DNA of 64,000 nt. Source: an uncultured Kiritimatiellota bacterium (GTDB taxonomy: Bacteria > Verrucomicrobiota > Kiritimatiellia > RFP12 > DVOR01). Under the pieces are notes generated by a model. That model searched no databases. It saw nothing but the letters and a program-made list of their open reading frames with translations, and was not told the origin of the DNA. The stretch lies in contig CALXSE010000012.1 of NCBI GenBank assembly GCA_944391085.1, forward strand, positions 1 through 64,000, written 5' to 3'. This document shows positions 1 to 64,000 of the stretch, piece by piece. Position 1 is the stretch's first letter; each line of letters starts with the position of its first letter. The position numbers and the translations under genes were made by a program.

Positions 1-1
1 G

Positions 2-688
2 ATCGCGGCGGCGCGGCGGCTGGCGCGCGGCGGCCCCGTGGCGGCGATGGCCCACTGCACGGCGCGGGGCGCGCGGGCCAGCGACGAACGCTCGGAGCGC
101 GCGGGCCCCGTCGGCGGGGTGGAGGCGGTGGGGGCGGACGCCTTCGCGGGGGCGGACTACGTGGCGCTGGGGCACCTGCACCTGCCGCAGGGCGTGGGCG
201 GCACGGCGCGTTATTCCGGCGCGCCGCTGGCGATGAGCTTCGCCGAGGCGGGGCAGGAGAAGGGCGTGACCATCGCCGAGCTCGCGCCGGGGGAGCCGCC
301 CCGCGTGCGCCAGGCGGTTTTCCCGCCCCCAGTGCCCCTGCGGGTCTTCGCGGGCACGCCCGAGGCGATCGAGGCCGCGCTGGCCGGGGCCGTCGCGGAA
401 GGGCCGGGGCGCCTCTACGCCGCCCTGCGCGTCACCGCGGGCACGGGCGACCCCATGGCCCTGTGGCGGCGGGCCGAGGCGCTGTGCGAGGGCTCCGGCG
501 TGGCGTTGCTGTTGCGCGAGGACGCCCGGCCGCGCGCCGCCGCGAGCCGCCTGGCCGAGGTGCCGGAGGGCGAGGCGCTGCAAATGCTCACGCCCCTGCA
601 GGTGGCGGCGCTGCGCCTGGCCGAGGAGCCGCTGTCGGAGGCCGAGCGCGAGGCCTTCCTGGGGATGCTCCGGGGATTGGAGGCATAG
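2..688 (+). CDS. sbcD: Nuclease SbcCD subunit D, C-terminal part (partial at window edge)
   Basis: This is the C-terminal part of the SbcD/Mre11-type nuclease, which with SbcC processes hairpins and blocked DNA ends. The reading frame is open from the first bases of the window, so the N-terminal phosphoesterase motifs lie upstream. The visible part contains the late SbcD phosphoesterase block DYVALGHLHLPQ followed by RYSGAPLAMSF, matching the family's metal-binding GHxH region and the RYxGSPxxxSF block. A C-terminal capping domain of about 130 residues follows. The stop codon lies 4 nt before the sbcC start, so the two are co-transcribed. Identification rests on these blocks and on the sbcC neighbour. 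Confidence 0.9.
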   Translation: MAAARRLARGGPVAAMAHCTARGARASDERSERAGPVGGVEAVGADAFAGADYVALGHLHLPQGVGGTARYSGAPLAMSFAEAGQEKGVTIAELAPGEPPRVRQAVFPPPVPLRVFAGTPEAIEAALAGAVAEGPGRLYAALRVTAGTGDPMALWRRAEALCEGSGVALLLREDARPRAAASRLAEVPEGEALQMLTPLQVAALRLAEEPLSEAEREAFLGMLRGLEA

Positions 689-692
689 GGCG

Positions 693-3314
693 ATGCGGCT
701 CCTGGACGTGCGTTTCGCGAACCTCAACGCGCTGGCCGGCGCCTGGGCGGTGGACTTCACGGACGAGGCCTTCGAGGACGGGCTCTTCCTCATCTCGGGC
801 GAGACCGGCGCAGGGAAGACCACGCTCCTCGACGCCCTCTGCCTGGCGCTCTACGGCCGCACGCCCCGCCAGGACAGGGTCTCCGCGACGACCAACGAGG
901 TGATGACCCGCGGCGCGGCAGAGGCCTGGGCCGAGGCGACGTTCGAGACCGCCGAGGGGCGCTTCCGCGCGCGGTGGGAGCAACGCCGGGGCGCCAAGCG
1001 CCTGCAGCCCGTCAAGCGCACCCTCTTCGACTGCGCCAGGGGCGCCTACGTCGGCGAGCACACCGCCACCGAGACGCAACGGCTGATCGAGGACAAGCTG
1101 GGGATGGACTTCGGCCAGTTCCAGCGCACCGTCCTGCTCGCCCAGGGCCAGTTCGACCGCTTCCTCTCGGCCAAGGACGACGAGCGCGCCCGCATCCTCC
1201 AGCAGACCACCGGGACGGGCGCCTACGAGGCCATGGGCCGCGCCATCTTCGCCGCCGCCAAACGCGCCGAGGACGCCGTCGCGGACCTCCGCGCCCGCCT
1301 CGAGGCCACCGCCGCGATGGACGCCCCCCAACGCGCCCGGGCCCAGGCCGACCGCGACGCGGCCAAGGCAAAGGCCCGCGCCCTCGGCGACGCCCTCGCC
1401 GCCATGCGCCGGCGCCTGGACGCCCACGACAAGGCCGCCGAGGCCTGCCAAGCCGCCCGGGCCGAGGCCAACCGGCGCGAGGCCGCCCGCGCCCAAGCCG
1501 AGGCCGGGGCCGAACAGGCCCGTGCCCGCGCCGAAGAAGCCGCCCGGCTGGCCCGGGACGCCCGCCACCGGCGCGCCGAGGCCGAGCCCACGCTCCGCCA
1601 GGCCTTCGCGCTGGCCCGGGCGGCGGAGGCCGAGGCACTCCGCGAGCAGACCCTGCGGGACGCGCTGGGGCAGACTGACCAGGCCCTGGCACGCACCGCC
1701 GCACGCGCCGAACGCGCCGGCCGCGAGGCCAGGGCCGCACAGACCCGCGCCGAAACGCTCGAGGCCGCCCTGCGCGGCGAACACGCCGGCCAAGACCGGG
1801 ACGCGGCGGACTACCTGCACCTGCGCGAGGGCCTCGCCGGCCGCGAGGCCGAGGCCGCACGCGCCCGCGCCGCCGCCCAAGCCGCCAAGGCCCAAGCCGA
1901 GGCCGCCGAGGCGCGGCTCCGCGCCCTCCGCCCCGCGCTCGAGGCCGCCGTGCGAAACGCCCGGGAGGCGCTGATCCTGGCCCGCCGCGTGGCGGATCTG
2001 GAGGCGGAGCGCGGACGCCTGCGCGAAGGCCGCCCCTGCCCGCTCTGCGGCGCGACGCACCACCCCTACGCCACGGGCGAGCCGCCGCGCCCGGACCCCT
2101 ACGAGGCCGCCCTCGAAGACGCCGAGGCCGCCCAACGCGCCGAGGACGGGCGCCGCGACGACGCGGCCGCCGAACGCCGCCGGGCCGAGGCCCGCGCCGA
2201 GGCCGCCGAGCGCGCCATCGCGGACGACCGCGCCGCCATCGAACGGCTGCGTGGGCGCCTCTCCGCCGCCGCCGCCGCCGCCCGCGCCGAGGCCAGGGCA
2301 CAGGCCGCCGCGCACGACGAGGCGGCGGGGGAGGCACGGGAGCTGGAGGCGCGGCGGGCCGGACAGGCCGAGACGCTCCGGGAGGCCGCGCGGCGGCTCG
2401 GCGACGCCCGGGCGGCGCTCGACGCGCTGGGGCTGGACGCGCCGCCCGAGCAGGTGCGCGAGCGGCTGCAGGAGGCCTGCGACCGCGCCGCGGAGGCCCA
2501 GTCCGAGGCCGCGGCGAAAAGCGCCGCCGCGGAGGCCGCCGCGGAGACGGCCCGCCGGGAGGCCGAGGCCGCCCGCGGGCGGGAAAGGCTGGCGGGGGAG
2601 GCGTTCGAGGCGGCCAGGGCGGGCCTGCCCGACCCGGAGGCCCTGCGGGCGGAGGCCGAGGCCACGGAGCGCGCCGCCGCGGAGGCGTCCGAGGCGGCCG
2701 GGCGGGCGGAGGGGCTCCTGAGGGCCGACGCCGCGCGGCAACGTGAGCGGGCGCGGCTGGAGGAAGCGTTGCGCGAGGCCACGGCGGCGGCCGACAGGTG
2801 GGGGCGGCTGAACGACTGGCTCGGCGGCGCGCAGGGGCAGAACTTCACGCGCTACGCCCAGGGCATCACGCTGCGCCACCTGCTGCGGTGCGCCAACCCG
2901 CACCTGGAGAGGATGTCGCAGGGGCGTTACCGCCTGATCTGGGCGCCGCAGGCCGCCGGGCTCCTCCCGATGATCGAGGACGCCGACCAGGGCGGCGTGG
3001 CGCGGCCCGTCTCGAACCTCTCCGGCGGCGAGCGCTTCCAGGCGTCGCTGGCGCTGGCGCTGGGGCTGGCGGAGATGGGCGGGGCGCGGCTGCGCGTGGA
3101 CTCGCTCTTCCTGGACGAAGGCTTCGGCACGCTCGACGAGAACGCCCTCAACGCCGCGCTCGACACCCTGTGCCGCGCGCGGCAGGACGGCAAGCTCATC
3201 GGCATCATCTCGCACGTGGCCGAGATCGCCGAGCGCATCCCCGCGCAGATCCGGGTGGAGAAGCTCGGCGGCGGGCGCAGCGCGCTCTCGGGGGCGGGCG
3301 TCTCGCGCCTTTAA
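693..3314 (+). CDS. sbcC: Nuclease SbcCD subunit C (SMC-like ATPase)
   Basis: This 873-residue Rad50-like ATPase partners SbcD. The N-terminal ATPase half carries the Walker A motif GETGAGKT at residues 36-43, and a Q-loop-like QFQRTVLLAQGQF follows. Two long Ala/Glu/Arg-rich coiled-coil arms flank a zinc hook CPLC (Cys449 and Cys452). The C-terminal half has the ABC signature LSGGERF near residue 775 and Walker B SLFLDEGFGTLD. It is shorter than the E. coli protein (about 1,050 residues), mainly in the coiled coils. The start is the only ATG directly after the sbcD stop. Huge antisense reading frames across the gene are GC-driven shadows. Confidence 0.95.
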   Translation: MRLLDVRFANLNALAGAWAVDFTDEAFEDGLFLISGETGAGKTTLLDALCLALYGRTPRQDRVSATTNEVMTRGAAEAWAEATFETAEGRFRARWEQRRGAKRLQPVKRTLFDCARGAYVGEHTATETQRLIEDKLGMDFGQFQRTVLLAQGQFDRFLSAKDDERARILQQTTGTGAYEAMGRAIFAAAKRAEDAVADLRARLEATAAMDAPQRARAQADRDAAKAKARALGDALAAMRRRLDAHDKAAEACQAARAEANRREAARAQAEAGAEQARARAEEAARLARDARHRRAEAEPTLRQAFALARAAEAEALREQTLRDALGQTDQALARTAARAERAGREARAAQTRAETLEAALRGEHAGQDRDAADYLHLREGLAGREAEAARARAAAQAAKAQAEAAEARLRALRPALEAAVRNAREALILARRVADLEAERGRLREGRPCPLCGATHHPYATGEPPRPDPYEAALEDAEAAQRAEDGRRDDAAAERRRAEARAEAAERAIADDRAAIERLRGRLSAAAAAARAEARAQAAAHDEAAGEARELEARRAGQAETLREAARRLGDARAALDALGLDAPPEQVRERLQEACDRAAEAQSEAAAKSAAAEAAAETARREAEAARGRERLAGEAFEAARAGLPDPEALRAEAEATERAAAEASEAAGRAEGLLRADAARQRERARLEEALREATAAADRWGRLNDWLGGAQGQNFTRYAQGITLRHLLRCANPHLERMSQGRYRLIWAPQAAGLLPMIEDADQGGVARPVSNLSGGERFQASLALALGLAEMGGARLRVDSLFLDEGFGTLDENALNAALDTLCRARQDGKLIGIISHVAEIAERIPAQIRVEKLGGGRSALSGAGVSRL

Positions 3315-5413
3315 CCCTCGGCCAACGCCCGCGCCAGGGCCGTCCAGGCGAAGCGGCGGCGGGCGTCCTCGAAGAGCGGGGCGAAGCGGGCCTCGCGCCC
3401 GGCCTCGTCCATCGTGGCGAAGCGGCGCAGGGCGTCGGCGATCGCCTCCGCGGAGACCGCCACCCAAAACTCCCCCAGCTCCTGCCACGGCGCCCCCTGC
3501 GTGCAGATCACCGGCGTGTGGCACCACAACGCCTCCGCCACCACGATGCCGAAGTTCTCCGAGCGCGTCGGCAGCACCAGGCAGGCGGCGGCCTTCAGCG
3601 CGCGCGCCTTGTCCGCGCCGAGGAGCGGGCCGGGCGTCTCGACGCCGGGCCCGCGCGGCGCCTCCGCGCCGTCCGCCGGACCGGCCACGACAAGCCGCCA
3701 GCCCTCCCGCGCCAACCCGCTCTGCGCCCACGCCTCGGTCAGCAGGTCAAGCCCCTTGAGCGGGTGGAGCCGCCCCAGATAAAGGAAGGTCTTTTCGCGC
3801 GGGACTTCCGGGACTGAATCGAGCAGGGCGCCGTCCACGCCGTTGGGGATGACGCGGATGGGCGGGCACCGCCGCCCCAGCGCGGCGCGCAGCCACTTTG
3901 CCTCAGTCTCCGCCGTCGCGTGAAGCCATGCGGCGTTTCGCAGGACATGACGGTCGAAGAGCGCCCAGGCCAAACCCTTGCGAAGCCGCCCGTAGGCCCG
4001 GCGGACGGGGTCGAGGCAACCGTGTGGCGCCAGCGCGTACGGCACGCCATGGAAGCGGGCGAGCGCCGCCGCCCACCACACCGGGAAGGTCCAGCACGAA
4101 TAAATGCGCACCGCGCTGGCCCGTCGCACCAGGCGCGGCAACGTTTTCAGCAGCGGCCACGAAAAGTAAAGCGCATGGGGACGCGAGCGCGGGAAGACCC
4201 ATACCGTCGCCCCCGCGCGCCGGCAGGCGCGCACGATTGGGTGCTCGGCCTGCCCGCCCAGGAACGCGAGCGTCACACGGAGCCCCTGGCGCGCTTGCGC
4301 CAGCACCGTCTGCGCCACCGATTCCGAGACGCCGCCGCCGTCGGCCCAGCACCCCGCCACGACGTGCAGCAGGTGCCGCGGGGGCGTCCACACCTCCCCG
4401 AACCCCTCCAGCCGACGGACAAGCGCCGCCGCGAGGCGGGCCGGCGCGGTGGCCGCGAGCGGCGCGGGGTCGGGCCGCAGCGCGGGCGCGTCCGCCATCG
4501 CCTGGGTCAACGCCTTGACGTCCCCGGGCGGCACGATGAAGCCGTTGCGGCCGGGGCGGATCAGCGGCTCGGCGGCGCCGCAGGTCTGCGTGGCGATGAG
4601 CGTCAGCCCCGCGCGGGCGTATTCGGCGAGGGCCATGCCCCAGCCGTCGAAACGGCTTGGCAGGATGCCGCAATCGCAGTCGGCGAGCGCCTCGGCGATG
4701 CGTTCGGGCGGGCAGACGCCCCACCGCTCCACGCGCGGCAACCCCTCCAGGCAGGCCGCGAGCGGGCCGTCGCCGACGATGCGCAGGGTCGCCTCGGGGT
4801 GGGCGGGCGCGTAACCCGCCCAAGCCCGCGCCAACACGTCCGTCGCCTTGCGATGCGTCAGCGCCCCCGCGAAGACGAAACGGAAGCCCGCGTGCGGACG
4901 CGGCGCGGCGGGGGCCTCCGCCCCCGGCGTGGCATACGCCAGCTCGGCCAGTTTGCTGCGGCGCACGCCCCATCCCCGCGCCAGGTCGTCCACCGCCTCG
5001 GGGCCCAGGCCGAAGGCCGCGAGGGCGGAGCGGTTCACGAGCGCGCCGAAGAGTCGGCGCAGGGGCCACGAGCGGGCGCGCCCCTGGCTTTTCTCGGCGA
5101 TGAGCGCCCACGGCCGGCGGCGGAGGGCGCAGCGGAGGGCGTTGGCCCAGAAGACGGGGTGGGAATAGCCGCCCACCAGCACGGTGCGCGCGTCGTAGTC
5201 CGGGATGGCGCGGCGCGCGGCGCGCAGCGTCCGCACGCGGCGCTCCTGCGGCGGCAGCGCGGCGGGCTCCACCCAGCCGAGGCGCGCGCGGTAGGCGTCG
5301 TAATGGCCGAAGTAGCAGACCTCGACGTCGTGCCCCGCCGCGCGGAGCGCGTCGATGAGCGCCCGTTGGTGCGTGTTGGGGAAAACCGTCCAATAAACCA
5401 GCTTCATGGCCAT
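3311..5413 (-). CDS. Tandem two-domain GT4-family glycosyltransferase
   Basis: This protein of about 700 residues is built from two consecutive GT-B fold glycosyltransferase group 1 (GT4) modules. The first covers roughly residues 1-340 and the second begins near 345 (HLLHVVAGCWADGGGVSES). The C-terminal module has a standard EX7E motif (ENFGIVVAE); in the first module the leading Glu is replaced by Asp (DGWGMALAE). The likely role is transfer of two sugars in exopolysaccharide, LPS or glycan assembly at the inner membrane; donor and acceptor cannot be read from sequence. The frame is open back through the tRNA-Cys gene, so the start is placed at ATG 5413 or 5407 (MAMKLVYW), just after the tRNA terminator. 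No good ribosome binding site is visible. Confidence 0.85.
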   Translation of the reverse strand: MAMKLVYWTVFPNTHQRALIDALRAAGHDVEVCYFGHYDAYRARLGWVEPAALPPQERRVRTLRAARRAIPDYDARTVLVGGYSHPVFWANALRCALRRRPWALIAEKSQGRARSWPLRRLFGALVNRSALAAFGLGPEAVDDLARGWGVRRSKLAELAYATPGAEAPAAPRPHAGFRFVFAGALTHRKATDVLARAWAGYAPAHPEATLRIVGDGPLAACLEGLPRVERWGVCPPERIAEALADCDCGILPSRFDGWGMALAEYARAGLTLIATQTCGAAEPLIRPGRNGFIVPPGDVKALTQAMADAPALRPDPAPLAATAPARLAAALVRRLEGFGEVWTPPRHLLHVVAGCWADGGGVSESVAQTVLAQARQGLRVTLAFLGGQAEHPIVRACRRAGATVWVFPRSRPHALYFSWPLLKTLPRLVRRASAVRIYSCWTFPVWWAAALARFHGVPYALAPHGCLDPVRRAYGRLRKGLAWALFDRHVLRNAAWLHATAETEAKWLRAALGRRCPPIRVIPNGVDGALLDSVPEVPREKTFLYLGRLHPLKGLDLLTEAWAQSGLAREGWRLVVAGPADGAEAPRGPGVETPGPLLGADKARALKAAACLVLPTRSENFGIVVAEALWCHTPVICTQGAPWQELGEFWVAVSAEAIADALRRFATMDEAGREARFAPLFEDARRRFAWTALARALAEG

Positions 5414-5426
5414 ACGATAACAAAAA

Positions 5427-5446
5427 AGCGACCCTTGCGGGTCGCC
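5427..5446 (-). terminator. Terminator of tRNA-Cys
   Basis: On the minus strand a GCGACCC / GGGTCGC stem with a short loop is followed by a run of T, directly downstream of tRNA-Cys and upstream of the glycosyltransferase start. It probably ends the tRNA transcript. Confidence 0.8.
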
Positions 5447-5452
5447 GGAAAA

Positions 5453-5526
5453 TGGAGGCGCGAATCGGAGTCGAACCGGTCTAAAAGGATTTGCAGTCCT
5501 CTGCCTAGCCGCTTGGCTATCGCGCC
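5453..5526 (-). tRNA. tRNA-Cys (anticodon GCA)
   Basis: The minus strand folds as a cloverleaf. The acceptor GGCGCGA pairs with TCGCGCC, the anticodon loop CTGCAAA gives GCA, and the T arm contains GGTTCGACTCC. The discriminator is T and the 3' CCA is encoded. No variable arm is present. Confidence 0.95.
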
Positions 5527-5539
5527 AAAAATCGGCCTT

Positions 5540-5569
5540 ACTATAGCAAACCCCGCGCCCCGGATGCAA
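5540..5569 (-). promoter_or_regulatory. Promoter of tRNA-Cys
   Basis: Minus strand: a TTGCAT -35 box, an 18-bp spacer and a TATAGT -10 box, ending 13 nt before the first tRNA base. Confidence 0.65.
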
Positions 5570-5611
5570 GCCTTTTTTGCGCCCCGCCCAAAACGGCGCC
5601 CCGGCGGGCGC

Positions 5612-6370
5612 TCACCACGGCAGGTCGAGGTCGATGAGGGGACAGGGGAGGGCGGTGCGCTCGGCGAGCCAGGCGCCGAGGGCGCGGGGGCCGGTGCGCT
5701 CGGTGGCGTAGTGGCCGGCGAAGAGGGCGTTCTGGCCCCACTGTTTGGCGAGGTTGTAGGCCTGGAGGGAGGCCTCGCCGCCGAGGTAGACGTCGAGCCC
5801 CTCGCGGGCGGCGGCGTCGACGCCCTCGGGCGCGGCGCCGGAGCAGATGCCGACGGTGCGGATGATCTCGGGGCCGTAGTCGAAGCGGACGAGGCGCGGG
5901 GGGCTGAGCGCCTCCTGGACGGCCTGGGCGAAGGCGTCGCGGGGGAGGGGCCGGGGAAGGAGGCCGGCCACGCCGATGAGTTGGCCGCGGTAGGCCATGA
6001 AGGAGCGGGTGCGGGTGAGGCCCAGGAGGGTGGCGATCCGCGCGTTGTTGCCCAGGGTGGGGTGCGCGTCGAGCGGGAGGTGGGCGGCGTAGAGGGCGAG
6101 GTTGCGGCGCAGGGCGTCGGCGACGATCCGGCGGTTGAGGCCGTCGATGCGCGCGAGGCTTTCGCCCCAGGAGATGCCGTGGTGGACGATGAGCATCTGC
6201 GCGCCGAGCCCGTCGGCGGCGGCGAAGGTCTCCAGGCTGGCGTCGACGGCGACGGCGAGGCGGGTGACGGGGCCGTCGTTCTCGATCTGCAGGCCGTTGT
6301 GCGAGACGTCGCGGAAGAGGTTGGGGCGGAGCTCGTCATCGAGCAGCGCGGCGATTTCCCTGCAGGTCAT
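5612..6370 (-). CDS. NIF3 / DUF34 family dinuclear metal-binding protein
   Basis: This 252-residue protein matches the NIF3-like family (often labelled GTP cyclohydrolase I type 2), hexameric dimetal proteins whose cellular role is poorly defined. Recognisable blocks in order are the N-terminal HNGLQIE, the metal-ligand block LIVHHGISWG, the Asp/His block AAHLPLDAHPTLGNN, and a C-terminal GHYATER containing the last His/Glu ligands. The longer open frame upstream lacks similarity. The chosen ATG lies 1 nt after the stop of the oxidoreductase gene, so the two are an operon. A housekeeping metabolic repair role has been suggested for the family. Confidence 0.85.
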   Translation of the reverse strand: MTCREIAALLDDELRPNLFRDVSHNGLQIENDGPVTRLAVAVDASLETFAAADGLGAQMLIVHHGISWGESLARIDGLNRRIVADALRRNLALYAAHLPLDAHPTLGNNARIATLLGLTRTRSFMAYRGQLIGVAGLLPRPLPRDAFAQAVQEALSPPRLVRFDYGPEIIRTVGICSGAAPEGVDAAAREGLDVYLGGEASLQAYNLAKQWGQNALFAGHYATERTGPRALGAWLAERTALPCPLIDLDLPW

Positions 6371-6371
6371 G

Positions 6372-7565
6372 TCAGACGAGGAGCTCCACTTTGGGCACGC
6401 AGAAATCCAGCCATTTGGCGGCGGAGTCGTCCGCGCCGGGGGCGATGGAACGGGCGGCGGTGGCGTTGAAGGTGGCCACGCGCAGGGCGGGGTCGACGCC
6501 GACGCAGGCGCTTTCGTAGGGCCGCCCCCCGCGGGCGGCGAGGATGGCGCGGGCGAAGTCTTTGTAGGCCTCGGCGAGGGCCGCGACGTAGGCCGCGTCG
6601 TCGCCGTAGGGCTCGGCGAAGCGGTTGGGGCCCTCGGTGGGGGCGGGGGCGCCCTTGGCGCGGTGGAGGGTGCGCGCGCCGTCCGGGGCGACGGATTCCC
6701 AGCGGTCCGCGGTAGCCTGGCCCCAGTGGGCGGAGCCCTTGTCGCCGTAAAGGTGGAGCTGGACGCCGCCGGCCTCGCCGAGGGCGATCTGGCTGACGGC
6801 GATGAGGCCGAGGGCGCCGTTGTCCAGGCGCAGGAGGATGGTGGCGTCGTCGTCAAGCAGTCGCCCGGCGACGGCGGGGCGGCCGGCGGCGCAGAGCGCG
6901 GCGATCTCGCGCCCGGTGGCCCATTCGGCGAGGTAGGCGCAGGGGCCGGCCAGGTCGTAGACCGCGCCGGCGGCGCCGCAGCGGCGGGGGTCGACGCGCC
7001 AGCCGGCGGAGCGGTTGCCGGCGGTCTCCAGACGCACGCCCATCCAGCCGTGGTAGTAGCGGAGGTCGACGCGGCGGAGGTTGCCGATGGCGCCGCCGAG
7101 GACGGCCTCGCGCAGGGCGCGGAGGGCGGGGTAGAAGGGGAAGACGTAGGCGGTGGCGTAGAGCTGGGGGCCCATGAGCATGCGGCGCTTGAGGTTTTGG
7201 GCCTCGTCCATGTTGCAGCTCATGGGCTTTTCGGAGAAGACGGGGAAGCCGGCGTCGAAGGCGGCCATCGTCACGGGGTAGTGCATGTTGTTCGGGGCCA
7301 GGATCGTCACCAGATCCAGGCGCCCCTCGCCGCTGACCTTGGCCTCGCGTCGGAACATGTCGCGGTAGACGCCGTAGACGCGCGCGGGGTCGATCCCCAG
7401 GCTCTTGCCCGTCTCGAAGGAGCGCTGGCGCGTGGACCCGAAGGCGCCGCAGACCAGCTCCAGGCAACCGCTGGCCTCGATCGCCGCGCGGTGGATGCGC
7501 CCCATGAAGGACTCGTTCCCGCCGCCGACCATCGCGACCTTCAGTTTGGGTTGTTGCTTTGCCAT
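6372..7565 (-). CDS. Gfo/Idh/MocA family NAD(P)-dependent oxidoreductase
   Basis: A 397-residue sugar or cyclitol dehydrogenase-like protein. The N-terminal Rossmann fold starts with KVAMVGGGNESFMGRIHR, a glycine-rich variant typical of one Gfo/Idh/MocA subgroup. The family's EKPMSCN block (Glu-Lys-Pro, catalytic Lys) follows near residue 110. The C-terminal alpha/beta domain is complete. The substrate cannot be told. The longest frame starts at a GTG, but ATG 7565 has an AAAGGTG ribosome binding site at good spacing and is preferred. The NIF3 gene follows 1 nt downstream. Confidence 0.85.
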   Translation of the reverse strand: MAKQQPKLKVAMVGGGNESFMGRIHRAAIEASGCLELVCGAFGSTRQRSFETGKSLGIDPARVYGVYRDMFRREAKVSGEGRLDLVTILAPNNMHYPVTMAAFDAGFPVFSEKPMSCNMDEAQNLKRRMLMGPQLYATAYVFPFYPALRALREAVLGGAIGNLRRVDLRYYHGWMGVRLETAGNRSAGWRVDPRRCGAAGAVYDLAGPCAYLAEWATGREIAALCAAGRPAVAGRLLDDDATILLRLDNGALGLIAVSQIALGEAGGVQLHLYGDKGSAHWGQATADRWESVAPDGARTLHRAKGAPAPTEGPNRFAEPYGDDAAYVAALAEAYKDFARAILAARGGRPYESACVGVDPALRVATFNATAARSIAPGADDSAAKWLDFCVPKVELLV

Positions 7566-7598
7566 CTTGTTCACCTTTACGCCGCCATGTTACACGAT

Positions 7599-7628
7599 TT
7601 GCCCGCGAAAATCAAACCGCGCTATACT
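7599..7628 (+). promoter_or_regulatory. Promoter of hemB, probably giving a leaderless mRNA
   Basis: TTGCCC -35 box, 18-bp spacer and TATACT -10 box at 7623-7628. Only 6 nt separate the -10 box from ATG 7635, so transcription should start at or next to the start codon. Confidence 0.6.
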
Positions 7629-7634
7629 ATGGGC

Positions 7635-8630
7635 ATGAACGCATTCCCAGACCTCCGCCTCCGCCGCGCCCGGCGCACCCCCGGCATCCGCGCGCTGTTC
7701 GACCTTGAGATCCCCGGCCCCGCCAAGTGGTGCTGGCCGCTTTTCCTCGTGCCCGGCGCGGGCGTCAAGGCCGAGATCGCCTCCATGCCCGGCCAGTTCC
7801 ATTGGTCGGCCGACCGGATCTGCGAGGCGGTGGAGCCCGCCGTGCGCCAGGGCGTGGGCTCCGTGCTCCTCTTCGGGCAGAGCGACCGCCCCAAGGACAA
7901 CGGCGGCTCCGGCGCGTGGGACGAGCGCGGCCCCGTGCAGCAGGCCGTCCGCGCCCTCAAGCGCGCCTTCCCCCAGCTCACCGTGATGACGGATGTCTGC
8001 CTCTGCGCCTACACCAGCCACGGCCACTGCGCCCCCCTGCGCCCAGACGGCGCGCTCGACAACGACGCCGCCTGCGCCTGCCTGGCCAAGGTGGCCCTCT
8101 CGCACGCCGCCGCCGGCGCGGACGTCGTCGCCCCCTCGGCCATGATGGACGGGCAGGTCGCCGCCATCCGCGCCTCCCTGGCCGAGGACGGCTTCGACGA
8201 CACGCTCCTGATGGCCTACTCCACCAAGTTCGCCTCCGCCTGCTACGGCCCCTTCCGCGACGCCGAGGGGTCGGCCCCCACCCCGCCGCCCGGCGCCCCC
8301 GCAGACCGCAGGGGCTACCAGGCCTCGCCCGCCAACCCCCGCGCCGCGCTCCTTGAATCGGCCCTCGACGAACAGGAGGGCGCCGACCTGCTCATGGTCA
8401 AGCCCGCGCTCTTCTACACCGACATGATCGCCGCCCTCAAGGCCCGTACCCTCCTCCCCGTGGCCGCCTACAACGTCAGCGGCGAGTATGCCATGCTCAT
8501 CGCCACCGCCCGCGCCGGCTGGGGCGACCTGCGCGACCTCGTGCGCGAGAGCGCCCTTGCCCTCACCCGTGCCGGCGCCGACCTCATCATCTCCTACTGG
8601 GCCAACCGGTATGACGAGCTCCTCGCCTGA
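7635..8630 (+). CDS. hemB: Delta-aminolevulinic acid dehydratase (porphobilinogen synthase)
   Basis: HemB condenses two 5-aminolevulinate molecules to porphobilinogen in tetrapyrrole synthesis. The 331-residue protein has both Schiff-base lysines, in MAYSTKFAS (Lys198) and LMVKPALFY (Lys256). It also has the zinc-type cysteine cluster DVCLCAYTSHGHC, so it is the Zn-dependent rather than the Mg-dependent type. The open frame extends far upstream through antisense sequence, but homology starts near MNAFPDLRLRR. ATG 7635 fits the -10 box; ATG 7629 would lie before the predicted transcription start. The recombinase gene overlaps its end by 20 nt. No other heme genes are in the window. Confidence 0.95.
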   Translation: MNAFPDLRLRRARRTPGIRALFDLEIPGPAKWCWPLFLVPGAGVKAEIASMPGQFHWSADRICEAVEPAVRQGVGSVLLFGQSDRPKDNGGSGAWDERGPVQQAVRALKRAFPQLTVMTDVCLCAYTSHGHCAPLRPDGALDNDAACACLAKVALSHAAAGADVVAPSAMMDGQVAAIRASLAEDGFDDTLLMAYSTKFASACYGPFRDAEGSAPTPPPGAPADRRGYQASPANPRAALLESALDEQEGADLLMVKPALFYTDMIAALKARTLLPVAAYNVSGEYAMLIATARAGWGDLRDLVRESALALTRAGADLIISYWANRYDELLA

Positions 8631-9558
8631 CGCCCTTGCCCGCGACCTCGAGGCCTTCCTCGACGCCGCACAATACGCCCGCGGCCTCAGCCCCGCCACG
8701 CGCCAGGCCTACGCCAACGCCCTCGGCGCCCTGCTCCAAGACCTCCGCCGCCAGGGCCTCGACGCCTGGCCCCGCGTCGACGCCGCCGTCCTCGCGGCGC
8801 ACCTCCGCCGCCTCCAAGAGGCCCGCGGCTACGCCCCCGCCACCCTCGCCCAGCACACCGCCGCCATCCGCGCCCTCTTCGGCTGGCTCCTCGAGCAGGG
8901 CCGCATCCAAACCTCCCCGCTCGACGCCCTCCCCCCGGCCAAGCGCCCCAAGCGCCTCCCCAAGACCCTCCCCGAGGGCGAACTCAACCGCCTGATCGAG
9001 GCCGTCGACGGCGACGACCCGCAGTCCTTGCGCGACCGCGCCGCCCTGGAGCTACTCTACGGCTGCGGCCTGCGCTGCGCCGAGCTCTGCGGCCTGACCC
9101 TCCACGACGCCGACCTCGCCGGGCGCACCCTCCGCGTCCGCGGCAAGGGCGCCAAGGAGCGCGTCGTCCCCTACGGCCCCCCCGCCCACGCCGCGCTCCT
9201 GCGCTGGCTCCGTGCCCGCGAGCGTTTTGCCCTAACCTACAAGAAAGGCGTCCTGGCGGCCGACCTGCTGGCGCCGACGGCGCCTCTCCTGCTCTCCCCC
9301 ACCGGGCGGCGGCTGGGGCGCCCCGCCCTCGCGGCCCTCGTCCACCGGCGCATCCACGCCTTCCTCCCCGAGGGCGTCCAGGCCACCCCGCACACCCTCC
9401 GCCACGCCTACGCCACCCACCTGCTCGAGCACGGCGCGCCGCTCATGGACATCCGCCAGCTCCTCGGGCACGCCTCCGTCTCCACCACCCAGCTCTACAC
9501 CCACGTCGCCCCCGGCCGCCTCCGCGCCGCCTTCGACGCCGCCTTCCCCCGCAGCTGA
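8611..9558 (+). CDS. Tyrosine recombinase of the XerC/XerD type
   Basis: A 315-residue tyrosine recombinase. The N-terminal SAM-like core-binding domain (residues about 10-95) begins FLDAAQYARGLSPATRQAY. The catalytic domain carries Arg155 (GCGLRCAEL), Lys in GKGAKE, HTLRH, LGHAS and the nucleophile Tyr296 (STTQLYTH). Length and order fit chromosomal dimer-resolving XerC/XerD, but XerC and XerD cannot be separated here, and a different site-specific role is possible. The ATG overlaps the hemB end, so translation is probably coupled. It is the only recombinase in the window, which matters for the inverted repeats at 47.6-57.6 kb. Confidence 0.9.
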   Translation: MTSSSPDALARDLEAFLDAAQYARGLSPATRQAYANALGALLQDLRRQGLDAWPRVDAAVLAAHLRRLQEARGYAPATLAQHTAAIRALFGWLLEQGRIQTSPLDALPPAKRPKRLPKTLPEGELNRLIEAVDGDDPQSLRDRAALELLYGCGLRCAELCGLTLHDADLAGRTLRVRGKGAKERVVPYGPPAHAALLRWLRARERFALTYKKGVLAADLLAPTAPLLLSPTGRRLGRPALAALVHRRIHAFLPEGVQATPHTLRHAYATHLLEHGAPLMDIRQLLGHASVSTTQLYTHVAPGRLRAAFDAAFPRS

Positions 9559-9568
9559 GCCCCTGTCA

Positions 9569-9604
9569 AAACAAGGCCCCCGGCGGATGCCGGGGGCCTT
9601 GTTT
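9569..9604. terminator. Bidirectional terminator hairpin (GGAT-loop family)
   Basis: A perfect 16-bp stem starting AAACAAGGCCCCCGGC with loop GGAT, flanked by A and T runs. It lies between two converging genes and can end both transcripts. The CCCCCGGC-GGAT-GCCGGGGG core recurs at several other places in the window. Confidence 0.85.
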
Positions 9605-9619
9605 CGGACAGGGTGCCGC

Positions 9620-10282
9620 TTACGCCGCGCGGCGGCGAAGCGCCACGCCGGCCACGCCGAGGGCGAGCAGCGCCAGCGCCGTCGGCTCGGGGACGACCGT
9701 CCCATCCACGGAGGAGCGCTGCGCGAGGTCGTAGATGTCCTCGCCTTCTTCCGCGGTGTAGACGGAGGCGTTGGTAAGCGAGAGTCCGTAGGTGGCCATC
9801 GCGTCGTTGACGACAAGGGTGGTGATGGGGGCGCCCAAATCGGTCTGAAGCGTCAGCTCGCCGACCTTGGTACCGCCCACGTACAGCGTGACCTTGGAGG
9901 CGCTGTCCCGCTGGTCGACGACCATGGAGATGGAATACTTGTTGTTGGGGCCGACGACCGCGGAGGTCGCTTGCGCGTCCTCGCTCGTGTTGCTGGCGCC
10001 TTTGGCCCAGAACTTGAGTATGCCTCTCTGACTAGCGTCCGTGTTCTTGGCCACCTTGATGTAGTTGGCGGTCGCGCCGGTCCCGGCGCCAAAGCGGAAG
10101 AGATCCTGGCCGTTTGCGCCCGGCACGGTGAGGGTGGCCGTGAGGGCGAAGACCGAGCCGTCGCCGAAGCTGCCGATGGTCTGGTTTCCGGTGACGGACT
10201 CCTGCTGCCAACTGATGTTCACCGCCTGGGCGGCGGAGAGGGCAAGCGCGGCGAAGGCCGCGGTGAGAACTGTTTTCTTCAT
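9620..10282 (-). CDS. PEP-CTERM sorting-domain exported protein
   Basis: A 220-residue exported protein of unknown function. The N-terminal signal peptide is MKKTVLTAAFAALALSAAQA. A beta-rich body contains SISMVVDQRDSASKVTLYV, reminiscent of a concanavalin/LamG-like fold. The C-terminus is a classical PEP-CTERM tail: VPEP, a short hydrophobic helix TALALLALGVAGVAL and RRR. In other bacteria such tails are processed by an exosortase/archaeosortase system during export of surface or matrix proteins; no exosortase gene is in the window. The start is the ATG of the signal peptide, with GGAGG about 12 nt upstream. The body resembles the PEP-CTERM protein at 33831-34490. Confidence 0.85.
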   Translation of the reverse strand: MKKTVLTAAFAALALSAAQAVNISWQQESVTGNQTIGSFGDGSVFALTATLTVPGANGQDLFRFGAGTGATANYIKVAKNTDASQRGILKFWAKGASNTSEDAQATSAVVGPNNKYSISMVVDQRDSASKVTLYVGGTKVGELTLQTDLGAPITTLVVNDAMATYGLSLTNASVYTAEEGEDIYDLAQRSSVDGTVVPEPTALALLALGVAGVALRRRAA

Positions 10283-10613
10283 GATGAGGGGATGCCTCCT
10301 ACTCGCCCCGAGGATGAACGGAGGCGGGCATGGGGGCGAAAACGTGCCCGCTTCCGATGTTAACCTCGAGGTCTTAGGAAACCTTGCTTGAGACAACGGA
10401 GCGGGCACGCGATGGTGCGTGCGCGCCACATCGGACATCAAGCGTGAAAGTTCCTAAGTTTCGAGGCTTGTCCTTGTGCATTCGCACAGTTCGGTTGCCG
10501 TGGCTCTCCCACGACGTGCCTTTTAGGATACACCTTTTGGGCATCTCCGCGCAAGTCTTTTTTGGCAGGCGGCGGGCCGCCGCGGGGCGGGGGAGGTCAG
10601 GCGGGGCATGGGC
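10283..10613. other. Intergenic region between PEP-CTERM gene and rpoC
   Basis: No convincing gene is seen. An open frame of about 90 codons on the plus strand has no family features or ribosome binding site. The region should hold the promoter of the PEP-CTERM gene (minus strand), but no clear -35/-10 pair stands out. Confidence 0.5.
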
Positions 10614-10644
10614 ACAAAAAAAGGCGGGCCCCGCGGGGCCCGCC
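10614..10644 (-). terminator. Terminator of rpoBC
   Basis: Minus strand: stem GGCGGGCCCC / GGGGCCCGCC with a 2-nt loop followed by seven T, 18 nt after the rpoC stop. Confidence 0.85.
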
Positions 10645-10662
10645 TGTCGATGCGCCTGAGGC

Positions 10663-15018
<4,356 letters not shown>

Positions 15019-15042
15019 GTTGGTGGATCCTCCGAAAAGATG

Positions 15043-18993
<3,951 letters not shown>

Positions 18994-19189
18994 AGCCTCA
19001 GCACCTCATTCAGGGGTTCTCGACCTGCCCCGCGGTCGCCCGCCGGGCCGCTTCAACAAGGGTAAGCCCCGGGCGTCTCAGCCCGCAAACTCCGGCCTTC
19101 AAGCCGGGCGCCCGCGCGACAGTAGACCGCTGTATCGGCCGCGAGCGCCTAGCCGCCTGGGGACACTACGCCCCAAACGAAACTCGCAA

Positions 19190-19218
19190 AGTGTAGCAAA
19201 TCCCCCACCCCGCGTCAA
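19190..19218 (-). promoter_or_regulatory. Strong promoter for rpoBC
   Basis: Minus strand: TTGACG -35 box (19213-19218), exactly 17 bp, then TACACT -10 box (19190-19195). It lies just after the uvrC stop and predicts a 5' leader of about 190 nt before rpoB, long enough for leader control, although no known leader motif was recognised. Confidence 0.75.
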
Positions 19219-19235
19219 GCGAGGCCGCGCGGCGC

Positions 19236-20711
19236 TCAGTCGAAATCCCGGACGCGGGCGCGGAGGGCCTCCTTGATGGCCTTGGCGAGCGGGGGGGTGA
19301 CGCCGGGCTGGGCGGCGATGGCGGCCTCGTCGGCCTGGGCAAGGCGGCGGAGAGAGCCGAAGGCGGCCAGGAGCTGGCGCTTGCGCGCCGGGCCGATGCC
19401 GGGGATCTCGTCGAGGACGGATTCCCGGAGGGCGCGGAGGCGGAGGGCGCGGTTGAAGGTGATGGCGAAGCGGTGGGCCTCGTCGCGCAGGCGGATGAGG
19501 ATCTGGAGGGCGGGGGAATCCCGGGGGAGGAGCAGGTTGGGGCGGCCGTCGTCGAGGACGATCTCCTCGAAGTGCTCGTTGAGCCCGGCGACGGGGATGG
19601 CGTCGTAGAGGCAGAGGTCTTTGAGGACGGCGCGGGCGGCGCGGACCTGGAGCTCGGCGCCGTCGCAGAGGATCAGGTCGGGGAGGGGCAGGCCTTCGTC
19701 GAGGACGCGGGTGTACCGGCGGCGGATGACCTCGGCCATGGCGTGGGGGTCGTCGTTCCGGGCGGTGCGGACGCGGAAGCGGCGGTAGCGGCGTTTGTCG
19801 GGGATGCCGTCGTGGGCGACGACCATGGAGGCGACGGTGTGGGCGCCCATGAGGTGGGAGATGTCGAAGCACTCGATGAGGCGCGGGGGGCGGCCAAGGC
19901 CCAGGAGCCCGGCGAGCTGGGCGAGGCCCTCCTGGGCGGTGGGGCGCTTGAGCGCGGGGATGAGCCGCGCCCTCGCCCGCTCGCGGGTGAGCTCCTTGAG
20001 GGCCAGCCAGGTGTCGCGGAGGCGGGCGGCCTTCTCGAAGTCCTGCGCCGCGGAGGCCTGGAGCATCTGCTGGCGGACTTCCTCGATGACGTCGGGCCGC
20101 TCGCCGCGGAGGAAGGCGCAGGCCTCGTCGAAGCGGGCGCGGTAGTCGGCCTCGGGGATGCGGCCCAGGCAGGGGGCGGTGCAGAAGCGGATGACGTCGG
20201 CCAGGCAATGGGTGTGGTCGTCGGGGCAGGGGTTGAGGGCGGCGCATCTGCGCAGGCCGTAGCGCTTCTCGGTGAAGTCGAGGGCGGCGCGGACGACGGT
20301 GGCGGAGGGGAAGGGGCCGAAGTAGCGCGCGCCGTCGTCGCGGACGATGCGGCAGGCGACGATGCGGGGGAAGGGGCGGGCGGGGTCGGCCTTGAGGGAG
20401 AGGTAACGCTTGTCGTCGCGCAGGAGGATGTTGAAGCGGGGGCGGTAGGTCTTGATGAGGTGGCTCTCGGTGAGGAGGGCCTCGGCCTCGGTGCGGACGA
20501 CGCGCAGCTCCAGATCCTCTACGTGGTGGACGAGGCTGCGCAGCTTGGGCGGCGCGTGGCGGAGCGTGGAGGCGCGGAAGTAGCTTTGGACGCGGCGGCG
20601 GAGGTTGACGGCCTTCCCCACGTAGATGATCGTCCCCGCGCGGTCGCGGTAGAGGTAGCACCCGGGCTTCTCGGGCAGATGCTTGAGCTTCTCGCGCAGG
20701 GTGTCGTTCAT
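19236..20711 (-). CDS. uvrC: UvrABC system protein C (compact form)
   Basis: UvrC makes both incisions in nucleotide excision repair. The 491-residue protein has an N-terminal GIY-YIG domain (CYLYRDRAGTIIYVGKAVNLRRR, residues 18-40), a cysteine cluster C-N-PC...HC...C...C consistent with an iron-sulfur site, a UVR helix-hairpin near residue 207-240, an RNase H-like 3' nuclease domain with CFDISH and LILCDGAELQV, and a C-terminal helix-hairpin-helix pair (LDEIPGIGPARKRQLL). It is about 100 residues shorter than the common 600-residue form; the shortage lies between the UVR motif and the RNase H-like domain. The stop is 17 nt before the rpoB -35 box. Confidence 0.93.
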   Translation of the reverse strand: MNDTLREKLKHLPEKPGCYLYRDRAGTIIYVGKAVNLRRRVQSYFRASTLRHAPPKLRSLVHHVEDLELRVVRTEAEALLTESHLIKTYRPRFNILLRDDKRYLSLKADPARPFPRIVACRIVRDDGARYFGPFPSATVVRAALDFTEKRYGLRRCAALNPCPDDHTHCLADVIRFCTAPCLGRIPEADYRARFDEACAFLRGERPDVIEEVRQQMLQASAAQDFEKAARLRDTWLALKELTRERARARLIPALKRPTAQEGLAQLAGLLGLGRPPRLIECFDISHLMGAHTVASMVVAHDGIPDKRRYRRFRVRTARNDDPHAMAEVIRRRYTRVLDEGLPLPDLILCDGAELQVRAARAVLKDLCLYDAIPVAGLNEHFEEIVLDDGRPNLLLPRDSPALQILIRLRDEAHRFAITFNRALRLRALRESVLDEIPGIGPARKRQLLAAFGSLRRLAQADEAAIAAQPGVTPPLAKAIKEALRARVRDFD

Positions 20712-20744
20712 TTGGGAGGGCGGGCGGGGGCCCGCCGCGCCGCC

Positions 20745-21782
20745 TCAGTCGAAGTGGATGCGCGGGTCGATGAGCATGTAGCAGAAGTCGGAGAGCAGGT
20801 TGCCCAGGAGCTGGATGGTGGCGGTCATCACGAGCATGGCCATGAAGACGGCGTAGTCGTGGCCGGTGAGGGCCTCGAGGGAGAGCTGGCCCATGCCGGG
20901 GATCTCAAAGAGCGTCTCGATGATCATGGAGCCGGCGAAGAGGGCGCCGAGGATGCTGCCGAAGCCGGTGGCGATGGGGATGAGGGCGTTGCGCAGGGCG
21001 TGGCACCAGATGGCGCGGCGGCGGGTGGCGCCCTTGGCCAGGACGGTGCGGACGTACTCGGCGCTCATCTGCTCCATCAGCGAGTTCTTCATCATGATGG
21101 TGAGCAGGGCGAAGGAGGTCATCACATAGGCCGTCACGGGCAGCACCATGTGGTAGGCGCGGTCCCAGAAGAGCGTCCACCCGCCGGCGGCGACGGCCGC
21201 GTCGCTCTCGAAGCCGCCGATGGGGAAGAGATCCCACAGGCCGTCGACCGTGCCGCTGAGGCACATCTTCAGGATCATGCCCACCGCGAAGGCCGGGATG
21301 GAATAGGCCGTGAAGACGAGCGCGCTGGTGGCGAAGTCGAAGGGCGCCCCATGCCTGAGCGCCTTGGCGATGCCCAGGGGGATGCAGACCACGTAGCTGA
21401 GCAGGAACGCCACCACGCCAAACCAGACGGAGACGGGCAGGCGCCCGCGGATGAGCTCCCACGCCGTGCGATCCTGGTATTTGTAGCTGCGCATGGACAT
21501 GCCCAGGTGGTCGCGCACCGCCCAATTGTAATACTGCTTCCAAAGGGGCTGGTCAAAGCCGAACTGGCGGTTCAGCTCGTCGCGCATCTGCTCGCTGACG
21601 AGCGCGGCGTTGGCGCCGCCGCCGGCCTCGCCGCCCGCGCCGAACCCGCGCATCTGCGCCATCTTCATCTCCACCGGCCCGCCCGGGAGCAGGCGCGTCA
21701 GCAGAAAGCACATGATCGTGATGCCGAAAAAGGTCGGCACCAGCAACATCAGGCGGCGGATCAGATACTGCAAACGGTTCAT
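20745..21782 (-). CDS. ABC transporter permease, peptide/YejB type
   Basis: A 345-residue inner-membrane permease of the DppB/OppB/YejB class. It has an N-terminal membrane segment (RRLMLLVPTFFGITIMCFLLTRLLPGGP), a periplasmic stretch, then five membrane segments with the EAA-type coupling loop (VRTVLAKGATRRRAIWCHALRNALIPI). The RSYKYQDRTAWELIRGRLPVS stretch resembles the YejB branch (microcin C or oligopeptide uptake). The partner permease, ATPase and binding protein are not adjacent. A start at ATG 21782 has an AGGGGAG ribosome binding site; the frame upstream lacks similarity. uvrC follows 33 nt downstream. Confidence 0.88.
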   Translation of the reverse strand: MNRLQYLIRRLMLLVPTFFGITIMCFLLTRLLPGGPVEMKMAQMRGFGAGGEAGGGANAALVSEQMRDELNRQFGFDQPLWKQYYNWAVRDHLGMSMRSYKYQDRTAWELIRGRLPVSVWFGVVAFLLSYVVCIPLGIAKALRHGAPFDFATSALVFTAYSIPAFAVGMILKMCLSGTVDGLWDLFPIGGFESDAAVAAGGWTLFWDRAYHMVLPVTAYVMTSFALLTIMMKNSLMEQMSAEYVRTVLAKGATRRRAIWCHALRNALIPIATGFGSILGALFAGSMIIETLFEIPGMGQLSLEALTGHDYAVFMAMLVMTATIQLLGNLLSDFCYMLIDPRIHFD

Positions 21783-21878
21783 GCGCTCCCCTTGCTCTAG
21801 AAACGCCCTTACCTTACCACAAATCCCCCGGTGCGGCAAGGCCGCCCGGGACGGCGGCGGGCGGGAGGGGGCGGGGCC

Positions 21879-21908
21879 TTGACGAGAGGGGCGCGGATAA
21901 GGTAGGAT
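21879..21908 (+). promoter_or_regulatory. Candidate promoter for the CNNM/CorC-nadD-rsfS operon
   Basis: TTGACG -35 box, 18-bp spacer and TAGGAT -10 box. A leader of about 130 nt would precede ATG 22047. Confidence 0.5.
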
Positions 21909-22046
21909 AATGCCGCTTTATTCTTTTATGCCGCAGAGGTACGCGTTCAGTAGTTCGCTGTCGAGATTCGTTTGCAGGCCAACGCGGGCGCCCTGGGTGG
22001 GCGCCGGCGCGGGTGGTTGTCCTTGCGCGGCGTTTTTGGAGCCTGT

Positions 22047-23393
22047 ATGGGAAGCGAGCTCTTCCTGCTGATTTTGCTGCAGGTGGCGCTGATCGCCTCG
22101 AACGCGGTGTTCGCGTGCCTGGAGATCGCGGTGATTTCGATGAACGACCGTCGGCTGGAGCGCCTGGCCAAGACGGGGAACCGGCGCGCGAGACGCCTGG
22201 CGCGGCTGACGGAGCAGCCGGCGCGCTTCCTGGCGACGATCCAGGTGGCGATCACGCTCTCGGGCTTCCTGGGCAGCGCCTTCGCGGCGGAGAACTTCTC
22301 GGACTACCTGGCCGTGCCGCTGCAACGGTGGCTGGGCGGCTCGATGACGATGTGGAACTCCGTCTCCATCGTCCTCATCACGCTGATCCTGTCGTACGTC
22401 ACGCTCGTCTTCGGCGAGCTGGTGCCCAAGCGCCTGGCCATGCGCAAGGCCGAGCCGCTGGCGCTGGGGATGTCCGGCCTGGTGTGCGCCATCGCCAGGC
22501 TCTGCGCGCCGGTCGTCTGGCTGCTGACGATCTCCACCAACGCGGTGCTGCGCCTGCTGGGCGTGGACCCGACGAAGGAGGACGACGCCATCAGCGAGGA
22601 GGAAATCCGCATGACGGTGGACGTGGGCTGCGAAAAGGGCGCCATCGACACCGAGGAGCGCGCCTTCATCCAGAACGTCTTTGAGTTCGACGACCTGACG
22701 GCCGACGAGATCGCCACCCACCGCACCGACGTCGCGGCGCTCTGGCTGGAGGACGACGACGAGACCTGGGCCAAGACCATCCACGAATCGCGCCACTCGC
22801 GCTACCCCGTCTGCGACGGCAGCCTCGACAAGGTGGTGGGCGTGCTCATCGCCAAAGACTGGTTCCGCCTGGGGCGGCGCGACCGCGCCGCCGTCATGGC
22901 CCAGGCCGTGCGCCCGCCCGTCTTCGTGCCCGAGGGCGTCAAGGCCGACGTGCTCTTCCGCGACATGAAGCGCCGCCACAACCCCTTCGCCATCGTCTGC
23001 GACGAATACGGCGGCATGAGCGGCGTCATCACGATGAGCGACCTCGTCGAGCGCCTCGTCGGCGAGACGCCCGACGAGGACAGCGCCGCCGGCGACCCCC
23101 CGCCGGACGTGGAGAAGGTCGGCCCGGACGTCTGGCGCGTCCAGGGCTCCGCCCCCCTCGACGACGTGGCCAAGGCCCTGGGCGTGCCCATCGACGCGGA
23201 GGACTGCGACACCTTCGGCGGTTTCCTGCTGGCCCAGCTCGGCGCCATCCCCGCGGACGGCGCGGCGGCGACGGTCAAGACCGAGCGCCTCTCCGTCGAG
23301 ATCCCCGAAGTGCGCGACAAGCGCGTCCCCCTCGCCCTCGTCACCGTCCTGCCCGCGCCCCAGCCCGAGGGCGGGGAGGACGCCGGCGAATGA
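22047..23393 (+). CDS. CNNM/CorC (HlyC) family transporter-like protein
   Basis: A 448-residue protein with the order DUF21 membrane domain (residues about 1-180, starting MGSELFLLILLQVALIASNA), a CBS pair (ERAFIQNVFEFDDLTADEI through VVGVLIAKDW and PFAIVCDEYGGMSGVITMSDLVE), and a C-terminal CorC_HlyC domain (VEKVGPDVWRVQGSAPLDDV...). CNNM-type proteins are linked to Mg2+ export; 'hemolysin' labels for this family are historical. ATG 22047 has GGAG at good spacing and begins the first membrane helix, so the longer upstream frame is rejected. nadD overlaps its stop by 4 nt. Confidence 0.9.
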   Translation: MGSELFLLILLQVALIASNAVFACLEIAVISMNDRRLERLAKTGNRRARRLARLTEQPARFLATIQVAITLSGFLGSAFAAENFSDYLAVPLQRWLGGSMTMWNSVSIVLITLILSYVTLVFGELVPKRLAMRKAEPLALGMSGLVCAIARLCAPVVWLLTISTNAVLRLLGVDPTKEDDAISEEEIRMTVDVGCEKGAIDTEERAFIQNVFEFDDLTADEIATHRTDVAALWLEDDDETWAKTIHESRHSRYPVCDGSLDKVVGVLIAKDWFRLGRRDRAAVMAQAVRPPVFVPEGVKADVLFRDMKRRHNPFAIVCDEYGGMSGVITMSDLVERLVGETPDEDSAAGDPPPDVEKVGPDVWRVQGSAPLDDVAKALGVPIDAEDCDTFGGFLLAQLGAIPADGAAATVKTERLSVEIPEVRDKRVPLALVTVLPAPQPEGGEDAGE

Positions 23394-23992
23394 GGCGCGT
23401 CGGCATCCTCGGCGGATCGTTCGACCCCGTCCACGCCGCGCACCTGGCCCTGGCGCGGGCCGCCGCGGACGCCTTCGCGCTCGACGAGGTGCGCCTGATG
23501 CCCTGCGCCCAACAGGCGCTGAAACGCCGCCGCCCGGCCCCCGCCGAGGACCGTTGCGCCCTGCTGCGCCTGGCCCTCGGCGGCGACCCGCGCCTGACGC
23601 TCGACTGCCGCGAACTGTGGCGCCGCGGCAAGGTCTACACCATCGACACCATCCTGGAGCTGCGCGCGGAGCTGCCCGGCGCGGAGCTGTGGTTCATCCT
23701 GGGCATGGACGCGGTGGCGGACTTCCCGCGCTGGCGCCGGGCGCGGGAGCTGGCGGGGCTGTGCGCGTTCATCGCCTTTGACCGGCCCGGCGTGGAGGCG
23801 CCCGCGCGGCCCTTCGACCCGCGCCTGCTGGCCCACCGCCTGCGCGGCCCGATGCTGGGGCTCTCCAGCACCGCCATCCGCGAGGCGGTTGCCAACGGCG
23901 CCGCGATGCGCTATCCTATTGGGGATTTGGAGGCGCGGTATCTCCGCGCCAAGGCCCTCTACCAAGGAAAGACCGATGAAGCGGACCACTGA
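23390..23992 (+). CDS. nadD: Nicotinate-nucleotide adenylyltransferase
   Basis: NadD transfers AMP from ATP to nicotinate mononucleotide in NAD synthesis. The 200-residue protein shows the N-terminal nucleotidyltransferase motif GILGGSFDPVHAAHL and the C-terminal LSSTAIREAV (ISSTxIR motif). It starts inside the stop of the upstream gene (ATGA) and its end overlaps rsfS by 17 nt. The nadD-rsfS pairing is common in bacteria and supports both calls. Confidence 0.95.
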   Translation: MRRVGILGGSFDPVHAAHLALARAAADAFALDEVRLMPCAQQALKRRRPAPAEDRCALLRLALGGDPRLTLDCRELWRRGKVYTIDTILELRAELPGAELWFILGMDAVADFPRWRRARELAGLCAFIAFDRPGVEAPARPFDPRLLAHRLRGPMLGLSSTAIREAVANGAAMRYPIGDLEARYLRAKALYQGKTDEADH

Positions 23993-24332
23993 GGAGCTGG
24001 CGCTGGGCATCGCCCAGGCCCTCTACGACAAACAGGCCCAGGACATCCGCGTGCTGGACGTGCGCGGCGTCTCCACCGTCACCGACATCTGCGTCGTCGC
24101 CTCCGGCACCTCCACGCCCCACCTCCGCGCCCTCCAGAAGGCCGCCATGGCCTACCTCAAGAGCCAGGACGAGGCCCACTACCGCCTCTCCGGCGACGCG
24201 GACAGCGGCTGGGTGCTGCTCGACGCCTTCACCGTCGTGGCGCATGTCTTCGCCCCCGAGGCCCGCGCGTACTACGACATCGAGGCGCTCTGGAAGGGCG
24301 CCGCCGAGATCCCCTTCACCCCCCGGGCCTGA
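23976..24332 (+). CDS. rsfS: Ribosome silencing factor RsfS
   Basis: This 118-residue protein of the Iojap/RsfS family binds ribosomal protein uL14 and blocks subunit joining during starvation. The family core is clear: DIRVLDVRGVSTVTDICVVASG, then a DSGWVLLDAFTVVAHVF block and YYDIEALWKGA. An AAGGAAAG ribosome binding site precedes ATG 23976. It is translationally coupled to nadD and followed 2 nt later by the decarboxylase gene. Confidence 0.93.
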   Translation: MKRTTEELALGIAQALYDKQAQDIRVLDVRGVSTVTDICVVASGTSTPHLRALQKAAMAYLKSQDEAHYRLSGDADSGWVLLDAFTVVAHVFAPEARAYYDIEALWKGAAEIPFTPRA

Positions 24333-24334
24333 CC

Positions 24335-25597
24335 ATGACCGAGAAGACGCTCCCCTGCACCGAGGCCCAGCTCCGCGACATCGCCGCGCGCTGGCCCACC
24401 CCCTTCCACCTCTACGACGAGCGCGCCATCCGCGCCGCCGCCCGACGCCTGCGCGACGCCTTCGCCTGGAACAAGGGCTTCCGCAACTTCTTCGCCGTCA
24501 AGGCCGCGCCCAACCCCTACCTCATGCGCATCCTCCAGGAGGAAGGCTTCGGGGCGGACTGCTCGTCGCTCCCCGAGCTCATCCTCTCCGAGCGCGTCGG
24601 GCTCCCCGGCGAGGCCATCATGTTCACCTCCAACGACACCCCCGCCGAGGAGTTCGTGAAGGCCAGGGAGCTGGGCGCCAACATCAACCTCGACGACATC
24701 AGCCACATCCCCTTCCTCGAGCGCGTCGCCGGCCTGCCCGGGCGCGTCTGCCTGCGCTACAACCCCGGGCCGCTCAAAGGCGGCAACGCCATCATCGGCA
24801 AGCCCGAGGAGGCCAAGTACGGCCTCACCCGCGACCAGCTCTTCGAGGCCTACGCCACGCTCCAGGCCAAGGGCGTCAGGCGCTTCGGCCTCCACACCAT
24901 GGTCGCCAGCAACGAGCTCAACCCGCAGTACTTCGTCGACACCGCCATCCTCCTCTTCGACCTCGCCGCCGAGCTCCACGCCAAGCTCGGCATCTGGTTC
25001 GACTTCATCAACCTGGGCGGCGGCATCGGCATCCCCTACCGCCCCGAGCAGGACGCCGTCGACCTCGGGGCCGTCGGCGAGGGCATCCGCAAGGCCTACG
25101 CCGAGCGCATCGCCGGCCGCGGGCTCCCGGACGTGCCCCTCTGCTTCGAGTGCGGCCGCTGCATCACCGGCCCGGCGGGCTACCTCGTCTCCACCGTCCG
25201 CCACCTCAAGCACACCTACCGCGACTACGTCGGCCTCGACGCCTGCATGGCCAACCTTATGCGCCCGGCCCTCTACGGCGCCTACCACCACATCACCGTG
25301 CTGGGCAAGCGGGGCCTCCCCGCCGACCACGTCTACGACGTCACCGGCTCGCTCTGCGAGAACAACGACAAGTTCGCCATCCAGCGCCCCCTCCCCGAGG
25401 TCGCGCCCGGCGACCTCCTCGTCATCCACGACGCCGGCGCCCACGGCCACGCCATGGGCTTCAACTACAACGGCAAGCTCCGCTCCGCCGAGCTCCTCCT
25501 CCGCGAGGACGGCTCCGTCGTCCAGATCCGCCGCGCCGAGACGATCGACGACCTCTTCGCCACCCTCGACTTCTCCGCCCTCCCCGACTTCCGCTAA
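24335..25597 (+). CDS. lysA: Diaminopimelate decarboxylase-like PLP enzyme
   Basis: A 420-residue fold-III (alanine racemase-type) PLP decarboxylase. The PLP lysine is Lys56 in FFAVKA. Further family blocks are the HTMVASNE segment, the phosphate-binding glycine-rich loop NLGGGIGIPY, the inter-subunit cysteine block CFECGRCITGPAGYLV and the C-terminal HDAGAHGHAMGFNYNG. Length and motifs fit diaminopimelate decarboxylase (last step of lysine synthesis), but carboxynorspermidine decarboxylase-like or other relatives cannot be fully excluded. It sits tightly behind rsfS. Confidence 0.82.
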   Translation: MTEKTLPCTEAQLRDIAARWPTPFHLYDERAIRAAARRLRDAFAWNKGFRNFFAVKAAPNPYLMRILQEEGFGADCSSLPELILSERVGLPGEAIMFTSNDTPAEEFVKARELGANINLDDISHIPFLERVAGLPGRVCLRYNPGPLKGGNAIIGKPEEAKYGLTRDQLFEAYATLQAKGVRRFGLHTMVASNELNPQYFVDTAILLFDLAAELHAKLGIWFDFINLGGGIGIPYRPEQDAVDLGAVGEGIRKAYAERIAGRGLPDVPLCFECGRCITGPAGYLVSTVRHLKHTYRDYVGLDACMANLMRPALYGAYHHITVLGKRGLPADHVYDVTGSLCENNDKFAIQRPLPEVAPGDLLVIHDAGAHGHAMGFNYNGKLRSAELLLREDGSVVQIRRAETIDDLFATLDFSALPDFR

Positions 25598-25608
25598 GGA
25601 GCCCACCC

Positions 25609-27072
25609 ATGCGCCGCGCCCTTGCCGCACTCACCCTCTGCCTGGCCCTCCCCCTCTGGGCCAAGACCCTCTGGGTCGTCGGCGAGGGCGCCCCCCTCGA
25701 CGCCCCCGCCGCCGCCGAATGGCTCGGGCAAATCCTCGGGGAGGAAGTCCAGGTCGTGGACCAGGGCGTGGGCCTCCTCGCCGCCTGGGCCAACGACCCG
25801 GACCCCGCCCGCGCCGCGCTCCTGCAGGCAGACGCCCTCCTCGTCACCCTCCCCCCCGGCGAGCCCGAGGCCCTCGCCCTCGCCGGCCTGCGCGCCCTCC
25901 GCGCCCGCCGCCCCCCCCAGGCCGCCGCGCCCCTCCTCGTCGCCGCGCAAAAGCCCGTCTACCAGATGTCCGGCCTCTGCGACGACCGCGCCCTGGTGCG
26001 CGCCGCCCGCCTGGCCCAAGCCGCCGGCTGCGCCTTCGCCGCCCCCCCGAAGGTCTGGGAGCGCGTCTACACCGACGACACCTTCTACGACGGGCGCGTC
26101 CCCAAAGGCCCCCGCGTCGAGGCCTACGTCCAGGCCGCCGCCGCCGCCCTCGCCCTCCGCGGCGGGGACGCCCCCCTCCCGCCCTTCCCGGGCATCCACC
26201 CGAAAGTCGCCGAGGCGCTCGTCGATTCCATCCGCGACGGGCACGCCCAGGTCGGCGACCTCTCCCTGCTGGCCGGGCGCCTGACCGCCCCCGCCCTCCC
26301 CCTGCGCACCGGCAACGCCTTCACCGCCGTGCTCCACGACGGCGCCTTCGAGCGCGCCATCGGCGCCTGGCTCCTGCGCCTGGCCCAGGCCGACGGCCGC
26401 GACCTCACCCTCCGCTACACCACCGAGCGCGACCTGGAGACGGGCCTGCCCTGCCTCTTCCGCACCACCGCCCCCCCCGCCAAGCCCCTCCCGCAAGCCC
26501 TCCTGTACACCCGCCCGCCCTTCCCCACCGCCGAGGAGGAGCTTGCCAACCTCGCGGCCATCCTCCGCGCCGACGCCTCCAAGCCCAACTGGCTCCCCTT
26601 CCCCCTCGCGGTCGCCGAGCTCTCGCGCCGCCTCCCCGGCCAGCCGGTCTACGACGGCCCCCGCCCCACCGCGCCCGCCGCGGCCATGTTCGCCGCGATG
26701 GTCTACCTGCGCTGGACCGGCGCGGCCGTCATCCCGCCGGATTGCGGCCAGGCCGAGGCCCTCGCCATCGACACGGGGCTCGACGTCGTCCTCCGCGCCA
26801 CCTCCCTCAGCCCCGAGCCCAACGCCGTCCTCTGCCGCCCCCTCGGCCAGGGACGCTACGCCTTCAGCCTCTGGCGCGCGCCCCGGGAGAAGGTTACCCT
26901 CGACCTCGCGCTCGACGACCCCGGCGCGGCGGTCAGGCCCGCCTCCCTCACCTTCGCCCCCCGCGCCTTCTGGCAGCGCCAGACCGCCGAGGCCCCTGCC
27001 GGGCGCCTCCTGCTCTGGAAGCTCCAGCCCGCCCTCCCGGGCCAGACCACCGGCGCGCGGGAGACGCGCTGA
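25609..27072 (+). CDS. Exported protein of unknown function
   Basis: A 487-residue protein with a clear signal peptide (MRRALAALTLCLALPLWAK). The body has alternating alpha/beta character with segments such as ADALLVTLPPGEPEALALAG and a VWERVYTDDTFYDGRVPKGP stretch that loosely recalls SGNH-hydrolase-like proteins, but no catalytic motif can be assigned, so no function is given. ATG 25609 lies 11 nt after the decarboxylase stop and starts the signal peptide; the longer frame upstream runs out of phase through lysA. It is probably part of the same transcript. Confidence 0.7.
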   Translation: MRRALAALTLCLALPLWAKTLWVVGEGAPLDAPAAAEWLGQILGEEVQVVDQGVGLLAAWANDPDPARAALLQADALLVTLPPGEPEALALAGLRALRARRPPQAAAPLLVAAQKPVYQMSGLCDDRALVRAARLAQAAGCAFAAPPKVWERVYTDDTFYDGRVPKGPRVEAYVQAAAAALALRGGDAPLPPFPGIHPKVAEALVDSIRDGHAQVGDLSLLAGRLTAPALPLRTGNAFTAVLHDGAFERAIGAWLLRLAQADGRDLTLRYTTERDLETGLPCLFRTTAPPAKPLPQALLYTRPPFPTAEEELANLAAILRADASKPNWLPFPLAVAELSRRLPGQPVYDGPRPTAPAAAMFAAMVYLRWTGAAVIPPDCGQAEALAIDTGLDVVLRATSLSPEPNAVLCRPLGQGRYAFSLWRAPREKVTLDLALDDPGAAVRPASLTFAPRAFWQRQTAEAPAGRLLLWKLQPALPGQTTGARETR

Positions 27073-27109
27073 CCGCGCGCCCCGGGCGGGCGCGCCGGGC
27101 GGAGCCGCC

Positions 27110-28273
27110 ATGTTCCTGCACATCGACATGGACGCCTTTTTCGCGGCGGTCGAGCAACACGACCACCCGGAGTGGCGGGGCAAGCCCGTCATCGTCGGCG
27201 CGCCGCCGGACAGGCGCGGCGTCGTCTCCACCTGCTCCTACGAGGCGCGGAAGTTCGGCGTCCGCTCGGCCATGCCCTCGCGCCAGGCCTTCCAGCTCTG
27301 CCCGCAGGGCATCTTCGTGCGCGGGCGCATGGCCCGCTACAAGGAGGTCTCCGCGCAGGTCTTCGCCATCTTCGGGCGTTACACCCCGCTCGTCGAGCCG
27401 CTCTCCATCGACGAGGCCTTCCTCGACGTCTCGGGCGTCCGCCGCCTCTTCGGCGAGCCCGAGGCCATCGCCCGGCGCATCAAGGCAGACGTCCTGGCCG
27501 AGACCGGCCTCACCTGCTCCGTCGGCGTCGCCCCGAACAAGTTCCTGGCCAAGCTCGCCAGCGAGGAGCGCAAGCCCGACGGCCTCTTCGTCGTCCCCGC
27601 GGATCCCCAGGCCCGCCTGTCGTGGCTCGCCGCCAAGCCCGTCCGCGCCCTCTGGGGCGTGGGCCCCAAGCTCGCCGACGCCCTCCTGCAGCGGGGCATC
27701 GCCGCCGTGCGCGACCTCCAGGGCGCCTCGCCCGAGGCCCTGCGCGCGCTCGTCGGCCCCGCCCTCGCCGCGCACCTGATGGACGTCGCCTTCGGCCGCG
27801 ACGCGCGCCCCATCGCCCTGGGCCGCGAGGAAAAGTCCCTCTCCCGCGAGCACACCTACCCGGAGGACGTGGACGACCCCGCGGTCCTCCGCCGGGATCT
27901 CCGCGCCCTGGCCGAGGACGTCGGCCGCCGCCTCCGCGCCCACGGCCTTTGGGGCCGCACCGCCCGCCTCAAGCTCCGCTACGCCGGCTTCCGTACCGTC
28001 ACCCGCCAGGCCCCCTTCCCCGCGCCCGTCTGCGACGACTTCGCCCTGCGCGACGCCGCCTGGGCCCTCCTGGCGCGCCACCTCGAGCCCGGGACGCCCG
28101 TCCGTCTCATCGGGTTCGGCGTCGACAACCTGACCGACGACCCCTCCCCCCTCCCGCCGGACGACCTCTTCGCCCACGCCGCGCCGCCGCCGCGCGAGCG
28201 CCTGGAGCGCCTCTCGCGCACCCTCGACGCCCTGCGAGCCAAAGGCCGCACCGTCGCCCCGCCCGAGGCCTGA
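27110..28273 (+). CDS. dinB: DNA polymerase IV (Y family)
   Basis: A 387-residue translesion polymerase. The palm motifs are HIDMDAFFAAVE (Asp6, Asp8) and LSIDEAFLD. The CSVGVAPNKFLAKLASE segment, the thumb HhH region VRALWGVGPKLADALLQRG and the little-finger domain starting EKSLSREHTY follow. A PLPPDDLF stretch near the C-terminus may be the sliding-clamp contact. ATG 27110 is the first Met of the conserved N-terminus. No LexA-type operator was recognised upstream. Confidence 0.93.
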   Translation: MFLHIDMDAFFAAVEQHDHPEWRGKPVIVGAPPDRRGVVSTCSYEARKFGVRSAMPSRQAFQLCPQGIFVRGRMARYKEVSAQVFAIFGRYTPLVEPLSIDEAFLDVSGVRRLFGEPEAIARRIKADVLAETGLTCSVGVAPNKFLAKLASEERKPDGLFVVPADPQARLSWLAAKPVRALWGVGPKLADALLQRGIAAVRDLQGASPEALRALVGPALAAHLMDVAFGRDARPIALGREEKSLSREHTYPEDVDDPAVLRRDLRALAEDVGRRLRAHGLWGRTARLKLRYAGFRTVTRQAPFPAPVCDDFALRDAAWALLARHLEPGTPVRLIGFGVDNLTDDPSPLPPDDLFAHAAPPPRERLERLSRTLDALRAKGRTVAPPEA

Positions 28274-28286
28274 ACCCCCGCGCCTG

Positions 28287-28295
28287 TGTTATAAT
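28287..28295 (+). promoter_or_regulatory. Extended -10 promoter with start codon 7 nt downstream
   Basis: TGTTATAAT is an ideal extended -10 element (TGnTATAAT). Only 7 nt separate it from ATG 28303, which predicts a leaderless mRNA. No -35 box is obvious. Confidence 0.55.
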
Positions 28296-28302
28296 GGCCG
28301 CC

Positions 28303-29100
28303 ATGAAGACCCTCCTCAAACCCCTCGCGGCCCTCCTCCTGGCCGCGCTCCTGGCCGGCGGCGGCTATGCCCTGGGCCGTTTCTTCGCCCCGCGCACCTA
28401 CACCGCCACCCCCACCCAAGAAACCGTCGTCTACTCCACCTGCGCCCCGGACGCGGCCGACCGGGCCCTCCTGTGCTCCGAACGCGACGCCCTCCGCGCC
28501 GAGAAGGCCGCCCTCCAGGAACGGCTCGACGCCCTCCTGGCCGAGCAGGCCCAGGCCGCCGCCGCCCCCGCGCCGCAGGCCGCGCCCGAGCGCCGCATGA
28601 GCCGCAGGGAGCGCCTGGAGCAGCTCAAGCAGGAAGACCCCGAGCGTTACGCGGAGATGGAGAAGCGCCGCCAGGAGGCCCGGGAGAGCATCCGCCAGGC
28701 CCTCGACCGGCGCGACTCTTTCCTCGGCGCCATCGACCTTTCCCTCCTTACCCCCGAGCAGCAGGAGATGCACGCCCGGTTCGTCGACGCCCTCGCCGCC
28801 CAGCAGGCCGCCATCGACGCCCTGAACGCGCGCATGGAGGCCGGCGAGGACCCCACCGAGGAAGAGCGCCGCGCCATGCGCGAGGCCATGCACCAGGTGC
28901 GCGGGCTCCAGGACGCCGAGCGCGACGCCCTCCTTTCCGCGGTCGCCGTCTCCATGGGGCTTGAGGGCGGCGAGGAGACCGAGGCCTTCGTCGGCGTCGT
29001 CAAGGACATCTACGATTCCACCGGCATGATGCCGCCCATGCAGATGGGCCCGGCGCGCGGCGCGCCGCCGAGCCAACCGCCGCCGAGCGTGAGGCCATGA
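28303..29100 (+). CDS. Membrane-anchored coiled-coil protein of unknown function
   Basis: A 265-residue protein with one N-terminal membrane segment (LLKPLAALLLAALLAGGGYALG), a linker, an Ala/Glu/Arg coiled coil (ERDALRAEKAALQERLDALL), a charged helical region (MSRRERLEQLKQEDPERYAEMEKRRQEA) and a Pro-rich end. It resembles helical periplasmic proteins often found in this group, but no named family was recognised. ATG 28294 would also be in frame but falls inside the -10 box. The stop overlaps the bioB start (ATGATG). Confidence 0.7.
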   Translation: MKTLLKPLAALLLAALLAGGGYALGRFFAPRTYTATPTQETVVYSTCAPDAADRALLCSERDALRAEKAALQERLDALLAEQAQAAAAPAPQAAPERRMSRRERLEQLKQEDPERYAEMEKRRQEARESIRQALDRRDSFLGAIDLSLLTPEQQEMHARFVDALAAQQAAIDALNARMEAGEDPTEEERRAMREAMHQVRGLQDAERDALLSAVAVSMGLEGGEETEAFVGVVKDIYDSTGMMPPMQMGPARGAPPSQPPPSVRP

Positions 29101-30032
29101 TGGAAGCGCCCGCCTACTCCCGCGCCGACCTCCTGGCCTGGGCCGCCGGCCCCGAGGAGGCCCTCTTCGCCGAGGCCCGCCGCCTCACCGCCGCCTGCGC
29201 CCCCCGCCTCTTCGACCGGTGCTCGATCGTCAACGGCAAGGGCGGCCGATGCCCGGAGGACTGCAAGTGGTGCGCCCAGTCCGCCCACCACCGCGCCCCC
29301 TGCGACGTCCACGGCCTGATCTCCCCCGAGGCCTGCCTGGCCGCCGCCCGCGCCAACGAGGCCGCCGGTATCCGCCGCTTCTCCATCGTCAACGCCGGGC
29401 GCCGCCCCTCCGAGGCCGAGCTCGAGGGCGTCTGCGCGCTCCTGCGCCTGCTGCGCCGCGAGACGGGCCTGGAGCTCTGCGTCTCCCTGGGGCTGCTCGA
29501 CGAACCGGCCCTCCGCCGCCTGCGCGAGGCCGGCGCCACCCGCTGCCACTGCAACCTCGAGGCCGCCCCCGCCCGTTTCCCCGCGCTCTGCACCACCCAT
29601 ACCCTCGCCGACAAGGTCGCCACCCTCCGCGCCGCCCGCCGCGTGGGCATGGAGATCTGCTCCGGCGGCATCATCGGCATGGGCGAAAGCGAGGAAGACC
29701 GCATCGACCTGGCCCTCGCCCTCCGCGACCTCGACATCCGCTCCATCCCCCTCAACCTGCTCTCCCCCATCCCCGGCACGCCCCTCGCCGGGCTCCCCCT
29801 CCTCCCCGAGCGCGACGTCCTGCGCGCCGTCGCCCTCTTCCGCCTGGCCCACCCCGCTGCCTTCCTCCGCTTCGCCGGCGGGCGCAAGCGCCTCTCCCCC
29901 CAGGCCCTCGACGCCGCCCTCGCCCTCGGCGTCAACGCCGCCATCGAGGGCGACCTGCTCACCACCCTGGGCAACACCGTCGCGCAAGACCGCGCCCACA
30001 TCCTCGCCGCCGGCTACGCCCTTCCCTGCTGA
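29097..30032 (+). CDS. bioB: Biotin synthase, anaerobe-type radical SAM enzyme
   Basis: A 311-residue radical SAM enzyme that inserts sulfur into dethiobiotin. The SAM cluster motif is CPEDCKWC (Cys52, Cys56, Cys59). Equivalents of three auxiliary-cluster ligands of the E. coli enzyme are present: Cys128 (ELCVSLG), Cys188 (EICSGGI) and the Arg of RFAGGR. The fourth, E. coli Cys97 in FCMGAAW, is replaced by Ser in RFSIVNAG. Two additional cysteines (Cys34, Cys42) precede the radical SAM motif, as in biotin synthases of strict anaerobes, which may carry a different auxiliary cluster. No other bio genes are nearby. The start overlaps the upstream stop. Confidence 0.85.
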   Translation: MMEAPAYSRADLLAWAAGPEEALFAEARRLTAACAPRLFDRCSIVNGKGGRCPEDCKWCAQSAHHRAPCDVHGLISPEACLAAARANEAAGIRRFSIVNAGRRPSEAELEGVCALLRLLRRETGLELCVSLGLLDEPALRRLREAGATRCHCNLEAAPARFPALCTTHTLADKVATLRAARRVGMEICSGGIIGMGESEEDRIDLALALRDLDIRSIPLNLLSPIPGTPLAGLPLLPERDVLRAVALFRLAHPAAFLRFAGGRKRLSPQALDAALALGVNAAIEGDLLTTLGNTVAQDRAHILAAGYALPC

Positions 30033-30069
30033 GCCGCGCGCCGGAAGAGACCCGGCACGCCGGATCCCC

Positions 30070-30093
30070 GCGGGCGGCCCAACGGCCGCCCGC
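30070..30093 (+). terminator. Terminator after bioB
   Basis: A 10-bp stem GCGGGCGGCC / GGCCGCCCGC with a 4-nt loop CAAC, followed by a weak T-rich stretch. Confidence 0.6.
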
Positions 30094-30182
30094 AGGCTTG
30101 TTTGGCATCGGCACCACGGCCACGATTCCCGGCAGGCATCTGCCCGCGGGGTTGTCAGGATTAGGTCTCTTGAAGAAAAAGA

Positions 30183-30211
30183 TTGCCTTGCCGGTTAGAA
30201 TGTGCTATCTT
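30183..30211 (+). promoter_or_regulatory. Promoter of feoAB
   Basis: TTGCCT -35 box, 17-bp spacer and TATCTT -10 box with an upstream TG (TGCTATCTT). A leader of about 25 nt carries the AAAGGAG ribosome binding site. No clear Fur box was recognised. Confidence 0.65.
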
Positions 30212-30242
30212 TTGACCCGTTCAGTTGTGAAAGGAGCCTAAT

Positions 30243-30476
30243 ATGGGCATCACGGACATGAAGGTCGGTGCACGCGCCGAGATCATTGGGTATGAGGAAA
30301 CGGCGGCGGGTTACCGCGCCAAACTGCTGGCCCTTGGGCTGACGCGCGGGGCCGTCATCCAGCTGATCGGGGTGGCGCCGATGGGCGACCCGCTTCGGCT
30401 GAAGGTGCGCGGCTTCGAGCTGTCCCTGCGCAAAGACGAGGCCAACTTCCTGAAGCTGAGGGAGGTGGCCCAATGA
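30243..30476 (+). CDS. feoA: Ferrous iron transport protein A
   Basis: A 77-residue SH3-like FeoA protein, the cytosolic helper of FeoB. The family pattern is clear: a small beta-barrel with AKLLALGLTRGAVIQLIGVAPMGDP and KVRGFELSLRKDEANFL. An AAAGGAG ribosome binding site precedes the ATG. Its stop overlaps the feoB start (ATGA), so the two are translationally coupled. Confidence 0.93.
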   Translation: MGITDMKVGARAEIIGYEETAAGYRAKLLALGLTRGAVIQLIGVAPMGDPLRLKVRGFELSLRKDEANFLKLREVAQ

Positions 30477-32728
30477 GCGCGCCGCGCACCGTCACCGCGG
30501 CCCTCGCCGGAGACCCCAACACCGGCAAATCGACCTTCTTCAACGCCTGGACGGGAATGCGCCAGGTGACCGGCAACTGGCCGGGCGTCACCGTCGAGAA
30601 GCTCCTGGGCGAGCTCTCCCTGCCCGGCGGCGAGCGGCTTGTCCTTGTGGATCTTCCGGGCATGTACTCGCTCCACGCGGTCTCGGAGGACGAGCGCGTG
30701 GCCTCGGAATACGCCCGCGGGGGCGAGCCGGACCTTATCATCAACGTCGTCGACGCCGTCAACCTGGAGCGCAACCTCTACCTCACCCTCGCGCTGATGG
30801 AGCTGGGCAAGCCCATGGTGGTGGTGCTGACGATGACCGACGTGCTCAGCCGCCAGGGCTTCACGATAGACATCCCGGAGCTGTCGCGCAGGCTGGGCGT
30901 GCCGGTGGTGACCGGCGACGTGCGCCGCCGCTCCAAGCGCGCGGCGTTGGAGCGCGCGGTGCTGGAGGCGCTGGCCACGCGCCAGCGCACGCCCCGGGCG
31001 AAGCTCCCCGAGGCCCTCGCCCACGCGGTGCGCCGCGTGCGCCGCGAGAACGAGCCCGAGGTGCTGGCCATCCACCGCCTGGAGGGCATCCTCCCCGGCG
31101 CCGAGGAGGTCATCGCCGACGTGGAGAAGGCCCTCGGCACGACGCCCGACGTGCTCATCGCCGATGCGCGCTACAATACGATCGCGGAGCTGACCAAGGG
31201 CGTCGTCCGCCAGACCGGCCACGCGCGCACCGAGCTGGGGCGCAGGCTGGACCGGATCGCCCTGAACCGCTGGCTGGGCATCCCGCTCTTCCTGCTGACG
31301 ATGTACCTGCTCTTCTGGTTCACGCAGGTTCTGGGCGGGTGCTTCATCGACTTCTTCGACGGCGTGGGCGACGCCTTCTTCGTCACCGGCCTGGGCAACC
31401 TGCTGGCCCTCTGCGGCGCGCCCGCGTGGCTGACGACCCTCCTGGCCGACGGCCTGGGCGTGGGCATCCAGACGGTGCTCACCTTCATCCCGCCGGTCTT
31501 CTTCATCTTCCTGGGGCTCTCCATCCTGGAGGACTCGGGCTATATGGCGCGCGCGGCCCTGGTGATGGACCGCTTCATGCGCCTGCTGGGCCTGCCCGGG
31601 AGCGCCTTCGTGCCGATGCTCGTGGGCTTTGGGTGCACGGTGCCGGCCATCATGGCCACGCGCACGCTCAGCAACCGGCGCGACCGCCTGCTGACCATCT
31701 TCATGACGCCGTTCATGAGCTGCGGCGCGCGCCTGCCGGTCTACGCCCTCTTCGGGGCAGCCTTCTTCGGCGCGGCCAGCGGCACGATGATCTTCGCCAT
31801 CTACCTCTCGGGCATCGCGCTGGCGGTGCTGACGGGGCTGCTGCTGAAGCACACGCTCTTCGTGGGCGAGCCCTCGCCCTTCGTCATGGAGCTGCCGCTC
31901 TACCACCTTCCCCGCCCGGGCACCGTCCTCAAGCAGGCCTGGGAGCGCCTGCGCCACTTCCTCTTCCGCGCCGGCAAGGTCATGGCCCTGATGGTGCTCG
32001 TCCTGAGCGTCTGCGACAGGATCGTCGTGGCCAACCCCTTCGCCGGGGAGGGCGCCAGGGCCTCCGTCATCGAGGTCTCCGGCCGCGCGCTCGCCCCCGT
32101 CTTCGCGCCCATGGGCGTCGAGGCCGACAACTGGCAGGGCTCCGTCGCCCTCATCGTCGGGCTCTTCGCCAAAGAGCAGGTCGTCTCCTCCCTCAACACC
32201 CTCTACGCCATCGATGGGGCCGGGGAGGACGAGGCGGAGGACGGCGGGCCCCTCACCTGGGGCGCCGCGGGGGAAACCCTTGCCACCGGGGTCGCGGACG
32301 CCCTCAAGACCATCCCCGAGGCCTTCGCCGGGCTCCTGGGCACCCTCCGCGACCCCATCGGCTATGGGGACTCCATCGCCGAGTTCGAGGAGGCCCCCGA
32401 AGACGCGGGGGAGGCGACCCTCGCGCGCACCCTCGCCCAGAAGTTCGACAACGACAGGCACCGCGCCTTCGCCTACCTCCTCTTCGTGCTGCTCTACGTG
32501 CCCTGCCTCGCGGCCATGGCCACCGTCGTGCGCGAAATCGGCTGGGGCTACTCCGCCATCCTCTTCGGCTACCTCACGCTCCTGGGCTGGTGCGTCGCCA
32601 CGCTCTACTTCCAGGTCACCGTCGGCCACAGCGCCCTCTGGGTGGCCGTGCCCTGCGCCCTTCTGGCCGGCGTCGCGGCGGCCTTCGCGGCCCTCGGGCG
32701 CAAGGTCAAAGTCTGGATCGTCCAGTGA
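30473..32728 (+). CDS. feoB: Ferrous iron transport protein B
   Basis: A 751-residue Fe2+ transporter with an N-terminal G domain. G1 is GDPNTGKS (residues 13-20), G3 is DLPGMYSL, and the segment VVDAVNLERNLYLT is typical. G4 is the variant TMTD rather than NxxD. Then come the helical guanine dissociation-inhibitor-like region and a membrane domain with Gate motifs including FGCTVPAIMATRTL and the PFMSCGARLPVY block. No feoC follows. Together with feoA this is the main ferrous iron uptake system, suited to low-oxygen conditions. Confidence 0.96.
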   Translation: MSAPRTVTAALAGDPNTGKSTFFNAWTGMRQVTGNWPGVTVEKLLGELSLPGGERLVLVDLPGMYSLHAVSEDERVASEYARGGEPDLIINVVDAVNLERNLYLTLALMELGKPMVVVLTMTDVLSRQGFTIDIPELSRRLGVPVVTGDVRRRSKRAALERAVLEALATRQRTPRAKLPEALAHAVRRVRRENEPEVLAIHRLEGILPGAEEVIADVEKALGTTPDVLIADARYNTIAELTKGVVRQTGHARTELGRRLDRIALNRWLGIPLFLLTMYLLFWFTQVLGGCFIDFFDGVGDAFFVTGLGNLLALCGAPAWLTTLLADGLGVGIQTVLTFIPPVFFIFLGLSILEDSGYMARAALVMDRFMRLLGLPGSAFVPMLVGFGCTVPAIMATRTLSNRRDRLLTIFMTPFMSCGARLPVYALFGAAFFGAASGTMIFAIYLSGIALAVLTGLLLKHTLFVGEPSPFVMELPLYHLPRPGTVLKQAWERLRHFLFRAGKVMALMVLVLSVCDRIVVANPFAGEGARASVIEVSGRALAPVFAPMGVEADNWQGSVALIVGLFAKEQVVSSLNTLYAIDGAGEDEAEDGGPLTWGAAGETLATGVADALKTIPEAFAGLLGTLRDPIGYGDSIAEFEEAPEDAGEATLARTLAQKFDNDRHRAFAYLLFVLLYVPCLAAMATVVREIGWGYSAILFGYLTLLGWCVATLYFQVTVGHSALWVAVPCALLAGVAAAFAALGRKVKVWIVQ

Positions 32729-32815
32729 CCCCACGGGCGGCGGCGCGCAGGCGCCCCGCCCCTTTTTCGACCCTCTCACAGACCACTCGATTAGCAAAAA
32801 CTAAGGAACCACCCC

Positions 32816-33709
32816 ATGAAGACCTGCTCCATCCCCGCCCTCTGCGCCCTCCTCGGCCTGGCCGCCCCGGCCCTCGCCCAGGAGGTCGCGCTCGAAGAGA
32901 CCCCCGCCTGGGCCATCGGCGGCGCGGCCAGCGTTGACTTCTGCTCCAAGCAGCTCACCTACGGCCTCGTCGACAACCCCCACGCCATCGTCACCCCCTC
33001 GGTCGAGCTCTCCATCGCCAACGACGACTGGTTCGCCCTCACCCTTTCCGTCGACGCCATCTTCGACACCACGGACTTCGGCGCCAAGGAGGGCGGCTAC
33101 AACGACCGCCGCTGGAAATACCAGGAGCTCACCCCCGGCCTCACCCTCTCCAAGAGCTGGGACACCGCCCGCCTCCTGGGCTCCGTCCTCGAGACCTCGG
33201 TCAACTACACCTACGAATACCATCCCCGCTCCTGCAACAAGCCCCGGCTCGGCTACGAGAACCCGGACACCCAGTGGCTCAACCTCGAGCTCGCCCTCCC
33301 CGACCTCTGGCTCCAGCCCGCCTTCACCCTGGAATACCAGCTCGCCCGCCAGGGCGCCGAGGGCGAGACCGACGGCAAGGGCGGTATCTACGCCACCTTC
33401 TCCGTCGCCCACGGCTTCGACATCGGCGCGGACTTCCTCGGCCTCGGCGAGGGCACCCTCGTCCTCACCCCCACCCTCGGCGTCGGCATGGCCAACAAGG
33501 ATCGCAACAGGGCCGACTTCGAGGAAAACGAATCCTTCATGTTCCGCGACGGCTTCGCCTCCCTCGAGCTCGCCTACAGCCCCGTGGACGGCCTCACCAT
33601 CGCCCCCTACGTCGGCTGTCACCAGCAGCTCGACTCCAAGGCCAGGGACGCCGCCGGCCCCGACGACTTCGTCGCCTACGCCGGCCTCGCCCTCTCCTAC
33701 GCGTTCTGA
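32816..33709 (+). CDS. Outer-membrane beta-barrel-like protein
   Basis: A 297-residue exported protein with signal peptide MKTCSIPALCALLGLAAPALA. The mature part consists of alternating amphipathic strands and ends in the aromatic pattern ALSYAF, typical of outer-membrane barrels recognised by BamA. It also resembles the putative exported barrel proteins common in PVC bacteria; no specific family was recognised. An AAGGA ribosome binding site precedes the ATG. It lies 87 nt after feoB, but a link to iron uptake is speculation. A terminator follows at 33736. Confidence 0.7.
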   Translation: MKTCSIPALCALLGLAAPALAQEVALEETPAWAIGGAASVDFCSKQLTYGLVDNPHAIVTPSVELSIANDDWFALTLSVDAIFDTTDFGAKEGGYNDRRWKYQELTPGLTLSKSWDTARLLGSVLETSVNYTYEYHPRSCNKPRLGYENPDTQWLNLELALPDLWLQPAFTLEYQLARQGAEGETDGKGGIYATFSVAHGFDIGADFLGLGEGTLVLTPTLGVGMANKDRNRADFEENESFMFRDGFASLELAYSPVDGLTIAPYVGCHQQLDSKARDAAGPDDFVAYAGLALSYAF

Positions 33710-33735
33710 TTTCGGACAACCCCAACATATAACCC

Positions 33736-33764
33736 ACGGGCGCGGTCTCTCTCCCCGCGCCCGT
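33736..33764 (+). terminator. Terminator after the barrel protein
   Basis: Stem ACGGGCGCGG / CCGCGCCCGT with a 9-nt loop, followed by a T/C-rich tail. Confidence 0.65.
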
Positions 33765-33780
33765 CTTGCTTCCCTCCCGG

Positions 33781-33816
33781 CGAAAGGGGCCCCGGCGCCT
33801 GCCGGGGCCCCTTTCG
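33781..33816. terminator. Terminator hairpin between converging genes
   Basis: A perfect 16-bp stem starting CGAAAGGGGCCCCGGC with loop GCCT, 14 nt from the stop of the PEP-CTERM gene. It resembles the hairpin at 9569 in position and stem architecture but has a different loop. Confidence 0.75.
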
Positions 33817-33830
33817 CGGGCACGCCGCGC

Positions 33831-34490
33831 TTACGCCGTGCGCCGGCGAAGCACCGCCCCCACCACGCCCAGCGCCAGCAGTGCCACCGCCGTCGGCTCG
33901 GGCATGACCGAGGCCTCCTTCGCGCTGGCCAGGAACGCCGCGAGGTCATCTCCGGCCTCGGTACAAGAGGAGGCAAGGAAGTCAAAGGTGACGTCCTCGC
34001 TCTCGCTCAGCCATACGTGTTGAAAGGACGCGGTGTAGCCAAAGGAGAGCGTCGTTGCCTCGCCGATCTGCTGACCGTTGGCAAAGAAGGTCACGATGCC
34101 GGGCACATCCTGTGCGCCACGCTGGACGGTGAACGAGATGGTCGTGCGTTTGCCGGCCGTGATGTCCAGGGCATCGCCGACGGTGACCTCGGAACTGGAA
34201 CCGAGGCCGTCCTTCGCGACGAGGGTGAGCCGACCGTCCATGACCTTGAGCGTGGCATAGTTCGCAGGCATAGTGCCATCGCGGCAGAGCTTGACCAATT
34301 CCGTGCCATCCGCGATGCCGCCGTCCAGCACGAAGCTGGCCGTGACGCACACGGTCACGTCGCCCCAGTAACCGTTGGGGATGGCATTGTCGCCGGTGGT
34401 GATGTCGCCCGATTGCCAAATCGAGGTGATGACCGCCTGGGCGGAGAAAGCCAGGGCGGCGAAGGCCGCCGTGAAGGCTGCTTTCCTCAT
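33831..34490 (-). CDS. PEP-CTERM sorting-domain exported protein
   Basis: A 219-residue exported protein. The signal peptide is MRKAAFTAAFAALAFSAQA and the tail is VMPEP, hydrophobic helix TAVALLALGVVGAVL, RRR. The middle (TISFTVQRGAQDVPGIVTFF and NGQQIGEATTL) resembles the equivalent part of the 9620-10282 protein, so the two are paralogs with a probable jelly-roll body. Function is unknown. The ATG has an AAGGAG about 11 nt upstream. Confidence 0.82.
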   Translation of the reverse strand: MRKAAFTAAFAALAFSAQAVITSIWQSGDITTGDNAIPNGYWGDVTVCVTASFVLDGGIADGTELVKLCRDGTMPANYATLKVMDGRLTLVAKDGLGSSSEVTVGDALDITAGKRTTISFTVQRGAQDVPGIVTFFANGQQIGEATTLSFGYTASFQHVWLSESEDVTFDFLASSCTEAGDDLAAFLASAKEASVMPEPTAVALLALGVVGAVLRRRTA

Positions 34491-34599
34491 GTTCTCTCAT
34501 ACTCCTTCTCCCGTCCTGCAGAACCGGAAGAAGGCAGGCGGGAGGCGCTTCCCCGGGATGCGCACGGGCACCCGCCCGATACGCGCCGCCACGCCCGGC

Positions 34600-34636
34600 G
34601 CGCAACCCCGCAAAAAAGCGCACCGCCTTTTTGCGC
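34600..34636 (+). repeat. Dispersed hairpin element, copy 1
   Basis: The element begins GCGCAACCCCGCAAAAAA and ends TTTTTGCGC, with ends that pair as GCGCAA/TTGCGC. An 18-bp identical stretch occurs on the minus strand at 53941-53971. Both copies lie upstream of exported-protein genes. Confidence 0.5.
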
Positions 34637-34921
34637 TCCACCTAGGCCCTGAGAAGCCCTCCACGGAACACGAACAAAGCGATGCGCCAAACCGGCGCAC
34701 CTTGCTTGACTCGCCGTCCGTGGATGAATTTCTCAGGTTCAGGTGGACGTCGTCGTCGCGCAAAGCGCAGACAATGCCGCGGCTTTTCCACGGCGTGTTG
34801 CCAGAATAGCACCTTCTCCCCTTGTCCGGCAAGCGTTTTCTGCGACCTGGGCGGCATGGGAAGCGGAGCCGGGATTGACGGGAACGGCGCGACTGTTTTC
34901 AGGATGAGGACGCCCATACAG

Positions 34922-35064
34922 AAAACAGCCCTCGGAGGAGGCGCAAGGCGTGAGTTTGTCCACCTTGGCCACCAGCTGCAAACAGCCCTGGCACGGAGGG
35001 GGCGCGGAGCGTGAGTTTGTCCACCTTGGCTACCAGCTGCAAACAGCCCTGGCACGGAGGCGGC
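34922..35064. repeat. 61-bp tandem repeat
   Basis: Units starting at 34951 and 35012 repeat with a 61-bp period: TGAGTTTGTCCACCTTGGC, one C/T change, then ACCAGCTGCAAACAGCCCTG. A degenerate partial unit precedes them from 34922. There are too few copies and no unique spacers, so it is not a CRISPR array. Confidence 0.8.
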
Positions 35065-35321
35065 GTGGGGTTCCCGGCTTTCCCCGTCAGGCGGGCCTAT
35101 CGGCGGCGTCTCGGACGCGGCGCACGGGGCAACCGTCCGTCTCCAGCGCCTCATGCGCCCCGGGCGCGGTATGGGCACGCCGCCGCCCGCCGGCCAGGGG
35201 GCCGCGCCATACGTGGGGCGGCGTGCCCTCGGCCAATGCGCCAACCTGCGCCGCGGCCAGGGGGCCACGCCGTGCGCGACGCGGCGGCTTTTGGTAAACT
35301 GATGGATTAAAAGGAGGCTTT

Positions 35322-35732
35322 ATGGAAGATTGCCTGTTCTGCAAGATCGTCCGCGGGGAGATCCCCTCCACCAAGATTTTCGAGGATGCGCACGCCTACG
35401 CCTTTCTGGACATCAACCCGTTCGGGAAGGGGCACACGCTGGTGGTGCCGAAGTTCCACGCCGAGCAGCTCTTTTTCCTGCCGCCCGAGGAGCTCGCCGG
35501 GGTGATGCCCGCGGTGCAGCGCGTGGCGTGCCTGTTGCGGCGGAAGCTGGGGTGCGACGGGCTGGCGCTGATGCAGCTCAACGGCGCGTGCGCGGGGCAG
35601 ACGGTGGGGCACGTCCATTTCCACCTCATCCCGCGCTACGCGGGGCAGCCCGCCGGGTGGGCGCCGCTTGAGGGCGAGGCGGCGGCCGAGGCGAAGGACT
35701 TCGAGGCGTTGCGGCGGCGGATCCTGGGCTGA
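35322..35732 (+). CDS. HIT family nucleotide-binding protein
   Basis: A 136-residue histidine-triad protein of the HinT/Hit branch. It begins CLFCKIVRGEIPSTKIFED and carries the triad GHVHFHLIPR near residues 97-103, plus the LDINPFGKGHTLVVPK block. Family members hydrolyse AMP-linked substrates such as phosphoramidates. AAAAGGAGG is a strong ribosome binding site. The stop overlaps the next ATG (TGATG), starting an operon that runs to thrC. Confidence 0.92.
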   Translation: MEDCLFCKIVRGEIPSTKIFEDAHAYAFLDINPFGKGHTLVVPKFHAEQLFFLPPEELAGVMPAVQRVACLLRRKLGCDGLALMQLNGACAGQTVGHVHFHLIPRYAGQPAGWAPLEGEAAAEAKDFEALRRRILG

Positions 35733-36685
35733 TGGACGACCTGGCCCTTTCCACCTCGTACTTCGCGGGGCGCCGGCTGGCGCCCGCGGAAATGGCCGCG
35801 GCCGTGCGGGCGCTCGGGCTGGCGCGGGTGGAGCTGGGATATCTGACACGCGAGACGGAGCTCGACGGCTGGGAGGCCGCCGCGGCCGCCGAGGGGCTGA
35901 CGGTGGGGAGCGTGCACGCCTTTTGCCCGGTCTCGGCGGCGGAGCCCTTCCCGGGGCCGGAAATCCATTCGCTGGCGGAGCCCGAGGCGCGGCGACGCGG
36001 GGCGGCCGTGCGGGCGACGCTGCGGACGCTGGACTGCGCGGCGCGCCTCGGGGCGCGGGCGGTGGTGATGCACGGGGGGCGGGTGCGGATGCGGCGGGCG
36101 CGGTTGCTCCTGGGTTCGGCGCCGTACCGTTCGCGGCTCTCGGAGGCCTGCGCGGCGCGGGGGGGAAGGCCGGATTGGGCGCTGGTGGAGCAGGAGCGGG
36201 GGCTGCGCGCGGAGGCGGCGGGGGCCTGGCTGGACGCGCTGGCGGCGTCCCTGGACGCGGTGCTGCCCTATTTCGAGGAGGCGGGGGTGACCCTGGCCTT
36301 CGAGAACCTGCCGGGCTTCGAGGCGTTCCCGGACCCGGCGGAGCTGGCGCTGCTGCGGCGGCGCTTCCCAAGCCCGTGCCTGGGGGCGTGGTATGACGTG
36401 GGGCACGGGGAGCGGAAGGCGCGCGTGGGCGATTGGCCGCAGGCCGAGACGCTCGACTTCACGGGGGCGTTCACGGTGGGGGCGCACCTGCATGACGTGC
36501 GGGGGCTGGAGGAGGACCACCAGGCGCCGGGGATGGGCGCGGTGGATTGGGGGGCGCTGCGGCCGCTGCTGGGGCGGCCGGGGCTGCTGCGGGTGCTGGA
36601 GCCCTCGCCGCTGGTCTCGGAGGAGGCGCTGCGGCGGGGGATCGCGTTCTTGCGGGCGTTCTTTTCGGAGGGCATGGACAGATGA
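35732..36685 (+). CDS. Xylose isomerase-like TIM-barrel protein
   Basis: A 317-residue AP-endonuclease-2/xylose-isomerase-like TIM barrel. The strands and metal ligands fit the family: GLARVELGY, VGSVHAF, ARAVVMHGG, TLAFENLPGF (Glu ligand), AWYDVGHGER (Asp/His) and GAHLHDVRG (His-x-His). Such proteins are sugar isomerases, epimerases or endonucleases; the substrate is unknown. Its stop overlaps the next start (ATGA). Confidence 0.8.
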   Translation: MDDLALSTSYFAGRRLAPAEMAAAVRALGLARVELGYLTRETELDGWEAAAAAEGLTVGSVHAFCPVSAAEPFPGPEIHSLAEPEARRRGAAVRATLRTLDCAARLGARAVVMHGGRVRMRRARLLLGSAPYRSRLSEACAARGGRPDWALVEQERGLRAEAAGAWLDALAASLDAVLPYFEEAGVTLAFENLPGFEAFPDPAELALLRRRFPSPCLGAWYDVGHGERKARVGDWPQAETLDFTGAFTVGAHLHDVRGLEEDHQAPGMGAVDWGALRPLLGRPGLLRVLEPSPLVSEEALRRGIAFLRAFFSEGMDR

Positions 36686-38739
36686 ACTTCTTCGCGGATC
36701 TGAGCATCGTGGTCGCGGTGGCCGCGGCGGTTGGGCTGCTCTTCTCGCGGTGGGATCTGCCGCTGACGGTGGGGTACATCCTGGCGGGGATGATCGTGGG
36801 GCCGCACCTGGGGGTGACGTGGATCCACGACCCGGACAACATCAAGATGCTCTCCGATTTGGGCGTGATGTTCCTGATGTTCTCCATCGGGCTGGGGTTC
36901 AGCTTCCGCAAGGTGCGCCAGATGGGCGGGACGGTGGTCTTCCCGGCGGTGTGGGACGTGGCGTTCATGGTCATCGGCGGCTTCTGCGTGGGCAAGATGC
37001 TCGGCTGGGGGGTGCTGGAAAGCTTCCTGCTGGGGCTCATCCTCTGCGACAGCTCCACCTCCATCGCCGCGAAGACGCTCGAAGGGCTGGGGTGGCTGGG
37101 CAGGCGCTTCGCCGACAACACCTTCGCCATCGCGCTCATCGAGGACGTGCTGGCCATCCTCCTCATCGCGGTGCTCAACGGCGTGGCCGGCGGGCTGGGC
37201 GGCGAGGGCGTGGGCTGGGGCGCGCTGATGCTCGACATCGGCAAGCAGCTGGGCGTGCTGGCGCTCTTCCTCATCGGGGTGACGGTGCTGGGCATCCTCC
37301 TGGCGCCCAAGCTGATGAACTACGTGACCGGGCGCTTCGGCGACGAGATCGTCCTCATGGCCGCGCTCGGCATCTGCTGCGGCGTCTCCTGCTTCGCGCA
37401 GAACGGGCTGGGGCTCTCGCTGGTGGTGGGGGCCTTCCTCGCCGGCGCCATCATCGCCGAGGCGCGCAGCCGGCGGCGCATCGAGCGCGTGGTGCGGCCG
37501 GTGACGGACCTCTTCGCCGCGGTCTTCTTCGTCTCCGTGGGGCTGCAGGTGGAGCCGCTGGCGCTGTGGCAGAACCTGGGCGTCATCGTCGTCATCACGC
37601 TGGCGATGATCGCGCTCAAGCTGGTGAACAACACCGTGGCCTGCCTCCTCGTGGGCGAGGCCCCGCGCGACGCCTTCAAGGTAGGCCTGGGCATGGGCCA
37701 GGTGGCGGAGTTCTCTTTCATCATCGCCGGCATCGCCATGGCCGGGGGCATGAGCGAGCGCCCGCTCTACCAGATCGCCATCGGCGTGGCCCTCCTCTGC
37801 ACCGCCACCAACCCTTACCTCCTGCGCGCCTCAGATCGCCTCTACGCCCTCGCCGGGCGCGCCTTCCCGGGGCGCCTGCACGACCTGCTGCACTGGTACC
37901 GCCGCTGGATCGCCAACCTCGCCACCCGCCAGGGCGAGGGCGGGCAGAGCGCGCTGGCGCACCTCCGCGGCCACGTCGTCATCCTCGGCCTTCAGCTGGC
38001 CATGCTCCTGATCATCTTCGCGGTCTTCTACCTCGTCGCCACCATCCCCACCGTCTCGGGCTTCCTGGCCGGGCTCGACGGCCTCGTCCCCTACCTCCCC
38101 CTCGGCGGGCTGGCCTGCGCCGCCGCCGCGCTCCTCGTCTGCGCCCCGGCCATCTGGGCCGCCGGGCACACCTGGGGCGAGATCGTCCGCCACGCCGCCG
38201 ACGAGCCCTTCAAGGGCGAGATCCACGGCCTCCACCGCGTCCGCTCCTTCATCAAGACCTGCCTCAAGGTCGCCGGCTGGATGATCCTGGCCATCTACGT
38301 GGCCATGCTCTGCTCGGGCTTCGTCCGCTCCGCCTGGATCCTCGCCCCGCTCATCCTCGCAGGCGGCCTCTACGTCCTCCGCTTCGGCGGGCGCTTCCGC
38401 GAGCAATACAAGACCTCCCACGAAATCCTCAAGGACGCCTTCGACGTCTCCGCCCTCCCCCCTGAGGAGCCCGTCACCCTCTCGGCCCTCGCCGTCCACA
38501 CCGAGACCGTCACCCTCCCGCGCAACGCCGCCGTCGACGGGCGGACCCTCGGCGAGATCGACCTGCGCAAGCGCACCGGCGCCGCCGTCATCTCCCTCTC
38601 CTCCCGCCGCCTCGGCACCAGCGTCTCCCCCGGCCGCGACACCCGCCTCGCCTCCGGCGACACCCTCATCCTCGTCGGCTCCGACGCCGAGCTCGAAGCC
38701 GCCCTCGCCCTCCTCACCCAGCAAGGAACCCGCCCATGA
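36682..38739 (+). CDS. Kef-type (CPA2) cation:proton antiporter
   Basis: A 685-residue monovalent cation/proton antiporter. The N-terminal 380 residues form the Na+/H+ exchanger-type membrane domain (DLPLTVGYILAGMIVGPHLG; LGVMFLMFSIGLGFSFRKV). Further membrane helices follow. A C-terminal RCK_C/TrkA-C-like domain (residues about 600-680) ends the protein; no RCK_N NAD-binding motif was seen. K+ or Na+ is the likely substrate. ATG 36682 overlaps the upstream stop, and thrC overlaps its own end by 4 nt. Confidence 0.87.
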   Translation: MNFFADLSIVVAVAAAVGLLFSRWDLPLTVGYILAGMIVGPHLGVTWIHDPDNIKMLSDLGVMFLMFSIGLGFSFRKVRQMGGTVVFPAVWDVAFMVIGGFCVGKMLGWGVLESFLLGLILCDSSTSIAAKTLEGLGWLGRRFADNTFAIALIEDVLAILLIAVLNGVAGGLGGEGVGWGALMLDIGKQLGVLALFLIGVTVLGILLAPKLMNYVTGRFGDEIVLMAALGICCGVSCFAQNGLGLSLVVGAFLAGAIIAEARSRRRIERVVRPVTDLFAAVFFVSVGLQVEPLALWQNLGVIVVITLAMIALKLVNNTVACLLVGEAPRDAFKVGLGMGQVAEFSFIIAGIAMAGGMSERPLYQIAIGVALLCTATNPYLLRASDRLYALAGRAFPGRLHDLLHWYRRWIANLATRQGEGGQSALAHLRGHVVILGLQLAMLLIIFAVFYLVATIPTVSGFLAGLDGLVPYLPLGGLACAAAALLVCAPAIWAAGHTWGEIVRHAADEPFKGEIHGLHRVRSFIKTCLKVAGWMILAIYVAMLCSGFVRSAWILAPLILAGGLYVLRFGGRFREQYKTSHEILKDAFDVSALPPEEPVTLSALAVHTETVTLPRNAAVDGRTLGEIDLRKRTGAAVISLSSRRLGTSVSPGRDTRLASGDTLILVGSDAELEAALALLTQQGTRP

Positions 38740-40166
38740 ACTACCGCTCCACCCGTGGCCGCGCCCCCGCCGTCGACGCCCTCGCCGCCCTCCTCAACGG
38801 CCTCGCCCCGGACGGCGGGCTCTACGTCCCCGACCGCCCCCCCGAGCCCCTCGCTCCCGGCGCGGACTACCCCGCCACCATGGCCGCCATCCTCGCGCGC
38901 TTCTTCCCCGAGATCCCCGGGGACGTCCGCGCCCAGGCCCTCCAGGCCTCCCTCGCCCGCTTCGCGTGCCCGGCCGACCCCGTGCCCCTGCGCACCTTCG
39001 GCGACGTCTCCTTCCTCGAGCTCTTCCACGGCCCCACCCTCGCCTTCAAGGACGTCGCCCTCACCCTCCTGCCGCACCTCCTGGCCCACGCCGCCCAGGC
39101 CGCCGGGCTCGCGCGCGTCTGCGTCCTCACCGCCACCAGCGGCGACACCGGCAGCGCCGCCATGCGCGGCTTCGCCGACGTCCCCGGCGCCACCCTCCTG
39201 GCCCTCTACCCCGCGCGCGGCATCTCCGAGATCCAACGCCGCCAGATGGTCTGCTGCCCCGGCCGAAACGTCCACGCCTACGCCGTCCGGGGCAACTTCG
39301 ACGACGCCCAGGCCGCCGTCAAGGCCGCCTTCGCAGACCCCGCCCTCCACGCCGCCGCCCGCCGCGCCGGCGCGGCCCTCACCTCCGCCAACTCCATCAA
39401 CATCGGCCGCCTCCTCCCCCAGGTCGCCTACTACCTCCACGCCGCCGCGGCCCTCGGCACCCCCTTCGACGTCGTCGTCCCCACCGGCAACTTCGGCAAC
39501 ATCCTCGCCGCCCTCTACGCCAAGCTCCTCGGCGCCCCCATCGGTCGCCTCGCCGTCGCCTCCAACCAAAACCGCGTCGTCTGCGACTTCATCCGCACCG
39601 GCCGCTACGACGCCCGGCGCGACTTCCACGTCACCAACGCCCCCTCCATGGACATCCTGCGCTCCTCCAACGTCGAGCGCCTCCTCTGGCACCTCACCAA
39701 AGGCAACGACGTCGAGGTCCGCACCTGGCAGGCCCAGCTCCAGGCCGAGGGCGTCTTCCAGCTCTCCGGCTATCCCCTCCACGACCTCCGCGCCGACTTC
39801 GCCGCCGGCTGGGCCACCCCCCAGGAGACCGAGCGCGCCATCGCCGACGCCTGGGGCCGCCTCGGCTACCTCCTCGACCCGCACACCGCCATCGGCTGGA
39901 AAGTCGCCAACGAGCTCCCCCCCACCGGCCGCCACACCCTCATCGCCGCCACCGCCAGCCCCTGGAAGTTCCCCGCCACCGTCCTGCGCGCCCTCGAAGG
40001 CTCGGCCCCGGAGGACGACTTCGCCGCCGCCGAGGCCCTCGCCGCGCGCACCGGCCTGCCCCCCGCCCTCCTGGAACTGCGCGGCGCCCCCCTCCTCCAC
40101 GACGCCGTGATCCCCCCCTCCGACCTCCCCAAGGCCATCCTCGCCCACCTCGGCGCGGAGGCCTGA
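38736..40166 (+). CDS. thrC: Threonine synthase
   Basis: A 476-residue PLP enzyme converting O-phosphohomoserine to threonine. It has the N-terminal YRSTRGRAPAVDALAALLNGLAPDGGLYVP block, the PLP lysine Lys105 in LAFKDVAL, the phosphate-binding TATSGDTGSAAM and the substrate block NSINIGRLLPQ. Length fits the ThrC class. Its start overlaps the antiporter stop. It converges with the FtsW/RodA-family gene, with only 1 nt between stops and no terminator. Confidence 0.95.
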   Translation: MNYRSTRGRAPAVDALAALLNGLAPDGGLYVPDRPPEPLAPGADYPATMAAILARFFPEIPGDVRAQALQASLARFACPADPVPLRTFGDVSFLELFHGPTLAFKDVALTLLPHLLAHAAQAAGLARVCVLTATSGDTGSAAMRGFADVPGATLLALYPARGISEIQRRQMVCCPGRNVHAYAVRGNFDDAQAAVKAAFADPALHAAARRAGAALTSANSINIGRLLPQVAYYLHAAAALGTPFDVVVPTGNFGNILAALYAKLLGAPIGRLAVASNQNRVVCDFIRTGRYDARRDFHVTNAPSMDILRSSNVERLLWHLTKGNDVEVRTWQAQLQAEGVFQLSGYPLHDLRADFAAGWATPQETERAIADAWGRLGYLLDPHTAIGWKVANELPPTGRHTLIAATASPWKFPATVLRALEGSAPEDDFAAAEALAARTGLPPALLELRGAPLLHDAVIPPSDLPKAILAHLGAEA

Positions 40167-40167
40167 A

Positions 40168-41526
40168 TCACCCCTGGCGCCCGGCCTTCGAGGCCGCGGC
40201 GGCCAGCCCGCACAGCCACAGCGTCGCCAACAGCGAAAAGCCCCCCTGGCTCAGCAAAGGCAGGGTGATCCCCGTCATCGGCAACGCCTTCGTCACCCCC
40301 GCCACGTTCAGCAGCGTCTGCACCCCAAGCGCCGACGCCGCCCCCGCCCCCACCAGGGCCAGCGCGGGGTTCTTCGCCTCGGCTCCCGCCCGCGCCAGGC
40401 GCAGCAGCCACAGCCAATACAACAGCAACAGGAGCGCGCACCCCACCAGCCCCCACTCCTCCGCCACCGCGGCGTAGACGAAATCGTTGGAGACGATCGG
40501 CACCGCGTTGGGCGTGCCCTCTCCCAGGCCGACGCCCCAAAGGCCGCCCGCGTACTGCGCGCAGAGCGATTGCCCGATCTGCCACCCCCCGTCAAGCGGG
40601 TCCGCGAAGGGATCCAGCCACGCCGCGAAACGCTCGGCCGTGTGCGCGCTCAGCCCCTGCAACGCCGCCCCCGCCGCGACGGCCCCGCCCAACCCGAAGG
40701 CCAGCCACGCGGGCCGACGCGTCAGCGCCGTCAGCAGGAAGACCGCCGTCAGGCACAAAATCAGGGCCAGCCCCAGATCGCGTACCAGCACCGCCCCGGC
40801 CAACGGCACCCCCCACGCGAACCCCAGCGCCAGCGCGTCCCGCGCCGGCGGGAACGGCACGCCGCACGCCGTCCGCGACAACCCCTTCGCCCGGAGCGGC
40901 AGCCACCCCGCCGCAAAGAGCACCAGCCCCACCTTGGCCAGCTCCGTCGGGTTCACCTGCCCCGGCAAAAAGAGCCCCCCGCGATAGGGCCGGCCAAAGA
41001 CGAACAAGGCCCCAAGGACGCCCACCGCCGCCAGCCAACACGGCCAGCGCATCGGCGCCAGCGCCCGCGCCAACGCCTCCGCCGGCAGCCACCGCACGCA
41101 CGCCAAAAAGCCGGCCAGCCCCGCCAGGAGCGGCGCGTAGGCCCGCCACGCCACCCAGCTCTCCGCCCACGTCCCCAGGCGCAGCTGCTCCACCACCCCA
41201 AGCCCCAGCAGCAGCACCGTCAGCGCCACCAACCCCCGATCCCCCGCATAGACGCGCGGCCGGCTCCACCGCCACCCCAACAGCGCCGCCGCGCCCCACA
41301 GCGCCAGCGGCGCGAAAAAGGCCCCCGTGACGCACTCGTCGTTCATCACCCGCGTGGCGGCGACGGGGAAGGCCGCCGCCGCCACCGTCAGCGCGCAGAG
41401 CAGGAACCACGCCCCGCCCGCCCCCTGCCGCGGCGGGGGTTCCGGCGCGGCGGGCACGGCCTTCCGGCGCGTCCGGGCGGGGGCCCGGCGTTTGGGCTTG
41501 CGTGCCACGGCGGCGCCCCTGGGCAC
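40168..41526 (-). CDS. FtsW/RodA/SpoVE family glycan polymerase
   Basis: A 452-residue SEDS-family polytopic protein that polymerises peptidoglycan glycan strands from lipid II. About ten membrane helices are visible. Family blocks include FLPGQVNPTELAKVGLVLF, RFAAWLDPFADPLDGGWQIGQSL, EEWGLVGC and the C-terminal GVTKALPMTGITLPLLSQGG. The catalytic Asp position is unclear. A basic N-terminal extension precedes the first helix. The listed start is a GTG, and a second GTG seven codons in is also possible. FtsW and RodA cannot be separated; no partner PBP gene is adjacent. It starts 4 nt after the sulfatase stop. Confidence 0.85.
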   Translation of the reverse strand: MPRGAAVARKPKRRAPARTRRKAVPAAPEPPPRQGAGGAWFLLCALTVAAAAFPVAATRVMNDECVTGAFFAPLALWGAAALLGWRWSRPRVYAGDRGLVALTVLLLGLGVVEQLRLGTWAESWVAWRAYAPLLAGLAGFLACVRWLPAEALARALAPMRWPCWLAAVGVLGALFVFGRPYRGGLFLPGQVNPTELAKVGLVLFAAGWLPLRAKGLSRTACGVPFPPARDALALGFAWGVPLAGAVLVRDLGLALILCLTAVFLLTALTRRPAWLAFGLGGAVAAGAALQGLSAHTAERFAAWLDPFADPLDGGWQIGQSLCAQYAGGLWGVGLGEGTPNAVPIVSNDFVYAAVAEEWGLVGCALLLLLYWLWLLRLARAGAEAKNPALALVGAGAASALGVQTLLNVAGVTKALPMTGITLPLLSQGGFSLLATLWLCGLAAAASKAGRQG

Positions 41527-41530
41527 GCCC

Positions 41531-43336
41531 TCAGGCTTCGTCGGGGAAGGGCACGGGCGCGCCGTCCGGACTGCCGCGGCGGGGCATCTGGGCGCGGCGC
41601 TCGCGGAGCAGGCGGCCCATCTCCTTGCGGAGGCGCTTCACCACGTCGGGGCGCTGGCCGGCCAGGTTGTTCCGCTCGCCGATGTCCGTGTAGAGGTCGT
41701 AGAGCTCAAACGACTGGTCCGAGTGCTGGTAAATCAGCTTCCAGCGGCCCAGGCGGAGCGCGGAGAAGAAGTGGTACTCGGCGCCCGGGATGCCCTCGCC
41801 CCAGTAGTTCGGGTAATGCCAGAGCAACGGCCGCGCGTCGCCATTCGGGCGCACGGTCTTGCGGCGGCCCAGGAGCACGGGCAGGAAGCTTTCGCCGTCG
41901 ATGACCTGCTCCAGCGGCCCGTCGTCATACACGCCCGCGGGGGTGACGGCCAGGCGCGCGGGCCGCGGCACGCCGGCGGCCTGGAGGATCGTCGGGTAAA
42001 AGTCCTCGATGATGACCGGCTCGTGGCAGACGCTCCCGGGCGCGATTTTCCCCGGCCAGACGGCGATGAGCGGCTCGCGCGTGCCGCCTTCGTAGCACGA
42101 GCCCTTGCCGGCGCGCGCGGGTTCGTTCGCGGCCTTCAGGCGCCCGGAGACGGAGAGGCCGCCGTTGTCGGCCATGAAGATGAAGAGCGTGTTCCTTGCC
42201 TCGCCCAGCGCCTCCAGCTTGTCAAGGAGCTTGCCCAGCGACTCGTCCATCCCCTGGATCAGCGTGGCGTAGTTCCGCTCCATCGCGTCCCACTTCAACC
42301 CGTCCTTCGGGTTCGGGTTCCGCTTGTCCTGCGCCACGTCCTGGGCGTCCGAGCGGCTCGCGTCCCACGCCCGCCCGTTGTCGAGCGGGGCGTGGATGGC
42401 GTAGTGCGCCATGTAGAGGTAGAAGGGGCGGTCGGGGTCGGCGGCGTGGTGGCGCTCCAGCTCCCTGAGCGTCATGTCCGTCAGCGCGTCGGTCAGGAAG
42501 ACGTTGTCCTCATAATAGTTGTTCTCGTCCAGGCCCGGCGTGGCGAACTGCGAGTACTGCTTGTTGCCGTAATGCGCGTCGCCGCGGTAATTCTGCGGCC
42601 CGCCCACCTCGCACCCCGCGATGTTCACGTCGAAGCCGAACTGCCGCGGGTCCGCCCCCGGCGTCGTCGGGGCCTTGGAATCCCGCTTGTTGTACTGCCC
42701 CGAGCCGCTCCCCCAATGCGCCTTGCCCACATGGATGGTATGGTAGCCCACATCGTGCAGGAGCTGGGGGAAGGTGAGCGCGTTCGTGAAGGGCATCTTC
42801 ATGTCATAGGCGTTCCCGCCCGGCGCATCCAGGGCCGGCTGGAAGAACTTCCCGTCCGGCCCCGTCCGCCACGGCGGCTGGCACACGCCGCGCGCCTGCG
42901 TCCCCGGCGGCTGAAGCCCGTTCGCCGACCACCGCGGCGGGTAAAGGCCCTCCCCATGCGCGCCAAAACGGCTCTGCTGATCCACCCCCAGCGTCCAATC
43001 CGTCACCCGGTGTCGCGCAGCGTTCATCCCGCTCATCAGCGAGCACCGCGAGGGCGAGCACACCGCGCACGCATACGCGTCCGTGAACACCATCCCATAC
43101 CGCGCCAGGCGCTCCATGTTCGGCGTCCGCCCCTCATACCGGCGGTTCAGCCGCGTCTTCACCGCCTTCCCATCCTGGTAATAAAACGGCACCGACGTGT
43201 CCTGCCACCCCATGTCATCCACCAGGAACAACACAATGTTCGGCCGGCGCGCCGGCCCCGCCGCCCACCCCGGCCCCGCCGCCAACGCCCCCACCCCGGC
43301 GCCCAACATCCCCAAAAAGCCTCTTCTCGTAACCAT
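41531..43336 (-). CDS. Tat-exported arylsulfatase-type sulfatase
   Basis: A 601-residue sulfatase. The N-terminus is a Tat-type signal, TRRGFLGMLGAGVGALAAG. The formylglycine motif is CSPSR at residues 93-97, so it is a cysteine-type enzyme needing a formylglycine-generating or anaerobic maturase; none is in the window. Metal-binding DD in LFLVDDMGW, HVGKAHWG and FMADNGG are present. The substrate is probably a sulfated polysaccharide or host glycan, as expected for PVC bacteria, but unproven. ATG 43336 is chosen because it begins the signal; the ribosome binding site is AAGGA. Confidence 0.9.
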   Translation of the reverse strand: MVTRRGFLGMLGAGVGALAAGPGWAAGPARRPNIVLFLVDDMGWQDTSVPFYYQDGKAVKTRLNRRYEGRTPNMERLARYGMVFTDAYACAVCSPSRCSLMSGMNAARHRVTDWTLGVDQQSRFGAHGEGLYPPRWSANGLQPPGTQARGVCQPPWRTGPDGKFFQPALDAPGGNAYDMKMPFTNALTFPQLLHDVGYHTIHVGKAHWGSGSGQYNKRDSKAPTTPGADPRQFGFDVNIAGCEVGGPQNYRGDAHYGNKQYSQFATPGLDENNYYEDNVFLTDALTDMTLRELERHHAADPDRPFYLYMAHYAIHAPLDNGRAWDASRSDAQDVAQDKRNPNPKDGLKWDAMERNYATLIQGMDESLGKLLDKLEALGEARNTLFIFMADNGGLSVSGRLKAANEPARAGKGSCYEGGTREPLIAVWPGKIAPGSVCHEPVIIEDFYPTILQAAGVPRPARLAVTPAGVYDDGPLEQVIDGESFLPVLLGRRKTVRPNGDARPLLWHYPNYWGEGIPGAEYHFFSALRLGRWKLIYQHSDQSFELYDLYTDIGERNNLAGQRPDVVKRLRKEMGRLLRERRAQMPRRGSPDGAPVPFPDEA

Positions 43337-43358
43337 CGCCTGAATCCTTTCTCTCCCC

Positions 43359-43387
43359 AGTATGGCAGAAACACCCCCAAAAGGCAA
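43359..43387 (-). promoter_or_regulatory. Promoter of the sulfatase gene
   Basis: Minus strand: TTGCCT -35 box, 17-bp spacer and CATACT -10 box, giving a leader of about 16-20 nt. Confidence 0.6.
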
Positions 43388-43473
43388 CCCCAACGCCCCG
43401 CCAGGCCGGCGGGTACGCCTTCCCATCCGCGGCCCACGCCAAAGAGCGAGGCGGGCGGCGCAAAAAAAAAGGC

Positions 43474-43504
43474 TTGACCTGGAGCGCCCTCCAAAGCCTA
43501 TCCT
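43474..43504 (+). promoter_or_regulatory. MerR-type promoter/operator of the flavodoxin gene
   Basis: TTGACC -35 box, an unusually long 19-bp spacer and TATCCT -10 box. The spacer holds the dyad TGGAG-CGCC-CTCCA (43480-43493). A 19-bp spacer with a central dyad is the hallmark of MerR-family activated promoters, and the sequence resembles operators of the AdhR/NmlR branch. No MerR gene is in the window. Confidence 0.7.
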
Positions 43505-43534
43505 ATCGGCAAACACTAGGAAAGGAACACACCC

Positions 43535-44101
43535 ATGACCAGACGCAACTTCCTCCTGAACGCCGCCATCGCCGCGGGCGCGACCCTCGCGGGCGCCGCG
43601 GGGGCGCAGACGCCCGCCCCCGCGCAAAAGCCCAAAACCCTCGTCGCCTACTACTCATGGAGCGGCAACACCAAGGCCCTGGCCCGCCACCTCGCCGACG
43701 CCCTCGGCGCGGAACTCCTGGAACTCACGCCCGAGACCCCCTACCCCACGGCCTACTCCGCCTGCCTCGACAAAGCCAAGGCCGACATCGCCGCGGGCGC
43801 GCGCCCCGCGCTCAAGGTGCTCCCAGACCTGGCCCCGTACGACGCCGTCCTCGTCGGCACGCCGAACTGGTGGGGCACCCTCGCGCCGCCCGTCTGCACC
43901 CTCATCGAGAACCCCGCCCTCGCCGGCAAGAAGATGGCCCTCTTCCAAACCCACGGCGGCGGCGGCGAACAACGCTGCGGGCGGGACTTCAAGCGCCTGG
44001 CCAAAGGCGAGATCGTCGCAAGCCCGCTCATCGTCGCGGGCACCCGCGCGGCCGCCTCCCGGCAGGCCGCCGCGCAATGGGCCGCCGCGCTCCCGCTCTG
44101 A
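43535..44101 (+). CDS. Tat-exported flavodoxin
   Basis: A 188-residue flavodoxin-like protein with a twin-arginine signal (TRRNFLLNAAIAAGATLAG). The FMN phosphate loop is YYSWSGNTKALA, and the aromatic FMN-stacking region is VGTPNWWGTLAPPV. The pattern matches the flavodoxin_4 type. It would transfer electrons outside the cytoplasm; the partner is unknown. The MerR-type operator upstream suggests induction by electrophile, metal or redox stress. AAAGGAA is the ribosome binding site. Confidence 0.88.
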   Translation: MTRRNFLLNAAIAAGATLAGAAGAQTPAPAQKPKTLVAYYSWSGNTKALARHLADALGAELLELTPETPYPTAYSACLDKAKADIAAGARPALKVLPDLAPYDAVLVGTPNWWGTLAPPVCTLIENPALAGKKMALFQTHGGGGEQRCGRDFKRLAKGEIVASPLIVAGTRAAASRQAAAQWAAALPL

Positions 44102-44111
44102 GCCCACGTCC

Positions 44112-44136
44112 GGCCCCCGCCCTCCCGGCGGGGGCC
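44112..44136 (+). terminator. Terminator of the flavodoxin gene
   Basis: Stem GGCCCCCGCC / GGCGGGGGCC with a 5-nt loop, followed by TTTCCCTT. Confidence 0.75.
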
Positions 44137-44311
44137 TTTCCCTTGCCGCGCGACGGCGCCCCCTCGAGCCCCCCGGGGTGAAAACGGCGCCGGCCGGCCC
44201 ACGCGCGCCCCGCGGCGCCGCCCTCGCCCAGCCAGCGGCCGAGGGGCCTCACCGATAGCCCAGGCAGGACAACTGGGCGGGGGCCCGAAAAGCGCTTTGA
44301 CAGGAAAAAAA

Positions 44312-44333
44312 GACGCCCCCGGGCGGGGGCGTC
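44312..44333 (-). terminator. Terminator after tRNA-Ser
   Basis: Minus strand: a 9-bp stem GACGCCCCC / GGGGGCGTC with a 4-nt loop, then seven T. It ends the yajC-secDF-tRNA transcript. Confidence 0.85.
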
Positions 44334-44341
44334 TCGTTGGT

Positions 44342-44430
44342 TGGCGGAGGGGGAGGGATTCGAACCCCCGGGGCCATGACGGCCCAGCGGTTTTCAAGAC
44401 CGCCGCATTTGACCGCTCTGCCACCCCTCC
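44342..44430 (-). tRNA. tRNA-Ser (anticodon TGA)
   Basis: Minus strand: acceptor GGAGGGG pairs with CCCCTCC, discriminator G, encoded CCA. The anticodon loop CTTGAAA gives UGA, and a long variable arm (class II) is present. It lies 8 nt after the secDF stop, so it is probably processed from the secDF message. Confidence 0.95.
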
Positions 44431-44438
44431 AGGGGAGG

Positions 44439-47075
44439 TCAGCGGGCGAGGGAGCCGGAGGGCTGGGCCTTGCGGTCGCTGGCCATGCGCGGGCGCTTGC
44501 CGCGGTACCAGAGGACGGTGACCAGCGGGGCGATGAAGAGGGTGGAGAAGGTGCCCGCGATCATGCCCACGAAGAGGGCGAAGGCGAAGTCGTGCATGGC
44601 CGCGCCGCCGAAGAAGTAGAGCGCCGCGACGGGCAGGAGGGTGGAGGAGGTGGTGAGCACCGTGCGGCTGAGGGTCTGGTTGAGGCCCTTACGCATGGCG
44701 GTGGGGAAGTCGAGGTTGGGCTCGCGGGCCATGATCTCGCGGACACGGTCGAAGGCGACGATGGTGTCGTTGATGGAGTAGCCGACGATGGTCAGCAGCG
44801 CCGCGACGGTGGTGAGGGAGACCTGGTTGCCGCAGAGCGAGTAGACGCCCAGGGTGATGAGCGCGTCGTGCGCCAGGGCCACCACGCCGCCGAGGGCGAA
44901 GCCGAACTGGAAGCGGTAGCTGACGTAGGCGATGATCATGATGAGGGAGAGGACGATGGACCAGACGGCGTCGCGCTTGAGCTCCTCGCCGATCTGGGAG
45001 CCGACCTGGTCGCGGCTGACGATGGCGACGTCGTAGTCGGGCGTGGCCGCGTCGATGGCGCGGCGGATGGCTTCCTCGGAGGCGAGGACGTTGCCGTCCT
45101 TGTCGGTGACCTCGGTGACGGCGGTCTTGACGAGGGTCTGGACTTTGCCGTTCTCGGCGGTGGCGTTCTGGACGGTGGGGTCGGAGATGCCGTCGATGCC
45201 GTCGACGACGCCGCGCACGACGTCGGGGTCGAGGGCGACGACCGAGCCGTCGGATTTGAGCGTGGCCTCGTAGGTGATGGAGAGCCCGCCGGTGAAGTCC
45301 ACCGCCATGACCGAGGCCGGGTTGCCGGAGGCGCGCACGAAGAAGACGGCCAGGGTGGCGACGATGATGGCGACGGCGGCCAGGGAGAGGGGCTTGCCCC
45401 ACTTGAGGAAGTCGATGTCGACGGTCTCGGGCACCCACTGCACCATCTTGTAGGGCTTGGTGGTGTCGTCGGCGATGAGGTTGAAGATGAGGCGCGTGAC
45501 GACGAGCGCGGTGAACATCGAGATGATGATGCCGCCGCAGAGCGTCACCGCGAAGCCGCGGATGGGGCCGGAGCCGAAGATGAAGAGGATGACGCCGGTG
45601 ATGAGCGTGGTGAGGTTGGAGTCGAAGATCGCCAGGAAGGCGCGGTCGTAGCCCGCCGCGATGGCGGTCTTGACCGTCTTGCCCAGGCGGAACTCCTCGC
45701 GCATGCGCTCGAAGATGAGCACGTTCGCGTCCACCGCCATGCCCACCGAGAGCACCAGGCCGGCGATGCCCGGCAGCGTCAGCACGGGCAGCTGGTTGAG
45801 CGCCGTCGAGCCGGTGCCGTCGCTGATGAAGACGCTCATGATGCCGCTGGCGATGATCATGCCCGCGGGCCAGAGGATGACGTTCAGCGCCAACGCCACG
45901 TCCGCGATGACGCCGCAGAGCAGGTAATACGCCAGCATGAACAGGAAGACCGCCGCCACGCCCACGATCGAGGCCAGCGTGCCCTTGGAGATGGCCTCCT
46001 GGCCCAGGCTCGGCGAGACGGAGCGCGTCTCGATGATCTTGATCGGCGCCTTCAGCGCGCCAGCGTTCAGCACGCCCGAAAGCGCCGTCACCTCAGACCA
46101 CGTGAAGGCCCCGCTGATTTGGCAATGGCCCCCCGTGATGGGCTCGCGCAGGTTCGGCGCCGAACGCACCACGTCGTCCAAGATGATCGCCATCTGGCGC
46201 CCCACATAGCGCGTGGACAGGTTCGCCAGCGCGTTCGCGCCCTCCTCGTTGAATTCCACGTTGATCACGTTCTGCCCGCTCATCGGGTCGCGGTCCGGGT
46301 TCGCCCGGATCACCGTCGAGCCGTTGATCGTGCTCGTCGCGCTGCGCGAGACATACATCGGCACGTACGCGATGCGCCCGCCCGCATCCCGGCCGATCTC
46401 CTCCATCACGCACTCATACAGCGCCCCGGGCGTCGCGAAACGCCCCAGGCGCGCCATGAAATCGGGCTGCTGCGACAGCTCCGCGAAATCGTCGCCCCGC
46501 ACAAAGCACACCCGCCCATCGCACGAGCTCCGCTCGAACCCCTCGGGCGTGCGCCCGGAGTTCATCACCTGACGCGACACGTTCGCGTTGTCCTCATGCA
46601 CCAGGCGAAACGCCAGGAACGCCGCCGACTTCACGCTCTGCTCGGCCTGGCGCGCCTGCGCCTCGTCCGCCCCCGGGATCTGGATCAGGATGCGGTGGTT
46701 GTCCGCCTTCGCGATGATCGGCTCGTTCGTCCCGATCGCGTCGATGCGCCGGCGCAGCACCTCAAGCGTCAGCTCGTCCGCGTCGTGCATGATTGCCGCA
46801 GTGGCCGTTCTTGCCTGCGCCTCCACCTCCGCGGCGACCTCCGGCGAGGCCGCCTCCGGCGTCGTCCGCCGCTCCGCGAACCCCGCGGCGCGCTTATCCG
46901 CGTAAAGCTTCTCCTCGTCGATCTGCACCGTGAAGCTCGTCCCACCCTGCAAATCCAGCCCCAGGCGCACCTTCTCCTTCATCGGGAAGGTCACATAGCA
47001 CGAAAACCCCACCAACACCGCCAACACCGCCCACTTGATCAGGCTCGGCGTGTCCATGTCCTTGAAATTGAACAT
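44439..47075 (-). CDS. secDF: Fused protein translocase SecD-SecF
   Basis: An 878-residue fusion of SecD and SecF, the proton-driven accessory of the SecYEG channel. The SecD part has the first helix, LGLDLQGGTSF, the large periplasmic P1 domain, and membrane domain motifs (GIAGLVLSVGMAVDANVLIFERMREE). The SecF part begins near residue 590 with VDFTGG and ends with TIVGYSINDTIVAFDRVRE. The fusion is common in several phyla, including PVC bacteria and Bacteroidota. ATG 47075 has a GGAGGGAG ribosome binding site. yajC lies upstream and tRNA-Ser downstream. Confidence 0.95.
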   Translation of the reverse strand: MFNFKDMDTPSLIKWAVLAVLVGFSCYVTFPMKEKVRLGLDLQGGTSFTVQIDEEKLYADKRAAGFAERRTTPEAASPEVAAEVEAQARTATAAIMHDADELTLEVLRRRIDAIGTNEPIIAKADNHRILIQIPGADEAQARQAEQSVKSAAFLAFRLVHEDNANVSRQVMNSGRTPEGFERSSCDGRVCFVRGDDFAELSQQPDFMARLGRFATPGALYECVMEEIGRDAGGRIAYVPMYVSRSATSTINGSTVIRANPDRDPMSGQNVINVEFNEEGANALANLSTRYVGRQMAIILDDVVRSAPNLREPITGGHCQISGAFTWSEVTALSGVLNAGALKAPIKIIETRSVSPSLGQEAISKGTLASIVGVAAVFLFMLAYYLLCGVIADVALALNVILWPAGMIIASGIMSVFISDGTGSTALNQLPVLTLPGIAGLVLSVGMAVDANVLIFERMREEFRLGKTVKTAIAAGYDRAFLAIFDSNLTTLITGVILFIFGSGPIRGFAVTLCGGIIISMFTALVVTRLIFNLIADDTTKPYKMVQWVPETVDIDFLKWGKPLSLAAVAIIVATLAVFFVRASGNPASVMAVDFTGGLSITYEATLKSDGSVVALDPDVVRGVVDGIDGISDPTVQNATAENGKVQTLVKTAVTEVTDKDGNVLASEEAIRRAIDAATPDYDVAIVSRDQVGSQIGEELKRDAVWSIVLSLIMIIAYVSYRFQFGFALGGVVALAHDALITLGVYSLCGNQVSLTTVAALLTIVGYSINDTIVAFDRVREIMAREPNLDFPTAMRKGLNQTLSRTVLTTSSTLLPVAALYFFGGAAMHDFAFALFVGMIAGTFSTLFIAPLVTVLWYRGKRPRMASDRKAQPSGSLAR

Positions 47076-47091
47076 CACGATCTCCCTCCGC

Positions 47092-47463
47092 TCACTGCTT
47101 CGCCGGCGCGGCCTCATCCGCCGCCGCCATCACCGCGCCACGCGCCACCTCCACCGTCGCCCCCGGGCAGACCTCGATCACGAACGTCTGCTCCCGCGCC
47201 TCCACGATCGTCCCCAACAACCCCCCGGCGAACGACACCCGCCGCCCCGCGCGCAACTCGGAAATCATCTTCTGACGCTCCTTCTCCTTGCGCTGCTGCG
47301 GCCGGATCATCATGAAATAAAAGATGCCGAACAGCAAGACGATGAAAATCAACGTCCCCCCGAACCCGCCCTGCTGCGCCTGCTGCGGCGCCCCCCCCTC
47401 CACGGGCTGCACGGTGCTTGCGACGGACTCAGGCGCGGCGGCGCCCTGCGCGGAATCATTCAT
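47092..47463 (-). CDS. yajC: Preprotein translocase subunit YajC
   Basis: A 123-residue single-helix membrane protein. It has an N-terminal Gln/Ala-rich tail, the membrane segment GTLIFIVLLFGIFYFMMIRPQQR with its conserved RPQQ(R/K) end, and a small cytoplasmic beta domain (GRRVSFAGGLLGTIVEAREQTFVIEV). ATG 47463 has AAAGGAA as ribosome binding site. It forms the first gene of yajC-secDF-tRNA-Ser. The longer minus-strand open frame beyond it runs through cassette A and is not used. Confidence 0.92.
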   Translation of the reverse strand: MNDSAQGAAAPESVASTVQPVEGGAPQQAQQGGFGGTLIFIVLLFGIFYFMMIRPQQRKEKERQKMISELRAGRRVSFAGGLLGTIVEAREQTFVIEVCPGATVEVARGAVMAAADEAAPAKQ

Positions 47464-47503
47464 GGTCGGTTCCTTTGCCAAAAACAAAAACAAGTAAGCC
47501 ACA

Positions 47504-47509
47504 AGTATA
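47504..47509 (-). promoter_or_regulatory. Candidate -10 box of the yajC-secDF transcript
   Basis: Minus strand TATACT about 40 nt upstream of yajC. A -35 box is not clear in the T-rich stretch behind it. Confidence 0.4.
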
Positions 47510-47633
47510 CCCTTTTCCCGCCCAAAAGAAAAGCAAAAAAGCCACCCCGCCCCCAAACACCCCCAAAAAGCCCCCACCCCAAAAACCCTCCCCAAAGAAG
47601 CCCCCACCCCACGCAAAACCCAACCCCACACCA

Positions 47634-47661
47634 AAACGCCCCTTTGTTTGCCGCCGTCGAA
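47634..47661 (+). repeat. Putative recombination site A
   Basis: A 28-bp sequence starting AAACGCCCCTTTGTTTGCCG and ending GTCGAA, identical to parts of the sites at 53869, 54560 and 57558. It encodes NAPLFAAVE in the VGY protein frame. The flank to the left is a C/A-only tract. Confidence 0.8.
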
Positions 47662-48321
47662 AGCGACATCGTCGGCTACACCCAGATCGAATTGAAAGAG
47701 GGCCTCAATTTGGTTGCCTGTTCTTTTGAACCACTTCAGGCATCTGAGGGGGCAGACATCCAAGACTTCTTGAAGGGGGCGTTTGAGTACAATGACACGG
47801 TCTTGTTCTATGGCCCGTCTGGATACACGACCTATTATTATACGCCTGCGCTTTGGGGAAAAGACTGGGAGGAGCTGGGAATCGCTGGATGGGGTGATGC
47901 CAACGAACAAATCGTATCTCGTCAGATGGCGGCTGGGGACGCTTTTTGGCTTGAGGTGAAAACGGCAAAGACTATTACCATTGCTGGGAAAGTTCGCCTT
48001 ATTGATCAAACCATTCAATGCCAACCTGGCCTTGGGCTGGTTGCCGCGGCGTTTCCCATTGACATTGACTTGAGCAAGGATGTTGAATTCTCTGGGTTCA
48101 CGAAGAATGACCAGCTCATGGTTTATGCTGACGACGGAAACTATGAGACTTATTCGTATAGTACGAACTTATACGATTCGGAATGGAATGAGACAGGGAA
48201 GCCAGGGTGGGGCGATCTCAATGAACAGGCTGTTGAGATAAAGATTCCTCGAAACACTTCTTTCTGGGTTTCCGTTGCCAATCCGGCCACAATCACCATA
48301 AAGTCTCCCCTTTCCAAGTAA
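47634..48321 (+). pseudogene. Cassette A: silent VGY-type exported protein gene without start
   Basis: The frame encodes about 228 residues starting at the shared site (NAPLFAAVESDIVGYTQIE). It has two internal repeats of about 100 residues, each ending in a pattern such as NEQIV...AFWLEV...TITI, consistent with tandem beta-sandwich domains. No in-frame start codon with a signal peptide precedes it; upstream is a C-rich tract antisense to yajC. It resembles the complete copy at 54510. I read it as a silent cassette able to be joined to an expression site by recombination. The PEP-CTERM gene follows 34 nt downstream. Base composition is much more AT-rich than in the neighbours. Confidence 0.7.
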
Positions 48322-48355
48322 CCATCAACCAACGAAATAAAGACAGGATTGAAAC

Positions 48356-48910
48356 ATGAAAAAGTTCTTGCTTGCAAGCCTTTTTGCGATGAGCGCTTCG
48401 CTTTTGACCGCCGCTAGCGTGAACTGGAAGATTGATGCGGGGTCTATCATGGATCCGCTTGATTCGTCGGAGCGTCTTTCAGGTGCACTTATTGTCTTGG
48501 TGCAGGGAAACAATGCCACAGCAGAGAGCGTCTATTCTGCTATTGTTGAAGCGGGAACGACATGGACTTACGATGATATCGCCGCCACGACTTCAACGTC
48601 GCTCCCGACAGGAGGCCGTGGAGATACATATGTCAGCGACGTCCTGACCGCAGGGGAAAGCTACGACTTTTTCGTCATTGTCTTTGACAAATCGACCGTG
48701 GAAGCTTCCTCTTATTTCTTGATTAGTTCCATTGCCGAAAGCATCTCGGCCGGGGAGGGCATTGAGACCCCAGGGACGGCAGGATGGGACTTGACCGGGA
48801 TTATGAGCGGTGTTACGGAAGGTTGGCAACCGATTCCCGAGCCCACTTCGCTCGCGCTGCTGGCGCTGGGCGTGGCGGGGGTGGCGCTTCGCCGGAAGGT
48901 GAGAGCGTAA
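48356..48910 (+). CDS. PEP-CTERM exported protein of cassette A
   Basis: A 184-residue protein with signal peptide MKKFLLASLFAMSASLLTAA, a body with NWKIDAG near the start and a GESYDFFVIVFDK strand, and a tail IPEP, helix TSLALLALGVAGVAL, RRK. The same two-gene order (VGY gene, PEP-CTERM gene) occurs in cassettes B, C and D. The body aligns in pattern with the other three cassette PEP-CTERM proteins. AGGA is the ribosome binding site. It probably depends on the cassette promoter, so it may be silent as placed. Confidence 0.78.
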   Translation: MKKFLLASLFAMSASLLTAASVNWKIDAGSIMDPLDSSERLSGALIVLVQGNNATAESVYSAIVEAGTTWTYDDIAATTSTSLPTGGRGDTYVSDVLTAGESYDFFVIVFDKSTVEASSYFLISSIAESISAGEGIETPGTAGWDLTGIMSGVTEGWQPIPEPTSLALLALGVAGVALRRKVRA

Positions 48911-48924
48911 GGTCAGTGTGAGTA

Positions 48925-48950
48925 CGAAGGGCGGCTCTCGCCGCCCTTCG
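48925..48950 (+). terminator. Terminator of cassette A
   Basis: An 11-bp stem CGAAGGGCGGC / GCCGCCCTTCG with loop TCTC, followed by TGTTTTTAG. Confidence 0.8.
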
Positions 48951-48983
48951 TGTTTTTAGTATTGAAATAAAGGGAGAGACGCA

Positions 48984-49295
48984 GTGGAAACAGATTTGTT
49001 GGCAGAGAAAATGAGACAGGGCGCAGAGGTCTTGGAGAAGCTCGCGGCCATGGGTGTCACAAGTGTTAGCATTGAGTCTATTAAAGAACCGCCAAACGTA
49101 TCAGACGCGGAACAGAAGGACAAAGACGGGCAAGAATCTATAGGGTCAACGATAACTGGCACGCGCATTACGTTTAGAATGCCTAGGCCGAAGAAGGAGA
49201 AAAAGGAGATATGGCAACGGATTTGTACCTTTCTGTTTGTTGGTTCGTTTGTAGGTTTTCTCTTTTTTATTGCTTATTATTTAATCCGCTTGTGA
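48984..49295 (+). CDS. Small protein with C-terminal membrane anchor
   Basis: A 103-residue protein beginning with a GTG and preceded by AGGGAGAG. It has a charged, partly helical N-terminus, a basic patch (PRPKKEKKE) and a C-terminal membrane helix (ICTFLFVGSFVGFLFFIAYYLI). The positive-inside patch places the N-terminus in the cytoplasm. No family was recognised. It lies in the AT-richer island. Confidence 0.55.
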   Translation: METDLLAEKMRQGAEVLEKLAAMGVTSVSIESIKEPPNVSDAEQKDKDGQESIGSTITGTRITFRMPRPKKEKKEIWQRICTFLFVGSFVGFLFFIAYYLIRL

Positions 49296-49392
49296 GGGTC
49301 TTCTACGAATCCCAAAACCTATATTTATTCATTTAGCAAACATTCACAACAGCATTAGAAACTAATGGAATTCGCGTTCTGGAGAAAAAAGA

Positions 49393-50136
49393 ATGAACTC
49401 TCAACAGGGAAAACCAATTAAACGGACTTATTGTGCTGGACGAAAAGGTGAGGCAGATCGTCTAAGCTTGAGGGACATTCAGGAGGTGTTGTGGGCGGGG
49501 CGGGAGCTGGAACTGAATTCGCAGTGGCAACGGTCAATCTTGCTAGGAACGTTTCTGGCATTGGCGTATGCGGGCTATGGTATGCTGATGGTACAGGAGC
49601 GGGCGCGAGAGTTATTGTTAAACTCTCAGCTTATTCATTGGCAGGCATTGGGGATTGCACTCTTTGGGATGGTGTTTGCTTATCTTTGGATTTGCATGGC
49701 GAAGGGATCGAAAGCTTGGTATGAGATGTATGAGGACATGATTTCCCTCTATGGGGAATTGATTGTCGGAACAGAACAGGGAGAGGAGTCGCAACGGAGT
49801 CACATCGTCAAAACGTTTGCCGGTTTCAACCATTGGCAACATCCTGGTTTCAAGAAAAGCAACGAATCGCATGCACGGGATACTTACTGCTTGTCCACCG
49901 AACAGGGCAGGTTTTCGCCCTCTAGAATCAATATTGCAGTTGGGATTGTCTCTTTGGTTATCTGGGTGACGCTGGCACTGCTTCATATCTTGTGCATCGA
50001 TACGGGGCTTCGACAGAGTATTGTCTGGTTGCTCCGGAGTGGCGTGGCGATTGGTATTGCGGCGGCCCTTTTAAGCTTTGTCTTGGGTGCAATCTTCTTG
50101 CTTCTTAGTAGAAGTATCAAGAGTTCTACCTTATAA
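49393..50136 (+). CDS. Polytopic membrane protein, RipA-like
   Basis: A 247-residue protein with four predicted membrane helices in two pairs: near residues 50-65 (SILLGTFLALAYAGYGML), 85-103 (ALGIALFGMVFAYLWICM), 183-203 and 220-240. The segments ELNSQWQRSILLGTF and MAKGSKAWYEMYE recall the RipA-family octameric membrane proteins, from memory. The function of that family is unclear. GGAG precedes the ATG. Confidence 0.55.
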   Translation: MNSQQGKPIKRTYCAGRKGEADRLSLRDIQEVLWAGRELELNSQWQRSILLGTFLALAYAGYGMLMVQERARELLLNSQLIHWQALGIALFGMVFAYLWICMAKGSKAWYEMYEDMISLYGELIVGTEQGEESQRSHIVKTFAGFNHWQHPGFKKSNESHARDTYCLSTEQGRFSPSRINIAVGIVSLVIWVTLALLHILCIDTGLRQSIVWLLRSGVAIGIAAALLSFVLGAIFLLLSRSIKSSTL

Positions 50137-50165
50137 TCGCGCAGTACGTTCCTAATCTCTAGTAA

Positions 50166-50183
50166 CGTGCGCGAATTCGCACG
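50166..50183 (+). terminator. Possible terminator hairpin
   Basis: Stem CGTGCG / CGCACG with loop CGAATT after the membrane protein gene. It lacks a T run, so the assignment is weak. Confidence 0.35.
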
Positions 50184-50200
50184 AAACCGCGGGGACTGGG

Positions 50201-50550
50201 CTAAATCGGTTGTTCATAAGAACGCCCCCGGCGGATGCCGGGGGCTCTTGCACGAATGAAGTATGGCACGAGCGGTTGTTGGCCGCCTACTTGTTGAAGA
50301 CTTGGTTGTGTGAGCATGAGGATGAGGGCATCGCCTTCGACTTGGTAGACGAGCAAGAGGTCGCCACGTAGATGCAACTCTCGCCACATCTTCAGATTGT
50401 TACCCAACGCATGGTCGCGATAAGAGGGCAGGGAGGTTGACGACCGTTGACAAGCCACCGCACCGCGTCCGCCACCAAGCGGCCGTCAAGTCCATTGGCA
50501 AGCAACTTCTTCAGCGCCTTCGCGAAGCGCTTCGTCTCGACAATGCGCAT
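50201..50550 (-). pseudogene. Frameshifted RelE/YafQ-type toxin gene
   Basis: The first frame starts MRIVETKRFAKALKKLLANGLDGRL, as in YafQ/RelE toxins. The second frame continues with SLPSYRDHALGNNLKMWRELHLRGDLLLVYQ, the conserved toxin core. The two are joined only by a one-base frame change near 50430. The C-terminus runs through the GGAT-loop hairpin and ends in an atypical tail instead of the usual short basic/aromatic end. The gene is therefore probably inactive unless the shift is a sequencing error or is programmed. Its ATG overlaps the antitoxin stop. Confidence 0.65.
50224..50245. terminator. GGAT-loop hairpin
   Basis: Stem GCCCCCGGC / GCCGGGGGC with loop GGAT, the same core as at 9569. 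It lies inside the 3' end of the frameshifted toxin frame. Confidence 0.75.
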
Positions 50551-50792
50551 CACGCAATCCCGTGGGCGCGGAGGAAGTCGTCCGCGGAAGCATAAGTCGT
50601 GGTTTCGCCGCGATCCACTTCGTGAAGGGCCTGAATGGCCTCTTCGGACAACCGGCGCACGACGTAATGGCCGTTCCCCAAATCCTCCAACGTCAAACCT
50701 TCAGATTCCAACTCCAAATCCCGCACAAGCGGAATCTGCGCAGACTTTCGCCAAGACTCCCCAGGCGCCCCAAAGCGGCGAACCTCACTCAT
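50550..50792 (-). CDS. Antitoxin-like small protein
   Basis: An 80-residue acidic protein (SEEAIQALHEVDRGETTTYASADDFLRAHGIA) lying directly before a RelE/YafQ-like toxin with overlapping TGATG. The C-terminal pattern (ALxEVDxGExxxYxSxDDFLR) is typical of RelB/DinJ-like or related antitoxins that bind the toxin. It overlaps the upstream 59-residue gene by 4 nt. It is intact, unlike the toxin. Confidence 0.65.
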   Translation of the reverse strand: MSEVRRFGAPGESWRKSAQIPLVRDLELESEGLTLEDLGNGHYVVRRLSEEAIQALHEVDRGETTTYASADDFLRAHGIA

Positions 50793-50968
50793 GCCCGGGC
50801 GCGGCCCCTTGCCACGGCGGCGAAAATCTGCCGGCGGAGCTCTGCGTCGAAACGCGCCTGCGCCTCTTGGCCCCTACGCAATGCTTCCGCGCGGAAGGCC
50901 TTGATGACGGCCTCCCACTGCGCCTGCGCCACCGGATCGCTCGTAATGGGCTCTTGATTCGCTTTCAT
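50789..50968 (-). CDS. Small protein upstream of the antitoxin
   Basis: A 59-residue helical protein (MKANQEPITSDPVAQAQWEAVIKAFRAEALRRGQ...) that begins the three-gene toxin-antitoxin operon. No family was recognised. The start ATG lies 6 nt after an extended -10 box, so the mRNA is probably leaderless. Its stop overlaps the antitoxin start (ATGA), which supports translation. Confidence 0.5.
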   Translation of the reverse strand: MKANQEPITSDPVAQAQWEAVIKAFRAEALRRGQEAQARFDAELRRQIFAAVARGRARA

Positions 50969-50974
50969 GTTTCT

Positions 50975-50983
50975 AGTATAACA
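50975..50983 (-). promoter_or_regulatory. Extended -10 promoter of the toxin-antitoxin operon
   Basis: Minus strand TGTTATACT (TGnTATACT). The ATG at 50968 follows after 6 nt. Confidence 0.6.
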
Positions 50984-51017
50984 CATCCGCGCGCAAAGGA
51001 TTGCGCCAGACTTCCTC

Positions 51018-51059
51018 AAAGCGAGGAAGCCCCCGACGAATGCCGGGGCTTTTCGCTTT
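51018..51059. terminator. Degenerate GGAT-loop family hairpin
   Basis: An outer stem AAAGCGA / TCGCTTT and an inner stem AAGCCCC / GGGGCTT. The centre CCCCCGACGAATGCCGGGG differs from the family core at two positions. It follows the 51074-51679 gene on the minus strand. Confidence 0.65.
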
Positions 51060-51073
51060 ATGAAGCTGCCGAG

Positions 51074-51679
51074 TCAAAGAAGCGAAAGGCCCCAACCGAC
51101 GGTGGCGGAAATGATGGCAATGAGGATGCCAATCAACCACTGCCAGGCGGAGACTTTCTGTTTATGGATGGCATCCTCGATGGCTCCACGGGCGGTCTCA
51201 AGGTCATCCAAAAGCGCACGAATCGTTACAAAGTCACCTTCCAGCGCCAAAGCACGGTCAAAACGTTCTTCCTCGGAATTCATTTTGTGATTGCTGAGCT
51301 GTTGGCGAAGATGAAGAAGGGCTCGCTGTTGCTCCAAATAGTGGGGAAGATGTGCACTGACGACTTCGCGGAAACCACGGAACGCCCGATCGTAGCGAGA
51401 AACGGCATACAGCAAGGCGAACGCGTAAGCTTCATTCGCGTCCAGATAGGCTTTCTTCGTATGACGCAACGCGCTATTGATGTTTTCCAAGTCATCAGGC
51501 GAACGCACATAGGCGGCCAAATGATAGGCCACATTTCGGAATTCGTTGATGGCAGGCGTTGGGAACGCGTCCAATCCGATGGTCTCGGCCTCTTTGACGA
51601 ACGTCCGCGCCCGATCCAACAACTGCAACGCCTCTTCGATGGCGGCTGCGACGGGAGAGTCAGAAAGTGCCGAAGTCAT
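51074..51679 (-). CDS. Helical protein with C-terminal membrane anchor
   Basis: A 201-residue protein, mostly helical, with a predicted C-terminal membrane helix (AWQWLIGILIAIISATVGWGLSLL). The N-terminal 170 residues resemble a cytoplasmic helical bundle. No family was recognised. It overlaps the preceding 70-residue gene by 20 nt and is likely translationally coupled to it. Tail-anchored helical proteins paired with small partners occur in mobile and defence-type modules, but no such role can be shown. Confidence 0.55.
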   Translation of the reverse strand: MTSALSDSPVAAAIEEALQLLDRARTFVKEAETIGLDAFPTPAINEFRNVAYHLAAYVRSPDDLENINSALRHTKKAYLDANEAYAFALLYAVSRYDRAFRGFREVVSAHLPHYLEQQRALLHLRQQLSNHKMNSEEERFDRALALEGDFVTIRALLDDLETARGAIEDAIHKQKVSAWQWLIGILIAIISATVGWGLSLL

Positions 51680-51872
51680 GGCGCAACACTTGGCGACGCA
51701 ACGCGTCATAATCAGCGGCATCCAGATAACGCCCCAGCTGGAGATTGAGATTGCCGCGGGAGCGTGTCATGACGAAATTGCGGCCAATGGCTCTCCATTC
51801 CGCCTCTTCGTCGCCATACATCCGCGACATGGGGCGAAAGAGATAAAGCAATTTCAACAGCATCTCTTTCAT
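51660..51872 (-). CDS. Small protein of unknown function
   Basis: A 70-residue protein (MKEMLLKLLYLFRPMSRMYGDEEAEWRAIGRNF...). The ATG has a good GGAG ribosome binding site. It forms a two-gene unit with the tail-anchored protein at 51074. No family was recognised. Confidence 0.5.
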   Translation of the reverse strand: MKEMLLKLLYLFRPMSRMYGDEEAEWRAIGRNFVMTRSRGNLNLQLGRYLDAADYDALRRQVLRHDFGTF

Positions 51873-51958
51873 GACTAATCTCCACTAATCTCCGTGAATG
51901 ACATTGCCATTATAGCACATTCCCCTCCAGCGACTAAACCTTTTTCACAGTCGGGACA

Positions 51959-51988
51959 AGGAGCCCCCGGCATCCGCCGAGGGCTCCT
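51959..51988. terminator. ATCC-loop hairpin (reverse orientation of the GGAT family)
   Basis: Stem AGGAGCCCCCGGC / GCCGAGGGCTCCT with one mismatch and loop ATCC, the reverse complement form of the family. Confidence 0.75.
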
Positions 51989-52009
51989 CTTATGGCCAGA
52001 GTGTTAGCC

Positions 52010-52033
52010 TCACGCTACGCGCCGGCGCAACGG
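52010..52033 (-). pseudogene. Relic of a PEP-CTERM gene tail
   Basis: Minus strand CCGTTGCGCCGGCGCGTAGC followed by TGA encodes PLRRRVA-stop, matching the last codons of intact PEP-CTERM genes such as 56363-56893 (LRRRVA). It lies between a small gene and a family hairpin, as an intact tail would. The upstream part of the gene is missing and replaced by the 52039-52278 gene. Confidence 0.55.
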
Positions 52034-52038
52034 CGATG

Positions 52039-52278
52039 TCAAATGCAGTCAAAGGCATCCCCATAATGAGCCTTAAGATAGGCGATAAAGTCCTGGAGCT
52101 CCTGCGCCGTAAGCGCCAAAGGGGTGGTCCATGGACAAGTGAGCTCGTAGCTCCCATCCGCTCTTTGCGTCATCCCAAACACGAAACTTTTTTGCCCGAC
52201 GAGGGCGCGAAACAAATCCTTCTGCTCCTCCTCTTCCACATCTAGGTTATGGAACCACAGTTCATACTTCTTGTTCAT
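52039..52278 (-). CDS. Small protein of unknown function
   Basis: A 79-residue acidic protein (MNKKYELWFHNLDVEEEEQKDLFRALVGQ...). GAGGTG is a good ribosome binding site. It follows the 101-residue gene by about 31 nt and is probably co-transcribed with it. The stop lies only a few bases from the PEP-CTERM relic. No family was recognised. Confidence 0.5.
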   Translation of the reverse strand: MNKKYELWFHNLDVEEEEQKDLFRALVGQKSFVFGMTQRADGSYELTCPWTTPLALTAQELQDFIAYLKAHYGDAFDCI

Positions 52279-52309
52279 CTTGTCACCTCATCAGTTCATT
52301 GTTCATGAA

Positions 52310-52615
52310 TCAATCGAAGGCATGCGTGCCGTCAGCCTTGACGTACGCGTCAGCGATGGCAGCAGCCAAATCAGGATACCCCCATCTCAAAGCCGCAGCC
52401 TGTGCGCGATCAATGGTGGCAAAAGTCCCTCGCTTCCCTTGATAGGGTTTCCCATCTTTCGTATGGAATCCAAACGTGTTGAGAAAGAGGGCCAATTGTT
52501 CCGCCGTCAGCCTGGCATTCGTCATGGAAAGCACCGCCGCCAACACACAAATGGCATCTATCGAGGACGAAACCCCCGAAAGGTTATTCAAGTAAGCTTG
52601 AATCTGGGGGCTCAT
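52310..52615 (-). CDS. Small protein of unknown function
   Basis: A 101-residue protein (MSPQIQAYLNNLSGVSSSIDAICVLAAVLSM...). A near-perfect AAGGAGGT lies upstream; ATG 52615 has the better spacing, although ATG 52618 is also in frame. The composition suggests a small helical domain. No family was recognised. It forms a pair with the 52039-52278 gene. Confidence 0.55.
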   Translation of the reverse strand: MSPQIQAYLNNLSGVSSSIDAICVLAAVLSMTNARLTAEQLALFLNTFGFHTKDGKPYQGKRGTFATIDRAQAAALRWGYPDLAAAIADAYVKADGTHAFD

Positions 52616-52680
52616 CATATACCTCCTTAAGTGTAGAGAAGGGAGAGGCCTCAGCCCCTCCCGTTCCCTTATTCGTGGAA

Positions 52681-53244
52681 TTACACTCTTCTCCGCAGAG
52701 CCACCCCCGCGACACCAAGGGCGAGCAACGCCAACGCCGTCGGCTCGGGGACAATCTTCTGCCAACCTCCAGACGTAGCAACCAAGGAGGCTCCGTCCGT
52801 CCAAACAATCTCGGAAGGTTCCGCCGCACCATTCTCATCAAAAGGAATTCCAGAGATAACAGAACTTACCGCAACATAGCCACGCGTTGCATCGAACAAG
52901 ACGAGATAAAACTCGTAAGTGGTTCCGGCGTGGATCGCATCAGAGAAGATGGTAGAATCTCCAGCAGGGATAGTTCCAATGAGCGTCAAGTTTTTCACCA
53001 TTGCACTATTACCTTCACCAATGGTAGGAGCACTCCACTCCATTCCACTGGAAATTTGCTGAAAGGTTTGCATGGCATCATCTTGCCCGCCAATGCAAAG
53101 ATATGCAATGTATTGCGTGATGTCATCGTCGGCCGAAATAGGCGGCACGGATGCTGTCGGCACGCCTGAGCCCCACGTGATTGCTGCGGCAAAACAAAGC
53201 TGTGCACAAGCAACAGCGATGGTTGTAATCACAAAACGCTTCAT
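52681..53244 (-). CDS. PEP-CTERM exported protein of cassette B
   Basis: A 187-residue protein with signal peptide MKRFVITTIAVACAQLCFA, mature start AITWGSG, strands such as GTTYEFYLVLFDATRGYV, and tail VPEP, helix TALALLALGVAGVAL, RRRV. It follows the silent VGY gene of cassette B by 21 nt, with AAAGGA as ribosome binding site. It is homologous in pattern to the other cassette PEP-CTERM proteins. Expression is expected only when the promoter segment faces cassette B. Confidence 0.8.
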   Translation of the reverse strand: MKRFVITTIAVACAQLCFAAAITWGSGVPTASVPPISADDDITQYIAYLCIGGQDDAMQTFQQISSGMEWSAPTIGEGNSAMVKNLTLIGTIPAGDSTIFSDAIHAGTTYEFYLVLFDATRGYVAVSSVISGIPFDENGAAEPSEIVWTDGASLVATSGGWQKIVPEPTALALLALGVAGVALRRRV

Positions 53245-53265
53245 CTTTAGTCCTTTCTATAGCAC

Positions 53266-53902
53266 TTACTTTTGAGGGAGTTGGAACGTTACAGAAATCC
53301 CTTCGTTTTTCGTGGTAAGCCATACACTAGCTCCGACAGGGATTACTTCGGTCATCGGTTGAAACATAATACGATCCACCCAATTTCCTTTGTAGAATTG
53401 GTATGTCGTATAGATTTTACCATTGCGAATTTGCAATTGATCGCCATCCTCTAAGCCATCCCCCCAAACGATGTCATCGTTCGGATTGATTTCCGCAGGG
53501 ATATTGGCAGCTAACATTTGGATACCCTGCTTGGTCGTATACGTGTACTCGTTCGTCGGGACGGCACCTTTAAGAGTAACCTCAACAGCATGTTCAGGGG
53601 TGTTCAACCAAAAAGCGGTCCCAGGCGAAACAGGGGTTGTCGCAGGCTTAAACTCTACACGGTCAACCCATTGTCCATTATAGAAAATATAAGTCGTATA
53701 CGTTGATTTGGCGTCTTTGTTGTAAATCTGAATCTGATCATTATCAGAGAAGTCGCCAGAGACAATCTCATTCAGTGGCAGAGCTTGACCATCAAGCCCA
53801 TTAAATACCACCCCCATCATATTGAAGCCCGGATTCGTCGTGATGGTGGTGTAGCCGACGACGTCGGATTCGACGGCGGCAAACAAAGGGGCGTTTAAAA
53901 GT
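53266..53902 (-). pseudogene. Cassette B: silent VGY-type exported protein gene without start
   Basis: The frame starts at the shared site ([20 protein letters not shown]) and encodes about 211 residues. The two halves each contain a DQ(I/L)QI...TTY.FY.G.WVDR pattern, so the protein has two related beta domains. The frame is open upstream, but reads [11 protein letters not shown] with no start or signal peptide nearby. Flipping the 53903-54559 segment would join the start codon and signal peptide of copy C to this frame without a shift. A PEP-CTERM gene follows. Confidence 0.75.
53869..53902 (-). repeat. Putative recombination site B
   Basis: A 34-bp sequence on the minus strand starting ACTTTTAAACGCCCCTTTGT, identical in all 34 positions to site C (54560-54593) but inverted. 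The outer flank CCCACCCCCA is shared with site D. Confidence 0.85.
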
Positions 53903-53940
53903 GGGGGTGGGGAAATGGGCTGGAGGCATTGGGAGAGTAA

Positions 53941-53971
53941 GGCGCAAAGGTGTTTTTTGCGGGGTTGCGCC
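53941..53971 (-). repeat. Dispersed hairpin element, copy 2
   Basis: Minus strand GGCGCAACCCCGCAAAAAA ... TTTGCGCC, sharing 18 identical bases with 34600-34636. Confidence 0.5.
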
Positions 53972-54377
53972 TTGGGGGATGGCGGGGGATTGGCGGGGAT
54001 GGCGCTCTGTTTGGATAGGTGGTTGACGGGAAATGGGTTAAGCGACAGTCTCAGATGGTGCGTGAATCGGGGAGAAAGTGTGGTTTTGCGCAAAAGTGGC
54101 GGGTTTGGGGCTTTTTCGGGGTCAAAAGTGGGGGTGAAGCGGCTTTATAAGAGGGGATGGGAGACGGGGATGATTTGGGTGGCAGGGGCTGCCGAAGGAG
54201 CCGCCCGTGGGGTGCACAGGGCGCCAAAGGTGGTGCGTCTGCGAAAAGGCATAAGTCACGGTCGCCGCCGAAGCGGTAGTAAGTGGTCGGGGGCCGTTGA
54301 CTAGGCAGGCGGCGGCGGGGGACTTGGCGGGAGGAAGGTGGGCAAAGGGGGCGGTTCTCTCCGGGAAAACTTTTTTG

Positions 54378-54407
54378 TTGCGAAAGAAAGAAGACTTGTG
54401 GTAATCT
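54378..54407 (+). promoter_or_regulatory. Candidate promoter of the expressed cassette
   Basis: TTGCGA -35 box, 18-bp spacer and TAATCT -10 box with an upstream TG. The leader of about 95 nt contains the hairpin GCTTCT-GAAA-AGAAGC (54420-54435) and a GGAG before ATG 54510. Confidence 0.5.
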
Positions 54408-54509
54408 TGTGTCGTTGGTGCTTCTGAAAAGAAGCGTGAAATGTCCAACAGAAATCGCCGGAAGGGTTGATTTTATCGGCTTGGAAGGCAACGGCTGGAG
54501 TAAACGGAC

Positions 54510-55238
54510 ATGACGACAAGGACTTTGCTCACTGGCGCGACAGTGCTGTCAAGCCTGCTACTTTTAAACGCCCCTTTGTTTGCCGCCGTCGAAAGCGACG
54601 TGGTGGGATATGCGAAAGTGCCGGTTGAAAACATTGGATATGATATTGTGGCGGTTCCATTCGCCACGTTGTCTGACGGGGTCGTGGACGGTGTCTTTCC
54701 CATTCAAGAAATCGAGGGGACGCTTTCGCAAAACAATCGCGAGACGTTCGCTGACAAGCTGATGACTTTGGATCCGGTAACGAAGCAGTACACGACGTAC
54801 ATTTACAAATCCGTCGGTTGGGTCAAGGAGGGAGAAACGGAAGCGACGAAGGATGTGGTTTCGCCTGGGATGGGGCTGTTCTTCAGCAAAGCCCGGCAGG
54901 CGGGCGAAATCGTCGTTTCTGGGAAGGTGGATGATGCTGAAACCGTTTCTATCCCATTGGAAGTCGGGTTCAATTTGGTAAGCAATCCTTATCCTGCGGC
55001 CATCAAGATTGCCGATCTTCAAGGCGAGTTGTCCGCCAACGATCGTTTGAGCTTCGCAGATAGCATTATGGTTCTTGACCCGGTCACAAAACGATACTCC
55101 ACGTATTACTTGAAGAAGGCTGGATGGATCAAAGAGGGGGAGGCCGACCCTACGGAAGATGTTATAAATGCTTGCCAAGGTTTTTATTTCACAAAGGTGC
55201 GGACTGCCGGGACGGTGGAGTTCAAGCGCCCCTACTAA
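54510..55238 (+). CDS. Cassette C: complete VGY-type exported protein
   Basis: A 242-residue exported protein, the only one of four paralogs with a start codon and full signal peptide (MTTRTLLTGATVLSSLLLLN, cleavage near FAA-VES). The mature part has two tandem repeats of about 100 residues, seen in FADKLMTLDPVTKQYTTY...GWVKEGE and FADSIMVLDPVTKRYSTY...GWIKEGE. The domains look like beta sandwiches; function is unknown but a surface or matrix role is likely. The shared recombination site covers the end of the signal peptide, so exchanges preserve the leader. The PEP-CTERM gene follows 21 nt downstream. Confidence 0.82.
   Translation: MTTRTLLTGATVLSSLLLLNAPLFAAVESDVVGYAKVPVENIGYDIVAVPFATLSDGVVDGVFPIQEIEGTLSQNNRETFADKLMTLDPVTKQYTTYIYKSVGWVKEGETEATKDVVSPGMGLFFSKARQAGEIVVSGKVDDAETVSIPLEVGFNLVSNPYPAAIKIADLQGELSANDRLSFADSIMVLDPVTKRYSTYYLKKAGWIKEGEADPTEDVINACQGFYFTKVRTAGTVEFKRPY
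54560..54593 (+). repeat. Putative recombination site C
   Basis: The 34-bp sequence starting ACTTTTAAACGCCCCTTTGT, inside the coding sequence for [11 protein letters not shown]. It is identical to sites B and D, which are inverted relative to it. Confidence 0.85.
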
Positions 55239-55259
55239 TTGTTTAGAAAGGTAATGACA

Positions 55260-55841
55260 ATGAAACGTATTCTTCTTCTTTCCGTTCTCGCCTTCGGGTT
55301 TTCGGCCTCCGCGCTGGCCGCATCCATCACATGGGGATCCTCCGCGGACACCTTTTATGGCTATGATGGCAAAGCCTTCTCCACGGGATCTGCGTTCCTT
55401 TATCTGGTCGATGCCTCGGTTCCGCACTCCTTTACGTATTCAGAAGAGACCGGTTGGCAAATCTCGGGGGCGACGTTTGTCGCCAGTGCCTCTGATTTGA
55501 TGGCCTCGGGTTACTTCGAAGCCACAACAACGGTTGATTATGATACGCAATACAAGCCGAATAAAGGTGGAACAGAAAACACGAATTTCTATGTGGTGGT
55601 CATCACGTCCAAGACCGGTTCGGTTCTGACGGATATCACGGACGGATATTATCTCGTCTCAGATGCCTTCTACGTTGATAATTTTGGGACTCTTGGAGGC
55701 GAACCTATCGAAAACTCTCGCGGCGAAGGTTACTTCAATGCCGACGGCTCTTCCGGTTGGCAACCCGTCCCGGAGCCGACGGCGTTGGCGTTGCTTGCCC
55801 TTGGCGTGGCGGGGGTGGCCCTGCGCAGAAGAGTATGCTGA
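55260..55841 (+). CDS. PEP-CTERM exported protein of cassette C
   Basis: A 193-residue protein with signal peptide MKRILLLSVLAFGFSASALA, mature start ASITWGSS, an NTNFYVVVITSKTGSV strand and the tail VPEP, helix TALALLALGVAGVAL, RRRVC. ATG 55260 has AAAGG at 9 nt; ATG 55254 is possible but too close. Unlike the partners in A, B and D, it lies behind a complete VGY gene with a promoter. The odd C-terminal Cys differs from the usual Ala. Confidence 0.82.
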   Translation: MKRILLLSVLAFGFSASALAASITWGSSADTFYGYDGKAFSTGSAFLYLVDASVPHSFTYSEETGWQISGATFVASASDLMASGYFEATTTVDYDTQYKPNKGGTENTNFYVVVITSKTGSVLTDITDGYYLVSDAFYVDNFGTLGGEPIENSRGEGYFNADGSSGWQPVPEPTALALLALGVAGVALRRRVC

Positions 55842-55884
55842 TTTGCACATATTTAAGTGTGACAATCTTGTCAAGGGCGGCGCG

Positions 55885-56136
55885 ATGGATGATGATAAGC
55901 AGAAGAGAGACAACGAACTAATCAATGACATTGCAGACGGCATCGTCAATGTAGGAGTTCTTGATGAGGAACACGTTCGGGATATTATAAGTCGAAGTAT
56001 CGAGAAATATTGTCGTGATTCAAGCAATCCTTATAAGGCGCTTTATGAAATCAGCCCAGACGATATTCATGAAGCCCAAAAGAAGGGATTAGTACGTTTA
56101 ATTTGCAAGAAGGCCGGACTGAACTATTTCGAATGA
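55885..56136 (+). CDS. Small acidic protein of unknown function
   Basis: An 83-residue protein (MDDDKQKRDNELINDIADGIVNVGVLDEEHVRDIIS...), 43 nt after the PEP-CTERM gene. It is rich in charged residues and predicted helical. The ribosome binding site is weak. No family was recognised. It lies at the tail of cassette C. Confidence 0.5.
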   Translation: MDDDKQKRDNELINDIADGIVNVGVLDEEHVRDIISRSIEKYCRDSSNPYKALYEISPDDIHEAQKKGLVRLICKKAGLNYFE

Positions 56137-56153
56137 TTTGTGCTTGTATGCAG

Positions 56154-56181
56154 AGCGGGACGACCACATGGCCGCCCCGCT
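56154..56181 (+). terminator. Terminator at the end of cassette C
   Basis: An imperfect stem AGCGGGACGACC / GGCCGCCCCGCT, followed by TTTGTTTCTT. Confidence 0.6.
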
Positions 56182-56253
56182 TTTGTTTCTTGGTTCGCAT
56201 CTTGCGCCATTCGCCTTGTCGTGAAGTATCTTCCTGTTCGTCCTTCTGTAAAG

Positions 56254-56297
56254 CAATGGCCGGTGTGGCACTTCGCCAACGCGTAAGGCAAGGCTAG
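56254..56297 (+). pseudogene. Possible relic of a second PEP-CTERM tail
   Basis: The frame AMAGVALRQRVRQG resembles the GVAGVALRRRVA end of intact tails and lies before a family hairpin. The similarity is short and partly degenerate. Confidence 0.35.
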
Positions 56298-56316
56298 CGG
56301 CTTAGCCCAAAAGTGA

Positions 56317-56340
56317 GACCCCCGGCGGATGCCAGGGGCC
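56317..56340. terminator. GGAT-loop hairpin between cassettes C and D
   Basis: Stem CCCCCGGC / GCCAGGGG with one mismatch and loop GGAT, between converging units. Confidence 0.7.
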
Positions 56341-56362
56341 TCTTTGTGGGCTAGGCTCGCAC

Positions 56363-56893
56363 TCACGCCACGCGCCGGCGAAGCGCCACCCCCGCCACGC
56401 CAAGCGCGAGCAGCGCCAGCGCCGTCGGCTCCGGGACGAGGCCAAGCGTACCTGTCGTCCAGGTCGCTCTATTTGGGCCCATCGCAGGGAAATTGACAGA
56501 GCCGTATTCTGTTCCACCGTCCGTGGAGGAGATTGAAGTGTAATCACTAAGAATGAATGTCCCATCACTTGCAAGGATAATCATGAAGACAGAGTCCGTC
56601 CCCATCGTCACCGTGAGATCATAGAGTGGGACATTGGTGAAAGTCGTTGCATCCGAAAGACTGGTGAAGCCCAACAGGTTGAAATTGTTCCCAGAATAAT
56701 CAACCCCTTGCGTTGTCAAATACGAAGCGATAGACTCCGTCGTGGGGATTTCATCAGAGGTGACCTGAATCAAATAAGCCGTTCCAGAAACGGCCCCAGA
56801 AGAGGCAAAGCCTCCTGCGCCCCATGTCACGGTCGACGCAAGCGCGGTGCCACAGAAAAGCAGCGTAACAGAGCTCAGAATCGCAAGTTTCAT
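56363..56893 (-). CDS. PEP-CTERM exported protein of cassette D
   Basis: A 176-residue protein with signal peptide MKLAILSSVTLLFCGTALA, mature start STVTWGAGG, strand MGTDSVFMIILASDGTF and tail VPEP, helix TALALLALGVAGVAL, RRRVA. A GAAGGAG ribosome binding site precedes the ATG. It lies 16 nt after the silent VGY gene of cassette D. Confidence 0.8.
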   Translation of the reverse strand: MKLAILSSVTLLFCGTALASTVTWGAGGFASSGAVSGTAYLIQVTSDEIPTTESIASYLTTQGVDYSGNNFNLLGFTSLSDATTFTNVPLYDLTVTMGTDSVFMIILASDGTFILSDYTSISSTDGGTEYGSVNFPAMGPNRATWTTGTLGLVPEPTALALLALGVAGVALRRRVA

Positions 56894-56909
56894 TTGATTG
56901 CTCCTTCGA

Positions 56910-57591
56910 TTACTTTGCCGCGGCATTGGGTTTGCAAACCCCGTTCCCGGCAGATTTCTTATACACGAAAATGGCTTGTCCAGGGTCAAGCTTCGTCACA
57001 TCCAGTTGTCCTGCATTCAAATCCCACCATCCCTCCGTCGCGCCATCCTTGTACCATGTGACAGGAGACGAGTAAGAAGACGTTTCGCTGTCATAAATAT
57101 AGGCCTCGTCCCCATCGGACATCCCCTCCCACGTCATGTCGTTCAAGGTCATTTCCGTAGGATAGACGCAGACGATTTGCGACCACGTATTAGCATTATC
57201 CCCACCGAAGAGCGTCGTTTCAGCAACGGAAACCCTGCCCTTCAAAACAACCGTTCCGGCGACAGCCTTATGGATGAAGACCGCATGTCCAGTAGGAATC
57301 TTTATGTCACTCAAAGCCCCTGCGTTGAAATCGTACCATCCCGCAGGGCTCGTAGCATCCGCATACCAATCCAACGGAGAGCCATATGCCGAATCCGCGG
57401 TATTGTAAACATACAATTGATCCCCCGTTGCGAAACCTGTGGAAAACACCTCATTCACCGTTTCGGAAGCGCCTTCTTCAAGCGCCACGAACGGGTTGCC
57501 GATTTGGTACCACTTGCCGGCCTGCATCTCGATTTGGGTGTAGCCGACGATGTCGCTTTCGACGGCGGCAAACAAAGGGGCGTTTAAAAGT
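56910..57591 (-). pseudogene. Cassette D: silent VGY-type exported protein gene without start
   Basis: The frame starts at the shared site ([21 protein letters not shown]) and codes for about 226 residues in two related halves (GDQLYVYNTADSAYGSPLDWYADA...GWYDFNAG and GDEAYIYDSETSSYSSPVTWYKDG...GWWDLNAG). No ATG with a signal peptide precedes it; upstream lies a C-rich tract on the coding strand. It shares additional bases with cassette A after the core (ATCGTCGGCTACACCCA). Inversion with site C would place it behind the C promoter. Confidence 0.75.
57558..57591 (-). repeat. Putative recombination site D
   Basis: The 34-bp sequence on the minus strand, identical to sites B and C and inverted relative to C. 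The flank CCCACCCCCA matches that of site B. Confidence 0.85.
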
Positions 57592-57746
57592 GGGGGTGGG
57601 TGGGTTGGGACATGGCGGCGGGGGCCGCTGGCTGGGGGGGCGCAGAACGTCCGTCAAACGCAAGTCCGTATGGATGGAGTCCGCGGGCGGGGGGGGGGCG
57701 GTGTTGGGGCGGGGAAGGCGCGGGGTCGGTGGCGGGGGCGGGGGTG

Positions 57747-57755
57747 TGCTATAAT
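57747..57755 (+). promoter_or_regulatory. Extended -10 promoter of ruvB
   Basis: TGCTATAAT (TGnTATAAT). ATG 57765 follows after 9 nt, so the leader would be about 3 nt or absent. Confidence 0.6.
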
Positions 57756-57764
57756 GTGGGGATT

Positions 57765-58778
57765 ATGAGCACGAGGCCTTCTGATGAGATGAACCGGCGG
57801 AACGCGGCGTTCGACAATCGGCTGCGGCCGACGCGGTTCGATGAGTTCCTGGGGCAGCGGAAGGTGCGCGACCGGCTGATGTTGGCGGTGGAGGCGGCGT
57901 TGGGGCGGGGGGAGCAGCTGGATCATGTGTTGCTTTCGGGGCCGCCCGGGTTGGGGAAGACGACGCTGGCGTATATCCTGGGGGAGGCGATGGGGGTGCA
58001 GGTGAAGGCGACGAGCGGGCCGGTGATCGACAAGCCCGCGGATTTGGCGGGGTTGTTGACGTCGCTGGAGCCGGGGGACATCGTGTTCATCGACGAGATC
58101 CATCGGATGCAGCGGACGGTGGAGGAGTATCTGTATTCGGCGATGGAGGATTTCGTGATCGACATCATGATCGATCAGGGGCCGAACGCGCGGAGCGTGC
58201 GGTTGGAGTTGCCGCGGTTCACGTTGGTGGGGGCGACGACGCGGAGCGGGTTGATCTCGGCGCCGTTGCGTTCGCGCTTCGGCCTGCAGAATCGGCTGGA
58301 CTATTATTCGCATGAGGATTTGGCGCAGATCGTGGCGCGGAACGCGGATAAGCTGGGGGTGGAGATCGACGGGCGCGGGGCGCTGGAGATCGCGGCGCGG
58401 AGCCGGGGGACGCCGCGCATCGCGAACAATCTGCTGAGGCGGGTGCGGGATTACGCGCAGGTGCGGGCGGACAACAGGATCACGGGGGAGGTGGCGGACC
58501 GGGCGCTGGCGCTGCTGGAGATTGACCCGCAGGGGTTGGATGAGATGGACGTGCGGATTCTGGAGGCCATCGTGGCGAAGTTCGGCGGAGGGCCGGTGGG
58601 GGTGGCGACCATCGCGGTGGCGGTGGGGGAGGAGGCGGACACGGTGGAGGAGGTGTACGAGCCGTATCTGATCCAGGAGGGGTACATCGACCGGACGCCG
58701 AAGGGGCGGGTGGCGCTGCCGAAGGCTTACAGGCGCCTGGGGCTGGAACCGTTGGGGCGGCAGGATTCGCTTTTCTGA
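57765..58778 (+). CDS. ruvB: Holliday junction branch migration helicase RuvB
   Basis: A 337-residue AAA+ motor of the RuvAB complex. Walker A is GPPGLGKT (residues 59-66), Walker B is IVFIDEIHR, sensor 1 is [19 protein letters not shown], and the C-terminal winged helix ends in [17 protein letters not shown]. Length fits. ruvA and ruvC are not adjacent. The start agrees with the extended -10 box; longer upstream frames lack similarity. Confidence 0.96.
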
Positions 58779-58779
58779 C

Positions 58780-59433
58780 ATGGTCAACTTCGTCCATCCA
58801 CGCAAAGACCCCGTCCGCGTCAGGCGTTCCGCCGCGGCGCGAGGCGTCCGTTGGCGGAGCGCGGAGGAGCGGCGCGAGGCGAAGCGCAAGATCGCGGCCA
58901 TCCGGCGGGAGAACGAGGCGCGGCGGCTGGAGGCGATCCGCGTGGACACCACGGTGTTGCGCTCGCCCAAGGCCATCGTGGGGATGCTGGCGGTGCTCGT
59001 GCTCGTGGGGCTGGCGCTCGTCACGGCGGCGGACCGCCCTGCGCCGGCGAAGGCCGACCAGACGCCGGCGATGCAGGCGCGCGCCCGGCGGAGCGTGACG
59101 ACCGTGGCCGAGGCGTTGACCCTGTTCCGCGTGCACACCGGCGGGTGGCCGTCCCAGCGGCTGGGGCTTTTCGCCCTGGCGAAGGATTACCGTATCCCGG
59201 GGTGGAAGGGGCCGTACATCAATTGGGCCTACCTGGACCCGTGGGAGAACGCCTACGTCTATCGGATGCCGCGGACGCCCTTCGAGGCGCCGGAGGTCTT
59301 TTCCTGCGGCCCGGACGGCAAGCCTGACACCAACGACGACATCCGCGCCGCGCCCGAGGATTTCCAGTGCGCCGAGGGCACGTGGCGCCGTACCGAAACA
59401 GAATCCGAACCCGCCGCGGAGGCCGAACCGTGA
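58780..59433 (+). CDS. Membrane protein with GspG-like C-terminal domain
   Basis: A 217-residue protein with a basic N-terminus, one membrane helix near residues 67-84 (AIVGMLAVLVLVGLALVTA), and a C-terminal domain similar to the pseudopilin GspG (LALAKDYRIPGWKGPYI... and SCGPDGKPDTNDDI). It lacks a type IV pilin leader, so it is not a standard pseudopilin. It begins 1 nt after ruvB, and the next gene overlaps its stop. Confidence 0.65.
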   Translation: MVNFVHPRKDPVRVRRSAAARGVRWRSAEERREAKRKIAAIRRENEARRLEAIRVDTTVLRSPKAIVGMLAVLVLVGLALVTAADRPAPAKADQTPAMQARARRSVTTVAEALTLFRVHTGGWPSQRLGLFALAKDYRIPGWKGPYINWAYLDPWENAYVYRMPRTPFEAPEVFSCGPDGKPDTNDDIRAAPEDFQCAEGTWRRTETESEPAAEAEP

Positions 59434-62400
59434 ACCGTCTGCGCACCCTGCTTGCCTCGCCCCTCGCGTGGGGCCTGATCGCCCTTGCCCTGCTGCTCGC
59501 GAACCTCGCGCCGTGGGTCTATCCCGGCGCGGCCACCGCGCTTTTGGCCGACGCGCTTGGCGTCTGGCCCGCCGGCGCGGATCCCTCGCACCCGCTGGCG
59601 CGGCTCGTGTTCGGGGCCGTTGGGGCGGCGTTGCCGGCGGGCGGCGGCGTGGCGGGGCTCAACGTCTGCTCGGCCATCGTGGGGGCGCTCTGCGCGGCCC
59701 TGCTCTGCGCCCTGGTGCGCGGGCTCTTCCGTCTGCTGGCCGACGAGCCGCGGACGGCGCCGCACACGCCGTGGGCCGAGGCGCTCGCCGTGGCGTCCGC
59801 GGCCATGGCGCTCCTGCTTTCGCCGCCCTTCCTGCGCGCGGCGACGCACTTCCAGTGGCAGCCGTTCGACCTGTTGCTGGCGCTGTCTGCGGGCGTGTTG
59901 ATCCTCCGCGCCGCGACGGCCGGCGGGGGGGCGCGGCTGGCCGCGGCCGCTTTCGCCGTCGGGCTGACGGCGCCCGAGGCGCCGGAGCTGCTGCTGCTCG
60001 CGCCCGTCCTGCTGACGGCGCTCGGCGCGGCCCATTGGGCGGCGAGCGAGCGCGTGGACGCCCTGCGCTTCCCCGTCCGCCTGCTGCTGCCGGCGGCGCT
60101 CGGCGCGGCGTTGACGTTCCTGGCCGCGGGCGCGCTGGCCGTGGGCGGAGGCGCGCCGAGCCTGCTGGGCGCGGCCAAGGCGCATCTGCTGGGGTTGCTG
60201 CTGGCGGTGGGGGCCTTCTTCAACGGGCCGTGGATTCTATTCACCTTCTTTGGGCTGTTGCCCGGGGCGCTCGCGCCGTTCGTCATCCGCGCGGTGGGGG
60301 CGAACCTGCGCTCGCTGCCGGTGCTGGGCACGACGGCCACGCTCGGCGCGCTGGGGGTCTTGGCCTTTCTGCCGCTGGGCGTGGCGCCCGGGACGCTCTC
60401 CGAAGCGTGGGGCGAGGCCTATCCCGTGCTGGTCTCCGCCGCCGTGGCGCTTGGGGTCGGCGCGGCCGCCGGGGCCGCGTGGCTCCTGATCACGGTGCGG
60501 CAGCCGGCCGAGGGCGCGCAGGAGGGCGGCAGGCTCCGCCCCCTGGGGCGTGGGCTGGGCTGGGCGCTGTTGCCGGCGATGGGCGTGGCGGCGGCCGTCT
60601 TCGGCGGCTGGGGCGCCGTGCGGGCGCTGGCGGCCGACCGCGCGCTCTCGGGGCTCCCCAAGGCCTACGCCGACGCGGTGCTTGACCGCGCGGCGGGGAC
60701 GTGGCTGCTGGGCGACGGCGCGACCGACCGCCTCCTGGCCCTGCGCCTGGCCGAGCGCGGGGAGGCGGACGGGATCACCCTGCTGGCGCGGGACGACACG
60801 GCGCGCGTGCTGGAGGCCTTCGACGCCTCGCCCTTCTTCGCGGGCTTGCCCGAGGCGCGGCGCGAGACCATGCGCCTGACGTTGCGCGACCTGGGGCTGG
60901 ACGCCTTCCTGCGCGATTGGCTCGCGGGCGACCCGGCGGCGCTGGGGCGCTTCGCCACGTTGCTCCTGCCGGCGGGCGGGCCCGAGGGGTTCCGCCCCGT
61001 GCCGGAGGGGCTTTTGTATCGGTGTGTGGCGGACCGTAAGGTGCAGCATTCGGCGCTCCGCGTGCCGCAGGGCGTCTCCGAATGCCTGCCGCAGGCCGAC
61101 GCGGAGGCGGGCGAGGCCGCGGCGCCGGCGCTCAGGGCCTTCTCGAGATACGTGCGCGGGCGGCTCGGCGCGGTGGCCAACAACACGGCCTTTTACCTGC
61201 TTGACGCGGGGCGGGAGGATGAGGCGCTGCCCCTCTTCCGGGCCGTCTATGCGTATGACCCGGACAACGTCTCGGCCCTGTTCAACATCGTCGAGCTGGT
61301 GCAGCGCGGCCACGCGCCGGAGCTGCGCGACTGGTGCCGCGCCGAGGTCGACGGCGTCATCAGCCGCCTCAACGGCGCGCGTTACCGCCTGGACGCCATC
61401 CTCGTGCGCTACGGCTACGTCCGCTCCCCCCAGCTGCTGGGCGCCTTCGTCTCGCGCCTGGCCGAGGCCGGGCTCAGCGCGCAGGCCCTCGCCGGCATGG
61501 CGCGCATGGGCGAGCTCTTCGGCGACGCGCAGGGGCCCGCCTTCCAGGGCGCCCTCGCGGCCCTGGCGGCGATGGACCCGGCCCGCCGCGCCGAGGCCCG
61601 CGAGCGTTACGCCGCGCTCGTGCGCGACACCGCCGACCCCGCCGTCAAGCAGGGCTACGCCCGCGAGCTTGTGCGCCTGGCCATCCTCGACAGGGATTTT
61701 GAGGCCGCCCACGCCTGGCTCGCCCAGGGCGAGGCCCTCGGCGACCCGGCCGACCTGGGCTACGAGCGCGCCCTGCTCCATGTCGCCGAGGGCGACCCCG
61801 GCGCCGCCCGCGCGGCCCTCCGCCGCTGCCTGGCCAAGACCCCCCGCGCCATCGACGCCAACGCGATGCTCGCCACCCTCCAGCTCCAGGCCGGCGAACT
61901 CGAGGAGCTCCGCGCCAAGACCCTCCCGCTGCTGGTTTCCGCCGCCGGGACGGAGGAGAACTACTTCGTGCAGGTCATCCGCGCCCAGCTGGCCGAACGC
62001 GAGGGCGACCTGGCCGCCGCCCGCTCCGGTTACCTCCGCGCCCTCGCCCTCCGGCCCGAGGTCGACGCCCTGCGCAACACCATCCTCGCCCTCGATATCC
62101 GCCTCGGCGACCGCGTCTCGGCCAACACCCACGCCCGCGACTTCCTGAAGCGCGACCGCGGAATGCCCCTGGCCAACTACGTCATGGGCGCACTCGCCCT
62201 CAACGAAGGCCGCCTCGACGACGCGCTGGCCTATCTCTCGCGCGCCACCACGCCCACCGCCCGGCCCCAGCTCCCCGAGGCCTTCAACGACCTCGCCGAA
62301 ACCCACCGCCGCCGCGGCGAGTGGGAGGCCGCCCTCGCCGCCGCCCGGCGCGCCTGCGCGATCGACCCGGACCTTGCCGTGGCGCACGAGACCGCCGCCG

Positions 62401-62654
62401 CCGCCCTGCTGGGCCTGGGCCGCCACGCCGAGGCGCATCAGGCCCTCGACCAGGCCGTGGCCGTGGAGCGGCGCCTCCGCCCCGACCAGCCCGGCGACCC
62501 GCGCTTCGCCCTCACCCGCGCCCGGCTCCATGCCGCCGAGGGCCACGACGACCTGGCCCGGGCCGCCCTTGCCGAGGCCCGCCGCCAGTACGATGCCCTC
62601 GACCCAGGCGCGAAGGCCGAGTTCGACGCCCTCGACGCCCAGCTCCGCAGGTGA
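59430..62654 (+). CDS. Large multi-pass membrane protein with TPR region
   Basis: A 1,074-residue protein. The N-terminal third has about ten membrane helices (LLASPLAWGLIALALLLANLAPW and others) resembling DUF2723-type membrane proteins. The C-terminal half consists of tetratricopeptide-like helical repeats (ALPLFRAVYAYDPDNVSALFNIVEL; EAALAAARRACAIDPDLAVAHETAAAALLGLGRH). A role in lipid-linked sugar or protein modification is possible but unproven. The start is GTG 59430, overlapping the upstream stop. Confidence 0.6.
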   Translation: MNRLRTLLASPLAWGLIALALLLANLAPWVYPGAATALLADALGVWPAGADPSHPLARLVFGAVGAALPAGGGVAGLNVCSAIVGALCAALLCALVRGLFRLLADEPRTAPHTPWAEALAVASAAMALLLSPPFLRAATHFQWQPFDLLLALSAGVLILRAATAGGGARLAAAAFAVGLTAPEAPELLLLAPVLLTALGAAHWAASERVDALRFPVRLLLPAALGAALTFLAAGALAVGGGAPSLLGAAKAHLLGLLLAVGAFFNGPWILFTFFGLLPGALAPFVIRAVGANLRSLPVLGTTATLGALGVLAFLPLGVAPGTLSEAWGEAYPVLVSAAVALGVGAAAGAAWLLITVRQPAEGAQEGGRLRPLGRGLGWALLPAMGVAAAVFGGWGAVRALAADRALSGLPKAYADAVLDRAAGTWLLGDGATDRLLALRLAERGEADGITLLARDDTARVLEAFDASPFFAGLPEARRETMRLTLRDLGLDAFLRDWLAGDPAALGRFATLLLPAGGPEGFRPVPEGLLYRCVADRKVQHSALRVPQGVSECLPQADAEAGEAAAPALRAFSRYVRGRLGAVANNTAFYLLDAGREDEALPLFRAVYAYDPDNVSALFNIVELVQRGHAPELRDWCRAEVDGVISRLNGARYRLDAILVRYGYVRSPQLLGAFVSRLAEAGLSAQALAGMARMGELFGDAQGPAFQGALAALAAMDPARRAEARERYAALVRDTADPAVKQGYARELVRLAILDRDFEAAHAWLAQGEALGDPADLGYERALLHVAEGDPGAARAALRRCLAKTPRAIDANAMLATLQLQAGELEELRAKTLPLLVSAAGTEENYFVQVIRAQLAEREGDLAAARSGYLRALALRPEVDALRNTILALDIRLGDRVSANTHARDFLKRDRGMPLANYVMGALALNEGRLDDALAYLSRATTPTARPQLPEAFNDLAETHRRRGEWEAALAAARRACAIDPDLAVAHETAAAALLGLGRHAEAHQALDQAVAVERRLRPDQPGDPRFALTRARLHAAEGHDDLARAALAEARRQYDALDPGAKAEFDALDAQLRR

Positions 62655-62658
62655 CGCC

Positions 62659-63990
62659 ATGCGCTACGCAAACCGAAACGCGCTGATCCTCGGCGCCGGG
62701 AAAAGCGGGGAGGCCGCGGCGAATTGGGTGACGGCGGCGGGGGGGCGCGCGGCGGTGGTGGATGAGGCGTGGCAGGGGGCGCGCCTGGCGGAGCTGGGGG
62801 CGCAGGGCATCCGTTGCCTGCGGGCGACGCGGGAGCGGCTCCCGGACGGGGCGTTCGACCTGGTGGTGACGTCCCCCTCCATCGCGGCGGGCCATCCGTG
62901 GCTGGAGACGGCGCGGGCGCGGGGGTTGCATGTGATCTCGGAGCTCGAGCTGGGGGCGGACGCCTGGCGGGGGGATCTGATCGCAGTGACGGGCTCGAAG
63001 GGGAAGAGCTCGGTGGTGAAGGCGGTGGCCTCCGCGTTGCGGCTGGCGGGGCGCGAGGCGTGCGAGGCGGGGAACTATGGCACGCCGCTGTGCGCGCGGG
63101 CCCTTGAGCGGGCGGACCGGGGCGCGGGCGCGACGGCGGTGGTGGAGGCGTCGTCGTTCCAGTTGGAGCAGACGCAGGGGTTCGCGCCGCGCCTGGCGGC
63201 GATCCTGAACATCCAGGCGGATCACCTTGACCGGCATGGGTCGTTGGAGGCCTACGCGGCGGCGAAGGGGCGCATCTTCGAGGGGCAGCGCGGGCCGGCG
63301 TGCCGGGCGTTCCTGCCGCCGGGGCTGTCGGCGGGGGCGGTGCCGGAGGGGGTGGCGGTGGAGCGTTTCGGGCCGGAGGCGGCGTGCGCGTGGCGGTATG
63401 TGGACGGCGCGGTGCTCCATGGGGGGGCGCGCATCCCGGTGACGGGCTATTTCGCGAACGCGGTGCTGGGGCCGGCGGCGGCGCTGGCGGCGGCGATGCT
63501 GGATGGGTGCGGGCTGACGGGGGAGGAGATCGCGGCGGGCTTCGCGGCGTTCGAGCCGTTGCCGCATCGGATGGAGCGGGTGGGGACGCGCGGCGGGGTG
63601 GCGTATGTGGACGATTCGAAGGGGACGTCGCTGGCGGCGACGCGGGCGGCGCTGCGGATCGTGGGGCGCGGGGCGCGGCTGATCGCGGGGGGACGGCTGA
63701 AGGAGCGCGACCTGGCCTTTTTGCTGCCGGATTTGGCGGCGTGCGCGGTGAAGGCGTATCTGATCGGCGAGGCGGAGGGGCCGCTTTACGAGGCGTGGCA
63801 CGGCACGGTGCCGTGCGTGCGGTGCGGGGAGCTGGCCCGGGCGTTCCACGCGGCGGAGCGGGAGGCGAGGCCGGGGGAGACGGTGTTGCTTTCGCCGGGG
63901 TGCGCGTCGTTCGACCAGTTCCCGAACATGGCGGCGCGGGGGGAGCTGTTCCGTCGCCTTTTCGAGGGGCTCCCCCCGGCCCTCCGCTGA
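62659..63990 (+). CDS. murD: UDP-N-acetylmuramoylalanine--D-glutamate ligase
   Basis: A 443-residue Mur ligase adding D-Glu in peptidoglycan synthesis. Motifs: N-terminal Rossmann-like domain LILGAGKSGEAAANW; ATP loop TGSKGKSS (a variant of GTNGKST); SSFQLE; NIQADHLDRHGS; DDSKGTS; and C-terminal LSPGCASFDQFPN, which is specific for MurD. It starts 4 nt after the TPR protein stop. The stop is at 63990, so the gene is complete in the window. Confidence 0.93.
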   Translation: MRYANRNALILGAGKSGEAAANWVTAAGGRAAVVDEAWQGARLAELGAQGIRCLRATRERLPDGAFDLVVTSPSIAAGHPWLETARARGLHVISELELGADAWRGDLIAVTGSKGKSSVVKAVASALRLAGREACEAGNYGTPLCARALERADRGAGATAVVEASSFQLEQTQGFAPRLAAILNIQADHLDRHGSLEAYAAAKGRIFEGQRGPACRAFLPPGLSAGAVPEGVAVERFGPEAACAWRYVDGAVLHGGARIPVTGYFANAVLGPAAALAAAMLDGCGLTGEEIAAGFAAFEPLPHRMERVGTRGGVAYVDDSKGTSLAATRAALRIVGRGARLIAGGRLKERDLAFLLPDLAACAVKAYLIGEAEGPLYEAWHGTVPCVRCGELARAFHAAEREARPGETVLLSPGCASFDQFPNMAARGELFRRLFEGLPPALR

Positions 63991-64000
63991 GCGCGCCCTC

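Follow-up and report, generated by a model that had tools for sequence, protein, structure and literature searches.

How does a locus that carries four bodies of secreted-type proteins, and a single promoter and signal peptide to serve them, bring more than one of those bodies to expression? The locus lies in a window of 64,000 nucleotides, the whole stretch of DNA that was analysed, from the MAG (G000) of an uncultured gut bacterium of the Kiritimatiellae, a draft of 1.73 Mb. Cassettes A and C point rightward and B and D leftward, and a segment P, placed between B and C, contains the sole promoter, ribosome-binding site, ATG and signal peptide. Overall, we believe that the locus is very probably a shufflon-like surface-protein switch driven by an Mpi recombinase, in which the recombination site itself encodes the end of the signal peptide. 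Its features are as follows.

47634..47684, plus strand: site A with the first part of body A; shares 51 nt with D; neither start codon nor signal peptide upstream
47635..48321, plus strand: body A, silent; two-repeat beta-rich secreted-type domain
48356..48910, plus strand: PEP-CTERM gene after body A (TIGR02595 above cut-off)
49393..50136, plus strand: gene for an 8xMP-family membrane protein, located between A and B
50201..50792, minus strand: YafQ-type toxin gene, lying between A and B, with a small ORF upstream as putative antitoxin
52681..53244, minus strand: PEP-CTERM gene after body B
53266..53895, minus strand: body B, silent; no start codon or signal peptide
53869..53902, minus strand: site B, with the core AAACG-CC-CCTTT; identical to C over 34 nt
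53903..54559, no strand assigned: P, predicted invertible promoter and signal-peptide segment, 657 bp
54378..54407, plus strand: promoter TTGCGA-N18-TAATCT, TG-extended, aligned in 7 genomes of the genus
54510..54586, plus strand: ATG and signal peptide, the only signal peptide in the locus
54510..55238, plus strand: cassette C, the expressed form, with promoter, ATG and signal peptide joined
54560..54593, plus strand: site C, coding for the end of the signal peptide
55254..55841, plus strand: PEP-CTERM gene after body C
56363..56905, minus strand: PEP-CTERM gene after body D
56910..57587, minus strand: body D, silent; no start codon or signal peptide
57558..57592, minus strand: site D; D and B have the form CACTTTTAAACG-CC-CCTTTGT

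Each body has 209-228 codons, comprises two related beta-rich repeats and is followed by a PEP-CTERM gene. Cassettes A, B and D each lack a start, a point that the preliminary description of this DNA omitted: their frames are open from site to stop, over 200-230 codons, the sequence upstream is unrelated and often C-rich, and no start at the right distance and no signal peptide was found there. Pfam and PDB sequence searches with the cassette protein returned no family, and its structural model (pLDDT 93) matched no solved fold at E<=0.001.

The preliminary description started from sites B and C, and that pair is real: the two are identical at 34 of 34 nt, inverted and 657 nt apart. The set was incomplete, however, since sites A (47634) and D (57558) had been missed. 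The window contains four copies of a 28-nt core, all within 10 kb (starting at 47634 plus for A, 53869 minus for B, 54566 plus for C and 57558 minus for D), versus no copies expected from 100 shuffles, and none was found outside the locus in the rest of the draft genome. Identity between pairs extends to 43 nt for B/D, 40 nt for C/D and 51 nt for A/D. On its own, the short motif ARACGNNCSTYT is about as frequent in the genome as chance would give (40 occurrences versus 28 in the control), and therefore only longer or paired sites were used. All four sites lie within the codons for L-N-A-P-L-F-A-A, the end of the signal peptide; the residues at the site vary by species (NAPLFAA, NAPLSAA, LDAS, NAPLNAA, NGRLSAA) and are common to the copies within one genome.

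The ATG at 54510 stands about 17 codons upstream of site C, preceded within P by a GGAG ribosome-binding site. A sigma-70 consensus scan found no promoter; the promoter came from an alignment of this genome with six congeners, in which the signal peptide is conserved too and the promoter takes the form TTGCNN-N17/18-TACTAT, with its boxes here at 54378-54383 (TTGCGA) and 54402-54407 (TAATCT). The earlier proposal that the B/C interval holds a promoter, ribosome-binding site, ATG and some 17 signal codons is thus borne out, and so is the absence of a frame change on fusion to cassette B, because an in silico flip yields one full ORF. Its reach had been understated: inversions at C/D, and at A/B followed by B/C, likewise give one uninterrupted signal-peptide protein each, so that all four bodies are reachable.

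The mechanism that we propose can be laid out from these elements. A crossover between two oppositely oriented sites would join P to a different body together with the PEP-CTERM gene behind it, and the joining would be in frame because the sites lie within the codons for the signal-peptide end. Crossover at B/C would flip P, whereas crossover at C/D would swap bodies C and D, and crossover at A/B bodies A and B. A/C and B/D are direct repeats, so crossover within these pairs would delete DNA. In this context, the YafQ-type toxin gene could select against loss of the A-B region by such a crossover. A zeta-type toxin gene lies inside the cassette locus of G008 (L057:84-725) and, by similarity, in those of G006 and G011; perhaps toxin genes inside these loci guard against deletion between direct-repeat sites.

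The arrangement recurs across the genus. The related contigs come from gut MAGs, including those of sheep, water buffalo and roe deer, and complete multi-cassette loci are present in five of 16 congeners (G004, G006, G007, G011 and G015). Together with G000 these make six species with 3-5 cassettes each, and in each of the six a single cassette has a hydrophobic signal peptide and an ATG placed 26 codons ahead of the VESD residues; cassettes b and c of G011 have possible upstream starts that are non-conserved. The signal-peptide-bearing copies fall in three body clades, and the supported branches force at least five changes. These observations bear on the possibility that the locus is a static tandem gene family, with A, B and D as 5'-truncated pseudogenes whose identical 5' ends reflect recent duplications. 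Flips within a population are a prediction here, and some congeners, such as G016, have a single cassette, as a static family would allow. Nonetheless, the silent bodies stay open at 27-52% amino acid identity beside flanks at 97%, six species and further families of the order show the pattern of one expressed and several silent cassettes, and the inversion between species described below falls at the sites; we regard a static family as highly improbable, the least probable of the alternatives considered here.

The comparison of G000 with its nearest relative, G004, captures a rearrangement at the sites, between species. The flanks are colinear, with secDF-yajC on the left at 94.3% and ruvB on the right at 90.3% nucleotide identity, and the whole A-D interior is inverted: the 49469-50778 block (90.9%), P (72.9%) and the start of body D (94.6%) all align in the opposite orientation, and the order of the bodies and PEP-CTERM genes is reversed. 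The 8xMP-family gene between A and B, about 91% identical in the two genomes, is inverted in G004 as well. One breakpoint falls inside 47634-47690, at site A, and the other inside 57541-57597, at site D. Because P faces a C-type body in both genomes, the difference between them is an inversion of the A-D type rather than a flip at B/C. On the evidence of these alignments, inversion at the sites separates the two species; the specific B/C flip remains a prediction from the sequence of the locus. The bodies diverge unusually fast, being 27-52% identical in amino acids to their orthologues versus about 97% for the flanking proteins, and the divergence is mosaic: body D and G004a of G004 are 94.6% identical over 112 nt and then fall to about 42% at the amino acid level.

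Which enzyme would act at these sites? The most likely candidate is the one serine recombinase of G000 (G000:C3:82631-83215), which belongs to the Mpi family, scoring 291.6 bits against a cut-off of 272 for NCBIfam NF009949. Its target would be the dyad ARACG-NN-CGTYT, which lies 22 nt before VESD and marks the left edge of the site. The dyad is matched at 9 of 10 half-site positions in G000, where the right half-site CCTTT is one base off CGTYT, at 10 of 10 in G011 and at 9-10 of 10 in nearly all copies, a level (9/10) that about 1% of random windows reach; one G007 copy matches at 8 of 10. The central dinucleotide is constant per genome at cassette sites, being CC in G000, and the core matches the published Bacteroides Mpi repeat consensus, ARACGTTCGTN (PMC8375218). 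An Mpi relative is present in all six multi-cassette genomes and also in seven of 11 other congeners, so its presence alone does not separate the multi-cassette genomes. Indeed, G001, G002 and G014 have Mpi without an intact multi-cassette locus, and none was detected in G016, whose single cassette has no dyad.

A second candidate would be a tyrosine recombinase of the Xer type, the kind that acts at Mycoplasma vpma with crossover outside the coding sequence. G000 encodes two tyrosine recombinases, one of them in the window at 8488-9558, and in family f4 of the order tyrosine-recombinase-like genes lie beside or between cassettes (G019, G024 and G056). Yet the two G000 enzymes resemble the usual Xer pair in number, the window copy has XerC/XerD as its best equivalogs (with scores below their cut-offs), no relative of the f4 enzymes was found at the locus in this genus, and the site fits the Mpi dyad with its 2-bp centre. 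We therefore consider a tyrosine recombinase an improbable agent and return to the Mpi-family invertase.

The same motif flanks other invertible elements. In G000, contig C7 contains a 26-31 nt inverted repeat, perfect over 26 nt, around a TATACT promoter that separates a divergent pair of polysaccharide pyruvyl transferase genes (L128:2724-2827, G000:C7:30724-30827); there the CACTTTTAAACG-CC-CCTTTGT form of sites B and D recurs with TC as its central dinucleotide. The G004 orthologue comprises three sites together with an additional gene cassette (L133:4948-6074, G004:C16). A further inverted site pair in G004, about 60 bp apart on contig C2, adjoins a DNA adenine methylase-like gene (L132:4246-4352), and contig C3 of G015 has, among the polysaccharide genes of a single region, three exact pairs that each enclose a TTTGCTATACT promoter (L135:3070-7832). 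Each of these three invertible promoters has its own central dinucleotide, and the G015 cassette site is identical at 23 of 26 positions to one of their sites. Central dinucleotides thus agree within a locus and differ between loci, the pattern expected for a serine recombinase; in our model, CC would keep the cassette locus apart from polysaccharide-promoter invertons with other dinucleotides.

These findings also weigh on the most serious competing account, in which RecA-dependent homologous recombination or gene conversion at sites of 28-51 nt switches the cassettes and Mpi is uninvolved. Within-genome identity does run past the 26-bp site, beyond the dyad core on the body side, A and D have 51 nt in common, and bodies diverge as mosaics, as in D and G004a. 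At the same time, the invariant block begins at the dyad core and not at random, short invertible promoters of these genomes are bounded by that core as well, and 28-51 nt of identity is short for efficient RecA exchange. Gene conversion as the sole mechanism is rejected, since it does not invert unrelated genes and those in the interior are inverted too. The RecA account as a whole is in our judgement unlikely, though less so than a tyrosine recombinase. An inversion switch that moves promoter and signal peptide among cassettes, as the preliminary description proposed for B and C, is by contrast strongly supported at the sequence level, because there is a single signal-peptide copy per genome, the breakpoints between species fall at the sites, an Mpi invertase is resident, and the same site surrounds ordinary invertible promoters; the scope first given to it was too narrow, as A and D belong to the switch. 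From the same evidence we infer action of Mpi at the cassette sites, inversion within populations and a resulting change of the cell surface.

The plan may extend beyond the genus. In family f4, start-less cassettes share sites of a different sequence, specific to each genome, at the corresponding position in the protein, and a search of the f4 genome G019 found no Mpi. The f4 tyrosine-recombinase-like genes at such cassettes lie at L059:1958-4262, L064:2362-3243 and L131:2048-7673 (G019, G024 and G056). The paralogues found in G057 (family f3) each carry a signal peptide of their own. It is about an even bet that there is an order-wide Kiritimatiellae class of switch whose site codes for the signal-peptide cleavage region and whose plan is kept while the recombinase is replaced between lineages, Mpi-type serine enzymes in this genus and local tyrosine enzymes in f4.

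Among known systems, the closest in mechanism is vsa of Mycoplasma pulmonis, and the closest by enzyme and site is Bacteroides Mpi. In vsa, the expression site gives the promoter and N-terminal coding part, silent genes are promoterless at the 5' end, and site-specific inversion joins them to the expression site (PMC4534519); here, A, B and D are likewise without promoter and 5' end and intact downstream. The locus works like vsa antigen switching and is not a member of that class: vsa-like antigens are Mollicutes surface proteins whereas this host is one of the Kiritimatiellae, its protein fell into no Pfam family or PDB fold, and no homology is shown. Moreover, vsa proteins carry tandem repeats where these are two-repeat beta domains with PEP-CTERM genes after them, and the site here codes for the signal-peptide end, with a serine invertase as the likely enzyme. 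Mpi of Bacteroides fragilis is one enzyme serving several dispersed invertons, of which many lie near polysaccharide genes (PMC4747536). It is in the same recombinase family by curated threshold, with the core ARACG-NN-CGTYT and dispersed invertons in both; however, its invertons as described in the sources used here are promoters, with TT as central dinucleotide, whereas here the dinucleotide varies between loci and a site inside coding sequence would swap bodies.

The locus also has the make-up of a shufflon such as R64 pilV or Bacteroides SusC/SusD, with several inverted sites and a constant 5' part joined to alternative coding parts (four sites, four bodies and one signal peptide). In R64 pilV the variable part is the C-terminal end, whereas here everything past the signal peptide would be swapped, plus a separate downstream gene. 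The SusC/SusD shufflon uses Tsr0667 (PMC4747536). In the portions of the sources that we draw on, vpma of Mycoplasma agalactiae is a surface lipoprotein family with promoter addition by site-specific inversion (PMC11868660), a likeness to the gain of a promoter here, and Akkermansia muciniphila has invertible promoters near surface genes with PEP-CTERM genes enriched nearby (PMC11892184) and an inverton motif, CGGATT..AATCCG (PMC13343947), that differs from the cassette site; a silent cassette system is not mentioned in the Akkermansia passages. A search of the literature library used here for phase variation in Kiritimatiellae found no paper, and the surface-protein switching system looks to be previously undescribed.

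If our reading is correct, it brings protein-level phase or antigenic variation to a phylum of uncultured gut bacteria, widens the role of Mpi from the control of promoters to the swapping of entire secreted proteins, and suggests that one invertase keeps its loci apart by central dinucleotide. The site motif YTARACGNNCGTYTA offers a handle for finding Kiritimatiellae invertons. Two further observations concern the rest of the window. Another protein with the same PEP-CTERM end is encoded outside the locus at 9620-10441 on the minus strand. In addition, a glycosyltransferase stretch at 4651-5411 is 97% identical in nucleotides to L050:1-761, which adjoins the G007 cassette locus; the stretch common to the two is far more similar than the rest, possibly as a result of recent transfer.
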